This document shows positions 1 to 64,000 of a DNA stretch of 64,000 nt, piece after piece. Where the stretch lies: NCBI RefSeq assembly GCF_010731775.1, contig NZ_AP022590.1, forward strand, positions 3,348,001 through 3,412,000, in the 5' to 3' direction. This stretch comes from Mycobacterium mantenii. Its GTDB lineage: Bacteria > Actinomycetota > Actinomycetes > Mycobacteriales > Mycobacteriaceae. A model generated the notes under the pieces. That model worked only from the letters and a program-made list of their open reading frames with translations. It searched no databases and was not told where the DNA came from. Made by a program: the position numbers and the translations under genes. Each line of letters opens with the position of its first letter. Within the stretch, counting starts at the first letter, position 1.

Positions 1-758
1 AGTGCCGCAGCGGGCTGCTCGACGTCGACATGCACCACCACGGTGGTGTGCTGCCCGTGCGGGCGGCGGGCCGCCTCGGCGTCCCATCCGGCCTCAACCA
101 GGCGCATAAACGCCTCGGCGGTGCCCGGCAACGGGGGCCGCTGATCTAAAGCGCCCCGGCCCTCACCGTGATCGTGCTTCCACTCGGCGATCAGCGCATC
201 ACGGTGAGACGCCAAGGCGGCGTCGAACTTCGCGGCGTCCTGGTGGGCAAGTGCGATCCGATAGCAGCTGCCCTGCTCGTTGGTGGTCGTCGTGATCGAG
301 CAGCGCTCGAGCCCGGGCCGGGGGTCGGGTTCGGGTCGCGGTTCCAGCTTGACCGCGGTGCGCAGCTGATTGACCGTGGCGCAGCGCGCCAGCTGCGCGT
401 AGTGCTCATCAGAACCCGCCCCGGCCCGCGCCGCGATGACGCCGACCTGATCGGTCGACAGCCGGCCCTCTCGCATGCCTTGAGCGCAGCGTGGGAACTC
501 CTCGAGCCGGCTCGCGATGGTGCTGATCGTGTGCGCGTTCGCCGGCGAGCAGCCCGTCTTCCAGGCCACCAACGCCGGCACCGACCGCGCGCCGGTGACG
601 CCACACAATTGGTCGCGATCGATCTCGGCGACGATCTCAACGATGCGCCCATCAATCGCGTTGCGCTGACCCGTCAACTCCGCCAGCTCCTCGAACAACA
701 CCGCAACACGCTCGCTGGGACTCACCACCACAGCACCAGCGGATGCGGTCAAAGACAT
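1..758 (-). CDS. 13E12-repeat family protein (DUF222/HNH), partial
   Basis: About 252 residues can be read from an ATG at 758 leftward to the window edge, where the frame is still open, so the C-terminal part (normally an HNH endonuclease domain) lies outside. The protein starts MSLTASAGAVVV and has the alpha-helical DUF222 pattern: an early FEELAELTGQ helix, then SVPALVAWKTG and REGRLSTDQVGVIAARAG. These are typical of the REP13E12 proteins, a dispersed multicopy family in mycobacteria that can serve as prophage attachment sites. Function is not firmly known; an HNH nuclease is inferred from the family. The gene sits next to a truncated epimerase gene, which suggests that the element or a rearrangement removed the front of that gene. 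Confidence 0.8.
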   Translation of the reverse strand, partial: MSLTASAGAVVVSPSERVAVLFEELAELTGQRNAIDGRIVEIVAEIDRDQLCGVTGARSVPALVAWKTGCSPANAHTISTIASRLEEFPRCAQGMREGRLSTDQVGVIAARAGAGSDEHYAQLARCATVNQLRTAVKLEPRPEPDPRPGLERCSITTTTNEQGSCYRIALAHQDAAKFDAALASHRDALIAEWKHDHGEGRGALDQRPPLPGTAEAFMRLVEAGWDAEAARRPHGQHTTVVVHVDVEQPAAA

Positions 759-841
759 CACATCATCATTGCAGCCACCACCGACAAGTCCGGGCTGCCC
801 GATCCCCGGCCGACGCGCGGGATCTAGGTTCGCCGGGCCGA

Positions 842-1536
842 TCGCTGCCCTCCACGACCAAGTTCATCTTCCGTTCGGCGTGGAAAGGCGGCGAACTGGT
901 GCGCTGCAAGGGATCGGCGGCCGTGGCCGACGCAGCCGCTGCCGCCAACGTTCCCCGCTTGGTGCAGGAATCAGTGGCGATGATCTATCGCGAGGGCGCG
1001 GACCGATGGATCGACGAAAACTGGCCGACAGACCACTACCCCGTTGCCGTTGGTAATCACGCCGCCGAGGCCAACGCCCGCCGATTCGGCGACCTTGATG
1101 GCATGGCCGTGATTCTTCGATTCGGCGTCTTTTACGGAGTCGGCGCGGCGCACAGCGAGCAGATCATGGGGATGGCGTGCGCCACATGGCATTTCAAGCA
1201 GGCCGCCCCCAAAGCTATGTGTCGTCGATCCACCTTGCCGATGCCGCCAACGCGGTGGTGGCCGCACTCACTTGCCAGGCCGGCACCTACAACGTCGTTG
1301 ACGATCAACCCGTGACCGCGCGGGACAGCGCGCTGGCGATGGGCGCGGCACTCGGCGCCAAACCATGGTTGCGCGGACCGGGACGCCTCGCGCTGCTGCT
1401 CGGGGACCGGGCCACGTCGCTGACACGGTCCTTGAGAGTCAGCAATGCCCGGTTGCTTGGCGACAGACATGGCGGCGTGGTGGAGTGGGTATCGGTTCAA
1501 CCAGCCCCCGACACCAGGAAGCGAGGACCGCGGTGA
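842..1536 (+). pseudogene. NAD-dependent epimerase/dehydratase, 5'-truncated and frameshifted
   Basis: Two consecutive frames encode the C-terminal two thirds of a short-chain epimerase/dehydratase-like protein. From about 842 the frame reads STTKFIFRSAWKGGELVR and then LVQESVAMIY, the region of the usual catalytic Tyr and Lys. Near 1175 the similarity moves to another frame (RHMAFQAGRPQSYVSSIHLA, then [14 protein letters not shown]), so a one-base indel lies there. The N-terminal Rossmann fold with its glycine-rich NAD loop is missing: the recognisable sequence begins less than 100 bp from the start of the divergent 13E12-family gene. The last codons (after about 1470) no longer look like the family. 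The tail overlaps the start of the next gene. It is almost certainly nonfunctional. Confidence 0.75.
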
Positions 1537-2282
1537 GCTCATCCCTGGGTCTGCCAGAGAAAGTGCGTGCCTGCCTGTTCGACCTCGACGGAGTGCTCAC
1601 CGACACCGCCAGTGTGCACACCAAAGCCTGGAAGGCCATGTTCGACGCCTACCTGTCCGACCGGGCCAAGCGCACCGGCGGCGAGTTCGTTCCCTTCGAC
1701 GCGGCCACCGACTATCGCGAATACGTCGACGGCAAGAAGCGCGAGGACGGGGTCCGCTCGTTCCTGGAAAGCCGCGACATCCACCTGCCCGACGGCAGCC
1801 CCGACGATCCCGACGACGCCGAGACGATCTACGGCCTGGGCAACCGCAAGAACGACATGTTCCAAAAGGTTTTGAAGGAGGACGGCGTCGAGGTGTTCGA
1901 CGGGTCGCTGCGCTACCTCGAGGCGGTGTCGGCCGCGGGGCTGGGGATCGCGGTGGTGTCGTCGAGCGCCAACACCCGCGACGTCCTGAAGATCACCGGC
2001 CTGGAACGGTTCGTGCAGGAGCGGGTGGACGGCATCACCCTGCGCGACGAGCACATCGCCGGCAAACCGGCCCCCGACTCCTACCTGCGCGGGGCGCAGC
2101 TGCTCGACGTCCCCGCCGACGCGGCCGCCGTGTTCGAGGACGCCTTGTCCGGGGTGGAGGCCGGCCGGGCAGGTAACTTCGGGTTCGTGGTAGGTGTCGA
2201 CCGGGTGGGCCAAGCCGAGGACTTACGCCGCAACGGCGCCGACGTGGTGGTCACCGACCTCGCCGAGTTGCTGCAGTCATGA
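1533..2282 (+). CDS. HAD-family beta-phosphoglucomutase-like hydrolase
   Basis: A 249-residue haloacid-dehalogenase protein similar to M. tuberculosis Rv3400. Motif I is [14 protein letters not shown] near residue 14, with the nucleophile and acid/base Asp pair of phosphoglucomutases (DxD). The cap domain follows; [12 protein letters not shown] is motif [11 protein letters not shown] motif III and [12 protein letters not shown] motif IV. Expected reaction: interconversion of beta-glucose 1-phosphate and glucose 6-phosphate. The stop overlaps the ATG of the GH65 gene (ATGA), so the two are translationally coupled: a phosphorylase releasing beta-glucose 1-phosphate and a mutase bringing it into glycolysis is the standard pairing. 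The GTG at 1533 is chosen because it follows GAGGACC; it overlaps the end of the decayed epimerase. Confidence 0.88.
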
Positions 2283-4645
2283 TCACCGACGAATCGTTCC
2301 CCGTTGACCCATGGCACGTCCGCGAGACCCAGCTCGACCTCAATCTGCTGGCCCAGTCCGAATCCCTGTTCACCCTGTCCAACGGGCACATCGGGCTGCG
2401 CGGCAACCTCGACGAGGGTGAGCCGTACGGCCTGCCGGGCACCTACCTGAACTCCTTCTACGAGATCCGGCCGCTGCCCTACGCCGAGGCCGGTTACGGC
2501 TATCCGGAGGCGGGCCAGACGCTGGTCGACGTCACCAACGGCAAGATCATCCGGCTGCTGGTCGAGGACGAGCCGTTCGACGTCCGCTACGGCGAATTGA
2601 TCTCCCACGAGCGGGATATGGACCTGCGCGCCGGAACGCTGACCCGCAGCGCGCACTGGCGCTCACCGGCGGGAAAACAGGTAAAGGTGGTGTCGACCCG
2701 GCTGGTGTCCCTGGCGCAGCGCGGCGTCGCCGCCATCGAGTACTGCGTCGAAGCGGTCGGTGACTTCGTCCGCGTCACGGTGCAGTCCGAGCTGGTCACC
2801 AACGAGGACCAGCCGCAGACCTCCGGCGACCCGCGAGTGTCGGCCATTCTGGAGAATCCGCTCGAAGAGGTCGCTCACGAATACACCGACACCGGCGCGG
2901 TCCTCATGCACCGGACGCGCAGCAGCGCGCTGATGATGGCCGCCGGGATGGACCACGAGGTGGACGTTCCCGGGCGCGTCCAGGTCGGCACCGATGCGCG
3001 GGCCGATCTGGCACGGACCACCGTGATCTGCGGGTTGCGCGAGGGACAGAAGCTGCGCATCGTCAAGTACCTGGCGTACGGCTGGTCGAGCATGCGCTCG
3101 CGTCCGGCGCTGCGCGATCAGGTCGCCGCCGCGCTGCACAGCGCCCGCTACACCGGCTGGCAGGGGCTGCTGGATTCGCAACGCGAGTATCTGGACAGCT
3201 TCTGGGATTGCGCCGACGTCGAGGTCGAGGGCGACTCCGAATCCCAGCAGGCCGTGCGATTCGGGCTCTTCCACCTGCTGCAGGCCAGCGCCCGCGCCGA
3301 ACGCCGCGCGATCGCGGCCAAGGGGCTCACCGGAACCGGCTACGACGGCCACGCCTTCTGGGACACCGAGGGTTATGTGTTGCCGGTGCTCACCTACACC
3401 GCGCCGCACACGGTCGCCGACGCGCTGCGCTGGCGCGCCTCCACCCTGGATCTGGCCAAGGAGCGGGCGGCCGAACTGGGCCTGGGGGGCGCCGCCTTCC
3501 CGTGGCGGACCATCCGCGGGCAGGAGTGCTCGGCGTACTGGCCCGCCGGCACCGCGGCCTGGCACATCAACGCCGACATCGCGATGGCTTTCGAGCGCTA
3601 CCGCATCGTCACCGGGGACGACGACCTGGAAGCCGAGTGCGGCCTGCAGGTGCTGGTCGAGACCGCCCGGCTGTGGGTCTCCCTCGGCCATCACGACCGG
3701 CACGGGGTCTGGCACCTCGACGGTGTCACCGGCCCCGACGAGTACACGGCGGTCGTACGCGACAACGTCTTCACCAACCTGATGGCCGCGCACAATCTGC
3801 GCGTCGCCGCCGAAGCCTGCAACCGCCATCCCGACGTGGCCAAGGCGCTGGGGGTCACCACCGAGGAGGCGGCGGGCTGGCGCGATGCGGCCGACGCCGC
3901 CAACATCCCCTACGACGACGGCCTGGGCGTCCATCAGCAGTGCGAAGGGTTCACCACCCTGGCGGAATGGGATTTCCGGGAGAACCATGCTTACCCGTTG
4001 CTGCTGCACGACCCGTACGTGCGGCTGTACCCCGCACAGGTGATCAAGCAGGCCGACCTGGTGCTGGCCATGCACTGGCGGAGCCACGCGTTCACGCCCG
4101 AGGAGAAGGCCCGCAACGTCGACTACTACGAGCCGCGCATGGTGCGCGACTCGTCGCTGTCGGCCTGCACCCAGGCGGTGATGTGCGCCGAGGTCGGGCA
4201 TTTGGAGCTGGCCCATGACTACGCGTACGAGGCCGCCCTGATCGATCTGCGCGATCTGCACCACAACACCCGCGACGGTCTGCACATGGCCTCGCTCGCC
4301 GGTGCCTGGACCGCGCTGGTGGCCGGCTTCGGCGGCCTGCGCGACGACGAGGGCATCCTGTCGCTGGATCCTCAACTGCCCGATGGCATTTCGCGGCTAC
4401 GGTTCCGGCTGCGGTGGCGAGACTTCCGGGTCACCGTCGACGTCAACCACGACGACGTCACCTACACACTGCGCGACGGGCCCGGCGGCGAGCTGACCAT
4501 TCGGCACGCCGGAGACGAGTTCGAGCTGAGCACCGAGGCCGCCACGACGGTCGCGGTGCGTCCCCGCAAGCCACTACTGCCGCCGCCGCACCAGCCGCCC
4601 GGCCGTGAGCCCATGCACCGGCGGGTGCTGTCCCGGGGTCACTGA
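2279..4645 (+). CDS. Glycoside hydrolase family 65 protein (disaccharide phosphorylase-like)
   Basis: A 788-residue GH65 enzyme, the Rv3401 counterpart. GH65 members are mostly inverting phosphorylases of trehalose, maltose, kojibiose or nigerose. An N-terminal beta-sandwich (about 1-270) is followed by the (alpha/alpha)6 barrel; the general-acid Glu is residue 488 in the family motif GVTGPDEYT. The phosphate loop region ([21 protein letters not shown], here [13 protein letters not shown]) is present, supporting phosphorylase rather than hydrolase activity. It overlaps the upstream phosphoglucomutase by 4 bp. Its 3' end overlaps the convergent TetR gene by 7 bp. The substrate cannot be read from the sequence; trehalose or maltose are the usual choices. 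Confidence 0.87.
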
Positions 4646-5214
4646 GTATCGGCGGGCCCGAGAATCCGCCGCACCTCGGCGCCGGCGGCCTGGCGTATTT
4701 CGGCATCCGTCAGCTCTTCGATTCCCGTGGCGGAGCGCAGGATTGGCGCGAACAGCCGCCAACCGAATTGCAGGGCAAGGGCATTGGCGACCGCGAGCCG
4801 GGCCTTGACGTCGTCGTCGTACTGCGGCCGTACCCCGTCGAGCAGCGTCGCGATGTTGGGAAAGCGCTTCTGTAGCTGGCCCGCCGGATAGCCGTCGAGG
4901 ACGGTGCGGGCCATCACCCGCATCTGCCGGTCCAGGGATTTCTCCAGCACGGCGGGGGGCGTATCGGTGCCCAGCAGGGCGCTGAGGTTGGCGCCCAGGT
5001 GATCGAGGACGGCGCCGACCAATTGCTCCTTGGTGCCGAAGTGCCGAAACACCAGGCCGTGGTTGACGTTGGATCGCGCGGCGATGTCGCGGATGGACGT
5101 CGCGGCCGGCCCGCGCTCGGCGAACAGGTCGGTGGCGGCCTCCAGGATCGCCGCGGCCACTTCCGCGCGGCCGGTCGGCATTTTCTCACGGCCCCTTGCG
5201 GAAGTTGTAGTCAC
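4639..5214 (-). CDS. TetR-family repressor (Rv3405c-like)
   Basis: A 191-residue regulator with an N-terminal helix-turn-helix (SIRDIAARSNVNHGLVFRHF, about residues 40-60) and a divergent ligand domain. It is transcribed away from the dioxygenase gene. From established knowledge, M. tuberculosis Rv3405c represses Rv3406, and its loss raises Rv3406 and gives resistance to some DprE1 inhibitors. Two near-identical palindromes lie in the shared intergenic region and the first overlaps the GTG start at 5214, so autorepression is likely. An ATG at 5181 is a possible alternative start that would free the operator from the coding sequence; it is preceded by AAGGGG. Confidence 0.85.
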   Translation of the reverse strand: MTTTSARGREKMPTGRAEVAAAILEAATDLFAERGPAATSIRDIAARSNVNHGLVFRHFGTKEQLVGAVLDHLGANLSALLGTDTPPAVLEKSLDRQMRVMARTVLDGYPAGQLQKRFPNIATLLDGVRPQYDDDVKARLAVANALALQFGWRLFAPILRSATGIEELTDAEIRQAAGAEVRRILGPADTQ

Positions 5215-5249
5215 GTGACTACAGTACCAAATGTAGTCAGTTGACTACA
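5206..5249. promoter_or_regulatory. Tandem operator palindromes of the Rv3405c-like repressor
   Basis: TGTAGTCACGTGACTACA (5206-5223) is a perfect 18-bp palindrome. TGTAGTCAGTTGACTACA (5232-5249) has the same 8-bp arms around GT. The centres are 26 bp apart. They lie between the divergent TetR and dioxygenase genes, the first over the TetR start and the second 27 bp before the dioxygenase ATG. This is the layout of two-dimer cooperative binding by a TetR protein. Confidence 0.85.
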
Positions 5250-5275
5250 CCGGTTTTGACTCAAGGACGACGAAA

Positions 5276-6178
5276 ATGACAGGTCAGGTAACCGTCACCA
5301 AGCTGGCAAGCCGCATCGGTGCCCGGGTGGACGGGGTTCGCCTCGGCGGCGACCTCGACCAGGACGCGGTCGAGAAGATCCGCGGGGCGCTGTTGACCCA
5401 CAAGGTGATCTTCTTCCGTCACCAGCACCACCTCGACGACGAGCAGCAGCTCGCGTTCGCCCGTCTGTTGGGCACGCCCGTCGGCCACCCGGCCGCCTCG
5501 GCCCTGGCGGCCAAGAACATGCCGGTGATCACCCCGATCGACTCCGAGTACGGCAAGGCGAACCGCTGGCACACCGACGTGACGTTCGCCGCCAACTATC
5601 CGGCGGCGTCGATCCTGCGCGCGGTCACCCTGCCGAGCTATGGCGGCTCGACGCTGTGGGCCTCGACCGCGGCGGCTTACGAGCATCTGCCCGAGCCGCT
5701 CAAAGCCCTGGTGGAAAATCTGTGGGCACTGCACACCAACCGCTACGACTACGTGACCACCGAAGCGGCGTTGTCGATGAGCGACACCCAGCGGGCGTTC
5801 CGTCAGGCGTTCGAAAAGCCGGACTTCCGCACCGAGCATCCCGTGGTGCGGGTGCACCCGGAGACCGGGGAACGCACCCTGCTGGCCGGTGATTTCGTCC
5901 GCGCCTTCGTCGGTCTGGACAGTCACGAGTCGAGCGTGCTGCTGGAACTGCTGCAGCGCCGAATCACGATGCCGGAGAACACCATTCGCTGGAACTGGGC
6001 ACAGGGCGACGTCGCGATGTGGGACAACCGCGCGACCCAGCACCGCGCGATCGACGACTACGACGACCAGCCGCGGCTGATGCACCGCATCACCCTGATG
6101 GGCGACGTGCCGGTCAACGTGCGCGGCGAGCGCAGCCGGGTGGTCAGCGGCGCACCGCTGCAGGTGCTCGCAAGCTGA
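5276..6178 (+). CDS. TauD/TfdA-family 2-oxoglutarate-dependent dioxygenase (sulfate ester)
   Basis: A 300-residue Fe(II)/2-oxoglutarate dioxygenase, the counterpart of Rv3406, a type II alkyl sulfatase. The 2-His-1-Asp triad is visible: His99 and Asp101 in WHTDVTF, and His256 in [11 protein letters not shown]. Arg267 (QPRLMHR) is placed to hold the 2-oxoglutarate carboxylate. It oxidises alkyl sulfate esters to aldehyde plus sulfate, which suits sulfur scavenging; Rv3406 also decarboxylates certain quinoxaline drugs. The divergent TetR gene and its two operators control it. No downstream partner is present: the next gene is convergent. Confidence 0.9.
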
Positions 6179-6230
6179 TGGTGACGACCCGCAGCGCCCG
6201 GCTACGCCGCGCTCGCGATCGTCACGCAAG

Positions 6231-7967
6231 CTAGCCGGCCGAGCTGACCGGATTGACCGGTGCCCAGCGCAGCGCACCCGGGGCGGAGACGGGCACCCTC
6301 GGGTGCGCCGGCGCTATCGGATCCAGCCTGCGATACGGCTGGCCCTGCGCCGGGCGCTGGTCGATCTCGCCGTTGTTCGGCCACAACGAGGCGGCCCGCT
6401 CGGCCTGGGCGGTGATGGACAGCGAGGGGTTGACGCCCAGGTTCGCCGAGATGGCCGCGCCGTCCACCACGAACAGCGTCGGGTAGCCGTAGACCCGGTG
6501 GTAGGGGTCGATGACCCCGTGCTCGGCGCTGTCGCCGATCACCGCACCGCCGAGGAAGTGGGCGGTCAGCGGAATGTTGAACAGCTCGCCCCAGGTGCCG
6601 CCGGCCACGCCGTCGATCTTCTCGGCGATGCGCCGGGTCACCTTGTTGCCCACCGGGTTCCAGGACGGGTTCGGCTCCCCGTGCCCCTGCTTGCTGGTGT
6701 ACCAGCGGATGCCCAGCTTGCCGCGTTTGGTGTAGGTGGTGATCGAATTGTCCAGGTGCTGCATCACCAGGGCGATCATGGTGCGTTCGCTCCATTGGCG
6801 CGGATTGAGCAGCCGCACCGTGCGCCGGGGGTCGTCTTGGGCCTGCTGCAGCAATTGCTTCCAGCGCGGCACGTCGGTGCCCTCCGGTCCGGTCCCGTCG
6901 GTCATCAGGGTTTGCAGCAGCCCCATCGCGTTGGAGCCCTTGCCGTAGCGGCAGGGCTCGACGTGGGTGTCCGCGGTCGGGTGGATCGACGACGTGATCG
7001 CCACCCCGTGCGTCAGGTCCAGATCCGGGGACACCTCGAGCCGCCCGGCGCCGACGATGGACTCGGAGTTGGTGCGGGTCAGCACGCCCAGCCGCTGCGA
7101 GAGGCGCGGCAGCCGGCCCTGGTCACGCATCTTGAACAGCAGGTGCTGGGTGCCCCAGGTGCCCGCCGCCAGGATGACGTGCCGGGCGGTGTAGGTGCGC
7201 CGGTCGCGGCGTAGCCAGCTGCCGGTGCGCACGGTACGCACCTCCCACAGCCCGTCGGGACGGTGCTCGAAACGCTTCACCGTCGTCATCGGAATCACCT
7301 GTGCGCCAGCCGATTCCGCGAGTCCAAGGTAGTTCTTCAGCAGCGTGTTCTTGGCGCCGTAGCGGCAGCCGGTCATGCAGCAGCCACACTCCAGGCAGCC
7401 GGTGCGCTCCGGTCCCACGCCCCCGAAATACGGGTCCGGCACGGTCTTGCCCGGAGCCTTGGTGCCGTCCGGCCCGAAGAACACCCCGACCGGGGTCGGC
7501 ACGAAGGTGTCGCCGCAACCCATTTCGTCGGCAACCTCCTTGAGGATGCGGTCGGCGTCGGTGAAGGTCGGGTTCGTCACCACCCCCAGCATTCGCTGGG
7601 CCTGGTCGTAGTGCGGCATGAGTTCGTCGCGCCAGTCGGTGATGTGCGCCCACTGCTGGTCTTTGAAGAACGGCTCCGGCGGCACATACAGCGTGTTGGC
7701 GTAGTTCAGCGAGCCGCCGCCCACCCCGGCGCCGGCCAGGATCATCACGTTCTTCAGCGGGTGGATGCGCTGGATCCCGTAGCACCCCAACCGCGGCGCC
7801 CACAAAAACTTACGCAGATCCCAGGACGTCTCGGCGAAATCCTCGTCGGCGAACCGCTGGCCGGCCTCCAATACGCCGACGCGGTAGCCCTTTTCGGTCA
7901 GTCGCAACGCGCTGACGCTGCCCCCGAAACCCGAACCGATGATCAGTACGTCGTAATCCGGCTTCAT
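6231..7967 (-). CDS. choD: GMC-family FAD oxidoreductase ChoD
   Basis: 578 residues, the length of M. tuberculosis ChoD (Rv3409c). The FAD dinucleotide fold is at the N-terminus (DVLIIGSGFGGSVSALRL). The GMC signature follows (GAGVGGGSLNYAN), then a four-cysteine patch CLECGCCMTGC near residue 195 that resembles an iron-sulfur cluster site. The C-terminal substrate region carries a GGAVIGDSAEHGVID segment. It is named cholesterol oxidase by similarity, but the physiological substrate of the mycobacterial protein is disputed, so sterol oxidation is only a family-based suggestion. The start at 7967 has the FAD fold almost immediately after it, which fits. Confidence 0.88.
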   Translation of the reverse strand: MKPDYDVLIIGSGFGGSVSALRLTEKGYRVGVLEAGQRFADEDFAETSWDLRKFLWAPRLGCYGIQRIHPLKNVMILAGAGVGGGSLNYANTLYVPPEPFFKDQQWAHITDWRDELMPHYDQAQRMLGVVTNPTFTDADRILKEVADEMGCGDTFVPTPVGVFFGPDGTKAPGKTVPDPYFGGVGPERTGCLECGCCMTGCRYGAKNTLLKNYLGLAESAGAQVIPMTTVKRFEHRPDGLWEVRTVRTGSWLRRDRRTYTARHVILAAGTWGTQHLLFKMRDQGRLPRLSQRLGVLTRTNSESIVGAGRLEVSPDLDLTHGVAITSSIHPTADTHVEPCRYGKGSNAMGLLQTLMTDGTGPEGTDVPRWKQLLQQAQDDPRRTVRLLNPRQWSERTMIALVMQHLDNSITTYTKRGKLGIRWYTSKQGHGEPNPSWNPVGNKVTRRIAEKIDGVAGGTWGELFNIPLTAHFLGGAVIGDSAEHGVIDPYHRVYGYPTLFVVDGAAISANLGVNPSLSITAQAERAASLWPNNGEIDQRPAQGQPYRRLDPIAPAHPRVPVSAPGALRWAPVNPVSSAG

Positions 7968-8063
7968 CGCACCAGTATGGCCTTACCGGCGGGTAGTGAA
8001 CCAACAGCCCTCCCGCCGGGCTGGCTAGCTTCCACTGCCTTGCCGACCGCCACTCTGGCGTGA

Positions 8064-8079
8064 CGCCCGCAAGCGGGCG
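8064..8079 (-). terminator. Hairpin downstream of guaB3
   Basis: CGCCCGC-AA-GCGGGCG forms a tight GC stem (7 bp) 26 bp past the guaB3 stop and before the choD start. There is no clear U-run, as is usual in mycobacteria. Confidence 0.4.
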
Positions 8080-8104
8080 GTGCCCCCAACTCGGCAGCGA
8101 GAAA

Positions 8105-9232
8105 TCAGCTCCCGACGGTGAGGCCGACCTTCTGGAACTCCTTGAGGTCGCAATAGCCGGCCTTGGCCATCGACCGGCGCAGCCCACCGACCAGGTTGAG
8201 GCTGCCGAACGGGTCATCGGACGGCCCGTTGAGCACCTGCTGCAGCGGCGGGCGCTCACCGACGGCGATCTGCAGCAGCGCACCGCGCGGCAGCGACGGG
8301 TGCGCCGCGGCGGCCGGCCAAAACCATCCCTCGCCCAGGGCCTCGGCGGACTCGGCGAGCGGCGTGCCCAGCACCACCGCGTCGGCGCCGCAGGCGATCG
8401 CCTTCGCCAGCTCGCCGGAGGTGTGGACGTCGCCGTCGGCCAGCACGTGCACGTAGCGGCCGCCGGTCTCGTCGAGGTACTCGCGCCGCGCGGCGGCGGC
8501 GTCGGCGATCGCGGTGGCCATCGGCACGCTGATACCCAGGACCTCGTCGCTGGTGGTCACCCCGCGGGTCGCGCCGTAACCGACGATGACGCCGGCGGCG
8601 CCGGTGCGCATCAGGTGCAGCGCGGTGCGGTGGTCTTGCACGCCGCCGGCGACCACCGGCACGTCGAGCTCGGAGATGAAGGTCTTGAGGTTCAGCGGTT
8701 CACCGTCGCTGGCCACCCGCTCGGCCGAGACGATGGTGCCCTGGATGACCAGCAAGTCGATGCCGGCCTGCACCAGCACCGGCGTCAACGCCTGGGCGTT
8801 CTGCGGGCTGACCCGCACCGCGGTGGTGACCCCGGCCTCCCGGATCCGGGCGACCGCGGAGCCCAGCAGGTCGGGGTTCAGCGGCGCCGCGTGAAATTCC
8901 TGCAGCAGCCGGATCGCCGCCGAGGGTTCGGGCTCCTTGCTGGCCGCCTCGACGAGCTGCGCGATCTTGGCCTCGACATCGGCGTGCCGCCCGATCAGCC
9001 CCTCACCGTTGAGCACCCCCAGGCCGCCGAGCTTGCCGAGCTCGATCGCGAACTCCGGGGACACCAGCGCATCGGTGGGATGGGCCAGCACCGGGATCTC
9101 GAACCGGTAGGCGTCCAGCTGCCAGGCGGTCGACACGTCCTGCGACGAGCGGGTACGCCGGGAGGCCACGATGCTGACTTCGCTCAGTTCATAGCTGCGA
9201 CGGGCGACGCGGCCCATCCCGATCTCGACCAT
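8105..9232 (-). CDS. guaB3: GuaB3 family IMP dehydrogenase-related protein
   Basis: 375 residues, the size of Rv3410c GuaB3. It has an IMPDH/GMPR-type TIM barrel without CBS domains. The N-terminus (GRVARRSYELSEVSIVASRRTR) is typical of GuaB3, and phosphate-binding glycine segments (VVAGGVQDHRTALHLMRTGA, GADAVVLGTPLA) are visible. GuaB3 of mycobacteria is not the essential IMP dehydrogenase; an actinobacterial GuaB3 has been described as a GMP reductase, which is the likely role here. The gene lies 7 bp behind guaB2 on the same strand, so the two are co-transcribed for guanine nucleotide balance. Confidence 0.92.
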   Translation of the reverse strand: MVEIGMGRVARRSYELSEVSIVASRRTRSSQDVSTAWQLDAYRFEIPVLAHPTDALVSPEFAIELGKLGGLGVLNGEGLIGRHADVEAKIAQLVEAASKEPEPSAAIRLLQEFHAAPLNPDLLGSAVARIREAGVTTAVRVSPQNAQALTPVLVQAGIDLLVIQGTIVSAERVASDGEPLNLKTFISELDVPVVAGGVQDHRTALHLMRTGAAGVIVGYGATRGVTTSDEVLGISVPMATAIADAAAARREYLDETGGRYVHVLADGDVHTSGELAKAIACGADAVVLGTPLAESAEALGEGWFWPAAAAHPSLPRGALLQIAVGERPPLQQVLNGPSDDPFGSLNLVGGLRRSMAKAGYCDLKEFQKVGLTVGS

Positions 9233-9239
9233 CTGGGCC

Positions 9240-10958
<1,719 letters not shown>

Positions 10959-10989
10959 TTATCCCGGGCGGGCTGCGTAGGCTAGAGGC

Positions 10990-11403
10990 GTGCGCGACCA
11001 CCTCCCACCGGGTTTGCCGCCCGACCCTTTCGCCGACGACCCCTGTGATCCGTCGGCGGCACTGGAAGCCGTCGAGCCGGGCCAGCCCCTGGATCAGCAG
11101 GAGCGGATGGCCGTCGAGGCCGACCTTGCCGATCTGGCCGTGTACGAAGCGCTTTTGGCGCACAAGGGTATTCGCGGATTGGTGGTGTGCTGCGACGAAT
11201 GTCAGCAGGATCACTACCACGACTGGGACATGCTGCGGGCCAACCTGCTGCAGCTGCTGATCGACGGCACGGTGCGTCCGCACGAGCCCGCCTACGACCC
11301 CGAGCCGGATGCCTACGTCACGTGGGATTACTGCCGGGGCTACGCCGACGCCTCGCTCAACGAAGCGACGTCGGACGCCGACGGTTTCCACCGCCGGCAC
11401 TGA
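10990..11403 (+). CDS. DUF5319 family protein (Rv3412-like)
   Basis: 137 residues from a GTG start, like M. tuberculosis Rv3412. It is an acidic, soluble protein with a CCDECQQDHYHDWDML segment (about residues 76-91) whose Cys and His residues could bind a metal; this is inferred. DUF5319 is found next to guaB2 in many actinobacteria, and no function has been assigned. It ends 5 bp before the convergent rsdA stop. Confidence 0.85.
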   Translation: MRDHLPPGLPPDPFADDPCDPSAALEAVEPGQPLDQQERMAVEADLADLAVYEALLAHKGIRGLVVCCDECQQDHYHDWDMLRANLLQLLIDGTVRPHEPAYDPEPDAYVTWDYCRGYADASLNEATSDADGFHRRH

Positions 11404-11407
11404 TCGC

Positions 11408-12193
11408 TTACTGATTCGGAGTCAGCGGCACCACCGGGGGTGGTGTCTGACCGTGATGATGGTGATGCTTGCCTGCTGAGGGACTCGGCGACGCGCTCGC
11501 CGCCGGGCTGAGCGGCGCGGTCGTCGCCGCCTTCGTCGGTGCGACCGAGGCGGCGGGTGGCTCCGCAGGAATCGCGGTGGCCGGCCCGGGTGGCGCCGCC
11601 GGCGGCGACGCGACCGGCAGCGTCGCGTTCGGGTCGTGCGCATCGACCTTGGCGTTCAACAGCTTCAGCTGCTTCATCAGGTCTTGTTTGCTGGCCGGGT
11701 CGTCAATCGACTGCACCAGGCTGCTCACCTCGGTCAGCTGATTCTTGGCCTGGTCCCACTGACCCCGGTCGATCGATTCCTGCACCTTCGCCAGGTCGGC
11801 CTTGGCCGCCAGCATTTCCTGCTTCTCATGGACCTGGGGCTGGTCGAAGAACATCGCGTGCAACCCGTACAGGGTGCCTCCGGGCCGGGCCTCGACCACC
11901 ATGGCGCCGAAACCACTGGTCACCAACAGCGCCGCGGCGACAGATCCGACGACGGTCAGGCCACGATGGCCGCGCCGGCGCTCGGCCAATCCGGTGCGCA
12001 ACGCGTTGACGGCCTCTTCGGGCGTCACCAGCGCGCTGGCCGGCGGCCACCGCAGGTTGTCGCGCCAGTCCTCCAGCAGGATGGTGAGCACGTCGGCGTC
12101 GGGATCCTCGACCTCGACCGGCCGGCGCTGGGCGAGCGCGTCGAGCAGCAGGTCGGTGCGGGCGAATTCATCCAGGGATTCAGGCACAGTCAC
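11408..12193 (-). CDS. rsdA: Anti-sigma-D factor RsdA
   Basis: 261 residues, the Rv3413c (RsdA) counterpart. The cytosolic N-terminal domain (about 1-95) holds SigD; the motif DNLRWPP matches the tryptophan-containing sigma-binding region of RsdA. One transmembrane helix follows (GLTVVGSVAAALLVTSGFGAM, about 98-118). The extracytoplasmic part is a coiled, Lys/Asp-rich helix and then a low-complexity Pro/Ala/Ser tail with a run of five His near the C-terminus. In M. tuberculosis RsdA is released by proteolysis. Its GTG start overlaps the sigD stop by 14 bp, so sigma and anti-sigma are translationally coupled. It is somewhat shorter than the M. tuberculosis protein, in the variable tail. Confidence 0.88.
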   Translation of the reverse strand: MTVPESLDEFARTDLLLDALAQRRPVEVEDPDADVLTILLEDWRDNLRWPPASALVTPEEAVNALRTGLAERRRGHRGLTVVGSVAAALLVTSGFGAMVVEARPGGTLYGLHAMFFDQPQVHEKQEMLAAKADLAKVQESIDRGQWDQAKNQLTEVSSLVQSIDDPASKQDLMKQLKLLNAKVDAHDPNATLPVASPPAAPPGPATAIPAEPPAASVAPTKAATTAPLSPAASASPSPSAGKHHHHHGQTPPPVVPLTPNQ

Positions 12194-12758
12194 CTGCCGC
12201 GATCATCTCGGACTTCAACCGCGACAGTGCGCGGTGCTGGGCAACTCGGACCGCCCCGGTGGTACTGCCGACCGCGACCGCGGTCTCCTCGGCGGACAAT
12301 CCGACGACGACACGCAGGATCAGGATCTCGCGTTGCTTGGCCGGCAGGATCTCGAGCAATTCGCTCATCCGGCTCACCGAATCCGCTTCGATTGCAAGCT
12401 GTTCGGGTCCCGCGTCGTTCGACCAACGGTCGGGAATCGTTTCGGTCGGGTAGGCGAGATCGCGTCCGGCGGCCCGGTGCGCATCGGCGACCTTGTGGGC
12501 CGCGATGCCGTACAGGAAGGCCAGGAAGGGACGTCCGCGATCGCGATAACGCGGCAGCGCCGTGATAGTCGCCAAGCACACCTCCTGTGCCACGTCATCC
12601 GCTGACAGGCCACCGCGATCGACCGTGCCGACACGCGCTCGGCAATATCGCACAACGATCGGACGGATGGTCTCCAGCACCTCCCTCAATGCGTTGTGGT
12701 CTCCGGTCACGGCCTTGGCGACCACAGCGTCGAGACGTTCCCCTGCTGGAATTGTCAT
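12180..12758 (-). CDS. sigD: ECF sigma factor SigD
   Basis: About 192 residues. Region 2 (AQEVCLATITALPRYRDRGRPFLAFLYGIAAHKVAD) and region 4 (LPAKQREILILRVVVGLSAEETAVAVG, with the HTH) are complete and close to M. tuberculosis SigD. It directs transcription of a small starvation/stress regulon and is held at the membrane by RsdA, encoded just downstream. The ATG at 12758 is placed 9 bp after a GGAGATATC segment; a TTG at 12776 gives a longer form, so the first six residues are uncertain. Confidence 0.92.
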   Translation of the reverse strand: MTIPAGERLDAVVAKAVTGDHNALREVLETIRPIVVRYCRARVGTVDRGGLSADDVAQEVCLATITALPRYRDRGRPFLAFLYGIAAHKVADAHRAAGRDLAYPTETIPDRWSNDAGPEQLAIEADSVSRMSELLEILPAKQREILILRVVVGLSAEETAVAVGSTTGAVRVAQHRALSRLKSEMIAAGDCA

Positions 12759-12848
12759 CGACGGTGATATCTCCAACGTTACGAAGCGGACACATCGCGG
12801 GCCAACCGGGCTAACTTACGAAATGACAATAACGGGCGGAGGGCCGTT

Positions 12849-13679
12849 TCAAGCGGAACGCCACGTTCCACCGGCGCGCCGCACCTGGCCTGCGCAGACA
12901 TCTCGGATTTCGTGCAGCTGATGTGTTGGGAATGAGACGCTTTCGATATCAATCAGCAAGCAGGCCAGCGCCCACCGCAGTGGAAGCAGCCCCAGTTTGC
13001 CGGTGGTCTGCAACGCGGCGTCCGCGACCGCGCGGGCGCGGTCGAGATTGCCCGCGCTGCACAGCGCGGCGGCCAGCACCACCTCGCTTTTGACCCGGTG
13101 CCGCGGCGACGAGACGGCCATGGCCGCCGCCAGTTCCACCGCGTCGCCGGCATGACGGACGGCGAGGTCGCCCTCGCCGCGGGCCATCGCGAGCTCGGCG
13201 GCCACCCAGCGCCGGCGCACCGGCAACCGGTCGGGCAGCGGGGCTTCGGAGTTCGGCGACGCCAGCAGCGCGTCGGCGCGGGCCAGCAACGTCGCCGCGG
13301 CCGCGAATCGCCCGACGCCCAACGCGTCGGCCGCCAGCCCGATGAGGGCGTCGGCGCTGGCTTCCGGGTCGCCGCCGGCCAGCGCCAGGGCGCGCCCATC
13401 CCAGCCTCGGGCCACGGTGTGCCAACCGAGTTGGCGCAGGAATGACCCCAGCGTGCTCATGCTCAACGACACCAGTCGCCCGGCCGGAGCGCTGCGTCGC
13501 AACACCGCGAGGTCGCGGTAGGCGGCGCCGTAGCGCCCCTGTCCCCCGGCCGCGACGGCGCGCAGCCACAGCTCGTCCGGCGTCGTCGCCGCGGGCAGTG
13601 GCCAGCTGCCGGGCCGGTCACCGAAGGCCGCGGCGGCCAGGCGCCGCTCAATCAAGGAAGTGTGACGAGTTTCAATCAC
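12849..13679 (-). CDS. Rv3415c-like helical repeat protein
   Basis: 276 residues, the position and size of Rv3415c. Alanine-rich paired helices (for example DLAVLRRSAPAGRLVSLSMS, ADALIGLAADALGVGRFAAA, LCSAGNLDRARAVADAALQ) look like tetratricopeptide-type repeats, which suggests a protein-protein adapter. No catalytic motif is seen. It lies upstream of sigD on the same strand, 90 bp away, and divergent from whiB3. Its function is unknown; a link to SigD is only suggested by position. Confidence 0.75.
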   Translation of the reverse strand: MIETRHTSLIERRLAAAAFGDRPGSWPLPAATTPDELWLRAVAAGGQGRYGAAYRDLAVLRRSAPAGRLVSLSMSTLGSFLRQLGWHTVARGWDGRALALAGGDPEASADALIGLAADALGVGRFAAAATLLARADALLASPNSEAPLPDRLPVRRRWVAAELAMARGEGDLAVRHAGDAVELAAAMAVSSPRHRVKSEVVLAAALCSAGNLDRARAVADAALQTTGKLGLLPLRWALACLLIDIESVSFPTHQLHEIRDVCAGQVRRAGGTWRSA

Positions 13680-14038
13680 AATGATGTAGTAAACAGTTTG
13701 TGGTCTTCATGTTACCGAACCGTTAATCACTATAGCCCATGGATAAAATCCCCTTATCCCTCACCCACGCGCTGAGCTGGGAAATCTCGTTTCGGTCAAC
13801 TCCCTGGTAGCACGCCATAGGTTTCGCAATTTCAATCGAGATGAACGCAAAGTTAATTTTGCTCAGACGAGAACATACTTTGTCGGGCTAACTGGCTATT
13901 GACGGAAATTCACCGCCGCCCCTAACGTCTACGCATGACGGGTAGTCATCGGTGACTCCACTCCACTTAATTTAAGTTGCACCCAATCGCTTTTACGAAC
14001 CTGACCTCGAGCGGGCGGTGCAGAGAGGGAACGAACCA
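13680..14038 (+). promoter_or_regulatory. Long AT-richer upstream region of whiB3
   Basis: The 359 bp between the Rv3415c-like start and whiB3 contain no plausible gene and are markedly richer in A and T than the flanks. whiB3 promoters in M. tuberculosis have long leaders and respond to PhoP and redox state; this region probably has the same role. I could not place individual boxes with confidence. Confidence 0.45.
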
Positions 14039-14347
14039 ATGCCACAGCCGGAGCAGCTACCTGGACCCAACGCCGACATCTGGAATTGGCAATTGCAGGG
14101 CTTGTGCCGCGGCGTTGACTCATCGATGTTCTTCCACCCCGACGGTGAGCGTGGCCGGGCCCGCATGCAACGCGAGCAGCGCGCGAAAGAGATGTGCCGG
14201 CAGTGCCCGGTGATCCAGGAGTGCCGCTCGCACGCCCTCGAAGTCGGTGAGCCGTACGGGGTTTGGGGCGGTCTGTCGGAGTCCGAGCGCGACCTCTTGC
14301 TCAAGGGCGACATCGGCCGCGGACGCACCATCCGCCGCTCGGCCTGA
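14039..14347 (+). CDS. whiB3: Redox-responsive regulator WhiB3
   Basis: 102 residues, the length of M. tuberculosis WhiB3. The four cluster ligands are Cys23, Cys53, Cys56 and Cys62 (the last three in C-x2-C-x5-C), binding an oxygen- and NO-sensitive 4Fe-4S cluster. The GVWGG turn and basic C-terminus (GRGRTIRRSA) for DNA and SigA contact follow. It controls lipid and redox metabolism. The ATG at 14039 is chosen over an upstream in-frame ATG at 14018 because GAGAGGGAACG precedes it and the length then fits the family. It marks the left border of the accessory region. Confidence 0.95.
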   Translation: MPQPEQLPGPNADIWNWQLQGLCRGVDSSMFFHPDGERGRARMQREQRAKEMCRQCPVIQECRSHALEVGEPYGVWGGLSESERDLLLKGDIGRGRTIRRSA

Positions 14348-14429
14348 GCACTTACGGTCCGACGGCCGTAGGACATTAGCCGCTGCCCACAACAGTTTCG
14401 GCGCGGGCCAATGTGGGTAGGCACCGCAA

Positions 14430-15194
14430 ATGAACAAGGCCGCATGCTTTGTGGTCGCGGCGCTTACCGCGGCCGTCGCCCCGCTAGCCGCATGCTCGAA
14501 TCAGCAAAGCAGCCAGCCCAACACCTCGCCGCTGACCAGCTCGACTCCCGGCGCGGAGCGGCTGACCACCCAGCTGAAGACCGCCGACGGCAGCCCGGTC
14601 GCCAATGCGACCTTCGAATTCGCTAACGGTTATGCGACGGTGACGGTGGAGGCCGGCCCCAACCAGGTGCTCAGCCCCGGCTTCCACGGGCTGCAAATCC
14701 ACGCGGTGGGCAAGTGCGAGGCCAATTCGGCTGCGCCGAGCGGGGGCTCGACCGGGGACTTCGACTCCGCCGGCAGCGTCTACCAGGCGGCCGATCACAC
14801 CAGCTACCCGGCCAGCGGCGACCTGACGGCTTTGCAGGTGCGCTCCGACGGCTCGGCCAAACTCGTCACCACCAGCAATGGATTCACCTCCGCCGACCTG
14901 AGGAACAGCTCGGGCACCGCGCTGATCATCCACCAGACCGCGGACAACCTGGGCACCACCGCCCCCACGGGTGAATCGGGCAAGCGGCTGGCCTGCGGCG
15001 TGATCGCCGCATCGTCGGCGACGACGACCTCGTCGACCACCAGCGTCACGACGAGTACCACCACCACCGTGGTGCCGCCGGCGTCCACCAGCACCAGCAC
15101 CAGCACCGTCACCGTCACCAGCACCCCGAGCCTGACCACGTCGATGCCGACCACGACCGTGACGACGCCAACCTACTATCCGCCCGGGCGCTGA
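14430..15194 (+). CDS. Cu,Zn superoxide dismutase-like lipoprotein lacking metal ligands
   Basis: 254 residues with a lipoprotein signal (hydrophobic stretch ending in the lipobox LAAC, Cys22). Residues about 50-190 follow the mycobacterial SodC fold: [63 protein letters not shown] and LACGVI. The first His of the family HVH copper motif is Gln here, and the family His before YQ is Val, so at least two ligands are gone; the Cys pair for the disulfide is kept. The last 60 residues are a Ser/Thr/Val low-complexity tail, likely a wall-spanning linker. A dismutase role is therefore doubtful; a binding or structural role is more likely. Confidence 0.8.
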
Positions 15195-15216
15195 CGCTCA
15201 AGCCACCATGAAAGGG

Positions 15217-15249
15217 AACACCCCCGATCCGCAAGGGAACGGGGGTGTT
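15217..15249. terminator. Bidirectional terminator between SodC-like and RidA genes
   Basis: AACACCCCC (15217-15225) pairs with GGGGGTGTT (15241-15249) across a 15-nt loop, between convergent genes. A short T run follows on the plus strand. Confidence 0.8.
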
Positions 15250-15267
15250 TCGCGTCGACCACTCCGC

Positions 15268-15699
15268 TCAGCCTTGGTCCGCAAGGATGGCGGTGGCTTG
15301 AATCTCGACGCGCATCTCCGGACTCGCCAAAGCGGCGACGCCGATGCATGTCCACAAGGGCGCGCGGTCGCCCATGCGCCGGCGGAACTGTTCGACCATG
15401 GTGTCCAGGTGCTCGCGCCCGATCTGGCCGTCCGCGGCCGGCAGGTGGTAGGAGTGCACGTGCACTACGTCGCGCCAGGAGGCTCCGGCTGTCGCCAATG
15501 TCCGTTCGACATTGTCGAAGGCCTGAACGACTTGGTCGCGAACTGACTTGCTGTAGCGCCAGTGCTCGTCCCAACCGCCTTGACCGGCAGTCTCTACCCG
15601 GTCCCCGTACCTCACGACTTGTGAATAGTGGAACTTCCGCAGCTGATGGTCGCCATAGCCGGGAGTAACAGAGAATATCGGCGTACCCATGTGTGCCAT
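15268..15699 (-). CDS. RidA/YjgF-family protein
   Basis: About 143 residues with the chorismate-mutase-like RidA fold: DQVVQAFDNVERTLATAGAS, VVHVHSYHL and a late PEMRVEIQATAIL strand, which is the usual end of RidA proteins. The family conserved Arg near the C-terminus is in PEMRVEI. Classic RidA hydrolyses reactive enamines/imines from PLP enzymes; many paralogues have other roles, so the substrate is open. The ATG at 15699 gives a better start than a TTG at 15714. It is divergent from the hydroxylaminobenzene-mutase-like gene. Confidence 0.85.
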   Translation of the reverse strand: MAHMGTPIFSVTPGYGDHQLRKFHYSQVVRYGDRVETAGQGGWDEHWRYSKSVRDQVVQAFDNVERTLATAGASWRDVVHVHSYHLPAADGQIGREHLDTMVEQFRRRMGDRAPLWTCIGVAALASPEMRVEIQATAILADQG

Positions 15700-15753
15700 C
15701 TTCGTCGCCGGCAATCAAACGCGCGCGCGGCCAGAGGCCATTAAGGTGCTGGC

Positions 15754-16155
15754 ATGCAGACACTGCTGTTCACGCTCGGGCTGGTCCTGTTCTTGCTCGG
15801 ACTGCTCACCGGGTTCGCCGTCGCCGCGCTCAAGAACCCGCGCATGGGGCTGTCGAGTCACCTCGAAGCCGTCCTCAACGGCATGTTCCTCGTGCTGCTC
15901 GGCCTGCTCTGGCCGCACATCCACCTGCCCCACGCGTGGGCAGTCACGGCGGCGGTGCTGATCGTGTACGCCGCCTACACGAACTGGCTGGCAACCCTGC
16001 TCGCGGCGGCATGGGGCGCCGGCCGCAAACTCGCGCCGATCGCGGCGGGCGACCACGAGGCCTCAGCGCCAAGGGAGTGGATCGTCAGCTTTCTGTTGTT
16101 GTCGCTCGCGGTGGCGTCAATCGCCGGCGTGGTCATCGTGATCATCGGGCTATGA
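15754..16155 (+). CDS. Hydroxylaminobenzene mutase (HabA/HabB)-like membrane protein
   Basis: 133 residues with four hydrophobic segments: about 5-25 (LGLVLFLLGLLTGFAVAAL), 42-60, 66-87 and 113-132. The motif RMGLSSHLEAVLNGMFL is characteristic of hydroxylaminobenzene mutase family proteins, which rearrange aryl hydroxylamines to aminophenols in nitroarene degradation; in mycobacteria the true substrate is unknown. AAGGTG lies before the ATG. A decayed second copy lies at 35347-35709. It ends 7 bp before the convergent FAD monooxygenase stop. Confidence 0.82.
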   Translation: MQTLLFTLGLVLFLLGLLTGFAVAALKNPRMGLSSHLEAVLNGMFLVLLGLLWPHIHLPHAWAVTAAVLIVYAAYTNWLATLLAAAWGAGRKLAPIAAGDHEASAPREWIVSFLLLSLAVASIAGVVIVIIGL

Positions 16156-16162
16156 CACCCCA

Positions 16163-17371
16163 CTAGATGGTGTGCACGTCGGGCGTACGGACATGCTCCG
16201 GACGGAAACCGCGGCCGACGAAGATCGGCGGAATCGCCTGCAGCGGGCCCCATCCCACGATCTTGGGGACGCGGATCGGGGACAGGTCACCGCTCAGATT
16301 GGGCGCGATCGCCCTGTCCTGCATCAACACTTGAAACGCCTGGACGATCCGGGTGGGCAGCTCGCGCCGCCGCTGCACCTTCACGAGATCCTTATTGGTC
16401 AGGCGGCCGTCGCGCAGCGGGGCGCACAGGATGTTGGCCGCGGCCACCGCATCGGCGACGGCGAGGTTGATGCCGACCCCGCCCGCCGGTGACATGGCAT
16501 GCGCGGCATCGCCTATGCACAGCAGGCCCGTACGCCACCACGTCTCGAGCCGGTCCACCCGCACGTCGAGTTGGCTGGTGTCGTCCCACGAGCTCAGGTC
16601 ATCGACGTGCTCGCGCAGCCGCGGCTGCGCGGCGACGATTCGCGCCTTGAACTCCTCCAGCGATCCGTCGCGGGGGTTTGATCCCTTCGGCATCAGATAG
16701 GCGATCTGCCAGTAATCGCCCCGATAGATCATGGCCATCATCAGGCCCTTGCGCAGCACCCCGAACAGTTCCTGGGGGTCGCCGGGGCGCCATTTCAGCC
16801 GAAACCACAGCACGTCCATCGGCGAGTGCGCCGCGGCGATCTGCAGCCCCGCCGCCGCGCGCACCGCGGACTTGCGCCCGTCGGCGGCTACCACCAGCTC
16901 GGCGCGCACCTCCAGATCCGGGGTGCGCACCCCGGCCACGCGATCGCCATCGAAGAGAAGCCCGGTGACTTCGGCGTTGCGCACCAGGGTGAATTCCGGG
17001 TAGGCGGAGGCCTTTTCAGCGAGGAAGTCGAGAAAGTCCCACTGCGGCATCATCGCGATATACGGCTGGGAGAAGCCGAGCCATTTGAGCACCGTGAAGT
17101 TGCCGAAGGTCCGAATCGAGCCGTCGGTGTCGAAGGCGACGCGGTCGATCTTGGTGTGCGGCAACCGCAGGAACTCGTCGATGAACCCCAGCTCGTCCAT
17201 GATCCGCAGGGTGGTCGGGTGCACGGTGTCACCGCGGAAGTCGCGCAGGAAGTCGTTGTGCTTTTCCAGGACGACGACCCGGATTCCGGCCCGGGCGAGC
17301 AGGAGGGCGTGCACCATGCCGGCCGGCCCGCCGCCGGCAACGCACACCTGGGTCTCCATCACTTGCGTCAT
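16163..17371 (-). CDS. FAD-dependent monooxygenase (PHBH-like)
   Basis: 402 residues of the group A flavin monooxygenase type. FAD motifs: GGGPAGM near residue 13, the DG-like VVAADGRKSAVR near 155, and the GD motif LCIGDAAHAMSPAGGVGINLA near 290. These enzymes hydroxylate aromatic or similar substrates with NAD(P)H and O2. GAGGAGTCG lies upstream of the ATG. The gene is divergent from a two-HTH regulator across 78 bp that contain a clean palindrome, so it is very likely the target of that regulator. The substrate is not predictable. Confidence 0.87.
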   Translation of the reverse strand: MTQVMETQVCVAGGGPAGMVHALLLARAGIRVVVLEKHNDFLRDFRGDTVHPTTLRIMDELGFIDEFLRLPHTKIDRVAFDTDGSIRTFGNFTVLKWLGFSQPYIAMMPQWDFLDFLAEKASAYPEFTLVRNAEVTGLLFDGDRVAGVRTPDLEVRAELVVAADGRKSAVRAAAGLQIAAAHSPMDVLWFRLKWRPGDPQELFGVLRKGLMMAMIYRGDYWQIAYLMPKGSNPRDGSLEEFKARIVAAQPRLREHVDDLSSWDDTSQLDVRVDRLETWWRTGLLCIGDAAHAMSPAGGVGINLAVADAVAAANILCAPLRDGRLTNKDLVKVQRRRELPTRIVQAFQVLMQDRAIAPNLSGDLSPIRVPKIVGWGPLQAIPPIFVGRGFRPEHVRTPDVHTI

Positions 17372-17409
17372 GGTCGCGACTCCTCATGGAGTATGGAATA
17401 CAATTGCAG

Positions 17410-17429
17410 GATACATCAAGTAATGTATC
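17410..17429. promoter_or_regulatory. Putative operator between monooxygenase and double-HTH regulator
   Basis: GATACAT (17410-17416), spacer CAAGTA, ATGTATC (17423-17429): perfect 7-bp arms, 21 bp before the regulator start and 39 bp before the monooxygenase start. Confidence 0.72.
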
Positions 17430-17449
17430 ACCGCGGTGGAGGGGGCGGT

Positions 17450-18250
17450 ATGGCTCGGCAGGTGTCGACGCCACAGGTGGTGGAGGCCGCACTGCGCGCC
17501 GCGGAAAAGCTAGGCAAGGACGTGGCTGACGTTTCCGTCGCCAGGATCGCCACCGAGGCCGGGATCTCGCGAAGCACCCTGTTGCGCCGCTTCGGCGGCT
17601 CACGCACCGCCCTGAACGACGCCATCCGCGCCGCCGGAGTCGACCCCGGCGGCCTACCCCCCGTCCGCACCCGTGCCGTGGCCGCCGCCGCGTCGTTGAT
17701 CGGCGAATCCGGCCTTGCCGCAGCAACATTGGAAGCCGTTGCCGCTCGGGCACATTGCTCGGTCTACAGCCTGCACGCGGTGTTCGGCGGGCGCGACGAG
17801 TTGATGCGGGTGGTTTTCGAGCAGCACAGCCCGATCCGCGACATCGAGGAATACCTCGCCCGCGCCGACGGTGAGTTGCCCGAAACGGTGCGGGGGTTCT
17901 ACCGGACCGTGGCGAACGCGCTGAGCCGCGAACCCCGCGTCGCCCCAGCGATATTCGCCGAGGCCTTCGCGCGGCCGACAAGTCCTGCCGTGCAATCGCT
18001 GGCGGCCTACGGCGCCCCGCGCATGCTCGGCGTGCTCGGTCGCTGGTTCGAAGCCGAGATCCGTGCCGGACGCATCCGCGAGTTGCCCATGCCGCTACTG
18101 GCCCAGCTATTCCTGGGACCCATCATGATCCACCTGCTGACCCGACCGGTTTTGCCGAACGTCATCGCGTGGCCACTGCCCGAAATCGACACCGTCACAG
18201 ACGTTTTCGCCGATGCGTTCGTCCGCGCCGTCGCGACGTCACGGCCCTGA
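17450..18250 (+). CDS. TetR-type regulator with two N-terminal HTH domains
   Basis: 266 residues from an ATG preceded by GGAGGGGGCG. Two consecutive TetR DNA-binding modules can be read. The first is about residues 10-60 (VARIATEAGISRSTLLRRFG). The second is about 68-120 (TLEAVAARAHCSVYSLHAVFG), followed directly by a TetR-type ligand domain to the end (PMPLLAQLFLGPIMIHLL). Each module has the helix pattern of the family, including the LxxVAxxA and F/FG turn residues. Tandem TetR heads on one chain are unusual and may read a longer or asymmetric operator. It probably represses the divergent monooxygenase. It ends at a terminator shared with the diiron gene. Confidence 0.85.
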   Translation: MARQVSTPQVVEAALRAAEKLGKDVADVSVARIATEAGISRSTLLRRFGGSRTALNDAIRAAGVDPGGLPPVRTRAVAAAASLIGESGLAAATLEAVAARAHCSVYSLHAVFGGRDELMRVVFEQHSPIRDIEEYLARADGELPETVRGFYRTVANALSREPRVAPAIFAEAFARPTSPAVQSLAAYGAPRMLGVLGRWFEAEIRAGRIRELPMPLLAQLFLGPIMIHLLTRPVLPNVIAWPLPEIDTVTDVFADAFVRAVATSRP

Positions 18251-18254
18251 AACG

Positions 18255-18283
18255 AAAACACCCCCGATCCGCAAGGGTGTTTT
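18255..18283. terminator. Bidirectional terminator
   Basis: AAAACACCC (18255-18263) pairs with GGGTGTTTT (18275-18283), lying between the convergent TetR and diiron genes; A and T runs on both sides make it work in both directions. Confidence 0.8.
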
Positions 18284-18289
18284 AGTGGA

Positions 18290-19390
18290 TCAGCTCGCGC
18301 CCGCGGCGATCACCTCGTCCACCTCGACGGCCCGGGCGGCCATCTCGGCGTGTGCCTGGTCCAGCGCGGCGGCCTGATCCTCGTCGGCCTTCATCAACGC
18401 CTCGATGTCGGAGCCGGCCATGTCGAGCACACCCATGTCCCTGAAGGCCCCCTGCACCTTGTCGCCCCACAACCCGATGTCCTTGACGATCGGCACGATC
18501 CGGCTGAACAGGTGCGAGCGGAACTGGATCATCAGCGGCGACGTATCGACCCACTCGGCACACGCTTTGACGTCCATGCCCAGGGTCTCGAACACCTCCT
18601 CGCCGCGGAACCGGTCGCGCATCAGGTAACAGGCGTCCACGACGAACTCTTCACGCTCGTCCCGCTCCGCCTCGGTCAGTGCGCAGTAGTAGTCCTTCAG
18701 CGAGATTCGGCCGAACGCGACATGCCTGGCCTCGTCCTGCATGACATAGGCCAGCACGGACTTGGCCAGTGAGCCCGGCGCCGACATGTCACGCAGCACC
18801 CCGAAGGCGGCGAGCGCGAGCCCTTCGATGAGGACCTGCATGCCCAGGTAGGGCATGTCCCAGCGCGAGTCGCGCAGTGTGTCGTCGAGGAGTGCGGTCA
18901 GGTGCTTGTTGATCGGGTAGACCACGTCGACCTTGTCCTGCAGGAATCGCGAGAACGCCTCGACGTGCCGGGCCTCGTCCATGGTCTGGGTGGCCGCGTA
19001 GAACTTCGCGTCCAGGTCCGGGACGACCTCGACGATCTTGGCCGCGCACACCATCGCACCCTGCTCCCCATGCAGGAACTGCGAGAACTGCCAGGCCTGG
19101 AAGTGCTGGCGCATCTCGGCGCGACGTGCGTCGTCTGCGGAGTCCCACATCGGACTGCCGAACAGCGGATGGAACTCGTCAGGCAGCCCGACCGGGTTCA
19201 TCGGGTCGACGTCTTGCGCCCAGTCGATGCGCGACTGGGCATCCCACTGCTTGTCCTTCCCCTTTTGGTAGAGGGAAAGCAGCCGGGCGCGCCCGTCGTC
19301 GTACTCCCAGGTGAAGCGCGCGTCACCGGCACTGGGGACTTCCCAGGAGTAGGGCGCGGGCACTTCGGTGTACTTGTCCCTCGTGGTCAT
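18290..19390 (-). CDS. Ferritin-like/R2-like diiron protein
   Basis: 366 residues with the four-helix-bundle diiron pattern: a Glu in FLHGEQGAMV, then DEARHVEAF, a second Glu in VLIEGLALAAFG, and DEARHVAFG. These give the six carboxylate and His ligands of the ferritin-like superfamily. Members oxidise or hydroxylate lipid or amine substrates, or bind a ligand near the iron pair. No ribonucleotide reductase radical-transfer Tyr motif or R1 partner is nearby, so it is probably an oxygenase or oxidase. The name and substrate are open. A palindromic region just upstream may control it. Confidence 0.82.
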   Translation of the reverse strand: MTTRDKYTEVPAPYSWEVPSAGDARFTWEYDDGRARLLSLYQKGKDKQWDAQSRIDWAQDVDPMNPVGLPDEFHPLFGSPMWDSADDARRAEMRQHFQAWQFSQFLHGEQGAMVCAAKIVEVVPDLDAKFYAATQTMDEARHVEAFSRFLQDKVDVVYPINKHLTALLDDTLRDSRWDMPYLGMQVLIEGLALAAFGVLRDMSAPGSLAKSVLAYVMQDEARHVAFGRISLKDYYCALTEAERDEREEFVVDACYLMRDRFRGEEVFETLGMDVKACAEWVDTSPLMIQFRSHLFSRIVPIVKDIGLWGDKVQGAFRDMGVLDMAGSDIEALMKADEDQAAALDQAHAEMAARAVEVDEVIAAGAS

Positions 19391-19414
19391 GTGCGGCCGC
19401 CTTCCTGCCCGGTG

Positions 19415-19433
19415 TGACCAGTGGTCATATGAC
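19415..19433 (-). promoter_or_regulatory. Overlapping palindromes upstream of the diiron gene
   Basis: TGACCA-G-TGGTCA (19415-19427) overlaps GTCATATGAC (19424-19433), 25-43 bp before the diiron start. A regulator site is likely; the regulator is not known. Confidence 0.4.
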
Positions 19434-19484
19434 GTGTATCACGTTGCACCCGAGTGCGGCGGCGCGTCAACCCCTGACGAGCGA

Positions 19485-19515
19485 AAGCACCCCGGCCAAT
19501 CGACCGGGGGTGCTT
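19485..19515. terminator. Terminator downstream of the ligase fusion gene
   Basis: AAGCACCCCGG (19485-19495) pairs with CCGGGGGTGCTT (19504-19515) around a short loop (one G unpaired), past the end of the minus-strand fusion operon. Confidence 0.75.
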
Positions 19516-19530
19516 CGTTACCAGGAGCGT

Positions 19531-19641
19531 CTAGTGATGGTGGTGGTGATGACCGTGGACCACAAACCTGGCCGGCCAACCCACGGTGCGGAGCGCCGCG
19601 ATGGCCCGCAGACCACTCGGGCTGACCGCTGGAGTGGCCAC
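19531..19641 (-). CDS. Possible 36-residue microprotein with His6 tail
   Basis: A GTG start lies directly after the stop codon of the ligase fusion gene (TAG-GTG), and the frame runs 36 codons to a TAG at 19531, before a terminator. The product has an alanine/leucine helix with RAIAALRTVGWPARFV and ends HGHHHHHH. The tight junction suggests termination-reinitiation. The His run suggests metal binding. No family is recognised, and a chance reading frame cannot be excluded. Confidence 0.4.
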   Translation of the reverse strand: MATPAVSPSGLRAIAALRTVGWPARFVVHGHHHHHH

Positions 19642-22620
19642 CTACTCGCTCTTCGCGGTTCCTGCGGCTAGACGTCGTGGCTTGCCACCGATGGTGGCCG
19701 ATTGTCGATAGTGGCCGTCAGTGAGGTCGTGGTACCAGGTCGTTTCCCCGGGCGCCGGCAGCCCCGCCTCCCGCAGTGCGGTCGACAGCGGGCGGTAGGA
19801 GGGTGTGAGCGGGATGCGGTCGACAATGTGGACGATGACGGGACGCTGGTCGCGGGGGAGGCCGCCCAACGCGGTGGTCAGGGCTTCCCCTGTGAGGACG
19901 CCGTCTTTGCCAAGCATCACGGCGGCGACCGCGACGTCGTGCGTGTCGGTCGCAACCGGATAGACCACGGCCAGATCGATCACGGCGATGTCGCCGAGGG
20001 CGTCGCAGATCGGCTGGCAGAAGACCGGTCCGCGGCTCGACTGGATCACCGTGTTCCTGTTGTCGACGAACCAGTAGTCGCCGTCGCCGTCGCGGCGAAA
20101 CAGGTGGTCCGTGGTGATCCACGTGTCTCCCTCGGCGAATACCCCGCGCATCGACACGCGTGCGGCATCGAGTCCGGAGCGCGGCTTCGCTAGCAGCACG
20201 CCCACCTCGTCGTCTGCGCAGGGGCACACGAAGCCGTGGTCATCCTCGATGAAGCGGCCCGTCGCGGCGTCGTAGCCACCGAGCCGAATCTCGGTGCTGC
20301 CCGGCAGCGGCCGACCCTTGGCCCCGGTCTTCGTGCCGGCGACATTGGCCAGCACCGCGTCCCCCTCGGTGGAGGCATAGAATTCCAGCACTCGAGCCGG
20401 GGCGAAGCGGTCGGCGACCTTGTGCCACAGCCCGATTGGCATGCCGGCTCCGATGAACAGGCGGATCGGATGATGTTCGGCAAGCTCGGGCGACGTCGCC
20501 TGTACCAGTTCGAGCAGCATGGCCCAGGTGTAGGTCACCACCGTCACCCCGTACCGGTGGACCTCGTCGGCGAACCGCGTTGGGTCGACGCCCCGGGTCA
20601 AAGCGATGCGCGACCCGCCGGCGATCGCGCCGCCGAGGCCGACCATCAGACCCGACGGATGGTGCAGCGGGGTCAGGCAATAGATCGTGTCACCGCGGCC
20701 GAGCGCGGCGGCGGTGGCCGTGCCGTAGGCCGACAGTGCCCACCGATGATTGGTGACCTCTTTGATCACCCGGCGTCCGCCCGTCGTGCTGAAGAACACG
20801 AAGGCGAGATCACCTGCGCGGCCCGGGTTCGGCCGATACCACTGCGGCAACCGCTCACCGGACAGGTCGAGGCGGTCCAGCTCTACGATCCGGTCCGACT
20901 CTGTTGGGCAGAAGTCCGCGGTGCGGCCGTGACCGAGGACGAGCACCCTGGCGCCGGTCGCGGTGGCCGCCGCCAGATGGTGTGGGTCGGTCACGATGTC
21001 GGCCACCTCGCACAGCTGGGCGGCGGCGACGAGGTCGTCGTCTGGGGGTAGCAGGACCGCCACCGCGCCGAGCCGCGACAGTGCCGCGATCGCGGTCACG
21101 GCGCTGGGGCTGGTGTCCAGCAACACACCGATGTGGGCTCCCTGACGGATACCGACGGCGATGAGGCGGCGCACCGCATCATCGATGCTGTGATCAACCG
21201 CCGCGTTGGTGTGGACCCGATCCTCGAAGAGGAAGCATTCCTCGTTGGGCGCTCTGTTCGCCTGTTCGGCTATCAACCGGCCCAACGACACCCGGGTATG
21301 GGGCTGCAGTCGCCCGAGGCGGGCGAGCCGGGGCAGGTTATGCACGGCCTCCCCGGCGATCTCCCTGCCGCTGCGCACTGCCCCCACTGCGGCGTCGGCC
21401 AACCCCAGGCTCACGCCGATGCCCAGGTCGGCCAGCACACCCGCCGAGTGACCGATGCGCGACGACAGCCCGACAGCGCCATCGATCCCCACGCCAGGGT
21501 CGGCCTCCATCGCATGTACGCCGTCGGGCCTGGGCCCTCGACCGTCTTGCCACAACACCCATTTACCGACGGTGGGCCACGTGTGCGTGGCGGCGGTCGA
21601 TCCGACAACGAGCCCGAAGTGACCTGCCCGCAATAACACCTCGGACACCTCGGCGCGGGGGGCGGCCCGCCGGATTCCTCGTACGGACGCGGGTTGGCCG
21701 ATGTCATCGATCTCGCCAATGAACGCAAGGACCGGACAGGTGATTTCCGCGAGCGTGATCAACGTGCCATCGATCACGGCGCCGCCGGCCATCATGCGGT
21801 TGTGGACCACGAACTGCCGTAACAGTTCGGCGACCGCGGGACCCGACCATGCCACCCAGCCCTCCACCTCGAGGAAGCGGCGTTGCTGTTCCCTGGGCAG
21901 CAACGCCTCTCGGTCATGGAGTTGCCGTAGAAAGTCCCACCTCGCCTGGACCGTCTTGATCGGGTCCAGAAGTTGAAACCCGGTACGGGCCATCCATCCG
22001 GACACCGAGAGACGGTTGAAGACGTGGTCGGCGATCAGCTGGGCGCCGCGGCCCGCCAGGGCCGCGGGAATCCCGAACGGCAGACCGCTTAGCGAATCGA
22101 CGGCGGCACCGAATGTGATGACGCTGGCCAGGCCCTCGGATCGTCGGTAGGCCGCGGTTTCATAGCAGAACATGCCGCCCTGCGAGTAGCCCGCCAGATG
22201 GACCTTGCGCCCGGTGTGTGCGTGTACCGAGTCGATGACCCGGCTCAGCGCGACGACATGGTCGCTCAAAGTGCGTTCGAGCCCACCGGTTTGCCGGTCC
22301 GGTGAGCCGAAGTCCACCACCCACGGGTCCACGCCGAGATCATGCAGGACTCCGACCGCGCCCTGGTCTCTGGTGACGTCAAACACGTTGGCCGACATCA
22401 TCATCGGTGGCACAAGTATTACCGGCGGCCGTGACGGATCATTCGCGTCGTCGGGGAAGTACCGTCGTAGCCGATACATGTCGCACAGTTCCACGATGTG
22501 GAACGGCGACGGACGCGATCCGGTCTGAAGGCCCCCGAACCGCAGCACCTCGATACCGTTCTGCACGGTCGCGATCACCCGGTTCGCGGGACCGGCAATC
22601 AGGTCGCTACCCCATGTCAC
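19642..22620 (-). CDS. Alpha/beta hydrolase-acyl-CoA synthetase (AMP-ligase) fusion
   Basis: About 992 residues from a GTG whose next base completes the upstream STAS stop (GTGA overlap). Residues about 50-370 are a PhaC-like alpha/beta hydrolase: PVILVPPMM, the nucleophile elbow GYSQGG near residue 147, and a late GHFGLVVG His. Residues about 430-960 are an ANL adenylating domain: phosphate-loop segment FFSTTGGRRVIK, A5-type YASTEGD, and GDYWFVDNRN. The A10 motif, normally with a catalytic Lys (PxTxxGK), reads PLTPSYRPLS, so Lys is absent and adenylation may be altered. A transferase-plus-ligase role on acyl chains is inferred. No standard fadD name is assigned. Confidence 0.82.
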   Translation of the reverse strand: MTWGSDLIAGPANRVIATVQNGIEVLRFGGLQTGSRPSPFHIVELCDMYRLRRYFPDDANDPSRPPVILVPPMMMSANVFDVTRDQGAVGVLHDLGVDPWVVDFGSPDRQTGGLERTLSDHVVALSRVIDSVHAHTGRKVHLAGYSQGGMFCYETAAYRRSEGLASVITFGAAVDSLSGLPFGIPAALAGRGAQLIADHVFNRLSVSGWMARTGFQLLDPIKTVQARWDFLRQLHDREALLPREQQRRFLEVEGWVAWSGPAVAELLRQFVVHNRMMAGGAVIDGTLITLAEITCPVLAFIGEIDDIGQPASVRGIRRAAPRAEVSEVLLRAGHFGLVVGSTAATHTWPTVGKWVLWQDGRGPRPDGVHAMEADPGVGIDGAVGLSSRIGHSAGVLADLGIGVSLGLADAAVGAVRSGREIAGEAVHNLPRLARLGRLQPHTRVSLGRLIAEQANRAPNEECFLFEDRVHTNAAVDHSIDDAVRRLIAVGIRQGAHIGVLLDTSPSAVTAIAALSRLGAVAVLLPPDDDLVAAAQLCEVADIVTDPHHLAAATATGARVLVLGHGRTADFCPTESDRIVELDRLDLSGERLPQWYRPNPGRAGDLAFVFFSTTGGRRVIKEVTNHRWALSAYGTATAAALGRGDTIYCLTPLHHPSGLMVGLGGAIAGGSRIALTRGVDPTRFADEVHRYGVTVVTYTWAMLLELVQATSPELAEHHPIRLFIGAGMPIGLWHKVADRFAPARVLEFYASTEGDAVLANVAGTKTGAKGRPLPGSTEIRLGGYDAATGRFIEDDHGFVCPCADDEVGVLLAKPRSGLDAARVSMRGVFAEGDTWITTDHLFRRDGDGDYWFVDNRNTVIQSSRGPVFCQPICDALGDIAVIDLAVVYPVATDTHDVAVAAVMLGKDGVLTGEALTTALGGLPRDQRPVIVHIVDRIPLTPSYRPLSTALREAGLPAPGETTWYHDLTDGHYRQSATIGGKPRRLAAGTAKSE

Positions 22621-23066
22621 CGATACCACACGGCTTTTCGGGCCGGCCCGCATCGGAGACCGAACCCTGCAGGCGGGTCAGTGCCGCACTGACGATATCC
22701 ACGGCTGGCAGCATCCGGGTCGCAGATTCTTAGCAGTACCGATACCGCAGCACCGGGTACCGACGCCCAGTCCAGTCCAGCGCGCGCGCAGCTCACCGAG
22801 ATTTGGTGGAGCACTGAGAAGCCCGCGGCACCAAACAATTCCAGACGAGTCAGGTCAAGAATCAGCCCGCGGCAACGCACCAGGTTAGCGACTGAATACT
22901 CGGTGAGGGTGCGTGCATTCGTCTGGTCGATCTCGCCGTGCACGCTGACAACGGCTACCGACGACTTCATCCAGTGGGCATCCAATCTTGCTAATGGACC
23001 CTTGCCCGGCGTGCCGAAAACGGCGTCGCCCGGGAGGGCCGAAGCGCGCAATAATGTGTCGGTCAT
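22617..23066 (-). CDS. STAS-domain anti-sigma factor antagonist-like protein
   Basis: 149 residues. A STAS fold covers about 30-115: SVAVVSVHGEIDQTNA, then GLILDLTRLELFGAAGFSVL where the phosphorylatable Ser of the family is expected (here Phe-Gly-Ala-Ala), and RICDPD. Such proteins bind anti-sigma kinases or sense ligands, as in the RsfA/RsfB control of SigF. After RICDPD the sequence stops resembling the family, while another frame reads MLPAVDIVSAALTRLQ, so a frameshift near 22715 probably replaced the last helix. The stop overlaps the fusion gene start. It is divergent from a GAF-ANTAR gene, and its upstream region is duplicated near 31.1 kb. Confidence 0.75.
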   Translation of the reverse strand: MTDTLLRASALPGDAVFGTPGKGPLARLDAHWMKSSVAVVSVHGEIDQTNARTLTEYSVANLVRCRGLILDLTRLELFGAAGFSVLHQISVSCARAGLDWASVPGAAVSVLLRICDPDAASRGYRQCGTDPPAGFGLRCGPARKAVWYR

Positions 23067-23200
23067 GGTGATCCAGTCGTGCGGACGATCACCGGCGTGT
23101 CAGGCTCGGAGCTGACGCTCCTAGAGTTCAGCGGCGTGCGGCGAAAACCCTTCCGGGACCAGCTGAGATTCTCAGCAGCTACGACACTACACCGGTTGGG
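23062..23200. repeat. Duplicated upstream region, copy A
   Basis: About 140 bp between the STAS start and the GAF-ANTAR gene align, with gaps, with 31045-31180. Shared blocks include the start-codon region GGTCATGGTGA, ATCACCGGCGTGT, a hairpin GGAGC-TGAC-GCTCC (23108-23121), the palindrome GCTGAGATTCTCAGC (23162-23176) and GAC(A/G)CTACACC. Confidence 0.7.
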
Positions 23201-23363
23201 GGTTACGCACAGCTGTCCGGCCCGCATGCCCAAAGCAGGAAGTGGCCGGCCAACGTCGCGATGGACCGGCCGGCCAACTTTCGCCGTAGGATGGAGTCAT
23301 CTCGCGGCGGCTGTGTACCGGGTATACGGCTGGTCGCCAGTGATGTCGGGCTCCAGCAGGATT

Positions 23364-24209
23364 ATGAAACAGGTACCGGCGATGGTGGAGTACACCAAGG
23401 ACACCGATGGGCCGCCGCTGGCGCCGCGGACATCGGAGCAGCTCAGTAGCGATGACGCCGATTTACAGGCGGCGATTAGCAATCTCGCGGGTTTGGTCGC
23501 CGGTCATCGGCGGTTGCCTGAGTTGCTGGCGGAGGTAGCGACATTCGCAGTCCGCGCGATACCGGGAGCCGACGGTGCTGGAGTTACGTTGCTGAATGTC
23601 GACCGGGTGGACGACATGGTCGCGGCGTTGGCGGCCAGCGCTCCCTTTGTTGCCGAGATTGACGAAATTCAGTACGTCACCCTCAACGAGGGGCCCTGCA
23701 TCACCGCGGCGCTCGAACGTCGCACGGTGCGCTCAGGGTCGTTGGGTGGGGAGAGGATGTGGCCGCGCTTCGGTCCACGCGTAGGCAGGTTGGGGGTGCA
23801 CAGTGCACTGTCGCTACCGCTGTTGCTGCCTGATCGGGTGGTCGGGGCGATCAACGTATATGCCTACGCCAAAGACGTTTTCGATGAGCATGCCGCCGAA
23901 TTCGGGGAGTTGTTCGCCAAACCAGCTGCTGTCGCTGTATACAACGCGCAGATCCTCGCGGACGCGCTTGCTCTAACTGTCCAGTTGCAGACGGCGTTGT
24001 CCACCCGCCCGGTGATCGATCAAGCGATTGGCCTCATCCGCGGACGTACCGGGCGCAGCGCCGAGGACGCGTTCACCCAGCTGCGGGCGATGAGCCAATC
24101 TGAGCACCGCAAGTTGGCTGATGTGGCGCAACACCTGGTCGATGAAGCGGTGCGCCGCGCCCGCGCCCGCGCCCGACCTGAGCCGGACAGCCCAGCCGGC
24201 GTACCGTAA
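23364..24209 (+). CDS. GAF-ANTAR RNA-binding regulator
   Basis: About 281 residues. A GAF sensor domain (about 45-190, with IPGADGAGVTLLNVD and PLLLPDRVVGAINVYA) is followed by an ANTAR domain (about 205-260, STRPVIDQAIGLIRGRTGRSAEDAFTQL). ANTAR proteins bind paired RNA hexaloops and prevent termination, or act on stress transcripts. Possible starts are ATGs at 23343, 23364 and 23382; 23364 follows AGCAGG. The upstream stretch GTACCGGGTATACGG could contain a SigF-type GGGTAT -10 element, but no certain -35 was found. A second ANTAR gene follows after 131 bp. Confidence 0.85.
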   Translation: MKQVPAMVEYTKDTDGPPLAPRTSEQLSSDDADLQAAISNLAGLVAGHRRLPELLAEVATFAVRAIPGADGAGVTLLNVDRVDDMVAALAASAPFVAEIDEIQYVTLNEGPCITAALERRTVRSGSLGGERMWPRFGPRVGRLGVHSALSLPLLLPDRVVGAINVYAYAKDVFDEHAAEFGELFAKPAAVAVYNAQILADALALTVQLQTALSTRPVIDQAIGLIRGRTGRSAEDAFTQLRAMSQSEHRKLADVAQHLVDEAVRRARARARPEPDSPAGVP

Positions 24210-24340
24210 CAAGCGAGGAACTAGTCACGAGACCGGTCCTGACTCGCGTCTCGGGGGTCCTCACCGCGCACAGCGACTAGCCATGCGTGGCGCCGGCAAG
24301 CTCGATCACGCTCGGGAGCGTGCAGCGGAGCAGTCCTCTC

Positions 24341-24916
24341 GTGAACCTCACCGCGGCCCTTGCCGCAGACCTGGGCATTCTCACCGCGGCTTTGGATAAG
24401 CCCGGCGTCGATGTCGCCCACAGTCTGCGCCAGCTCGCAGCCGATGCCACCGCAGCAGTACCCACCTTTCTGGGTCTGAGCGTGGCCGTCGCCGGCAGTG
24501 ACCCGCCATTCACCCTCACCGCATTCGTCGAGGGTGCAGGGACGGGTGATGTCCGCACCTCGCTGAGGCTGGCGCTGTCAGGTGTCGGTGACGTCGGTCT
24601 TCTCCCGGCTGTGGTCCTCGTCTTGTACGCGGGGTCGCCGGGAACCTTTGTCGATCTGGCCGCGGACCTCGCGTGGCTCACCGCCCGGCCGCTGAGTGAC
24701 TTCGTCCTCGATCAGCACCTGCTGGCACCTGCCGAACAGTGTTCTGCAACAAACCCTTTCGAGGATTCGGTCATCAACCAGGCGATCGGGGCCCTCATCG
24801 GCCAGGGCTACACGCCCGAGCAAGCCGAGCGGCACCTCACGGCTGAAGGTGCCGCCGCCGGTCTCAGTCGGCACGCCGTCGGCCTGCGCATCCTGGCGGG
24901 GCTCAATGCGCGGTAA
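24341..24916 (+). CDS. ANTAR-domain protein with degenerate sensor domain
   Basis: About 191 residues from a GTG at 24341 preceded by GGAGCAG. The N-terminal part (NLTAALAADLGILTAALD, then LGLSVAVAGSDPPFTL) resembles a small GAF-like sensor. The C-terminus (about 140-185, INQAIGALIGQGYTPEQAERHL) is ANTAR-like but weakly conserved. It is the downstream partner of the GAF-ANTAR gene in the same direction. Function is RNA-level regulation by family; the ligand is unknown. Confidence 0.7.
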   Translation: MNLTAALAADLGILTAALDKPGVDVAHSLRQLAADATAAVPTFLGLSVAVAGSDPPFTLTAFVEGAGTGDVRTSLRLALSGVGDVGLLPAVVLVLYAGSPGTFVDLAADLAWLTARPLSDFVLDQHLLAPAEQCSATNPFEDSVINQAIGALIGQGYTPEQAERHLTAEGAAAGLSRHAVGLRILAGLNAR

Positions 24917-25115
24917 CCGCTCATTGGGTGTAGCCGTTGAGAGGTTGGGAACCCAGCAAGTCCGTGATGAAGTCAGCCGTCCGCCGCTGATCTCGCAGAG
25001 CAGCCGCTCACGCCGGACACACCGGTGACAACCGTCCGTCGGGATCACCTTGAGCGCTTTAGACACCCGTGAAACATCGAATGCCCCCCTTGTTGGGCGA
25101 GGTCGTTGCGGCTCC

Positions 25116-26128
25116 ATGAGTTTCGGCATCCTGAGTACGTATCCACCGACACCGTGCGGGTCGGCGACGTTCAGTGCAGCCTTGTCGGAAGGGTTGTGCG
25201 CGAATGGTTCTGACGTCGGCGTCGTGCGAATTGCCGACGGGTCGTCATCCCCTGATGCTCGGGTGATCGGAGAGCTGTCAACGGTTCCGCGACATCCGTG
25301 GCAGCAGCCTCCGAATTGCTGAACGAGAGCGATATCGCGATCGTGCAGCATGAGTACGGCATCTACGGCGGTGTCGACGGAGACGAGGTGGTGGACATCA
25401 TCGGGGGGCTGCGCATCCCGTCGATCGTGGTCGCCCACACGGTCCTCAAGACCCGACCCCGCATCAGCGTTTTGTGCTTGAGGCGATCGCGGCGACAGCG
25501 GCTCGGGTGGTTGTTATGTCGGAGGCGGCCAGGCAACGCCTGTGCCTCGGCTTCAACGTCGGAAATGCGTTCGGGCAGAACGACTCTGTTGACCTGGGGC
25601 CTGCTGGGGCCGGGGAAGGGCATCGAGCGGGTCATCGAGGCGATGGGATCGCTGCGCGAGCTCCATGGCCGACCGCGTTACCTGGTTGCCGGCCGCACGC
25701 ACCCAAAGGTTTGGCCGTCGACGGTGAAGCATACCGCGAGGCCCCGTGCCGAACAGGCGCGGCGCACCGGCGTAGCGGACTCGGTGTGCTTCGACGCCCA
25801 CTACCGCAACGTGTCGTCGCTGACTGCGCTGGTTCGGTCCTCGGCCTTGGTCTCCTGCCCTACGACTCCACGGATCAGGTCACTTCCGGTGTTCTGGTCG
25901 ACGCAATCGCAGCGGGCGGCCGGTCGTCGCCACCGCGCACACGCCGAGGAGACGATTTCCGCATTCCGCAGCATCGCCGAACGGACGTATGCCGTCGAGT
26001 TCGCCCACCGTACAACACTTTCCGAGCGCATCTTGTGGCCCTCGATGGGCGCAGAGCAGGGCGGCATGGAGGATGCACGCTTCGTTCGTTTCATCGACGA
26101 CGACGGATCTGTCCCCCGAACTCCTTAG
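25116..26128 (+). pseudogene. GT4-type glycosyltransferase, multiply frameshifted
   Basis: A complete glycosyltransferase can be traced only by moving between frames: MSFGILSTYPPTPCGSATF from 25116, then VQHEYGIYGGVDGDEVVDII in a second frame, EAIAATAARVVVMSEAARQR in a third (about 25474), TWGLLGPGKGIERVIEAMGS back in the second, GLAVDGEAYREA in the third, RAEQARRTGVADSV in the second and YDSTDQVTSGVLVDAIAAG in the third. At least five indels are needed. The end is also degraded. It is clearly nonfunctional and shows decay in this block. Confidence 0.85.
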
Positions 26129-26186
26129 AGTTCTGAGCCGCTGAGGCCCAAGATATTTCAAAGGACACCTGCACGCCTACGCAGTG

Positions 26187-26226
26187 TGTCAACGCTGTTG
26201 ACATATGGCGGTGAAGGGCGTCTAAT
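26187..26226 (+). promoter_or_regulatory. Promoter with TGTCAAC-N3-GTTGACA operator
   Basis: TGTCAAC-GCT-GTTGACA (26187-26203) is a 17-bp palindrome. Its right arm contains a perfect -35 box TTGACA (26198-26203); 17 bp further lies TCTAAT (26221-26226), one base from the consensus -10. It reads towards the hibernation-factor-like gene with a leader of about 160 nt. The same palindrome lies at 28821, next to a TetR gene. Confidence 0.78.
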
Positions 26227-26394
26227 TGAGACATACCGGAAACCAGCTATCGCCGGAGCTCATCTGGAGTTCGCCGAAGGATCAACGTGTTTCCGTCTGT
26301 TCCCGGTAAATCGGTTCGAACATCGCACGACCACGACATGCGTCGAGAAAGACGCCAGCGCCTGCGCGTAGCCCGCAGTCTAAGGAGAACGACC

Positions 26395-26772
26395 ATGATG
26401 AAACCGGACAACGAACAACGAGATGCGTTCGGCGAGCACGTGCTTCACGTCGGTGCGGGCTTCAAAGAAAAGGAGCGTCAGCACGTACTGGAGACGTTGT
26501 CGACGCTCGGTCCGCACCTGCTGGGACGATGGAATCCGCGGGACATCGATGTGGAAGTCTCGTTGCAGGATCGTGGCGGCAACGAGCAGCGCGTCACTTT
26601 GCGCACGAGCCTGCCCGGCCGTGCGCCACTGGTGGCAGTCGCTGAGAACCCGGACATCACCCGCGCTATCTGCGAAGCAAAGCGTGAGCTGATCCGGCAA
26701 CTTGAACACCAGAAGTCAGCGCGCGACCCCATGAGTAGCCGCCGGCGCAACAGCGCGACGATCCGCCACTAG
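26395..26772 (+). CDS. HPF/RaiA-like ribosome-associated stress protein
   Basis: 125 residues from an ATG with a strong AAGGAGAA site 7 bp upstream. The chain HVLHVGAGFKEKERQHVLETL, then DIDVEVSLQDRGGNEQRVTLRT and AICEAKRELIRQLEHQK, fits the beta-alpha-beta-beta-beta-alpha fold of the S30AE/HPF N-terminal domain, without the long C-terminal dimer domain. Short forms stabilise idle ribosomes under stress. It is driven by the operator-bearing promoter at 26187-26226 and so is predicted to be under the TetR regulator encoded 2 kb downstream. Family assignment is by pattern only. Confidence 0.72.
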   Translation: MMKPDNEQRDAFGEHVLHVGAGFKEKERQHVLETLSTLGPHLLGRWNPRDIDVEVSLQDRGGNEQRVTLRTSLPGRAPLVAVAENPDITRAICEAKRELIRQLEHQKSARDPMSSRRRNSATIRH

Positions 26773-26794
26773 GGTCACCTCCACGCCGTTCTCG

Positions 26795-26830
26795 ATCGCC
26801 CTATTTTTGTAAATCGCCCTATTTTCGTAA
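26795..26830. repeat. 18-bp tandem duplication
   Basis: ATCGCCCTATTTTTGTAA (26795-26812) is followed directly by ATCGCCCTATTTTCGTAA (26813-26830), differing at one base. It is A/T rich and lies in the gap after the hibernation-like gene. Confidence 0.8.
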
Positions 26831-26881
26831 GAAGCGCGACAACCAGCAGCTCGCTTTCGCGGGCAAGACAAAGGGACGGTC

Positions 26882-27145
26882 ATGACGCACATCATCGAAG
26901 CGCAAGTTGTCGACAACCATGCCGCCATAGGCAGATTGACGCCACCGGCTCCGGACAGGCCGTACTTGACGGTCCACGAAGTACTCCGCGCGGGTATACG
27001 CCGCGCCACCGGACACAGAGAAATGGCCGCGGCCCAGTCGACATGGGATTCCGAAGGCGGGGCAAACCACGCGCGAGGGCGTAAGCGACGGGAAGTCTGT
27101 GCGCGGCCCCTGGCTGCCCTCATCCCCGGTTCACGCAGCGGCTGA
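26882..27145 (+). CDS. Hypothetical protein, 87 residues
   Basis: An ATG with AAGGGACGG upstream opens a frame of 87 codons. The first 55 residues (VDNHAAIGRLTPPAPDRPYL and TVHEVLRAGIRRATGHREM) look like ordinary protein; the remainder is Arg-rich and less convincing. No family was recognised. Base composition is similar to its neighbours. It could be a decayed or chance frame. Confidence 0.35.
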   Translation: MTHIIEAQVVDNHAAIGRLTPPAPDRPYLTVHEVLRAGIRRATGHREMAAAQSTWDSEGGANHARGRKRREVCARPLAALIPGSRSG

Positions 27146-27309
27146 GACCTGGCGCACGGTGTGCGCGGTCTCCACTGAACCCTCACCCCCACGCGGCGCC
27201 TGGTAGACACAATCAGGGGCGCCCGCGCCGCGATGCGGTGCTCAGGGCACCGCCGGCTCCCGAATTTAATTCGAGGGCCCCTCGAACTTCCGGTTCACCT
27301 CAGGTGCGG

Positions 27310-27618
27310 GGAGTAGCTGCGTCAGTGACGTGGCGTCAGTGTGACGTGCTTGCGCCTGGTGTTGTAGGGCGGCCGAGTGTGGTGCCATGGCTTCGGCCTC
27401 GGCTTGCGCAGCGCGGGCCTTGGCTGCCGTCTCGTCGGCAAGCGCTTCGCGTTACGCGACCTCGTGGGACTGTTCGACGGCTTCGTCGCGGATGTCGCCG
27501 GCTTGGACGCGGAGGTGTTTCGGTGCGTTTCCCGCGCGCCATGCGCGCGGTTGCGGCGACGAACAGAGCTGCCGCGACAATGACGACGATGATCCCAACG
27601 ATACTGCCTGGTAGTCAT
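27310..27618 (-). pseudogene. Membrane-anchored coiled-coil protein, frameshifted
   Basis: Reading leftwards from ATG at 27618, a shift after three codons restores GSIVGIIVVIVAAALFVAAT, a transmembrane helix. A second shift near 27520 gives LRVQAGDIRDEAVEQSHEVA, then an in-frame TAA, then REALADETAAKARAAQAEAE, a long alanine/glutamate helix. This is the layout of small stress-associated mycobacterial proteins (one helix in the membrane plus a coiled coil). Two frameshifts and one stop make it a pseudogene. It would have been the last gene of the operon that begins at 28766. Confidence 0.68.
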
Positions 27619-27824
27619 GTCGGCTCTTTGATTTGGGTCGGGCGGCCGGCGAAACTTGGAATCGCTCGAATTGAGCTGTGGGAGTTATGGACTGGGTCGG
27701 GGCACGTGCGCGCCCGTCACCTTGGGGATTGGCACCGCATGACGCGGCTCTGCTTGCGAGTCACCCGCCGGACGGCGACGAGAAGTTGTCGGGGCCGACA
27801 CGGTGGGTTACACGCCTGGCCGGT

Positions 27825-28004
27825 TTAGTAGTAGTGACGGCGGCCGCCGACGGCGTGTCCCATCCGTCCCATCAGCATCAGTATCAGACCGACGACGAGG
27901 AGGATGACCCCGAGGACCAAAACAACGTGGGCGAAGGCGAAGGTAGGGACGAGGCTAGGGAGCAGGAGTCCGAGGACGATAAGGATGATTCCGAGAATGA
28001 TCAT
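27825..28004 (-). CDS. DUF6131 small membrane protein
   Basis: 59 residues, almost all membrane: MIILGIILIVLGLLLPS, then HVVLVLGVILLVVGLILMLM, ending with the family tail AVGGRRHYY. The family is common in mycobacteria beside CsbD and other stress genes and has no known function. It lies 50 bp behind the CsbD-like gene on the same strand, so it is probably in one operon. Confidence 0.82.
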   Translation of the reverse strand: MIILGIILIVLGLLLPSLVPTFAFAHVVLVLGVILLVVGLILMLMGRMGHAVGGRRHYY

Positions 28005-28054
28005 AACGTTTGCCTAGTTTCTGTGTAGATGCCTGGGGAGGAGGATTGCCGGGG

Positions 28055-28228
28055 TCAGTGTTTGAAGGCGTCTTTGACCTTCGCCCCCGCTTGTTTGGTG
28101 TTGCCCTTGAACTGATCGACGCGTCCCTCGGTGCGCAGACGCGTGTTGCCAATGGCGCGGCCGTAGATCTTCTTGGTGGCGCCCTTGGCCTCTTCGAGTT
28201 TGTGGGCGACCTTTTTACTTATGCTCAC
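28055..28228 (-). CDS. CsbD-family small stress protein
   Basis: 57 residues from GTG at 28228, with AGGAAAG upstream. The sequence shows the CsbD pattern: KLEEAKGATKKIYGRAIGN, then EGRVDQFKGNTKQAGAKVKD. CsbD proteins are small, highly charged and strongly induced by general stress sigma factors; their molecular role is unclear. It is the middle gene of a small minus-strand operon between a two-helix membrane protein and DUF6131. Confidence 0.85.
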   Translation of the reverse strand: MSISKKVAHKLEEAKGATKKIYGRAIGNTRLRTEGRVDQFKGNTKQAGAKVKDAFKH

Positions 28229-28316
28229 TGCTTCTTTCCTATGTTCGTTGCAAATTTTTTCTTTTCAGGGATCGCCGCTCGCGACTGAGAACTCCCCAAA
28301 TGAACCGTGTCGGCGC

Positions 28317-28766
28317 CTAGCGGCGTCCGCCGCCCCGCGGTGCTGTCGGTTGCCGACCCCACGACCGGCGCCCGAGGAGGGATCCCCTCTTCCTCCTCGG
28401 GCGGGTGGTGGACAATTGGGAGTTCGCCATTGACCCGGTATCCGTGCCGACGGGCTGGTTTTGGAATTCGCGGTCTCGGTTCACAAACTCGACTTCGCGC
28501 TGCGATCGTTCGAGCTCGCGGCGGGCGTCGCGCCCGCGCGCGGCAGTACGCCGCGCACCGGCGAGCAACACGCTCATACCCAGCATCGCCAGCGCGCCGA
28601 TCACGATCCCGAAGAGAAAAAGGGTGCCGGTCGATCCGGTGACGTGGTAGCCCAACACCGAGAAGTTCTCGCTCAACGGGTGAGCTGCCCCCGCGTTGTT
28701 CAGCACGCCCAGGAACCCGACGACCACGGCGAAGAATAGAACAGCTAATCCAACGATGACAATCAT
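28317..28766 (-). CDS. Two-helix membrane protein (LapA-like)
   Basis: 149 residues from ATG at 28766 with GGAG 8 bp upstream. Transmembrane helices lie at about 2-24 (IVIVGLAVLFFAVVVGFLGVL) and 48-72 (TLFLFGIVIGALAMLGMSVLLA). A basic cytosolic tail follows (RRELERSQREVEFVNRDRE). The spacing is that of LapA-domain/DUF1049-type proteins. It is the first gene of the operon with CsbD and DUF6131, and starts about 32 bp after the -10 of the promoter at 28798-28826. Function unknown; envelope stress is inferred. Confidence 0.72.
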   Translation of the reverse strand: MIVIVGLAVLFFAVVVGFLGVLNNAGAAHPLSENFSVLGYHVTGSTGTLFLFGIVIGALAMLGMSVLLAGARRTAARGRDARRELERSQREVEFVNRDREFQNQPVGTDTGSMANSQLSTTRPRRKRGSLLGRRSWGRQPTAPRGGGRR

Positions 28767-28797
28767 GTCGGGTCTCCAATTGCAGTGCTTGATATCC

Positions 28798-28837
28798 ATT
28801 ACACACTGCAGGTAGGGTTATGTCAACAATGTTGACC
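28798..28837 (-). promoter_or_regulatory. Promoter with second TGTCAAC-N3-GTTGAC operator
   Basis: TGTCAAC-AAT-GTTGAC (28821-28836) is a palindrome of the same sequence as that at 26187. On the minus strand it contains -35 TTGACA (28826-28821), and 17 bp on is TGTAAT (28803-28798), one base from the consensus -10. It drives the membrane/CsbD/DUF6131 operon and also lies about 90 bp before the divergent TetR gene. Confidence 0.8.
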
Positions 28838-28926
28838 AACGGTGTAGGTTAACTTCGTTGAATATGTTGTTGAATTTGGAATCGGTGCCCGCTTCGATGA
28901 CGAACCAGAAGGGAAGTGCTCAGGCA

Positions 28927-29688
28927 ATGACGAGACAGTCGGCCGGGCCCAACGCCGGCGCTGACGACGAGGGCCCGCCCGCCGCCGGCAGAAACAATGG
29001 TCAGCTCAACCGGTCGATGATCCTGCAGACCGCGCTGCGCATCGTGGACCGCGACGGTGTGGACGGCCTGTCAATGCGCCGCCTCAGCGAAGCGGTGGGC
29101 CGAGATCCGGTGATGCTCTACCGGCACATGCCCAACAAAGCCGCAGTGCTTGACGGAGTCGCGGAGATGGTGCTCGCACAGCTATCCGTCGACAGTACGG
29201 ATCCGGACTGGGGGGGCCAACTGCGTACCGTCGCGCACAACTTCCGCCAGTTGGCCCTGAAGCACCCCAACGTGGTGCCGCTGTTGGTCACGCGACCCTT
29301 GGCCACCCCGCTCGGCCAGCGGCCGCCAGGAATGCTGCGGCCGCTAGAGGACGTCCTCGCACTGCTCATATCCGCCGGCTTCACCGCCGAGGATGCCCTG
29401 CACATCTACAGAGTGCTGTTCGGCTACCTGTACGGCCACATCCTCAATGAATTGCAGGAGGTTATCGAGCGACCCGAGGAAACCGACCATGTACTACGGC
29501 TCGGTCTTCACCGGCTCGCGATCACCGAATTCCCTCAACTGCGTGCCCTGGCACCCGCCCTGGCCTCCTATGATGGCGCCGCCGAGCTGGACCGCTTCCT
29601 CAATCTGCTGCTCCCCGGCATGACCGCGACGCTCACCGGCGGCGACGGACAACCCCCAACCGCCGAAGATACATCCGCCGCTGGATAA
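28927..29688 (+). CDS. TetR regulator with TetR-C domain
   Basis: About 253 residues. The HTH is near residues 35-75 (GLSMRRLSEAVGRDPVMLYRHMPNKAAVLDG). A TetR-C-type ligand domain follows (LKHPNVVPLLVTRPLAT, and FGYLYGHILNELQ). It is divergent from the small membrane/CsbD operon, and the palindrome at 28821-28836 lies between them. By position it should bind that site, the copy at 26187 and its own promoter. The start could be ATG at 28897 or a TTG at 28858; 28927 is preferred for the AGAAGGGAAG before it. Confidence 0.82.
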   Translation: MTRQSAGPNAGADDEGPPAAGRNNGQLNRSMILQTALRIVDRDGVDGLSMRRLSEAVGRDPVMLYRHMPNKAAVLDGVAEMVLAQLSVDSTDPDWGGQLRTVAHNFRQLALKHPNVVPLLVTRPLATPLGQRPPGMLRPLEDVLALLISAGFTAEDALHIYRVLFGYLYGHILNELQEVIERPEETDHVLRLGLHRLAITEFPQLRALAPALASYDGAAELDRFLNLLLPGMTATLTGGDGQPPTAEDTSAAG

Positions 29689-29724
29689 CTCCCTGAGCGG
29701 CTCATGGTCGCAGCAGGGTGATGA

Positions 29725-30825
29725 TTACGGTAGCGGCGCTGACCAGCGCAGCACGGTGCCTCCGCCGGGAGCATCCGCGATCGTGAACGCTCCGCCGGCC
29801 TGCAGCGCTCGGTGATGCAAGCTGGTCAAGCCACTGCCGGTGATGACGCCGGGAACGCCTCGACCGTTGTCGATCACTTCGATGCACACGTCGTCCTCGA
29901 CCTTGACGGTCACCGCAAGTCTGGTCGCGGCGGCATGCCGGACAACGTTGCTGACCGCTTCGCGCACAACGGCTTCGGCGTGATCGGCGAGTGCAGCATC
30001 GACAGCCGACAAGGGGCCTACGAATTGAACCGTGGTCTCCAGTTCGGAACCGCAGAAGCGCGCGACTGCCTCGTCGAGCCGTTCTCGCAGCCGAGTGATG
30101 CCCAGCGGTGCAACGTGCAGGTCGAAAATTGCGGCGCGAATCTCCTGAATGACGACTTGAAGATCATCGATGCTGCCGGACAGTCTCTGCTGCACCTCAG
30201 TTGACCGCGCCAGCGGAATGGTTCCCTGCAGAGCCAATCCGATCCCGAAGATCCGCTGGATCACCTGGTGGCCCAGGTCGCGGGCGATCCTGTCGCGGTC
30301 AGCGAGAATGTCGAGTTCGCGCATCCGGCGCTGTGTGGACCCCAGCTGCCAGGCGAGCGCCGCCTGGTCGGTGAATGCGGCCATCATGTCGAGCTGCTCG
30401 TCGCCGAAAGTCCGGGCGCCGTCACGCCGCACCGCGACCAACACCCCCGCCACGGTATCGGTGGTGCGCAGCGGAAGCACCAGCGCCGGGCCGGCACGTT
30501 GGACGCCGTCGATGGCGACGTCGAAGTTGTTCAGTCGTCGGGGGGTCCCCTCCACGAAGGTCCGCCCGATCGAGGTACCTGCGATGGGGATGGCATGAGC
30601 CGGCGTCGAGGTAATTGCAGCCCTGGCGATTTCCACGACCATCAGATCGGCCACGTCCGACGTCGGTATGTCGTGGTTGATTGCGACAGCGACCAATGTG
30701 ATTTCTGCGCCCGTCAGCCTGAGAGCTTGCTGGGCGATGGGCCGATAGACTGTTGCGGGCATCGGGGCCGCAGAGTAGTCAGGTTGCGACGTCACGCATC
30801 GCTTCGCCGCTTCAACAGCCGACAT
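29725..30825 (-). CDS. GAF-domain histidine kinase (DosS/DosT-like), changed phosphoacceptor box
   Basis: About 366 residues. One GAF domain (about 25-175) is followed by a HisKA_3 dimerisation helix and an HATPase_c domain. The N box is EAVSNVVRHAA and the G1 box is DNGRGVPG. In this family the helix normally reads ARDLHDxVIQR, with His phosphorylated. Here it reads ARDLGHQVIQR, so the His has become Gly and the following Asp is His. It may phosphorylate the shifted His or may not autophosphorylate. No response regulator is adjacent. Only one GAF domain is present, fewer than in DosS. ATG at 30825 is taken as start, overlapping a small upstream frame by 14 bp. Confidence 0.8.
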   Translation of the reverse strand: MSAVEAAKRCVTSQPDYSAAPMPATVYRPIAQQALRLTGAEITLVAVAINHDIPTSDVADLMVVEIARAAITSTPAHAIPIAGTSIGRTFVEGTPRRLNNFDVAIDGVQRAGPALVLPLRTTDTVAGVLVAVRRDGARTFGDEQLDMMAAFTDQAALAWQLGSTQRRMRELDILADRDRIARDLGHQVIQRIFGIGLALQGTIPLARSTEVQQRLSGSIDDLQVVIQEIRAAIFDLHVAPLGITRLRERLDEAVARFCGSELETTVQFVGPLSAVDAALADHAEAVVREAVSNVVRHAAATRLAVTVKVEDDVCIEVIDNGRGVPGVITGSGLTSLHHRALQAGGAFTIADAPGGGTVLRWSAPLP

Positions 30826-31048
30826 GGTCATTCCGATCAATCGGAACGCTGACGGCAACGATCGGCGCGTTCGCGATGATCACGAGGCTTGTCACGCTCG
30901 GCGCGCCGACCGTATTCGCACCCGTCGGTGCCGCAGTGCCGGTGAAGGGCGGCGCTGAGAGCTGCCTGCGAACCATTACTGGGTTCGGTCCCGGCAGGTC
31001 TACCCAGGAAGCGGTGGGGTTGGCGGAGTAAGCAAGTGAAGCGGTCAT
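30812..31048 (-). CDS. Possible STAS remnant or short leader protein
   Basis: A 78-residue frame begins at an ATG in the same relation to the duplicated upstream region as the STAS gene at 23066. Its sequence is not clearly STAS, although APIVAVSVPIDRND loosely recalls the strand AVVSVHGEIDQTN of the other copy. It ends 14 bp inside the kinase gene. It could be a decayed copy of the STAS gene or a small coupled protein. Confidence 0.3.
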   Translation of the reverse strand: MTASLAYSANPTASWVDLPGPNPVMVRRQLSAPPFTGTAAPTGANTVGAPSVTSLVIIANAPIVAVSVPIDRNDHVGC

Positions 31049-31180
31049 GGTGACCTGACGTCCCATTGATCACCGGCGTGTGAGGGTTCGGAGCCAATGC
31101 TCCTTGAGTTGAGCGGTGTGCACGGCTGAACTCATCCCGCACCTAGCTGAAATTCTCAGCACCTTGACGCTACACCATTT
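31045..31180. repeat. Duplicated upstream region, copy B
   Basis: Aligns with 23062-23200. It contains GGTCATGGTGA, ATCACCGGCGTGT, hairpin GGAGC-CAAT-GCTCC (31090-31103) and GCTGAAATTCTCAGC (31146-31160). The hairpin stem is identical to that of copy A, but the loop is different. Confidence 0.7.
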
Positions 31181-31829
31181 CGTACTACCCGGGATCGGCG
31201 CGGTAGCCGGCTTGGTGCCGGCAGTCGGGGTTGACTGGGCTGCCGCGTCAGCCGACCCACTCGCGGCGAAACAATCCGGATCGCCGATGGCGCAACGGCG
31301 ACAACGGCCACGACCCGATCGGTCTTCATGTGAATCCGGATGATTGGGCGCAGCCGGCGAGCGATCGTCAACTGAGACCACGCCAACAGTGCTGCTAAGC
31401 GCCTGGGAAGGACTGCAACTGAGCTGCCCCCCGTACCTGATGGGTGTAGCGTTGCAGTTGCTGAGTCCTTCAGCCAGTCCGGAGAAGGTTTGGCTGTACG
31501 CCGCCGAACTTGATGAGCATTCGCTCGCCGCCGCACATTCCGATTTCTACGCCGTCGCGGTCAGACAGCATGCACAATCCGCCCGTTCCCTCGTTAGCTG
31601 GAATCCGGAGTACCACCAGTTCCGCATTCACTCGACCGGCGACCGGGCAAGAACCAACCATGCCGGTGATGCCGGGAATACCTTGTTGTGCAACGAAAGA
31701 CGCCGACCAAGCGGGCAAAGGCAAAACCGGGCCGAGGCAAAGCCAAACGACGCCAAGAACACTGACGTCCTCCCGAACATCCGATAGAACGCTCGGCACC
31801 CGACATACAAGCCCGCTAGAGAGGACACG
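31181..31829. other. 649-bp region without recognised gene
   Basis: Several open frames pass through on both strands, but none has family-like sequence or a convincing ribosome site. It may contain decayed material and must contain the desaturase promoter; no box was placed. Confidence 0.5.
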
Positions 31830-33203
31830 ATGGCGATTACCGATGTCCCGGCATTCGCTCACCTGACCGACGCCGATATCGAGAATCTCGCCCTTGAGCT
31901 CGACGCGATCCGGCTGGACATCGAGGATTCCCGTGGCGAGCGCGACGCGCGCTACATCCGCCGCACCATCGCCGCGCAACGTGCCCTCGAGATAGCCGGC
32001 CGGGTCATGCTGACCGGTAGCTCGAAACGCTTGGCGTGGTGGGCGGGAACGGTGACCCTGGGTCTGGCCAAGATCATCGAGAACATGGAGATCGGCCACA
32101 ACGTCATGCACGGCCAGTGGAACTGGATGAACGATCCCGAGATTCACTCCTCGACATGGGAGTGGGACATGAGTGCGGCGTCAAAACACTGGCGCTTCAC
32201 CCACAACTTTCAGCACCACAAGTACACCAACATCCTCGGCATGGACGACGACGTGGGCTACAGCACCCTGCGAGTAACCCGTGACCAGCAGTGGAAGGGC
32301 TACAACCTCGGCAACCTGCTGTTCAATACCATCCTCGCGCTTGGATTCGAGTGGGGAATTGGCTTGCAGCCCATCGAGTTCGGCAAGGTCTTCAAGGCCG
32401 GCCCGGATCGTGACATCACCCTCCTGCAGATCCGCGAGTTTTCGGCCAAGGCCGGACGGCAGGTGGTCAAGGACTACGTGGCATTCCCGGCGCTGACCTC
32501 GCTGTCGCCCGGCGCGACCTACCAATCGACACTGAAGGCCAACGTCGTGGCCAACGTGATCCGCAACATCTGGGCCAACGCGGTGATCTTCTGTGGCCAT
32601 TTCCCCGATGGCGCAGAGAAATTCACCAAGACCGACATGATCGCCGAAACCGGGGGTCAGTGGTATCTGCGCCAGATGTTGGGCAGCGCCAACTTTGACG
32701 CCGGCCCCGCGCTGCGGTTCATGAGCGGCAACCTGTGCCACCAGATCGAGCACCACCTGTATCCCGATCTGCCGAGCAACCGGCTGCACGAGATCTCGGT
32801 GCGGGTGCGCGCGCTGTGCGACAAGTACGACCTGCCCTACACCACAGGCTCGTTCCTGGTGCAGTACGGCAAGACGTGGCGCACCATCGCCAAACTGTCG
32901 CTGCCGGATCGCTACCTGCACGACACCGCCGACAACGCCCCCGAGACCCGCAGCGAGCGGATGTTCACCGAACTTGAGCCCGGTTTCGCCGGCACCGACC
33001 TGGCGACAGGGCGTCGCCGTGGCCTCAAGACAGCGATCGCGGGGGTCCGCCAATGGCGTCGCGACCCGTGCGTCGGCGAACACACTGACCAGGCGGCATC
33101 GATCAGGTCGGCGCCAGAAGATGGCGGCGATTTACTGGCCGGTAACCTACTGGACCGTAGGTTACGCTATGGTCGGCTAAGAGCCAGGGGGCGATTGCTA
33201 TAA
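31830..33203 (+). CDS. Membrane fatty acid desaturase (DesA3-like)
   Basis: 457 residues; ATG preceded by AGAGAGGAC. The three histidine boxes of acyl-CoA desaturases are visible: GHNVMH (about 90), HNFQHHKY (about 128) and HQIEHHLYPDLP (about 305). Hydrophobic pairs surround them. It is similar to DesA3, the stearoyl-CoA delta-9 desaturase, but no Rv3230c-type reductase lies next to it. After RGLKTAIAGVRQWRR (about 410) the tail of some 45 residues no longer looks like the family and runs over a perfect palindrome, so the original stop has probably been lost or the tail is recent. Confidence 0.87.
   Translation: MAITDVPAFAHLTDADIENLALELDAIRLDIEDSRGERDARYIRRTIAAQRALEIAGRVMLTGSSKRLAWWAGTVTLGLAKIIENMEIGHNVMHGQWNWMNDPEIHSSTWEWDMSAASKHWRFTHNFQHHKYTNILGMDDDVGYSTLRVTRDQQWKGYNLGNLLFNTILALGFEWGIGLQPIEFGKVFKAGPDRDITLLQIREFSAKAGRQVVKDYVAFPALTSLSPGATYQSTLKANVVANVIRNIWANAVIFCGHFPDGAEKFTKTDMIAETGGQWYLRQMLGSANFDAGPALRFMSGNLCHQIEHHLYPDLPSNRLHEISVRVRALCDKYDLPYTTGSFLVQYGKTWRTIAKLSLPDRYLHDTADNAPETRSERMFTELEPGFAGTDLATGRRRGLKTAIAGVRQWRRDPCVGEHTDQAASIRSAPEDGGDLLAGNLLDRRLRYGRLRARGRLL
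33142..33165 (+). promoter_or_regulatory. Perfect palindrome upstream of the alpha/beta hydrolase
   Basis: GTAACCTAC (33142-33150), spacer TGGACC, GTAGGTTAC (33157-33165): 9-bp arms without mismatch, 85 bp before the hydrolase start and inside the desaturase 3' end. Typical of a TetR-family operator; the regulator is not obvious. Confidence 0.68.
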
Positions 33204-33249
33204 CGCTGTGCAGGCGCGCCCGAACACCGTTGGATGGAGACCAGTTCAC

Positions 33250-34119
33250 GTGACCGAGTTGAACTATCTCGATCTGCATGGTGAGCGTATTGCCTATCGG
33301 GACGCAGGGGCCGGCGACGCGCTGCTCTTGATTCATGGCATGGCGGGAAGTTCGGCGACCTGGCGGGCCGTCATCCCTCAGTTGTCGAAGAAGTATCGGG
33401 TGGTGGCACCCGACCTGTTGGGGCATGGGGAATCAGCAAAGCCGCGCGGTGACTATTCGTTGGGTGCGTTCGCGGCATCGCTGCGTGATCTGCTCGACGA
33501 ACTGGGCATCAGCCGGGCGACCGTGGTTGGTCAGTCACTCGGTGGCGGTGTGGCCATGCAGTTCACCTATCAACATCGCGACTACTGCCAGCGACTGGTT
33601 CTCATCAGCAGCGGTGGCCTCGGCCCCGACCTGAACTGGATATTGCGGGTCCTGTCAGCGCCCGGAACCGAGCTGGTGCTACCAGTGGTCGCGCCGCAGC
33701 CGGTGTTGAACGTCGGCAACAAGCTGGGGTCGTGGCTTGCGTCGGCCGGAATCCAGTCGCCACGGGCAGGCGAGATGTGGAACGCCTATTCCTCGTTGTC
33801 GGATCGCCAGACACGGCAGGCGTTCCTGCGTACGTTGCGCTCGGTGGTGGATTACCGCGGTCAGGCGGTCAGTGCGCTCAGCAAGATGCATTTGGGTTAT
33901 GGATTGCCCACCTTGTTGATTTGGGGCGAGCAGGACCGGATCATTCCTGTCGCCCACGGCTACGCCGCTCACGACGCTGTGCCGGGCAGTCGACTTGAGG
34001 TGCTCGCCGGTGTCGGGCACTTCCCGCATGTCGAGTCCCCGGCAGCGGTGGTGGACATCCTTGACGACTTCATCGCCACCACCGGGCGGCATGCCGATCT
34101 GACGAATCTAAAAACCTGA
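33250..34119 (+). CDS. Alpha/beta hydrolase
   Basis: 289 residues from GTG at 33250, nine bases after GGAGA. Motifs: oxyanion segment LLLIHGMAGSSATWR, nucleophile elbow VGQSLGGGVAM (Ser near residue 99), acid GEQDRIIP and catalytic His in GHFPHVESP. This is the layout of epoxide hydrolase/haloperoxidase-type hydrolases. The gene follows the desaturase after 46 bp but has its own operator, so it may be expressed separately. The substrate is unknown; lipid or ester hydrolysis is inferred. Confidence 0.85.
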   Translation: MTELNYLDLHGERIAYRDAGAGDALLLIHGMAGSSATWRAVIPQLSKKYRVVAPDLLGHGESAKPRGDYSLGAFAASLRDLLDELGISRATVVGQSLGGGVAMQFTYQHRDYCQRLVLISSGGLGPDLNWILRVLSAPGTELVLPVVAPQPVLNVGNKLGSWLASAGIQSPRAGEMWNAYSSLSDRQTRQAFLRTLRSVVDYRGQAVSALSKMHLGYGLPTLLIWGEQDRIIPVAHGYAAHDAVPGSRLEVLAGVGHFPHVESPAAVVDILDDFIATTGRHADLTNLKT

Positions 34120-34317
34120 CCAGAATTGGGATGCGGCGAGTGAATCCCGCGCGGCTGGCGGCCACCTGGGAGTCGCTTTAATCCGCTACCTCCACGAATG
34201 GTTAGCAGCGGAATCATGCCTTGCGACCGTCGTCAGGGCCGCGATCGTCATCTTCCAAGCCCAGCCTCAGCGGGCCACGGCTTCGACGGTGAACCTTGCC
34301 GCGGCGACAAGTGGGCT

Positions 34318-34710
34318 TCAGGTGACTGACCAGCCAAACGACTCGGGCGGCTCCTCATGCCACATGCTCGCGGTTTGGCAGATGCGTTCGGCGACAGCGT
34401 CAACGGACGCTCGGGCGCCGTCGTGACCATCGTCGCCGCCTTGTGGAATCGGGAAGACGAATCGGCCGCTCTTTCCCCATTGCCAGACCGCAGAGAAGTC
34501 TTCGCGGCCGAGGGGCCTAAAGACGACATCAGTCCGTGCATCTTTGAGCGAAACTTCGAGCCACGTGGCGTATACAACCCTCTCACCAGTGATCAGGCGC
34601 GGATCGTTCTGCACGTGGACCTCCACTGCATCACCAAGCCTGTTACGGAGGGCCTGTGCGAGCGGCTGCATCAGTTCCTGTTCACATTGGTCTGCTTCGT
34701 CCTTTTTCAT
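34318..34710 (-). CDS. Hypothetical protein, 130 residues
   Basis: ATG at 34710 with AGGAGCGG two bases upstream of an A-rich spacer. The protein is soluble and acidic (VEVHVQNDPRLITGERVVYA, then GKSGRFVFPIPQGGDDGHDG). No family is recognised. Its composition is normal for the region and the ribosome site is strong, so it is probably real. A DosR-like box lies about 290 bp upstream on the same transcript direction. Confidence 0.6.
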   Translation of the reverse strand: MKKDEADQCEQELMQPLAQALRNRLGDAVEVHVQNDPRLITGERVVYATWLEVSLKDARTDVVFRPLGREDFSAVWQWGKSGRFVFPIPQGGDDGHDGARASVDAVAERICQTASMWHEEPPESFGWSVT

Positions 34711-34787
34711 TTCCGCTCCTTGGTCGGCAGACTGGCGGGCCGCTGCACCGGTCTGATCCGAGAAAGCCGACGCATCTGTATCCCTGG

Positions 34788-34937
34788 TTATCGGCGGCCC
34801 ATGTCCTCGCCGAGCGACGGTTGTCGTGGGCGCCAGTGAGATTTCCAGGGCACAGTGGACGGCCACCTTTGGCCATGCCCCCAAGAGCCGTTGCGACGAG
34901 GAGCCCTCGGGTGATCTGGCGCTATAAGTGACTTCAC
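34788..34937 (-). CDS. Possible small protein, 49 residues
   Basis: A GTG at 34937 follows GAAGAAGGACC and opens a 49-codon frame. The product is basic and Trp/Pro-rich (SWGHGQRWPSTVPW). It lies about 60 bp after a DosR-like box. No family was recognised; chance is possible. Confidence 0.28.
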   Translation of the reverse strand: MKSLIAPDHPRAPRRNGSWGHGQRWPSTVPWKSHWRPRQPSLGEDMGRR

Positions 34938-35346
34938 CGCTGGTCCTTCTTCGCGCTTGGCAGCGGATCCAATGATGCCCGGCTGTGCCTCGACGAAGGT
35001 AGGGCCGTAAGTCCCACCTGCGGTTCGGAGGACTGCAGGGGTACACCCCTGCGACACACTCGAGCAGCCGCCCTGCTGTGCCGTTCGGTCCAGCCAGCCT
35101 TTGCTCGATGCGTTCGCGGCTAACGCAGGCCTGGACAGTTCTGGACGGTTTCAGCAGACTCCACCCGCGCCCACATCCTCGACAAACCCAGTTGCCGCTG
35201 ATCGATGCGATGTCGCGGTTCAGCTCTTAGAAGCCACGGCAGCGGCGTCTACCGATGCTTTCGCGGGATGTGCCTCCCGAACCGCCGGGCCGGTGAGGGT
35301 GCCGGAACCCAGGATGGCCGACATCAGTCCAAGGCGCGCGCGGCGT
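34938..35346. other. Intergenic region with DosR-like box
   Basis: No gene recognised. Apart from the box at 34998-35017 nothing else stands out; the right part borders the mutase pseudogene. Confidence 0.45.
34998..35017 (-). promoter_or_regulatory. DosR/DevR-box-like motif
   Basis: On the minus strand GGTGGGACTTACGGCCCTAC. The core GGGACTTACGGCCC matches the hypoxia box type GGGACTTTCGGCCC closely. It points to the 49-residue and 130-residue frames downstream. Confidence 0.55.
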
Positions 35347-35709
35347 TCCTGCTGGGCCCGCTCACCGGGTTCGCCGTCCCCGCAGTGAAGAACCCGCATG
35401 GCGTTGCCGAGTCACCTCGAGGCAGTGCTCGACGGCATGTTCCTCGTGCTGCTCGGCCTCCTGTGGCCACACATCCACCTGCCCGACGCTTAGGGAGTTA
35501 CGGCAGTCGTACTGATCGTCTACTCCGCCTACGCGAACTGGTTGGCGGCGCTGTTCGCAGCGGTATGGGGCGCCGGCCGCAAACTCGCGCCGATCGCGGC
35601 CACCGACCACGTGGCCTCGGCGGGAAAGGAAGGGTTTGTGAGCTTCCTGTTGGTGTCCCTGTCGCTATCGATCGTGGTCGGCGTGGGCATTGTCATCGTC
35701 GGGCTCTGA
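35347..35709 (+). pseudogene. Second hydroxylaminobenzene-mutase-like gene, decayed
   Basis: A close paralogue of the gene at 15754. It begins without a proper start (FLLGPLTGFAVPAVKNP), has lost two bases near 35400 where the intact copy has CCCGCGCATG, and then continues as LPSHLEAVLDGMFLVLLGLL. The codon TGG of the intact copy is TAG at 35491. The rest (IVYSAYANWLAALFAAVWGA to the TGA at 35707) is intact. These copies flank the accessory block. Confidence 0.9.
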
Positions 35710-35922
35710 CGACGACCCGTCGACACGGCGAAGCGTGAAAGATAATGCGCCCCCGGCCTTTACAACCGAAGGTCCTCATCCGCGCCGGCGGGCTGGTCGA
35801 CCACCGCCGTTCCGGTGGTGTTCGGTTGCAGCCATCCCGACACGTAAACCGTTGCGACGAAACGCTGAAAACCCGCGCAATAGCTTCAGTTTCGCGAAGG
35901 AAGGCCATCGCACCCTGACGAA

Positions 35923-35953
35923 AACACCCCCGGGCAATCATCCCAGGGGTGTT
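35923..35953 (-). terminator. Terminator of groEL1
   Basis: AACACCCC (35923-35930) pairs with GGGGTGTT (35946-35953), 14 bp past the groEL1 stop; a T-rich stretch follows on the minus strand. Confidence 0.8.
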
Positions 35954-35966
35954 CCGCATTGCGTGC

Positions 35967-37604
<1,638 letters not shown>

Positions 37605-37676
37605 TTACGCGGAACGCATGCCGCCCCGGAAATCACCCGCGCAGGGCGCGGGGATCGCCGGGGCGGAACACGGTCC

Positions 37677-37979
37677 TTACTTGGATACGACAGCCAGCAC
37701 GTCGCGTGCCGACAGGATCAGGTACTCCTCGCCGCCGTACTTGATCTCGGTGCCGCCGTACTTGCTGTAGATGACGGTGTCGCCTTCTGAGACGTCCAGC
37801 GGGATGCGCTTCGCGCCGTCTTCGTCCCACCGGCCGGGGCCGACTGCGACGACGGTGCCTTCCTGCGGCTTCTCCTTGGCGGTGTCAGGAATGACCAGAC
37901 CAGACGCGGTCGTGGTCTCGGCCTCGTTGGCCTGCACGAGAATCTTGTCCTCGAGTGGCTTGATCTTCACCTTCGCCAC
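37677..37979 (-). CDS. groES: Co-chaperonin GroES
   Basis: 100 residues with the mobile loop ([20 protein letters not shown]), the roof and the C-terminal [21 protein letters not shown]. It caps GroEL rings with ATP. First gene of the operon, 81 bp before groEL1, preceded by a CIRCE element. Confidence 0.96.
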
Positions 37980-38145
37980 GATTGGAGCCCTCCAGTGTTT
38001 GGGTCGGGTCCGGGACGTGCCCGGACCGGAGTTGACGGGCGGTACGGGTTGACCCCGAACCTTCCGAGTTATCAGGTGTTCGGCATCCGACCGTGCCCGA
38101 GCGCCGTCGTCGCGGGTGCCGACACAGGGTTTGGCCGATTGCCAC

Positions 38146-38172
38146 CTAGCACTCTATACATGCGAGTGCTAG
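38146..38172 (-). promoter_or_regulatory. CIRCE element (HrcA operator)
   Basis: CTAGCACTC (38146-38154), a 9-nt spacer and GAGTGCTAG (38164-38172) match the CIRCE consensus TTAGCACTC-N9-GAGTGCTAA with one change in each arm. HrcA represses groES-groEL1 through it until heat shock. Confidence 0.93.
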
Positions 38173-38228
38173 CACTCAAGGGCGCCCTGCTGCTTCTCCG
38201 GAGTTGATGTGTCCGCGCTGAGCGAACA

Positions 38229-39263
38229 TCAGCTCACCTGCCCTTTTAGCACTGGCAGGCCGGGGTCACTCGGCACGTCCAACGGCGACGGCGGCGCGCC
38301 GGCGGCCACCAGGTGCGCGGCGAAGGATGCGATCATCGCCCCGTTGTCGGTGCACAGCCGGGGCCTGGGGACCCGCAGCGCCAGCCCGGCCGCTGCGCAG
38401 CGCTGCTCCGCCAGCTCCCGCAGCCGCGAATTCGCGGCCACTCCCCCCGCGATCAGCAACGTCGAGACCCCGAGGTCGGTGGCCGCGCGCACCGCCTTGC
38501 GGGTCAGCACGTCGGCGACGGCCTCCTGGAACCCGGCGGCGATATCGGCGTTCGCCGCGTCCGGGTGGCTTTCCAGGTATCGCGCGACGGCCGTCTTGAG
38601 CCCGGAAAAGCTGAACGCGTAGGGGTCGTCGCGGGGCCCGGTCATGCCGCGCGGGAAGGCCGGGATCTCCGCGGCCTTCCGGACGCAGGTGCGGGCCAGC
38701 TCGTCGAGCACCCTGCCGCCCGGGTAGCCCAGCCCCAGCAGCCGCGCCACCTTGTCGTAGGCCTCGCCGGCGGCGTCGTCGACGGTGCTGCCCAGTTCCA
38801 GGATCGGCTCGCCGAGCGAACGCACATGCAACAGATGGGTGTGGCCCCCGGAGACCAGCAGCGCCACACACTCGGGCAGCGGCCCGTGCTCGTAGACGTC
38901 GGCGGCCAGATGTCCGCCCAGATGGTTCACCGCGTAGAAGGGCACTCCCCAGGCGGCCGAATACGCCTTGGCCGCAGCGACTCCCACCAGCAGGGCGCCG
39001 GCCAGCCCGGGCCCGATGGTCGCCGCGACCACGTCCGGCTTGTCCAGGCCGGCGGTCGACAACGCGCGGCGCATCGCCGGCCCCAGCGCCTCCAGGTGTG
39101 CGCGCGAGGCGATTTCGGGGACCACGCCGCCGAACCGCACGTGCTCGTCGACGCTGGACGCCACCTCGTCGGCCAGCAGCATCACCGTGCCGTCGGCGTC
39201 CAGCCGCGCGATGCCGACTCCCGTTTCGTCGCAAGAGGTTTCGATGGCCAGGATGTTGGTCAC
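38229..39263 (-). CDS. tsaD: tRNA N6-adenosine threonylcarbamoyltransferase TsaD
   Basis: 344 residues. It transfers the threonylcarbamoyl group to A37 of ANN-decoding tRNAs, with TsaB and TsaE. ASKHA fold: [13 protein letters not shown] (phosphate 1), the metal-binding [12 protein letters not shown] with two His, VSGGHTHLL, and [14 protein letters not shown] near the end, with DNGAMIA. The GTG at 39263 overlaps the rimI stop (GTGA), so it is the last gene of the coupled chain tsaE-tsaB-rimI-tsaD. The length equals that of M. tuberculosis Gcp (Rv3419c). Confidence 0.96.
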
Positions 39264-39727
39264 TGGGCCTCCCGTCGCATCGTGTACGCGTCGGCGCCGC
39301 TGACGCGGTAATAGCGGCGGCGCAGACCGATCCGCTCGAACCCCACACTGGTATACAGCCCGATGGCCACCTCGTTGTCGGTGCGGACTTCCAGGTACAC
39401 AGCACCCCCGTCGGCGAAGGTCAGCAGCTCGTCGAGCAGCCGGCGCCCGATGCCCCGGCCCTGATACGCGGGATCCACGCCGATGGTGTGCACCTCGTAC
39501 TCGTAGGGCGGGGTGCGGCCCAGCCGCGAGATACCCGCGTACCCGACCAGCGTCTCGCCGATCCGGGCACCCACGTAGTGGTTGTGGGCACTGGCCAGTG
39601 CGCGGTTGAACGCCGCCGCCGGCCAGGGGTCGTCGCCGTCGAAGAGCTGCGCCTCCAGCTCGGCGCAGCGCTGCGCGTCGGCCCGGGTCAGGCCGCCGAC
39701 GGTCGCGGGTTCGCTGTGGGCGGTCAT
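39260..39727 (-). CDS. rimI: Ribosomal protein N-acetyltransferase RimI
   Basis: 155 residues of the GNAT type. The acetyl-CoA loop is [17 protein letters not shown] (Q/RxxGxG/A), with the substrate strand [12 protein letters not shown] and the late Tyr region [15 protein letters not shown]. It acetylates the N-terminus of ribosomal protein S18 and probably other proteins. It overlaps tsaB by ATGA and tsaD by GTGA. Confidence 0.93.
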
Positions 39728-40347
39728 TGCCGCGTCGCCAACGGTTTTGCGTCCGGGCGGCGAAGATACAGCGCCACCAGCGGTTCGGGGTCGGCGGACC
39801 AATCGGGCACCGCGGCGACGAGTCCGGCCGGGGCGGGGTAGACGGGCTCGCAGTGCGGCAGGTCGAACATCGCCGCGTGCTCCTTCGAACCGGCCACCGC
39901 CCGCGCGACGCCCGGATCGACGTCGGCCGGGGCGTTGACTCCCGGCCCGTCCATGCGAAACCCGTCGCGGTAGCGGGCCCAGTAGACCTCGCGCCGGCGG
40001 GCGTCGGTGACCACCAGCACCTCGCCGGCGGTGCGCACCCCGATGGCGTCCAGGCTGCAGACCCCGTACACCGGGATGCCGAGCGCGTGCCCGTAGGCGG
40101 CCGCGGTGGCCATCCCGGCCCGCAGGCCGGTGAACGGGCCGGGGCCGCAGCCCACCACGACGGCATCCAGGTCGGCCATCGTCAACCCCGCATCGGCCAG
40201 TGCGGCAACCACATTCGGGGTGAGCCGCTCGGCGTGGGCCCGCGCGTCGACGGTGACCCGCTCGGCGAGCACGCACAGGTCGTCACGCCGCACGATCCCG
40301 GCTGTGACGGCCGGGGTGGCGGTGTCGAGGGCAAGCACGATGCTCAT
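39724..40347 (-). CDS. tsaB: tRNA threonylcarbamoyladenosine protein TsaB
   Basis: 207 residues, a TsaD-like ASKHA fold without full catalytic site: [15 protein letters not shown] at the N-terminus and [18 protein letters not shown] as the dimer/phosphate segment. It is the partner that activates TsaD. It overlaps tsaE and rimI by 4 bp each. ATG at 40347 was chosen because VLALDTATP follows within three residues. Confidence 0.94.
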
Positions 40348-40967
40348 GCGCGAATCCATTGCCACGAAGCGATCCGCACGTCGGACTCGCTCAGGCGTTC
40401 CAGCCGGATGTCCAGGTGACGCTCGGCAAGCCGCTCGACCAGGCCCTCGCCCCATTCCACCACGACGACAGCGTCGTCGAGATCGCTGTCCAAGTCCAGG
40501 GAATCGAGTTCGCCGAGCAGGTCGGCGCCTTGGTTGTCGGTGTGGTCGAGCAACCGGTACATGTCCACGTGAATCATGGCCGGGGTGCCGGGCCGCCGCG
40601 GCGGATGCACCCGCGCCAACACGTAGGACGGTGAGGTGACAGGTCCGTCGACATCCATCGCCGCGGCAATGCCCTTGGCCAGCACAGTCTTTCCCGCGCC
40701 GAGCGGACCGGAGAGCACCACCACGTCACCCGCCCGCAGCCGCTGCCCCAGCCGCGAGCCCAGCGCCATGGTGTCCTCGACGCGCTCGAGCGTCGCGGTG
40801 CCGCCGTCACGCTCAGCCCGCGGCGAAGCCGGGCGAGGCGGGTCGACGCCGTCAACCTGCGGCGATCGCGAGCGCGGCGAAGCCGGGCGAGGCGGGTCGA
40901 CGCCGTCAACCTGCGGCGATCGCAAGCGCGGCGAAGCCGGGCGAGGCGGGTCGACGCCGTCAACCAT
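40344..40967 (-). CDS. tsaE: tRNA t6A ATPase TsaE with repeat-extended N-terminus
   Basis: 207 residues. The ATPase domain starts near residue 60: VVVLSGPLGAGKTVLAKGIA (Walker A), TSPSYVLARVHP, HVDMYRLL and VVVVEWGEGL. It drives the TsaB-TsaD cycle. The first 55 residues are unusual: a unit containing [13 protein letters not shown] occurs three times, encoded by a 54-bp tandem repeat. The M. tuberculosis protein is about 40 residues shorter there. The ATG at 40967 overlaps the stop of the upstream hydrolase by 8 bp, supporting this start and the translation of the repeat. Confidence 0.9.
   Translation of the reverse strand: MVDGVDPPRPASPRLRSPQVDGVDPPRPASPRSRSPQVDGVDPPRPASPRAERDGGTATLERVEDTMALGSRLGQRLRAGDVVVLSGPLGAGKTVLAKGIAAAMDVDGPVTSPSYVLARVHPPRRPGTPAMIHVDMYRLLDHTDNQGADLLGELDSLDLDSDLDDAVVVVEWGEGLVERLAERHLDIRLERLSESDVRIASWQWIRA
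40820..40964. repeat. 54-bp in-frame tandem repeat (MIRU-like)
   Basis: Units begin at 40820, 40874 and 40928 (the last about 37 bp). Each has GCGGCGAAGCCGGGCGAGGC followed by GGGTCGACGCCGTCAACC. Units 1 and 2 differ very little. The unit is a multiple of three, so the tsaE frame stays open. Its place, at a start/stop overlap, is like that of mycobacterial MIRU elements. Confidence 0.9.
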
Positions 40968-42072
40968 GGCGCCGCAACCTTTCTCGTAGCCGTCGTAACC
41001 GCAGCGCCGCCCTGGTCGGGGTGGCCCGCCTGACCAGTCGGACCAGTCCGCCGTTGATGGCCTCGGGCTTGTCGAGTAGTGCCAGGTGGCTGGCGCCGGC
41101 GACGATGACCAACTCGGACTGCGGCAGGCTGGCGGCCATCTTTCGCGAATACTCGTCCGGGGTGAGCAGGTCGTGATCGCCACAGGCGACCAGGGTGGGG
41201 ACCCGCAACAGCGTCCACAACCCGGCGGTTTCGTCATGTTGTTCCAGCGCGTCCAGGAATCCCACCATGGTGGGGATGGGGGTGCTGTTCATCATCTGCT
41301 GGGAGAAAGCATCCAGGCTGCGGCTGACGTGCAGGTCGCTGTAGGAGGCGGCCCGCAGCACCGGGCCGATCAACGACCGGGACACGTTGCGGCCGCGGTG
41401 CATCAGCTTCGGCGCCGACCGCGCGGCGACCCGGACCGCTTCCAGCGCAGGGTTTTTCAGGATCTCGCCCAGCGGTGATCTCGAAACACCCTCGGCCGCC
41501 GAGGAAATCAGCGCGGCGCCCACGATCCGGCGCCCGTACTGTTCGGGGAACTGGCGGGCATGGGACAACACCGTCATGCCGCCCATCGAGTGTCCCACCA
41601 GCACAATCATTCCGCGGGGGGCCACCACGTTCAGCACGGTTTGAAGGTCCCTGCCGAGTTGGGTCAGCGTGTAGGTCTCGGGGTCCGCCTCGCCGGATCT
41701 GCCGTGCCCGCGCTGGTCGTAGAAGACCATTCGCACGTCAGGGCCCAAGTGATCGGGCAGCCGCGTGCGCTGGAAATGAAAGGCACCCATTTGCAGGCAG
41801 AATCCGTGGACGAACACCAGGGTCAGCGGTGCGTCGCCGGGGCCTGCTTCGCGGACCGCCAGCGGTATCCCGTCGGGTGTGGTCACCACCAGGCTTCCGT
41901 CGTCCTCGAGCCTGCTGAAATCCTCGTGGGCGTACGGGTCTTCGACCGCGGTGCGCTGGGTCATCGACCGGCGGGCCGAGGCTCCGACGATGGTGGCGAC
42001 GGCGGTCACCCCGGCGCCTCCCGCAAGCCAGGCCCTGCCCTTGTGGCGCCTGCGGGGTTTCTCACGGCTCAA
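40960..42072 (-). CDS. Alpha/beta hydrolase
   Basis: 370 residues with an N-terminal basic segment and a hydrophobic stretch ([19 protein letters not shown]), perhaps a membrane anchor. Then the hydrolase core: [25 protein letters not shown], nucleophile [12 protein letters not shown] (Ser near 160), acid CGDHDLLTP and His in AGASHLALL. The TTG at 42072 overlaps the alr stop by 11 bp; the stop overlaps tsaE by 8 bp. Thus alr, this gene and the t6A chain form one operon. An esterase/lipase role is inferred; the substrate is unknown. Confidence 0.85.
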
Positions 42073-43228
42073 CGGTATGCGCCTCGCGGTAGGCCCTGGT
42101 GATCCGCCCGCGGGGGCTGGTCACCACTTCGTAGTGGATGGTGCCGAGCAGGTCGGCCCAATCCTGCGCAGTGGGTTCGCCGCCGCCGCCCGGCCCGAAC
42201 AGGATCGCCTCGTCACCTTCGGCCACGTCGGTGCGCCCCGGTCCGAGGTCGACGACGAACTGGTCCATGCAGATCCGCCCGACGCCCGGGCGCCGGCTGC
42301 CGTTGATCAACACCTCGAGCCGGCCGCCCAGCGACCGGAAGACGCCGTCGGCGTAGCCGACCGGCAGCAGCGCGAGGTTGGTGTCGCGCTGCGCGGTCCA
42401 GGTGTGGCCGTAGGACACGCTCTCCCCCGCACGAATCGACTTAACCAGTGCCACAGTACATTTCACCGTCATCGCCGGCACCAGGCCCATGTCGCCGAGT
42501 TCGGGGACCGGACTCAACCCGTATATCGCGATGCCGGGGCGCACCATGTCGAAGGCCAGGTCGGGACGAGACATGGTGGCCGACGAATTCGACAGGTGCG
42601 CCACGTCGAACCGCACACCTTGATCGCTTGCCTGGGCCAGCAGCTCGCTGAACCGTTGGGCCTGAAGGTTATTCACGGGATTGGCGGGCTGATCGGCGTA
42701 GACCATGTGCGACATCAGGCCCCGCAACACAATGGCCTCCTCGGCGACGGTCCGGCGCAGCGCAGTCAGCATCGAGGGGTATTGCGCCGGCGCCACCCCA
42801 TTGCGGTTTAGCCCGGTGTCGGCCTTGACGGTGACCGTCGCGGTCCGGCCGGTGCGGCGCGCCGCGTCCAACAGCTCGTCGAGCTGACGCTCCGACGACA
42901 CGGCGATCTGAACGTCGGCCAGCAGCGCGGGACCGAAGTCGATGCCTGGCGGGTGCAGCCAGGCCAGCACCGGCGCGGTGATCCCCGCGGCGCGCAGCGC
43001 CAGGGCCTCGGCGACGGTGGCGACACCCAGTTCGGCGGCCCCCGCGGCGAGCGCGGCGCGCGCCGTCTGGACGGCTCCGTGGCCGTAGCCGTCGGCCTTG
43101 ACCACGGCCATCACCTGCGCGTCGCCGGCCTGCTCACACAGCAGCCGCACGTTGTGCTCAATCGCGCCCAGGTCGACCAGGGCCTCGGCGAGGACGCCCG
43201 GTGTCAGGGATATCGGCGTAACGGCCAA
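42062..43228 (-). CDS. alr: Alanine racemase
   Basis: About 388 residues. PLP-dependent racemisation of L-alanine to D-alanine for peptidoglycan. The PLP lysine is in [10 protein letters not shown] (residue 44) and the second base Tyr in [18 protein letters not shown] is the conserved Cys/Met region near the active site. TTG at 43228 gives the length of other MAC enzymes; a GTG at 43327 would add 33 residues, and the M. tuberculosis annotation is also longer, so the start is not certain. Upstream lies a 285-bp gap with a long hairpin. Confidence 0.93.
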
Positions 43229-43396
43229 GGAAGTCGTGCTCCCACTCGTCTGTCTGTCAGTTCGCAGCAGCCATTCTCCCAGAACCGATCGGACACACCG
43301 TTCGCCGACGGCGGACGGACCGCACACAGCCGGGCCGTGTTGTCGTAGTGATCACAGCGGCCACATGCGCCCCGGCGAGCCGGTGGATACGCAATT

Positions 43397-43460
43397 GCCC
43401 GCCTCGCGACAACGCGCAGGATCGACGCGGTCGCGGGCGCGTTGTCGCTGTGAGGCGGGC
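43397..43460. other. Long hairpin between gadB and alr
   Basis: GCCCGCCTC and GCGACAACGCGC (43397-43417) pair with GCGCGTTGTCGC and GAGGCGGGC (43437-43460), separated on the 3' side by a TGT bulge; the loop is 19 nt. A 21-bp stem is longer than a usual terminator. It may be a terminator of gadB, an RNA structure or a small palindromic insertion. Confidence 0.8.
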
Positions 43461-43513
43461 ATCACACACATGACTTCCGGATCCGGGACCACTGTGGCCC
43501 GTGTGACGGAAAC

Positions 43514-44896
43514 TCAGTGCGCGAAGTGCTCGGCGCTGTAGTGCCCGCCCGGCTTGAGCTTGTCCAGCGACGCCAGCGCGCTGCGGGCGTCGTCGTGCAG
43601 CGCCCGGGCCAGGTCGGCGGACAGACCCTCGCGAACCACGATGCGCAGCACCGAGATGTTGGTCGCGTTGTCGGGCATGGTGTAGGCGGGCACCTGCCAG
43701 CCGTAGCCGCGCAGTTCGTGGGAGACGTCGAACTCGGTGTAGCCGCGGTCGCGGGCCAGCCGGAAACTGACCACCGGGATCGCCGAGCCGTCGGAGATCA
43801 GCTCGCAATGTTCGCCGACGCGCAGCTGCTCACCCAGCCAACGCGCGGTCGACGACAACGTCTGCATGACCTGCGTGTAGCCCTCGCGGCCCAGCCGCAG
43901 GAAGTTGTAGTACTGGCCGACCACCTGGTTGCCCGGGCGGGAGAAATTCAGCGTAAAGGTCGGCATGTCGCCGCCCAGGTAATTGACGTGGAACACCAGG
44001 TCCTCGGGCAGGTACTCCTTGCTGCGCCACACCACGAACCCCACACCGGGATAGGTCAGCCCGTACTTGTGGCCGCTGACGTTGATCGACACCACCCGCG
44101 GCAGCCGGAAGTCCCACTTCAGGTCCGGATGCAGGAACGGCACCACGAATCCGCCGCTGGCGGCGTCGACGTGCACCGGGACGTCCATGCCGCCGCCGGC
44201 GGCCAGCTTGTCCAGCGCCGCGCAGATCTGGGCGATCGGCTCCAGCTCGCCGGTGTAGGTGGTGCCCAGGATCGCGACCACGCCGATGGTGTCCTCGTCG
44301 ACGGCGTCGACGACCTGCTCGGGCGTGATGACGTAGCGACCCTCCTCCATCGGCAGGTAGCGCGGCTCGACGTCGAAGTAGCGGCAGAACTTCTCCCAGA
44401 CCACCTGGACGTTGGAACCCATCACCAGGTTCGGCGTGCGCGTCTTCCAATCCTTGCCGATTTTTGCGCGCCACCGCCACTTCATCGCCAGCCCGCCCAG
44501 CATCACCGCCTCGCTGGACCCGATGGTCGACACCCCGCACGCACTGGAGGGGTCGTCGTCACGCAGGCCGTCGGCGTGGAACAGGTCGGCCACCATGCAC
44601 ACGCAGCGCTGCTCGATGGCCGCCGTCGCCGGGTACTCGTCCTTGTCGATCATGTTCTTGTCGAACGTTTCCGCCATCAGCCGCCCGGCCTCGGGGTCCA
44701 TCCAGGTGGTGACGAAGGTCGCCAGGTTCAGCCGGGAACTTCCGTCCAGCATCAGCTCGTCGTGGATGAAGCGGTAGGCGGCCTCGGGATCCATCGACTC
44801 GTCGGGCATCCGCAGGGCCGGTACCGGCGCGGTGAATAGGCGCCCGGTGTAGGCCGGGGCGATGGCATGCGCGGGCATGGAAGGGTGTTGGGGCAC
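43514..44896 (-). CDS. gadB: Glutamate decarboxylase
   Basis: 460 residues, as in Rv3432c. It converts glutamate to GABA and CO2, consuming a proton. The PLP lysine is in NVSGHKYGLTYPG; VPVHVDAASGGFVVPF contains the Asp holding the pyridine N. The N-terminus PAYTGRLFTAPVPAL is typical. GTG at 44896 is chosen: AGAAAGGA lies 7 bp upstream and the length then equals the family. It ends before the long hairpin. No antiporter gene is adjacent, so acid resistance is not implied by context. Confidence 0.95.
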   Translation of the reverse strand: MPQHPSMPAHAIAPAYTGRLFTAPVPALRMPDESMDPEAAYRFIHDELMLDGSSRLNLATFVTTWMDPEAGRLMAETFDKNMIDKDEYPATAAIEQRCVCMVADLFHADGLRDDDPSSACGVSTIGSSEAVMLGGLAMKWRWRAKIGKDWKTRTPNLVMGSNVQVVWEKFCRYFDVEPRYLPMEEGRYVITPEQVVDAVDEDTIGVVAILGTTYTGELEPIAQICAALDKLAAGGGMDVPVHVDAASGGFVVPFLHPDLKWDFRLPRVVSINVSGHKYGLTYPGVGFVVWRSKEYLPEDLVFHVNYLGGDMPTFTLNFSRPGNQVVGQYYNFLRLGREGYTQVMQTLSSTARWLGEQLRVGEHCELISDGSAIPVVSFRLARDRGYTEFDVSHELRGYGWQVPAYTMPDNATNISVLRIVVREGLSADLARALHDDARSALASLDKLKPGGHYSAEHFAH

Positions 44897-44918
44897 AACG
44901 AAATCCTTTCTACTGCTG

Positions 44919-46340
44919 CTAAAGGGCGGCCAGGGCGGCTCGGATGTGCGGCACCATGCGAGACGCCGAGGTGGGCGCTTCGCCGGGGCCCGGGTCGGCG
45001 GCCGACAGTGCCGCGGCACGCGCATGCACGAAGGCCGCCGCGGCGGCCGCCTCGGCGGGCGGCAAGCCCGACGCCAGCAGCGCGCCGATCATGCCGGACA
45101 ACACGTCACCGGAGCCGGCGGTGGACGCCCAGGATTGTCCGGCCGGATTGAGGTAGACCGCGCCGCCCGGACCGGCGATGACCGTGACGTTGCCCTTGAG
45201 CAGCACCGTGGCGCCGAACGCGTCGGCCAGCTTCCGGCACGCACCCGCCCGGTCATCACCGGGTGGGTTACCCGCCAGGCGGGCGAATTCACCCGCGTGC
45301 GGTGTCAGCACCGTCGGCGCGGTGCGGTTGGCCACCAGGTCGGGATGGGCCGCCAGGATGGTGAGCCCGTCGGCGTCCACGATCACCGGCAGGTCGGTTT
45401 CCAGCGCGAACCACAACGCCGCGGCCCCGACGTCGTCGGTGCCCAATCCCGGCCCGACGACCCAGGATTGCACCCGGCCGGCCGACGCCGGGCTGGGCGA
45501 GGCGATCACCTCGGGCCAGTGTGCGAGCACCTCGCGGTGCGCGCTGCCGGCGTAGCGGACCATGCCGGAGGTCGCCGCGACGGCGGCGCCGGTGCACAGG
45601 ACGGCGGCGCCCGGATACGTCGACGAACCGGCCATCACGCCGGTGACGCCCTGGGTGTACTTGTCGTCGTGCGGCCCGGGTACCGGCCAGCGGGCGGCGA
45701 CGTCGGCCGCCTCGAAACCCAGCGTGTCGGTATCCGGCAGATCGAGCCCGATGTCGATCAGCCGCACCCGCCCGCAGTCGGCGAGCGCGTGCACGGGTTT
45801 GAGCCCGCCGAAGGTGACGGTCAGCACGGCGTGCACCGCGGGTCCGGAGATCGCCCCGGTCCCCGCGTCGATGCCGCTGGGGATGTCGACGGCGACCACT
45901 GGGATGCCCGCGTCGTCGACCGCGGCGAACACCTCAGCCGCGGCGGGCCGCAGCGCTCCCGAGCCGGAGATACCCACCACGCCGTCGATGACGAGATCGG
46001 TTGTCGGAGAGATACTTTCGACGATCCGGCCGCCGGCGTGACGGAGCGCCGCCAGGCCTTTGCGGTGGGTGCGCTCCGGGTTGAGCAGGATCGCGTCGGC
46101 GGCCGCGCCGCGACGGCGCAGGAAGGTGGCCGCCCACAGCGCGTCACCGCCGTTGTCCCCCGAGCCGACGACCGCGCACACACGTCGCCCGGTTACCCCG
46201 CCGGTGCGGGCGGCTAACTCACCGATGATCTCGGTGGCCAGGCCGTAGGCAGCGCGCCGCATCAGGACGCCGTCGGGCAGGCTGGCCAGCAGCGGGGCTT
46301 CGGCCTGGCGGATCGCGTCTACCGGGTAGTAATGCCGCAT
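44919..46340 (-). CDS. nnr: Bifunctional NAD(P)HX epimerase/dehydratase
   Basis: 473 residues, as Rv3433c. The N-terminal half (about 1-210) is the epimerase (YjeF-N): VCAVVGSGDNGGDALWAA and VVAVDIPSGID. The C-terminal half (about 220-473) is the ADP/ATP-dependent dehydratase of the ribokinase-like fold: VVGPGLGTDD, LVLTPHAGEFARL-type segment and the late ASTAGSGDVLSGMIGALL. Together they repair hydrated NADH and NADPH. ATG at 46340 is taken rather than 46364 to match the family length. It lies 22 bp upstream of gadB. Confidence 0.94.
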   Translation of the reverse strand: MRHYYPVDAIRQAEAPLLASLPDGVLMRRAAYGLATEIIGELAARTGGVTGRRVCAVVGSGDNGGDALWAATFLRRRGAAADAILLNPERTHRKGLAALRHAGGRIVESISPTTDLVIDGVVGISGSGALRPAAAEVFAAVDDAGIPVVAVDIPSGIDAGTGAISGPAVHAVLTVTFGGLKPVHALADCGRVRLIDIGLDLPDTDTLGFEAADVAARWPVPGPHDDKYTQGVTGVMAGSSTYPGAAVLCTGAAVAATSGMVRYAGSAHREVLAHWPEVIASPSPASAGRVQSWVVGPGLGTDDVGAAALWFALETDLPVIVDADGLTILAAHPDLVANRTAPTVLTPHAGEFARLAGNPPGDDRAGACRKLADAFGATVLLKGNVTVIAGPGGAVYLNPAGQSWASTAGSGDVLSGMIGALLASGLPPAEAAAAAAFVHARAAALSAADPGPGEAPTSASRMVPHIRAALAAL

Positions 46341-46456
46341 CAGAGTCAGATTACGTGTCGCCATCGCGGTGTACAGCGGCGCACGGCCCGGCGACGTTCA
46401 CCGCGGCCGGAACGGTTGCGCACTGGCTTGGCTCCCAAAGCCTTTCGGTGCCGGCA

Positions 46457-47173
46457 TCAGGTCGGGGTTTCCGGCGGCACGCGGCGGCGCACCATGGACC
46501 GCAGCCGCGCCGGACTCAACTGCAGACTGCCTTTCGAGCGAGTGCGGGTCATCGGGTAGAAGCACAAGCCGATGAGGATTGAGGTGAAGTGCCCGATCGC
46601 GGTGAAGTTCAATTCGCTGCCCATCGTGATCAGCGGGAAACCGAAGATGATGAACAACACCCCGAGATAGCCCCAGCGCCACGGCCGGGCGATGTGGAAG
46701 GTCAGCACGGCCATCACGCCGACGAGGAAATAGCTGACCCCGATGTCGCGGGAGTGCACCAGCCGTTGCGCGGCGTTGTGTTCCTCGATCGCGAAGTAGA
46801 GGATGCCTTCGCTGATGTAGGTGGCGAGGATGTGCGAGCTCAATCCCACAGTGAGCCAGCGCAGCTGGCCGAGCCAGTGTTCGACCGGCGCGAGAAACAG
46901 GGTGAACAGCAGCAGGTAGGGCTCGAAATTCTTGCCGTCGATCCACAGCAGGCTGGCGAACAGGACGTCGAGCGGGTCCCTGCCCAACTCGTGAATGTTG
47001 GTGGAGCGGTGCAGGAGTACCGAGTGCAGCTCCCTTCCGGTGAGATGCCTCTGGATGATCGTCGTGGTCATCAGCACGAGCAGCCAGCCGTAGGTCAGCG
47101 GCGCGCTGGTCACGTAATGCCAGACCGCCAGCGTCAGGCCCCGCACTCGTCTGCGAACCGATGGATGCGCCAC
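46457..47173 (-). CDS. Rhomboid-like membrane protein (Rv3434c-like)
   Basis: About 238 residues with six hydrophobic segments, for example YGWLLVLMTTTII, LLLFTLFLAPVEHWLG, GVSYFLVGVMAVL and ILIGLCFYPM. The arrangement DIGVSYFLVG (GxSx) followed later by HFTSILIGL resembles the Ser-His pair of rhomboid proteases, but the usual GxSG is GVSY, so activity is uncertain. GTG at 47173 follows GAAGG and fits the 237 residues of Rv3434c; a longer frame to 47227 exists. Function unknown. Confidence 0.75.
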   Translation of the reverse strand: MAHPSVRRRVRGLTLAVWHYVTSAPLTYGWLLVLMTTTIIQRHLTGRELHSVLLHRSTNIHELGRDPLDVLFASLLWIDGKNFEPYLLLFTLFLAPVEHWLGQLRWLTVGLSSHILATYISEGILYFAIEEHNAAQRLVHSRDIGVSYFLVGVMAVLTFHIARPWRWGYLGVLFIIFGFPLITMGSELNFTAIGHFTSILIGLCFYPMTRTRSKGSLQLSPARLRSMVRRRVPPETPT

Positions 47174-47242
47174 GCCATCAACCTTCGCACGCGGAGCGTG
47201 GCGCCGGACAACTTCGGCGGCAAACACGCCGCCGGTGCCCGG

Positions 47243-48151
47243 CTACTTCGCCGGCGCGGGAGCCGGATCCGCCGGTGCGGGGGCCGGATTCGCCGGCTCG
47301 GCGGCGGGCATCGGTTTCAAGTGCCGCCACCAGGTGCTGATGTAGATCACCATCGAGAGCGCCAGCGCGGCCAGGACCCAGATGACGACGGTGATGTCGA
47401 CCCAGCTGCCGAACGGCGGCGAACCGGGTAGCGCGTTGCGCAGCGGCACCACCGCGAACAGCATGGCCGCGTACCACGTCGTCATCGGCGGCTGAAACGG
47501 GCGCCGGTCGCGCGCCGTCTGGACCGCGACGAACACCGCCAGACTGGCGATCGTGATCAGCACGCCGAGGATGACGATGGCGAACGCCGCGGTGCTGAGC
47601 GACCGCCGCACGTTCAGGCGGTAGGGACCGTCGGCCTGGGATCTGGTGGCGGAAAGCCGCCAACCCGAAAGATGGTCGATGAAGGTGACCGGCACTCGGT
47701 CGGGTGCCCGCTCGGTCTCCGGGCCGTAGAAGATCTCGACTTCGATCGGCCCCGAGCGGTATTGATCGAAGGGCCAGCGCTCGATTTGCCCGGCGATGGT
47801 CAGCGGGACCGCCATCAAGCCGGGCAGCATGCCCTTGGTCCAGGTGTGCCGGGCGGGCATCGCAGCGGACCTGACGCGCAGGCTCAGATCGTCCTTCAGA
47901 TGGTGGGTTTTCGGATCCAGCAGCGCGGACCCGGGATTGAATGCCAGGTTGACCGCGAGGACGCTGTTGTTGGACTGAATGTCTTCGACGTTGATGGTCG
48001 CCGACGGCTTGTCGCCGTCGGCAGTCACGGCAACCGCGTCCAGACGCCGGCCCGTGCCGCTTTGTGCGTACATCCCGACCGCCACCACGTACGCCACCAG
48101 GATGAGAACGACAAGGCCTACGACGCCGTACTTTGTGCCGGCCGATCGCAT
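47243..48151 (-). CDS. DUF4436 membrane protein (Rv3435c-like)
   Basis: 302 residues. An N-terminal helix (VVGLVVLILVAYVVAVG), an extracytoplasmic domain (about 35-190), then three helices (FAIVILGVLITIASLAVFV, TTWYAAMLFAVVPL and VVIWVLAALALSMVIYIS) and a Pro/Ala tail repeating PAPAPADPAPAP. This is the DUF4436 layout. ATG at 48151 follows GGGAGGAAGT closely and is preferred to the upstream GTG. Function unknown; adjacent to glmS but separated by 118 bp. Confidence 0.83.
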   Translation of the reverse strand: MRSAGTKYGVVGLVVLILVAYVVAVGMYAQSGTGRRLDAVAVTADGDKPSATINVEDIQSNNSVLAVNLAFNPGSALLDPKTHHLKDDLSLRVRSAAMPARHTWTKGMLPGLMAVPLTIAGQIERWPFDQYRSGPIEVEIFYGPETERAPDRVPVTFIDHLSGWRLSATRSQADGPYRLNVRRSLSTAAFAIVILGVLITIASLAVFVAVQTARDRRPFQPPMTTWYAAMLFAVVPLRNALPGSPPFGSWVDITVVIWVLAALALSMVIYISTWWRHLKPMPAAEPANPAPAPADPAPAPAK

Positions 48152-48269
48152 ACTTCCTCCCGTACGGACGTAGCCCAACCCACCTGCCGCAAAAGCTGCC
48201 CGAGGGCAATGTAATGGATCGGCTGCGCGTCCGCCCGGTATCCGGCCGAAGCGCGCGAGGCATGCCGGC

Positions 48270-50156
48270 CTATTCGACGGTGACGGACTTGGCCAGGTTT
48301 CGCGGCTTGTCGACGTCGTAGCCGCGCGCCTGCGCCACCGACGCGGCGAACACCTGGAGCGGGATCGTCGAGAGCAGGGGTTGCAGAAGCGTTGACACGG
48401 AAGGAATTTCGATCAGGTGATCGGCGTGGGGGCGCACCGTGTCGTCGCCTTCCTCGGCGATCACAATCGTTATCGCACCGCGCGCCTGGATCTCGCGGAT
48501 GTTGGACAGCAGCTTGGCGTGCAGCACGGCCGAGCCCTTGGGGGACGGCATGATGACGATGACCGGCAGATCGTCCTCGATCAGCGCGATGGGGCCGTGC
48601 TTGAGCTCGCCGGCGGCGAAGCCCTCGGCGTGCATGTAGGCCAATTCCTTGAGTTTCAGCGCGCCTTCCAGCGCCACCGGGTACCCGACGTGGCGACCCA
48701 GGAACAGCACCGTCGGGGACTGGGCGAATTGATAGGCCAAGGCGGCCACCGGCTTGATCGTCGCGATCACCCGCGCGACAAGGTCGGGCATCGCTTCCAG
48801 CTCGTGGTATTCGCGCTGCACCTCGTCGGGGTACTTGGTGCCGCGGGCCTGGGCCAGCGCCAGCCCGACGAGATAGTTGGCGGTGATCTGCGCCAGGAAC
48901 GTCTTGGTCGAGGCCACCCCGATCTCCGGGCCGGCGCGGGTGTACAGCACGGCGTCGCACTCGCGCGGAATCTGTGAGCCGTTGGTGTTGCAGATCGCCA
49001 AGACCTTGGCCTTCTGCTCCTTGGCGTGCCGCACGGCTTCGAGCGTGTCCGCGGTTTCACCGGACTGCGAGATGGCGACCACCAGGGTGCTGCGGTCCAG
49101 AACCGGGTCGCGGTACCGGAATTCGCTGGCCAGCTCGACCTCGACCGGCAGCCGCGTCCAGTGCTCGATCGCGTACTTGGCCAACAGGCCGGAGTGATAC
49201 GCCGTGCCGCAGGCCACCACGAACACCTTGTCGATCTCGCGGAGTTCCTGATCGCTCAAGCGCTGTTCGTCGAGGACGATCCGGCCGTCGACGAAATGCC
49301 CCAGCAGGGTGTCGGCCACGGCGGCGGGCTGCTCGGCGATCTCCTTGAGCATGAAGTACTCGTAGCCGCCCTTTTCGGCGGCGGCCAGATCCCAGTCGAT
49401 GTGGAACTCGCGGTAGGCGCCGGGTCCCAAGTCTTCGTTGCCGTCGAAGTCGGTGATCCGATAGCCGTTCGCGGTGATCACCACGGCTTGGTCCTGGCCG
49501 AGTTCGATGGCGTTGCGGGTGTGCGGGATGAACGCCGCCACGTCGGAGCCGACAAACATCTCGCCGTCGCCGATGCCGATCACCAGCGGGGTGGAGCGGC
49601 GGGCGGCGACGATGGTGCCCGGGTCGTCGGCGTTGGCGAACACCAGCGTGAAGTGACCGTCCAGGCGGCGCAGCACCGCGAGCACCGAGGCGGCGAAATC
49701 GCCTGCGGTGTCGCCGTGCCGGTAGGCCTGCGACACCAGATGCACCGCGACCTCGGTGTCAGTGTCGCTGGCGAACTCGACGCCCTGGGCCTCCAGCTCG
49801 TGGCGCAGGCCGGCGTAGTTCTCGATGATGCCGTTGTGGACCACCGCGATCTTGCCGGCGGCGTCGCAGTGTGGGTGAGCGTTGCGGTCGGTGGGACGTC
49901 CGTGGGTGGCCCACCGGGTGTGGCCCAGACCGGTGGTTCCGGTCAGCGAGGACGGCGGCATCTCGGCGACCGCCTCTTCCAGGTTGGCCAGCCGGCCGGC
50001 ACGTCGGCTGACCGTCAAGGTGCCTGCTGAGAGGCCACTGCCGTTGACCAAGGCGACGCCCGACGAGTCGTAACCGCGGTATTCCATCCGGCGCAGGGCG
50101 GCCATGACGACCTCACAGGCGGGCTGCTGCCCGACGTAGCCGACAATTCCGCACAT
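48270..50156 (-). CDS. glmS: Glutamine-fructose-6-phosphate aminotransferase GlmS
   Basis: 628 residues. The class II glutaminase domain begins MCGIVGYVG, with Cys2 as nucleophile after Met removal, and has GHTRWATHG and HNGIIENY. Two SIS domains follow (VACGTAYHSGLLAK, SQSGETADTL, SPKGSAVL). It ends PRNLAKSVTVE, the usual family end. It makes glucosamine 6-phosphate for peptidoglycan and UDP-GlcNAc; glmM for the next step lies 4.8 kb away. No glmS riboswitch-like leader was recognised in the 13 bp to other starts or nearby. Confidence 0.96.
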   Translation of the reverse strand: MCGIVGYVGQQPACEVVMAALRRMEYRGYDSSGVALVNGSGLSAGTLTVSRRAGRLANLEEAVAEMPPSSLTGTTGLGHTRWATHGRPTDRNAHPHCDAAGKIAVVHNGIIENYAGLRHELEAQGVEFASDTDTEVAVHLVSQAYRHGDTAGDFAASVLAVLRRLDGHFTLVFANADDPGTIVAARRSTPLVIGIGDGEMFVGSDVAAFIPHTRNAIELGQDQAVVITANGYRITDFDGNEDLGPGAYREFHIDWDLAAAEKGGYEYFMLKEIAEQPAAVADTLLGHFVDGRIVLDEQRLSDQELREIDKVFVVACGTAYHSGLLAKYAIEHWTRLPVEVELASEFRYRDPVLDRSTLVVAISQSGETADTLEAVRHAKEQKAKVLAICNTNGSQIPRECDAVLYTRAGPEIGVASTKTFLAQITANYLVGLALAQARGTKYPDEVQREYHELEAMPDLVARVIATIKPVAALAYQFAQSPTVLFLGRHVGYPVALEGALKLKELAYMHAEGFAAGELKHGPIALIEDDLPVIVIMPSPKGSAVLHAKLLSNIREIQARGAITIVIAEEGDDTVRPHADHLIEIPSVSTLLQPLLSTIPLQVFAASVAQARGYDVDKPRNLAKSVTVE

Positions 50157-50684
50157 TCTGACCAGGGTAGTGCAGCCGGACCACCGACCCCGCACTCCAC
50201 CGTGGTGGTCAGGCCGCCCACCTGCACGAAAGGCCCGTGCCGACCCTTACCGCCAGTCGGCCCACCGCCGGGTTTCGGCGTACCGGGACGGTGACGGTTT
50301 CATTCACTCAGTCGTCATAAACGGCGGAACGTTTTTACCTGATGTATTTGTGACGTTTCCGTTTGCTTACATGTCGGCGAGATTTATCGTCCCAGCATTC
50401 GAAATGTCAGCAAATACTAGAAAGAGCCCCAGCCGGCCGAAGGACGAGCTGCTTGAAGCCCGAGCGGTCACGATTCCACAGCGTATCAGCCGCGAAACCG
50501 TGGTCATCGCTTTGCGGTAAGGCATTAATTAGGCATAAGCCAAGTATTCTGGCTACCTGGGACCACGCTTTTAGCCGAGCCATGAATTCAGTCGTCAGTA
50601 GTTGTTAACCGGGAATTGTGCAACGGGTCGTATTGAGATGCGTAACTTTTCGGACCGCCCATCAGGCGCCATGAGGAGGCAATC
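50157..50684. other. 528-bp region upstream of a small gene
   Basis: Contains the glmS promoter on the left. The right half is A/T-richer and includes TTGTGACG and GGCATTAATTAGGCATAAGC. One 116-codon frame crosses it but begins in GC-rich, low-quality sequence and has no ribosome site. No gene is supported. Confidence 0.5.
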
Positions 50685-50882
50685 ATGACCGCAGTTCGCT
50701 ACATCGACGTGGTGCCCGCCCCGTTGGCACCGGCACCGCGGCAGACGGGCAAGCCGCGCCCGCGGGCGGCGACCGGCTCCGGAAACCCCTTGATGGACAT
50801 GACCACCCAGCTGCTGTCCGGCGCGCTGCACCAGCTCTATGCGGCGCTGTGGCGGGTGGGTGTCATCGAGGTCAGGGCCTAG
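50685..50882 (+). CDS. Small conserved-looking protein, 65 residues
   Basis: ATG preceded by a near-perfect GAGGAGG at 6 bp. The N-terminal half is Pro/Arg-rich (VVPAPLAPAPRQTGKPRPR). The C-terminal half is an amphipathic helix (DMTTQLLSGALHQLYAALWR) followed by VGVIEVRA. No family name is known to me, but the strong ribosome site argues for translation. Confidence 0.7.
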   Translation: MTAVRYIDVVPAPLAPAPRQTGKPRPRAATGSGNPLMDMTTQLLSGALHQLYAALWRVGVIEVRA

Positions 50883-50953
50883 CAAGGGCGCGGAAGCCCG
50901 GGCGGGCGTTCCTTCTCCCCCGGCGCCCGTTTGCGATGCGCTAACGTCGACGC

Positions 50954-51793
50954 GTGGCCCGCACCCGCAAGCTCGTCGCAGCTCTCAGCCGCCGTGGTCC
51001 GCATCGAGTTTTGCGGGGTGACCTGGCCTTTGCCGGGCTACCCGGAGTGGTGTACACCCCCGAGGAGGGGCTCAATCTGCCCGGCGTGGCGTTCGGCCAC
51101 GATTGGCTCGCCGGCACCGCCCGGTATGCGAACTTGCTCGAACATCTGGCGTCGTGGGGCATCGTGGCCGGCGCACCCGACACCCAGCGCGGCCTGGCCC
51201 CGTCGGTGCTGAACTTCGCCTTCGATCTCGGCACCGCCCTGGACATCGTGTCGGGCGTGCGGCTGGGCCCCGGCAAGATCAGCGTGCATCCCGCCAAGCT
51301 GGGTGTGGTCGGTCACGGCTTCGGTGGCTCGGCGGCGGTGTTCGCCGCGGCCGGAATGCCGGCCAAGCCCGCCGCGGTCGCGGCGCTTTTCCCCAGCGCC
51401 ACCAGCCCGCCGGCGCAGCAGCCGGCCGCGACGCTGAAGGTTCCCGGGGTGATCTTCACCGCGCCGGGCGATCCGAAAACACTGAACTCCAACGCGTTGG
51501 CGCTGGCCGACGTGTGGGACGCGGCGACGCTGCGCATCGTCAGCAAGGCCGAATCCGGTGGGCTGGTCGAGGGCCGGCGGCTGACCAAGGTGCTGGGTCT
51601 GGCCGGGCCGCACCGGCGCACCCAGCGGTCGGTTCGCGCACTGCTGACCGGCTATCTGCTCTACACCCTCGGCGGCGACAAGACGTATCGCGACTTCGCC
51701 GATCCGCAGGCGCACCTGCCCGGCACGGATGCGATCGACCCCGAGGCCGAAGCGATTCCGCTGGAAGACAAGATCGTCGCCCTCCTGAAGTGA
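50954..51793 (+). CDS. Alpha/beta hydrolase (Rv3438-like)
   Basis: 279 residues; GTG start. Dienelactone-hydrolase-like core: GVAFGHDWLAGTARYANLLEHLASWG, nucleophile elbow VGHGFGGSAAV where Ser is replaced by Phe-Gly context (GHGFGG), so the usual GxSxG Ser is missing. It may thus be an inactive or altered hydrolase fold. The size and position equal those of Rv3438. Confidence 0.82.
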   Translation: MARTRKLVAALSRRGPHRVLRGDLAFAGLPGVVYTPEEGLNLPGVAFGHDWLAGTARYANLLEHLASWGIVAGAPDTQRGLAPSVLNFAFDLGTALDIVSGVRLGPGKISVHPAKLGVVGHGFGGSAAVFAAAGMPAKPAAVAALFPSATSPPAQQPAATLKVPGVIFTAPGDPKTLNSNALALADVWDAATLRIVSKAESGGLVEGRRLTKVLGLAGPHRRTQRSVRALLTGYLLYTLGGDKTYRDFADPQAHLPGTDAIDPEAEAIPLEDKIVALLK

Positions 51794-51824
51794 GGTGGCA
51801 TGGCTGAAGGGGTAGTTGCCCAGT

Positions 51825-52100
51825 ATGTCGACCGTGCGAGCGCTCTACGACCGCTGGATCATCGAGCTGTGGGACGGCCAGCCCATCGCGGCCGAGATCG
51901 TCACCGACGACTTCGTGGGCCACTGGCCCGACCGGGAGGTGCACGGGCCGCTGTCCGACGGCGACCTGGTCGCCGGGCGCTGGGTGGGCACCGGCCTTAG
52001 TCCGGACGGCCCGGTCTCGTTCACCGGCAATGACATCCTTCGCCTCGCCGCCGACGGCCAGCGGTTCGCGGAGTACTGGACGGGCACGTCGGCGGGCTGA
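51825..52100 (+). CDS. SnoaL/NTF2-like protein, internally shortened
   Basis: 91 residues. The start VRALYDRWIIELWDGQPIAA and the end SFTGNDILRLAADGQRFAEYW are typical of SnoaL-like proteins, which usually have about 120-130 residues. Between HWPDREVHG and GDLVAGRWVG about 30 residues expected in the family are absent without a frame change. The fold would lose a helix and strand, so function is doubtful. ATG at 51825 is taken as start. Confidence 0.68.
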   Translation: MSTVRALYDRWIIELWDGQPIAAEIVTDDFVGHWPDREVHGPLSDGDLVAGRWVGTGLSPDGPVSFTGNDILRLAADGQRFAEYWTGTSAG

Positions 52101-52139
52101 CGGTCCCGGGCCCGCGCGGCGGCGTGGTAAGTGTCTGTG

Positions 52140-53180
52140 ATGCGAATCGGGATCGCTCTGAACTATTCGGGTGGCTTCCACGAAGCCGTCGACCGCGTGG
52201 TCGAACTGGAGAAGTCGGGCATCGAGGTCGTGGTGGTGGCCGAGGCGTATGCCTTCGACGCCATCAGCCAGCTGGGCTATCTGGCCGCCAAGACGAACAC
52301 CGTCGAGTTGGCGTCCGGGGTGCTGCCCATCTACATCCGCACGCCGTCGCTGCTGGCGATGACGGCCGCGGGGCTGGATTACGTGTCCGGCGGGCGATTC
52401 CGCCTCGGCATCGGCACCTCCGGGCCGCAGGTGATCGAGGGGTTTCACGGCGTGCCGTTCGGCGCCCCGATCGGCCGCACCCGCGAGATCGTGGAGATCT
52501 GCCGTAAGGTGTGGCGCCGCGAACGCGTGCAGTACGACGGCAAGTACTACCGGCTGCCCCTGCCCGCCGATCGCGGGATGGGGTTGGGTAAGCCGCTGCA
52601 GCTTATCAATCACCCTGTGCGCGAACGCATTCCGGTCAGCATCGCCGCGCTGGGACCCAAGAATGTCGAGCTCACCGCCGAGATCGCCGAGGGCTGGCAG
52701 CCCGTTTTCTACATTCCGGACAAGGCGGCGTCGATCTGGGGCGACGCCCTCGCGGCAGGCGCCGCCAAACGCGATCCCGCACTGGGGCCGCTCGACGTGA
52801 TGGTGCACGCCTCGTTGGCCATCGGGGACGACGTCGACGAGCGGCTGGCGTGGGTCAAGCCGCAGCTGGGGCTGTACATCGGCGGCATGGGCGCCAAAGG
52901 CCGCAATTTCTACCATAATTTGGCGACGCGGTATGGGTTCGGCGAGGTCGCGGACCGCATCCAGGAGCTGTACCTGTCCGGCCGCAAGCAGGAGGCCATC
53001 GATGCGGTGCCCGACGAGCTGGTGCGGGGCATGTCGCTGATCGGCCCTGCCGGGTACGTCGCCGAACGCATGGCCGCGTTCGCCGAGGCGGGGGTGACCA
53101 CCCTGTTGGTGAACCCGTTGGCCGCCGACCCCGCCGAATCCGTCCGCTTCGTCGAGGAAGCTCTCAAGCTGCAGCCCTGA
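52140..53180 (+). CDS. LLM-class F420-dependent oxidoreductase
   Basis: 346 residues of the luciferase-like TIM-barrel type: MRIGIALNYSGGF, VVVVAEAYAFDAISQLGYLAAKT, GRFRLGIGTSGPQV and PVSIAALGPKNVELTAEIAEGW. Members reduce or oxidise substrates with coenzyme F420. Similar to Rv3520c-type proteins. It ends 4 bp before the convergent Rv3439c-like stop. Substrate unknown. Confidence 0.87.
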   Translation: MRIGIALNYSGGFHEAVDRVVELEKSGIEVVVVAEAYAFDAISQLGYLAAKTNTVELASGVLPIYIRTPSLLAMTAAGLDYVSGGRFRLGIGTSGPQVIEGFHGVPFGAPIGRTREIVEICRKVWRRERVQYDGKYYRLPLPADRGMGLGKPLQLINHPVRERIPVSIAALGPKNVELTAEIAEGWQPVFYIPDKAASIWGDALAAGAAKRDPALGPLDVMVHASLAIGDDVDERLAWVKPQLGLYIGGMGAKGRNFYHNLATRYGFGEVADRIQELYLSGRKQEAIDAVPDELVRGMSLIGPAGYVAERMAAFAEAGVTTLLVNPLAADPAESVRFVEEALKLQP

Positions 53181-53184
53181 GCGG

Positions 53185-54606
53185 TCACTGCCCCGCCTGC
53201 GGAAGCTGGTCCGCGGCAATCTCGCACGGCGTCGATCCCTGGCCGGCCGCGGGGGCCGGCTCGGCGGCGGGAGCGGCGGGCGGCGCGTCGGCCGGCGGTG
53301 CGTCGGCGGGTGGCACGTCGGTCGGTGGTGGGCCGCCGACGGATTGGATCGACTCGTCGGGCTGGTTCGGCTCAGGTTCGCCGACCCGCTGGGCCTGGTC
53401 TGCTGTGGCGGGGTCGTCGGGCTGGTCGGTGGTGGCGGGATCGTCGGACCCGTCGACGGCCTTGTCGTCGGTGACGTCGCCGCCGTCTTCGGGATCGTCT
53501 GTGTGGAACGGTTTTTCGTCGAAGGCGCTGGCGTCGTCGTTGAAGGGGTCCGCACCCCCCAGGCCGTCACCGGCGGATCCGATCAACCCGCCCACCGCGT
53601 CGACGATCCGGCCGGCCAGCCCGAGAAGCCCACCGCCGCTACCGAGTCCGCCACCCAGACCGCTATCGCCGAACCCACCCAGATCGCCCGCCGGCATGCC
53701 CAGGCCGTCACCGAGCGCGGCTCCCCAGTCCGCGGGAGGCCCCGGGGCGGCGGCCGGCGGCGGGGCCGGAGTCACCGGATCGGGTGTGGCGGAGACCGCG
53801 GCGGGCGCGGCGGCCGTCAGCGTCGGCGCCGGATCCGCCGGCGGGGCGGGCGCCGGATCCACCCGCGGTTCGGGCGCGGCGGACACCGGCGGGGCGAGCT
53901 GCATCGGTACCACGCCCGCCCCAAGGTCACCGGGAAACTCGAAGCGCGCCGTCGGCACCGCGGCCATCTTGTCGATGACCATGGCGTAGGACGTCTCGAC
54001 CCCGTCCGAGGCGGACCGCATCGCGGTCAACCAATCATTGTGAATGTCGTTGTCCACGTGTGGCATTACCTGCCGGCGCACCACGTCCGCGGCGTCGTCC
54101 CGGTCCCCGGCCATCACCGCGGCCGCGGCCGCCAGCCATGCCGGCCGTTGCGCCTGGGTGCCGTCGTCGACGGCGATGGCGGTCGCGACCTTCGAGTCGA
54201 CCAGGTACCACAGGTTGTCACGCAGGGATTCGCACCGTTGCGCCGCCGCGCGCAGTTCGGTGGCCAGCGCGTCCGCGCTGTCGCAATGCCGCTGCAACAG
54301 TTGCACCGCGGCGTCCCCGCCCGGACCCGTCCACGCCGCCGCCAGCTCGGCCACCTGGGCGCGCTGCATCCGCAGCGCCTCGGCCGCCACCACGCCCGCC
54401 GCCCGCAACTCCGCACAGTCGCGATCCAGCGCACGCAGGTCCAGGCCGTCCTCACCGGCATACCATTCGCGGATCTGCGCGGGATACGTTGTCAGATCCG
54501 GGTTTTGGTAGCCGAGCGCCTGACAGGCCTGCACGTAGGCCTGGGTGTGTTCGACGGCCGTCCGGCCCTCGTCAAGGCGCGCGGCCACGTCCAATCGCTC
54601 GGCCAT
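53185..54606 (-). CDS. Rv3439c-like Ala/Pro-rich protein
   Basis: 473 residues. The first 230 residues are helical (RDCAELRAAGVVAAEALRM, then AELAAAWTGPGGDAAVQLLQ with a WxG turn). This resembles WXG/ESX-associated proteins. The remainder is Pro/Ala/Asp/Gly-rich with a glycine segment (GLGGGLGSGGGLLGLAG) and ends with GQGSTPCEIAADQLPQAGQ. It starts 4 bp after the Rv3440c-like stop. A secreted or envelope-associated role with ESX substrates is inferred; no enzyme motif is seen. Confidence 0.82.
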   Translation of the reverse strand: MAERLDVAARLDEGRTAVEHTQAYVQACQALGYQNPDLTTYPAQIREWYAGEDGLDLRALDRDCAELRAAGVVAAEALRMQRAQVAELAAAWTGPGGDAAVQLLQRHCDSADALATELRAAAQRCESLRDNLWYLVDSKVATAIAVDDGTQAQRPAWLAAAAAVMAGDRDDAADVVRRQVMPHVDNDIHNDWLTAMRSASDGVETSYAMVIDKMAAVPTARFEFPGDLGAGVVPMQLAPPVSAAPEPRVDPAPAPPADPAPTLTAAAPAAVSATPDPVTPAPPPAAAPGPPADWGAALGDGLGMPAGDLGGFGDSGLGGGLGSGGGLLGLAGRIVDAVGGLIGSAGDGLGGADPFNDDASAFDEKPFHTDDPEDGGDVTDDKAVDGSDDPATTDQPDDPATADQAQRVGEPEPNQPDESIQSVGGPPPTDVPPADAPPADAPPAAPAAEPAPAAGQGSTPCEIAADQLPQAGQ

Positions 54607-54609
54607 CGG

Positions 54610-54939
54610 CTAGGCGATCCGCACCGCGGCATACAGTTCGGCGGCGGCGTAGCGCTCGGCGCTGGACCGCAGGGCGGCGGCGATCTCGGTCGACGCGCGC
54701 GACCATTGCGACACCTGCGCCACCAGCCGCTCGAATTCGATGCGCAGCGCGTCGCCGCGCGCGGTGTGTGCGCGGCCGGCGCTCGCTCCGCCGAAAGCCA
54801 GCCTGGACAGGTGGTCGCTCACCGCGCGGTCGATGAACTCGGCCGCCATGGCGAATTGATTAGCCACCCGCTGCGCCGCCGGCGCGTCGATCTGCGTGCG
54901 GGCGATGGCTACCGGGCGTGTTCCCCCAACGGATTTCAT
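54610..54939 (-). CDS. Rv3440c-like ESX-associated (EspC-type) small protein
   Basis: 109 residues, a helical hairpin: VANQFAMAAEFIDRAVSDHL and ERLVAQVSQWSRASTEIAAAL, with YAAAELYAAVRI at the end. Its length and pattern resemble the DUF2580/EspC family secreted by type VII systems. It is paired with the larger Rv3439c-like protein on the same strand. The start (ATG at 54939) is probable. Confidence 0.75.
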   Translation of the reverse strand: MKSVGGTRPVAIARTQIDAPAAQRVANQFAMAAEFIDRAVSDHLSRLAFGGASAGRAHTARGDALRIEFERLVAQVSQWSRASTEIAAALRSSAERYAAAELYAAVRIA

Positions 54940-54989
54940 GCCTTATCCGACGCCCGCGGGCGTGGCGGGGTTCCGGTGGGTTAGGCGAT

Positions 54990-56327
54990 CTACAGCGCGC
55001 CGCTGACCGCGTCGGCGACGCGGGCGGCGATGCGCGCGGCGATGTCCTTTTCGGGCGCTTCCACCATGACGCGGATCATCGGCTCGGTTCCCGACGGGCG
55101 CAACAGGATTCGGCCGGTGTCGCCGAGTTCGGCCTCGGCCTGCCCGACGGCGCTGCGCACCGCGGGCGCGGTCGCGGCGGTGTCCTTGTCGGCGACGGTC
55201 ACGTTGATCAGTACCTGCGGCAGCGTCTGCATCGCCGAGGCCAGTTCGGCCAGCGTCGAGCCGGTCTGCACCATGCGGTTCATCAGCCGCAGGCCCGTGA
55301 CGATGCCGTCGCCGGTCGAGCCCAGCGCCGGCATCACGATGTGCCCGGACTGTTCGCCGCCCAGGCTGTAGTCGCCGGCCCGCAGCTCCTCCACGACGTA
55401 GCGGTCGCCAACCCCGGTGGTGCGCACCTCGATTCCGGCCGAACGCATGGCCAAGTGCAGCCCCAGGTTGCTCATCACTGTGGTGACCAAGGTCTTGGAT
55501 GCCAGCTCGTCGGCCTCGTGCATAGCCAGCGCGAGCACGACCATGATGTGGTCGCCGTCGACCAGGTTGCCATTGGCGTCGATGGCCAGGCAGCGGTCGG
55601 CGTCCCCGTCGTGGGCCAGGCCCAGGTCGGCGCGGTGCGCGATGACCGCCGCGCGCAGCGAGTCCAGATGCGTCGACCCGCAGTTGTCGTTGATGTTGAG
55701 CCCGTTGGGTTCGGCGTTGATCGCGATCACCCGGGCGCCGGCGGCGCGGTAGGCGCGCGGGGCCACCGCGGAGGCCGCGCCGTGGGCGCAGTCCACCACC
55801 ACGGTCAACCCGTCGAGGCGCAGGGTGCTGGCCTTGCTCAGGTGGCGCAGATAGCGGTCGGCCGCGTCCTCGGCGTCGATGACCCGCCCGATCCCGGCGC
55901 CGACCGGACGCAACCCGGGATCGATGGCGAGCAGCGCCTCGATCTGGTCCTCGGTGCCGTCGTCGAGCTTGCGGCCGCCGGGGCCGAAGATCTTGATGCC
56001 GTTGTCGGGCATCGGGTTGTGCGACGCGGAGATCATCACGCCGAAGTCGGCGTCGTAGGCACCGGTCAGGTAGGCGACCGCCGGGGTGGGCAGCACCCCG
56101 ACGCGCAGCGCGTCGACGCCCTGGCTGGTCAGCCCGGCGATCACCGCGGCCTCCAGCATTTCGCCACTGGCCCGCGGATCGCGGCCGATCACCGCGACGC
56201 GCCGGCCCGGTGCCGGGGCGCTCGCCAAATGCCGCGCCGCCGCGGAACCCAGCGCCAGCGCCAGCTCGGCGGTCAGCTCGCGATTGGCGACCCCACGGAC
56301 ACCGTCGGTGCCGAATAGTCGACCCAT
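54990..56327 (-). CDS. glmM: Phosphoglucosamine mutase GlmM
   Basis: 445 residues. Catalytic phosphoserine in [16 protein letters not shown], metal loop [11 protein letters not shown], sugar-specificity GGEQSGH and C-terminal phosphate loop [16 protein letters not shown]. It converts glucosamine 6-phosphate to glucosamine 1-phosphate for UDP-GlcNAc. Size as MrsA (Rv3441c). Confidence 0.96.
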
Positions 56328-56421
56328 GCGACCAAACCTCTCACAGTTGTCGGGCTAGCACCTAACGTGCCCGTTCCTTTGTCGACGAAACGGGCCGCGT
56401 CGGGGCGCAGACACGCCGCAA

Positions 56422-56462
56422 CCGGCCACAACTTGTGCACCACGATGCCAAGTTGTGGCCGG
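56422..56462. terminator. Perfect long palindrome after rpsI
   Basis: CCGGCCACAACTTG (56422-56435) and CAAGTTGTGGCCGG (56449-56462) have 14-bp perfect arms and a 13-nt loop, 15 bp past the rpsI stop. Probably the terminator of rplM-rpsI, or a palindromic repeat. Confidence 0.72.
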
Positions 56463-56476
56463 ACAGCGACGGCTGA

Positions 56477-57007
56477 TCAGCGCTTGCTGTACTGAGGCGC
56501 CTTACGGGCCTTCTTCAGGCCGTACTTTTTGCGCTCGGTGGCACGCGGGTCACGGGTGAGGAAGCCGGCCTTCTTCAGCGGGGGCCGGTCCTCGGGCTGG
56601 GCCAGGATCAGCGCCCGCGCGATGCCCAGGCGCAGCGCGCCGGCCTGCCCCGAGGGGCCGCCGCCGTGCAGCAGGGCGTAGATGTCGAAGCTGTCCACCC
56701 GGTCGACGGTGACCAGCGGGGCCTTGATGAGCTGCTGGTGCACCTTGTTGGGGAAGTAGCCCTCCAGGGTGCGGCCGTTCAGGTTGAACTTGCCGGTGCC
56801 GGGCACCAGGCGCACCCGCACCACGGCCTCCTTGCGGCGGCCGACGGTCTGGATGGGCCGGTCGAACACGAAGGACTCGGCGGGCGCGGCGGCCTCGGCG
56901 GGCTCCACCGAGGCTTCGGTCACCTCGGCCGCGGCCACGGTTTCCTCGACGGTCTCTGCGACTTCTGGGGTGTCCGGGTTCTCCGGGGCCTCGGTCGTTT
57001 CGGTCAC
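56477..57007 (-). CDS. rpsI: 30S ribosomal protein S9
   Basis: 176 residues. The S9 core is at 45-176 ([40 protein letters not shown]) and ends [14 protein letters not shown], the tail reaching the P site. The first 45 residues are an acidic Glu/Ala/Val extension, common in actinobacteria. GTG at 57007 overlaps the rplM stop. Confidence 0.96.
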
Positions 57008-57447
57008 TGGGCCACCTGCTTGATCTCGTACGGAACGGGCTGTTGTGCGGCGTGGGGGTGCGTCGGGCCGGCGTAAACGTGCAGCTTGCGCGCGATCTGC
57101 CGGGCCAGCTTGTTCTTGGGCAGCATGCCGATGATCGCGTCCTCCACGACCCGGTCGGGGTGCTTGTCCATCAGCTCGCGCATGGTTCGGCTGCTCAGAC
57201 CGCCGGGATACCCCGAGTGGCGGTAAGCCAGCTTCTTGTCCAGCTTCTGGCCGCTGAAGGCGACCTTGTCGGCGTTGATGACGATGACGAAGTCACCACC
57301 GTCGACATTGGGGGTGAACGTCGGCTTGTGCTTGCCGCGCAGCAGGGTGGCTGCCGCGACGGCAAGGCGGCCAAGCACCACGTCCGTGGCGTCGATGACG
57401 TGCCACGACCTCGTGGTGTCACCCGCCTTTGGCGTGTACGTAGGCAC
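57004..57447 (-). CDS. rplM: 50S ribosomal protein L13
   Basis: 147 residues, equal to the M. tuberculosis protein, starting at GTG 57447 ([19 protein letters not shown]). Core segments [20 protein letters not shown] and [21 protein letters not shown]. First gene of rplM-rpsI. Confidence 0.96.
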
Positions 57448-57695
57448 AGCGCTTACCTTCTCTTCTTCTCGAGGTGGATCCCGGGTGACCCGGGGGCCGG
57501 TCAGGCGTTCGCGGCAGGGCTTGGTCTCGGCGACCGACATTGACCCGAGGCCCCGGCGCACCGCACGCCAACGGAGCAGCTTACCGACCGCCATCCCCGC
57601 AGGTCAAAATGACTGTGTGGTCCCGACGGCTCTCCCCCGTCAGGACCACACAGGTCTCACGGCGCGGCCGGGGCCGCGCGGTGCCCAATCGGCCG

Positions 57696-57992
57696 CTACC
57701 GCGCCCACACCCCGGCCGCCCGGCGGTCGGCGTCGGCCACCTCTTGCGCGCCGTCGCGTACGGCATTTCCCAGCTCGGCCAGTATCTCGTTGAGCGCGGC
57801 CGCCGACTGGTGCCATCTCAGCTGCTCGGCCTGGTAGGCGGCGGCCGCTTCGCTGGTCCAGAGCTGCCGCAGCGGGTCGATTTGGGATCTCAGCTCGTCC
57901 AGCGCGGCGTTGAAGCGGGTCGACGTGGCGTGGATTTCCTGACGCACCGAATGTTCGATTTCGCCGAAGTCATAGGAAAGCACCGGGTCCAC
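57696..57992 (-). CDS. esxT: ESX-4 WXG100 protein EsxT
   Basis: 98 residues, helical hairpin with the WTS turn near residue 45 (RQLWTSEAAAAYQ), the WXG-type motif, and C-terminal YxxxD-like region QEVADADRR. It forms a heterodimer with EsxU and is exported by ESX-4. It lies 15 bp behind esxU. Confidence 0.92.
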   Translation of the reverse strand: MDPVLSYDFGEIEHSVRQEIHATSTRFNAALDELRSQIDPLRQLWTSEAAAAYQAEQLRWHQSAAALNEILAELGNAVRDGAQEVADADRRAAGVWAR

Positions 57993-58007
57993 TGGGATCC
58001 TCTCTCG

Positions 58008-58325
58008 TCACAGGTTTCCGCTGGCGGCGCCGATGCGGTGGGCATGGTTCTGCCCGGCCTCCTGCAAAGCGGCTGCGTTGTGCCGGATGGTGTCGGCGAT
58101 GGTGTTCAGGGCGTGGTAGAGCCTCAGCGACTCCGCGTTCCAGCGATCGATCACGTCTTTGAAGCGCGCGGCCGCGAGCCCACCCCACGCCGACGGCGGT
58201 ACGCCGTTCATGCGGCCGACGAACGCCTGCAGCATGGCCCTGAGTTCCTCGTTGCGGGCGTCGGTGGTAGCCGCCACCGACCGCATCAGGTCGAAGTCTG
58301 TGCTCAATGTGTTCGATGCAGCCAT
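58008..58325 (-). CDS. esxU: ESX-4 WXG100 protein EsxU
   Basis: 105 residues as Rv3445c: [20 protein letters not shown], turn [11 protein letters not shown] (WxG) near 48, and C-terminal helix [19 protein letters not shown]. The start at 58325 matches the family. Partner of EsxT. Confidence 0.92.
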
Positions 58326-58369
58326 ACCAACTACGACCCCCGCGGCCGTCGATCGGTTCCACCGAATTT

Positions 58370-59605
58370 TCATCCGATCGCGTGGGCGGATCGCACCGCC
58401 TGCTCGCAGGCATCGCGAACGGCGTCTTCGTCACCGGCCCGGCTCTGGCAACCGATGCTGATCCGGACCGGACCGTCCAGCAGCACGGTCCAGCGCACGT
58501 GATGGCCCGGGCGCACTTCGCGGTAGGTCACCGCCGGTCGGCCGGCGCTGGTTCCGGACGGGTTGAAGTCGACAAACACCCCGGTGGACTCGGCGTCGAT
58601 CGCGCGCTTCAACCGCTCGGCGGCGGCGCTCAGCGTCTCACCGGCGACCGGTGACTGGGTGATGTGCAACGCCACTTCGGGGTCGGCCGGCGACGTGACC
58701 TGCACCCGGGCCGAGCCCGGGCCGCTGACCACCCGTTGCGCCGACCAAGTCGCGGGTACCGACAGCGTCACCCGGCCTTCCACCAGAAACGTCGTGGGCG
58801 CGGTTTCCACCGGTTTCGGTGGGACCGCAGCGGGTCGGCCCGTCGTCACTGCGGTGGGTGCCGCCGCAGCCACGACGATGGCAGCCGCCGCGAGTCCGCT
58901 CAGCCTCCGACCGTGCGATCGGACGGCACCGGCCGGTGCGGTGGCGACCGGACCCGACAGCGCGGCGGTTGCCGGGTAGGCCGGCCCGGCCAGGCGGGCG
59001 AACCGAAAGTCGTTGATTTCGAGGATGTCCGGGGCCTGCTGCCCGCCTTTGCGCACCGCGTCGGCGATCAGCGCCGCCAGCGCGGACGCACCGGCGACGG
59101 TGCCCGGTGTGTCGATCAGCACGGCTGCGGGCGCCATCGCGGCGACGACGCCCGCAACGTCGCGGGCGACGGACTGCGGTTCGGCGTTGCGCGGGATGGC
59201 GGTGACCGTGTTCGCGATGATCGCGACCAGCCGCTCGGCGATCTCGACCACTGTCGTCGCATCCGGTTCGGTCCGGGACGCCCGCGTCAGCAGCGAGGAT
59301 CGCGTCCGCGTCTCACCCGCTACCGCGGCGGCGGCGGCGCTCACCACACCCGCGCGCGACGCCGGCCACCACGACGGATGGATGACGACCATGCCGTCGC
59401 AGTGCCCGCGCGTTGCCGCTCGCAGCGCGGCCTCCCACAACGCGTCGACGGCCATCGGCCGATCCCCGACCAGCGCCACCGGGTCGTCGATGGCGTCCAG
59501 CGCCGTTTGGCTGAGGTCCGCCGCATCGGCGTCGGTGCTTGGGGCGCAACACAACCGCCGGATCGTGCCGGGCCCGGCTTCGACGATCGCCGAGTGCTGG
59601 ATCAT
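58370..59605 (-). CDS. Type VII secretion-associated protein (Rv3446c-like)
   Basis: 411 residues, TIGR03931-type. N-terminal ASKHA-like domain ([15 protein letters not shown], and [31 protein letters not shown]). One membrane helix ([17 protein letters not shown], about 235-255), then an outer domain ([20 protein letters not shown] to the end). It overlaps eccC4 by ATGA. It belongs to ESX-4; its exact function is unknown. Confidence 0.85.
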
Positions 59606-62600
59606 GGTGGGCTCCAGGCAACCTGGACAAGTTCTTCGTCACCGCCGCGGGTGGTCAGGAGGCCGCGGCCCGGCGGCAATCGGACCGGCCGGGTCGAGCC
59701 GAACGATCCGCCCTCGGCCGGACATCCGCTCATCATCAGCGACATGCAACCGAAGTCGCGCAGGCTCGCCAGCAGTGGCTCGAACATCGCGCGCTCGACT
59801 CCACCGGTGCGGCGGGCTATGACCAGGTGCAATCCCAAATCTTTTGCATAAGGCAGGAATTCGACGATCGGTGTCAACGCATTGCCCGCCGGGGTCGCAA
59901 CCAGGTCGTAGTCGTCGACGATGACATAGAGGTCCGGTCCAGACCACCAGGAGCCGCTGCGCAACTGGGCCTGGCTGGCGCCGGGCGGTGGCATCCGCGC
60001 CTGCAAAGACTCGAGCAGGTCGGGCAACATTGCCGCCAGCTCGGCGGGCGACATGGCGTAACCGCCGAGGTGTTGCGACTCGACGACGCCGAGCAGTGCG
60101 CGCCGAAAGTCGACGATCGACAGCCGAGCTTGCCCGGCCGTCTTCGTCCGGACGATTTCTCGGCACAGCGTCCGCAGCGTCGCGGTCTTGCCACACTCGT
60201 TGTCGCCGAGGACGAGAAGATGCGAATGGTGCTCGAAATCGATTGCCATCGAGCGCAGTCCGCGCTCTCGTAGGCCGAGCAGCATCCGCGTGCCCAACTC
60301 GGCGCTCACCCTGTCCACCAAGGCCTCGCGATCCACGTGCATCGGCAGCACCGGTATCGGCGGAGCGACCGGTCCACCGGCGGACACCTCGGCGGTGGGC
60401 GAGGCGATCACCATGTGCAGACCCTCACGGGAAAGGCCACGGCCCGGCCTGTCACGCGGCACGTGTTGCGCTGCCCTGCGGTCGATTTCGGAGTCCGCGG
60501 GGTCGCCCAGCCGCAACTCGATGCGAGAGCCGATCTGATCCCTCAGCGCGGGCCGCACCTCGGCCCACCGCGTTGCCGACAAAACCACGTGAACGCCGAA
60601 CGAAAGTCCTTGAGCCGCCAGCGTTGTGATCGACTCCTCCAGCGCCTCCCCTTCTTGACGCACGCCCGCCCAGCCATCGATGACGAGGAACACGTCACCG
60701 AACGGATCATCGGATGCATCGATGTCCCTGCGCCACTGGCGGTACTGAGCGGCCGACGCGATGCCATGCTCGCGGAACACGGCTTCGCGGCGAAGAACGA
60801 CCGACTCGCATACGGCGACCATCCGTTCGGCGAGACGCGGTTCCGCGCGCCCCGCAACGGCACCCACATGCGGCAGCGTGTGCACCGCCGACAGTGCCCC
60901 GCCTCCGAAATCCAGGCAGTAGAACTGCACCTGGCCGGGGTCATGCGTGGCGGCCAGGGCGGTGATGAGCGTGCGCAGCGCCGTCGACTTGCCCGATTGG
61001 GGTGCGCCGATGACAGCCACATTGCCTGCCGCGCCGGACATATCGATCGTCAGCGGCGTCCGGCACTGATCGAATGGCCGGTCGACAACGCCAATGGGGA
61101 CTGCCAGGCCTCCCGGCGTGCAGTCAGCGTCGGCCAGCACGGTGCGCAGCGCCGGCGCCGCCCCGAGCGGGGGCAGCCAAACCCGATGCGCGGGCGGCCC
61201 CTGACCACACAGCCGGTCCAGTACGGCGTGCGAGATGGTCCGTTCGGGTGTCCCGCTCACCTCGACGGCCGGAGTGATCGCCCCGGTTACCCAGCTGCTG
61301 AACACGCGCACCGAACGCGCTGTCACAGCCGGCGCACTTCCGGGTGTGTCCACCGGCAGCGGGGCCGACACCGAGGCGGCCTGGAAGCGAATCGGTTCGT
61401 CACCGCTGCTGCGTAAGAAGCCGGCGCCAGGGGTGCTCGGCAGTCGGTAGGCGTCGAGATTCCCCAGTGTGGCCTGGGATTCGCCGGCGGATAGCGTTTT
61501 CAGACAGATGCGGTAGGACAGGTGGGCTTCCAGTCCGCGTAGCCGGCCCTCATCGAGACGTTGACTGGCCAGCAGCAGGTGCATGCCCAGCGAGCGGCCG
61601 AGCCGGCCGATCGCAACGAACATGTCGGCGAAATCGGCATGCTGGCTGAGCAATTCGGAGAACTCATCGACGATGATGAACAGCGTGGGCAGCGGTGGCA
61701 ACGCAGCGACCCCGCGCGCTCGTTCGTATGCCGCGACGCTGACGCGGCCCGCTGCCCGCAGCAGCTGCTGGCGACGGTTCATCTCACCGGCCAGGGCATC
61801 GCGCATCCGGGCCACCAGCGGCGCGTCGTCGGCAAGGTTGGTGATCACCGCCGCCACGTGTGGGGCGTGCGCATAGTCGAGAAACGTTGCACCGCCCTTG
61901 AAGTCGACAAGCAGCAGGTTGAGCGCCGCCGGCGAGTTATGGGCCATCATGCCCAACGCGATGGTGCGCAACAGCTCCGACTTGCCCGACCCGGTGGCGC
62001 CGATGCAGAGCCCGTGCGGGCCCATTCCACCTTCGGCCGGCTCTTTGATGTCCAGCTCGACCGGGGCACCCGCAACGGTGGTTCCGATCGGTACGCGAAG
62101 TCGGTCGCGGCGACGTTGGCGACGCCACAGGGTGGCCGCGTCGAAGCGGTCCAGGCTGCAAAGCCCGGCCAGCTCCGGCCAACCGGGGTCAGAGCCTCCC
62201 GGGCGGTCCGTGCGCGCGTGGTACCCGGCCAGCCGGCGCGCGCAGATCAGCGCGTCGACGGGCGCCATCACGTCGGGACGCCATCCCGGTGCGGGTTGAC
62301 CGGCCGTCCGGATGGTCAGCGGTGCGCCATCGCGGCCGGTGCCGACCCCGATGGTGGCCGCGCCGACGATCGGATCGACGGCATCGGAAAGATCGGTGAG
62401 CACCAACAGGTTCCGTCCCTGCGCCGCGGCGAGCGCATGCCGTGCCGCTGCCGCGCTCGAATAGATCATCCGTACCCGGCCCGCCTCATCGGTATCGATC
62501 GGATGTTGGTTGTGCGGCAGCCATTTCAGCCACTCCCAGTGAACGCGGCGCTGATCATCGACGGCGGCGGTGATCAGCACCTGATCGGGCCCATGCAGCA

Positions 62601-63294
62601 CGGCGAGTTGGCAGATCACCGCGCGCAGGAGCCCGCGCACTTTGCCCGGATCGCCGTCGATCGCCACGACCGTGCCGGCGGGTAGGCCGATCGCGACCGG
62701 GGCGTGGACCGTCGAATGCGTGTGCAGGAAGCGGCGCAGTGCCGCGGCGGTGACCGGGTCGCGGAACCCGTCGGGCGGAAGCTCCGGGGCGACCAGTCTG
62801 CGGTTGAGCGGCTGGGACCCCATGCCCACCCGGACGACGCCGAAGTCCGCGTCGGTTGGTCGCCGCTCCCACATCCGTGGGCCGCCGATCAACGTCCAAA
62901 GCGTGTCGGGATCGGGATGGCGCCTGGTCGATGAACTGCGCTGTGCCACGGCAACTTCGGATACGCTGGCACTCAGCCCGCTCAGGTATTCGAGATAATG
63001 ATCGCGGTCTGCATCGACCCCACCGCCATGCCGGCGGGCACGACCGGTCAGGCCCGTCACCACGGTCGAAACCAGCATCATCACCGGGAATGCCAGAAAC
63101 ATGGGGTTGCGGGTCACACCCGTCCCGGCGGTGAACGCCGCGGCCATGACGCCCATGCACATCAGGGAGAGCACCACCGGTGCCAGCCGCGCCAGCATGG
63201 CCGGCGAGGCGCGAGGTGGTAGCTCCGGTGGCGCGTCGACAACGATGTCGGCATTCGCAGCCTGCGGTAGCGCCGAGATCAAAGCCTCTGTCAT
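59602..63294 (-). CDS. eccC4: ESX-4 secretion ATPase EccC4
   Basis: 1230 residues. Two membrane helices (about 38-80), then three FtsK/SpoIIIE ATPase domains with Walker [10 protein letters not shown] (about 430), GAPQSGKST (about 760) and GDNECGKTA (about 1027). The first has the catalytic DE ([11 protein letters not shown]). The second has DG and the third DD, the usual degenerate pattern of EccC domains 2 and 3. It recognises and drives WXG substrates. ATG at 63294 follows GGGAGGGATG and gives the family length; divergent from eccD4. Confidence 0.95.
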
Positions 63295-63421
63295 CTCATC
63301 CCTCCCCGGTGCGACGACGGTAGGTAGCACCGACATCGACGACAAGTCACCTGTGGACAGCCGGATACCGGGCCTTGGCGACCTGGCTAAGTTCTCCCCT
63401 ATCCGACCGAAGGGTTCGCTG

Positions 63422-64000
63422 TTGCCTGCATCCGATACCGGGCTGCGACGCGTCTCGGTGTACTGGGACACCACCGTCGTCGATGTGACCCTGCCCGCCG
63501 GACTCCCTGTCGCCGTTCTGATTCCGCCACTCGTCGACATCCTCGAGGTCGACCACCCCGACAATGGGCGCTACCGCCTTTCGGTCCCCGGAGCGTCCCG
63601 GCTGGATCCGTCAATGACGCTGGCGCAGCAAGGTGTCGGGGACGGGGCGATGCTGGTGCTGAGCCGGTGCAGCACCCCACTGCCCGCACCCCGCTACTTC
63701 GACGTGGCGGAGGGCGTGGCGGCCACACTCGACGCGGCGACCGAGACGAGCGGAGACGCCTCGCCCGGGCGCGCGGTCCGGCTCACCGGCGCGGCCGCGG
63801 CAATCGTGTTGACCGGCGTCGGAGGGCTGGTCATCGCGCGTAACACGTTAGGCACCAACGCTCTCGGAGATGTCGCCACGACGGTCACCGTGCTGGTGTC
63901 GGCGGCAGCCCTCGCCCTCGGGCTTTCGGCCGTGGCGCACCGCGGCTATCGAGACAGCACCGCCGCGCTGACGTTGAGTGTGATCGCCACCGCGTTCGCA
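63422..64000 (+). CDS. eccD4: ESX-4 membrane channel protein EccD4, partial
   Basis: 193 residues visible; the frame continues past the window. The N-terminal ubiquitin-like domain ([20 protein letters not shown] and [20 protein letters not shown]) matches EccD. The first of eleven membrane helices begin near residue 125 ([19 protein letters not shown]). TTG at 63422 follows GAAGGG and aligns with the start of Rv3448; a GTG at 63353 adds 23 residues but lacks a ribosome site. Confidence 0.92.

Follow-up and report, generated by a model that had tools for sequence, protein, structure and literature searches.

The window analysed here, a stretch of 64,000 nucleotides from Mycobacterium mantenii, encodes a TetR-family regulator that probably represses two promoters, those of a short HPF/RaiA-like protein and of a small membrane-protein operon, by way of palindromes placed over their -35 boxes, and which would be released from this small HPF/envelope regulon by a ligand. 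The features of the locus are given in Table 1. The full form of the palindrome is TGTCAAC-N3-GTTGACA (17 bp). Reading of the sequence bore out two claims of the initial annotation, namely that both sites are copies of one palindrome (0 and 1 mismatches), and that in each case one arm supplies a perfect TTGACA, the -35 consensus, with a -10 box at 17 bp. Eight matches to the palindrome occur in the window at up to three mismatches, against 1.52 expected from shuffles, and at up to one mismatch there are only the two operators. Across 22001-34500, a scan at up to three mismatches returned both operators plus matches at 23312 and 23597, and found no palindrome belonging to the desaturase gene at 31830. 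An Rfam search of 25900-29100 gave nothing at E<=1.

Table 1. Candidate operators, promoters and genes of the locus (positions are those of the window).
Feature	Position	Strand	Remarks
Operator 1 (candidate)	26187-26203	none	TGTCAACGCTGTTGACA; exact palindrome, N3 centre, 0 mismatches to TGTCAACNNNGTTGACA; upstream of HPF gene
HPF promoter	26198-26226	+	-35 TTGACA 26198-26203, spacer 17 bp, -10 TCTAAT 26221-26226
HPF/RaiA-like protein	26395-26772	+	Short, 125 aa; predicted S30AE fold
DUF6131 small membrane protein	27825-28004	-	Pfam E=2.4e-35
CsbD-like protein	28055-28228	-	Pfam E=1.8e-13
Small membrane protein	28317-28766	-	Start is the Met common to homologues; ORF extends to 28799
Membrane-protein operon promoter	28798-28826	-	-35 TTGACA 28826-28821, spacer 17 bp, -10 TGTAAT 28803-28798
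Operator 2 (candidate)	28821-28837	none	TGTCAACAATGTTGACC; 1 mismatch; between tetR and membrane-protein operon
TetR-family regulator	28927-29688	+	About 253 aa, TetR_C_1; start set to match orthologues

In the mechanism we propose, a TetR dimer would bind both palindromes and cover the -35 box of sigma-70-type promoters, presumably SigA-dependent, excluding RNA polymerase from the HPF gene and from the membrane-protein/CsbD/DUF6131 operon, and it would probably also damp its own gene. The repressor would be released by a ligand, which could plausibly be a lipid or a signal of envelope stress, and ribosome hibernation and the small envelope proteins would then be switched on together. The best reading is of a small dormancy/envelope regulon that is partly mobile. 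A wider reading, offered tentatively, is that of an actinobacterial dormancy switch, mobile and independent of DosR, in which one TetR lineage would preside over hibernation, envelope proteins and, depending on the species, wax-ester/triacylglycerol synthesis and desaturation, and in which mycobacteria would have fused operator and -35 box through the change of TAGACA to TTGACA, tracked in the regulator by the change of Met to Val, Ala or Thr.

The regulator matches Pfam TetR_C_1 with E=2.9e-13 and 50.3 bits (gathering score 21) and TetR_C_33 with 30 bits (gathering score 26.8), while its TetR_N match reaches 23.2 bits against a gathering score of 24; PF00440 is present in several close orthologues, and the helix of its helix-turn-helix aligns with TetR(B). 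Assignment as a tetracycline repressor proper or as MftR2 was rejected on NCBIfam scores (NF010319, 65.4 against 265; NF038211, 61.8 against 285). The Pfam S30AE match of the HPF-like protein (E=8.6e-5, 23.6 bits) falls just below the gathering score of 23.7, in a profile search RaiA and HPF chains scored no better than E 0.053 and 0.12, a PDB search with the sequence alone returned one unrelated weak match, and the plasmids searched held no HPF match. The structural model of the HPF-like protein (pLDDT 67) points to an S30AE fold, as the nine best Foldseek rows are all HPF, RaiA or protein Y, with a best E of 3.5e-3 and none at E<=0.001; the M. scrofulaceum orthologue carries the NCBI name HPF/RaiA. 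The membrane protein matched no Pfam family, and the first Met of its open reading frame would overlap the -10 box. In a paralogous module the CsbD-like frame is broken.

The motif is rare. The genome (6,185,541 bp) holds one exact copy and three places at up to one mismatch (control pattern, 0), so the possibility raised by the initial annotation, that it might be common at random, does not apply. At up to two mismatches there are 16 places against 8 for the control, and therefore about half of the weak matches are likely to be chance. The two-mismatch places number 13, of which 12 have a locus (L004-L015); 11 lie within an open frame of coding-like composition, and only L010 is between frames. 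The third copy at up to one mismatch (204680-204696) was considered as a further TetR target and rejected, as it sits where a MarR gene begins. In 29 of 30 such loci, genomes lacking the TetR included, the aligned MarR start has TGTCAA-N5-TTGACA (up to two mismatches) no more than 22 bp away, and comparison of these loci indicates that the copy is most likely the MarR gene's own operator. The supported regulon in this genome therefore consists of two promoters. Summed over genomes, the forward pattern occurs at 93 places in 46 genomes with the TetR and at 58 in 46 without (controls, 21 and 12), the latter having been chosen among genomes with no orthologue, some of which have distant TetR matches. 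Several of the unplaced copies inspected fell inside coding frames or stood next to MarR genes or another TetR, and on their own the whole-genome counts are weak evidence for a regulon.

Of 58 distinct mycobacterial loci, 50 have the palindrome upstream of tetR at up to two mismatches, compared with none of the 58 for the reversed pattern and none of 1160 shuffles, so that a palindrome is conserved between regulator and divergent target, the arrangement predicted for a TetR-type repressor with a local operator. Among distinct regions upstream of the membrane-protein gene, 36 of 47 contain TTGACN-N16-18-TNTANT, and HPF orthologue promoters likewise retain TTGACA plus a TCTAAT/TTTACT-like box. 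The more specific shape TTGACA-N14-GYG-TNTAMT is found at exactly two places genome-wide, the two promoters of the window, a rarity that is not independent evidence because the pattern was derived from these promoters and their orthologues. The membrane-protein gene is itself present in 33 of 46 genomes with the TetR and in 7 of 251 others, and copies distant from tetR retain a site at up to one mismatch in three genomes (G118, G283 and G157). A second membrane-protein gene in another genome (G163) adjoins a tetR. In six TetR-less genomes checked, none of the membrane-protein genes has a site at up to two mismatches, and one of these genomes (G109) keeps the promoter and has lost the left arm of the palindrome. 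Since the right arm is constrained as a -35 box, the left arm constitutes independent evidence. The least credible explanation, that the palindrome is a by-product of strong TTGACA boxes plus chance and is read by no regulator, can draw on the partial dependence of right-arm conservation on the -35 consensus, but it is contradicted by the conserved left arm and its loss without the TetR, by the covariation of site type with the regulator, and by palindromic sites outside mycobacteria that lack TTGACA.

Orthologous promoters thus carry the motif, at tetR and the divergent membrane-protein gene across Mycobacterium, and at HPF genes. At the latter, 9 of the 23 genomes that have the TetR or at least a remnant carry it, and none of the 19 without (p=0.002, a value that overstates the case because the rows are related by descent); 12 of the 23 have no site at up to two mismatches near the HPF gene or its unit. 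This co-occurrence bears directly on the strongest alternative, in which the TetR governs the divergent operon only and the HPF site is read by another regulator (the paralogue TetR2, a MarR or a further TetR). Near-identical palindromes do stand at other regulators, a MarR gene and, in G252, another TetR; TetR2, encoded in the M. mantenii genome itself, has hybrid sites; and M. europaeum has an exact HPF site beside which only a C-terminal part of tetR was found. However, the absence of HPF sites from genomes without the TetR, and the fact that both window sites have halves of the TTGAC type, the kind that go with Val-type TetRs, make this alternative unlikely.

The regulator-site link, which the initial annotation had reached by conjecture, is well supported by the conservation upstream of tetR, by this co-occurrence and by covariation with the recognition helix. 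TetR orthologues in other Actinobacteria are accompanied by a related palindrome, GTCTAC-N3-GTAGAC, 34 of 35 of them having a site within three mismatches of a joint pattern. Half-site type tracks a single recognition-helix residue, Met versus Val, Ala or Thr, which aligns with P39 of TetR(B); within mycobacteria the association has p=7e-6, its strength again overstated owing to common descent, and one exception (G091) has a Met-type TetR beside a TTGAC-type site. One base change per half suffices to turn TAGACA into the -35 box TTGACA. Repression by the TetR remains the preferred reading of these sites over activation, or action with another factor without repression. Some TetR-family proteins are activators, and genes for a GAF-histidine-kinase and a GAF/ANTAR protein on the same island could add a regulatory layer, but an operator over the -35 box itself, in promoters close to consensus, is a repressor's layout, and we regard non-repressing action as improbable.

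Among known systems, TetR of Tn10 and ActR of Streptomyces coelicolor share family, fold and helix-turn-helix with the window TetR (where it aligns with ActR, about 26% of residues are identical), and also have a palindromic operator beside a divergent target; their operators and targets differ, and no efflux gene adjoins the window tetR in the part read. BioQ of Mycobacterium smegmatis (5xs9, 5yej) has 25–26% identity to it, and controls biotin genes through a different operator sequence. Ribosome hibernation in mycobacteria is known chiefly for its place under hypoxia control, the DosR regulon likewise having an HPF (RafH) among its outputs. A literature search at the level of titles and abstract openings found no account of the present regulon. 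DosR works by response-regulator activation at another box, whereas here a TetR-type protein is paired with a palindrome over the -35 box, and the HPF is short and single-domain. If the proposal is true, cells would have a further, testable way of entering non-growth, through a ligand-released repressor that governs a short HPF jointly with envelope genes and, in relatives, with genes for storage lipids. The system would then also offer a clear example from nature in which operator and promoter element have merged and the residue that sets the regulator's specificity has shifted in step, and many natural regulator-site pairs exist for testing it. In relatives the palindrome also precedes wax-ester/triacylglycerol-synthase and desaturase genes; the former output overlaps with the DosR regulon, which includes tgs1. 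The latter resembles the DesT-like TetR regulators of desaturases, as desaturase genes likewise lie near tetR in relatives, downstream of it in Nocardia and M. branderi loci, and with a site of their own at one locus (L063).

The same palindrome occurs twice in the region, at the gene for a short HPF/RaiA-like protein (HPF; site 1) and between a TetR_C_1 regulator gene (tetR) and a divergent membrane-protein/CsbD/DUF6131 operon (site 2), and a reading of the window sequence bore out both copies where the initial annotation had placed them (see table). Also as described there, both sites carry a perfect −35 box (TTGACA) with a −10 box (TCTAAT or TGTAAT) at 17 bp, TTGACA being the gene-proximal arm of the palindrome in each case. 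From the positions of the boxes, the predicted transcripts would have leaders of about 160 nt up to the HPF ATG (promoter 1) and of about 25 nt up to the Met of the membrane protein that relatives have in common (promoter 2). The motif proved rare in the genome scan that had been proposed, with three places at one mismatch or fewer in 6,185,541 bp versus none for a control pattern; at two or fewer there were 16 versus 8.

Coordinates of the palindromes and neighbouring features (window positions unless a contig is given)
Feature	Position	Remark
Site 1	26187-26203	exact, 0 mismatches to TGTCAACNNNGTTGACA
Site 2	28821-28837	1 mismatch to TGTCAACNNNGTTGACA
tetR	28927-29688	
GAF/ANTAR protein	23079-24209	
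Glycosyltransferase-like stretch	25050-26136	
GAF-histidine kinase	29725-30858	
MarR-start palindrome	G000:C1:204680-204696 (L002 1501-1517)	TGTCAA-N5-TTGACA; outside window
TetR2 and membrane protein	G000:C1:5577406-5578756 (L169)	5.577 Mb
Motif copy at another TetR-type gene	G252:C1:1718849-1718865 (L186)	exact

A TetR match at 1e-20 was found in 103 of the 297 genomes of the genus. Orthologues, taken as those of at least 290 bits, were counted in 46 genomes (TetR+), with fragments in G006 and G038, and the named loci include M. scrofulaceum (94% identity), M. bohemicum, M. colombiense, Mycolicibacterium, Nocardia and Arthrobacter, among others. When 400 bp upstream of tetR were scanned (taking residue 31 as the anchor and dropping upstream ends that were identical), TGTCWACNNNGTWGACA was present in 50 of 58 mycobacterial loci at two mismatches or fewer and in 54 at three or fewer; the reversed pattern gave 0 and 2 in the same loci, and 1160 block shuffles of these regions gave none and 2.3%. 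Among 35 other actinobacterial tetR loci the corresponding counts were 21 and 34 (reversed, 0 and 2). On these sequence counts, regulator and site appear to travel together. Since the right arm also serves as a −35 box, it is the left arm that provides independent evidence of an operator. Of 47 distinct regions upstream of the membrane-protein gene, 36 contain the promoter pattern TTGACN-N16-18-TNTANT; six of the 47 come from genomes lacking a TetR orthologue (TetR-), and one of these six has the pattern. A similar box is kept in those HPF promoters that have a site.

Away from tetR, HPF orthologues are present in 42 of 297 genomes. TetR accompanies them in 23 of these, in two cases as fragments alone, and is missing from the other 19. 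A site at two mismatches or fewer within 700 bp upstream of HPF was found in nine of the 23 (p=0.002 versus those without), while none of the 19 has one within 700 bp even at three. In G163 the site is 437 bp from HPF, in G118 and G283 it instead precedes a unit of HPF with a wax-ester/triacylglycerol synthase (WS/DGAT) gene, identified by Pfam and NCBIfam in G118 and by a near-identical start in G283, and in G091 a single exact palindrome separates divergent WS/DGAT-like and HPF genes. At locus L063 a site precedes a fatty-acid desaturase gene. M. europaeum (L105) and G038 retain only part of tetR, beside HPF, with the HPF site still exact; in G006, which has only tetR fragments beside HPF, the stretch aligned with that site has lost its palindromic symmetry. 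The membrane-protein gene occurs in 33 of 46 TetR+ genomes versus 7 of 251 others. Where it is distant from tetR or on another contig, a site with at most one mismatch is kept in G118, G283 and G157; among genes placed in this way, those of G165 and G223 have sites with two and three mismatches (two by the joint pattern for the latter), and the second G241 copy has none. None of six TetR- genomes checked has a site at this gene at two mismatches or fewer; the seventh (G294) begins at its contig end. In G283 (L193) and G118 (L194) the palindrome lies between membrane-protein/CsbD genes and a divergent SPFH/Band 7 gene, a possible further target.

Operator and regulator also covary. Among 87 loci (121 less 34 duplicates), the residue scored was the fifth position of the recognition helix (GRDP-X). 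Mycobacterial TetRs with Val, Ala or Thr have a site at two mismatches or fewer in 41 of 46 cases, 31 with two TTGAC halves, four with one TTGAC and no TAGAC, and six with one TAGAC-type half. Those with Met have a site in 8 of 11, all eight with at least one TAGAC-type half (within mycobacteria, Fisher p=7e-6 for rows that are not phylogenetically independent). All 30 non-mycobacterial rows have Met, and all 18 of their sites at two mismatches or fewer have two TAGAC halves. Counting against the regulatory reading, a Met-type TetR adjoins a TTGAC-type site in G091. The covarying position aligns with P39 of TetR(B), a DNA-contacting residue. TAGACA to TTGACA is a change that creates a −35 box, and probably ran in this direction because the TAGAC form is more widely spread.

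Both promoters are near consensus, and the palindrome covers their −35 box, with tetR divergent; this is the layout of a repressor system, in which TetR bound there is predicted to repress both promoters. Against this, 12 of the 23 HPF genomes with TetR or its remnant lack a site at two mismatches or fewer near HPF or its unit, and genome-wide motif counts are only modestly raised in TetR+ versus TetR- genomes. The TetR ligand could plausibly be a lipid signal, since desaturase and lipid-synthase genes are among the candidate targets in relatives. TetR repressors that act from an operator on the −35 box are already known; for the regulon content and the covariation, no earlier description was met in the portions of the literature available to our search.

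Similar palindromes also lie at the genes of other regulators. The third place found at one mismatch or fewer was rejected as a TetR target; it lies at the start of a MarR gene that is divergent from a ChaB/Rho_N-like gene (Pfam, G048 orthologue). Of 30 MarR loci, 29 have a palindrome of this type at the MarR start, and some of them are in TetR- genomes. It is likely a MarR operator, easily confused with the TetR site. The exact motif copy at L186, beside another TetR-type gene whose divergent neighbour is permease-like, overlaps a second, weaker copy of the palindrome.

The regulator, CsbD and DUF6131 have clear Pfam assignments, and the membrane protein matched no Pfam family. The HPF-like protein scores just below the S30AE gathering score; a profile from 28 orthologues reached RaiA and HPF chains at E 0.053 and 0.12 only, and the nine best Foldseek rows for its model (pLDDT 67) are HPF, RaiA or protein Y entries, none at E≤0.001. 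Its M. scrofulaceum orthologue is named HPF/RaiA family by NCBI. GAF/ANTAR and GAF-histidine kinase genes flank the region, and a possible pseudogene, broken up across several reading frames, resembles a glycosyltransferase gene that a relative carries (L063).

Elsewhere in the M. mantenii genome, a paralogous TetR2 (63%) and membrane protein (67%) have degenerate, hybrid sites; a CsbD-like start follows, its frame lost after about nine codons, so that it looks broken. TetR orthologues also occur on replicons listed as plasmids, beside a small membrane protein, CsbD and DUF6131 on Rhodococcus opacus pCP54 (L275), and beside CsbD, DUF6131 and an acyl-CoA desaturase on M. branderi pJCM12687 (L277), which suggests that the TetR/CsbD/DUF6131 module moves between actinobacteria.
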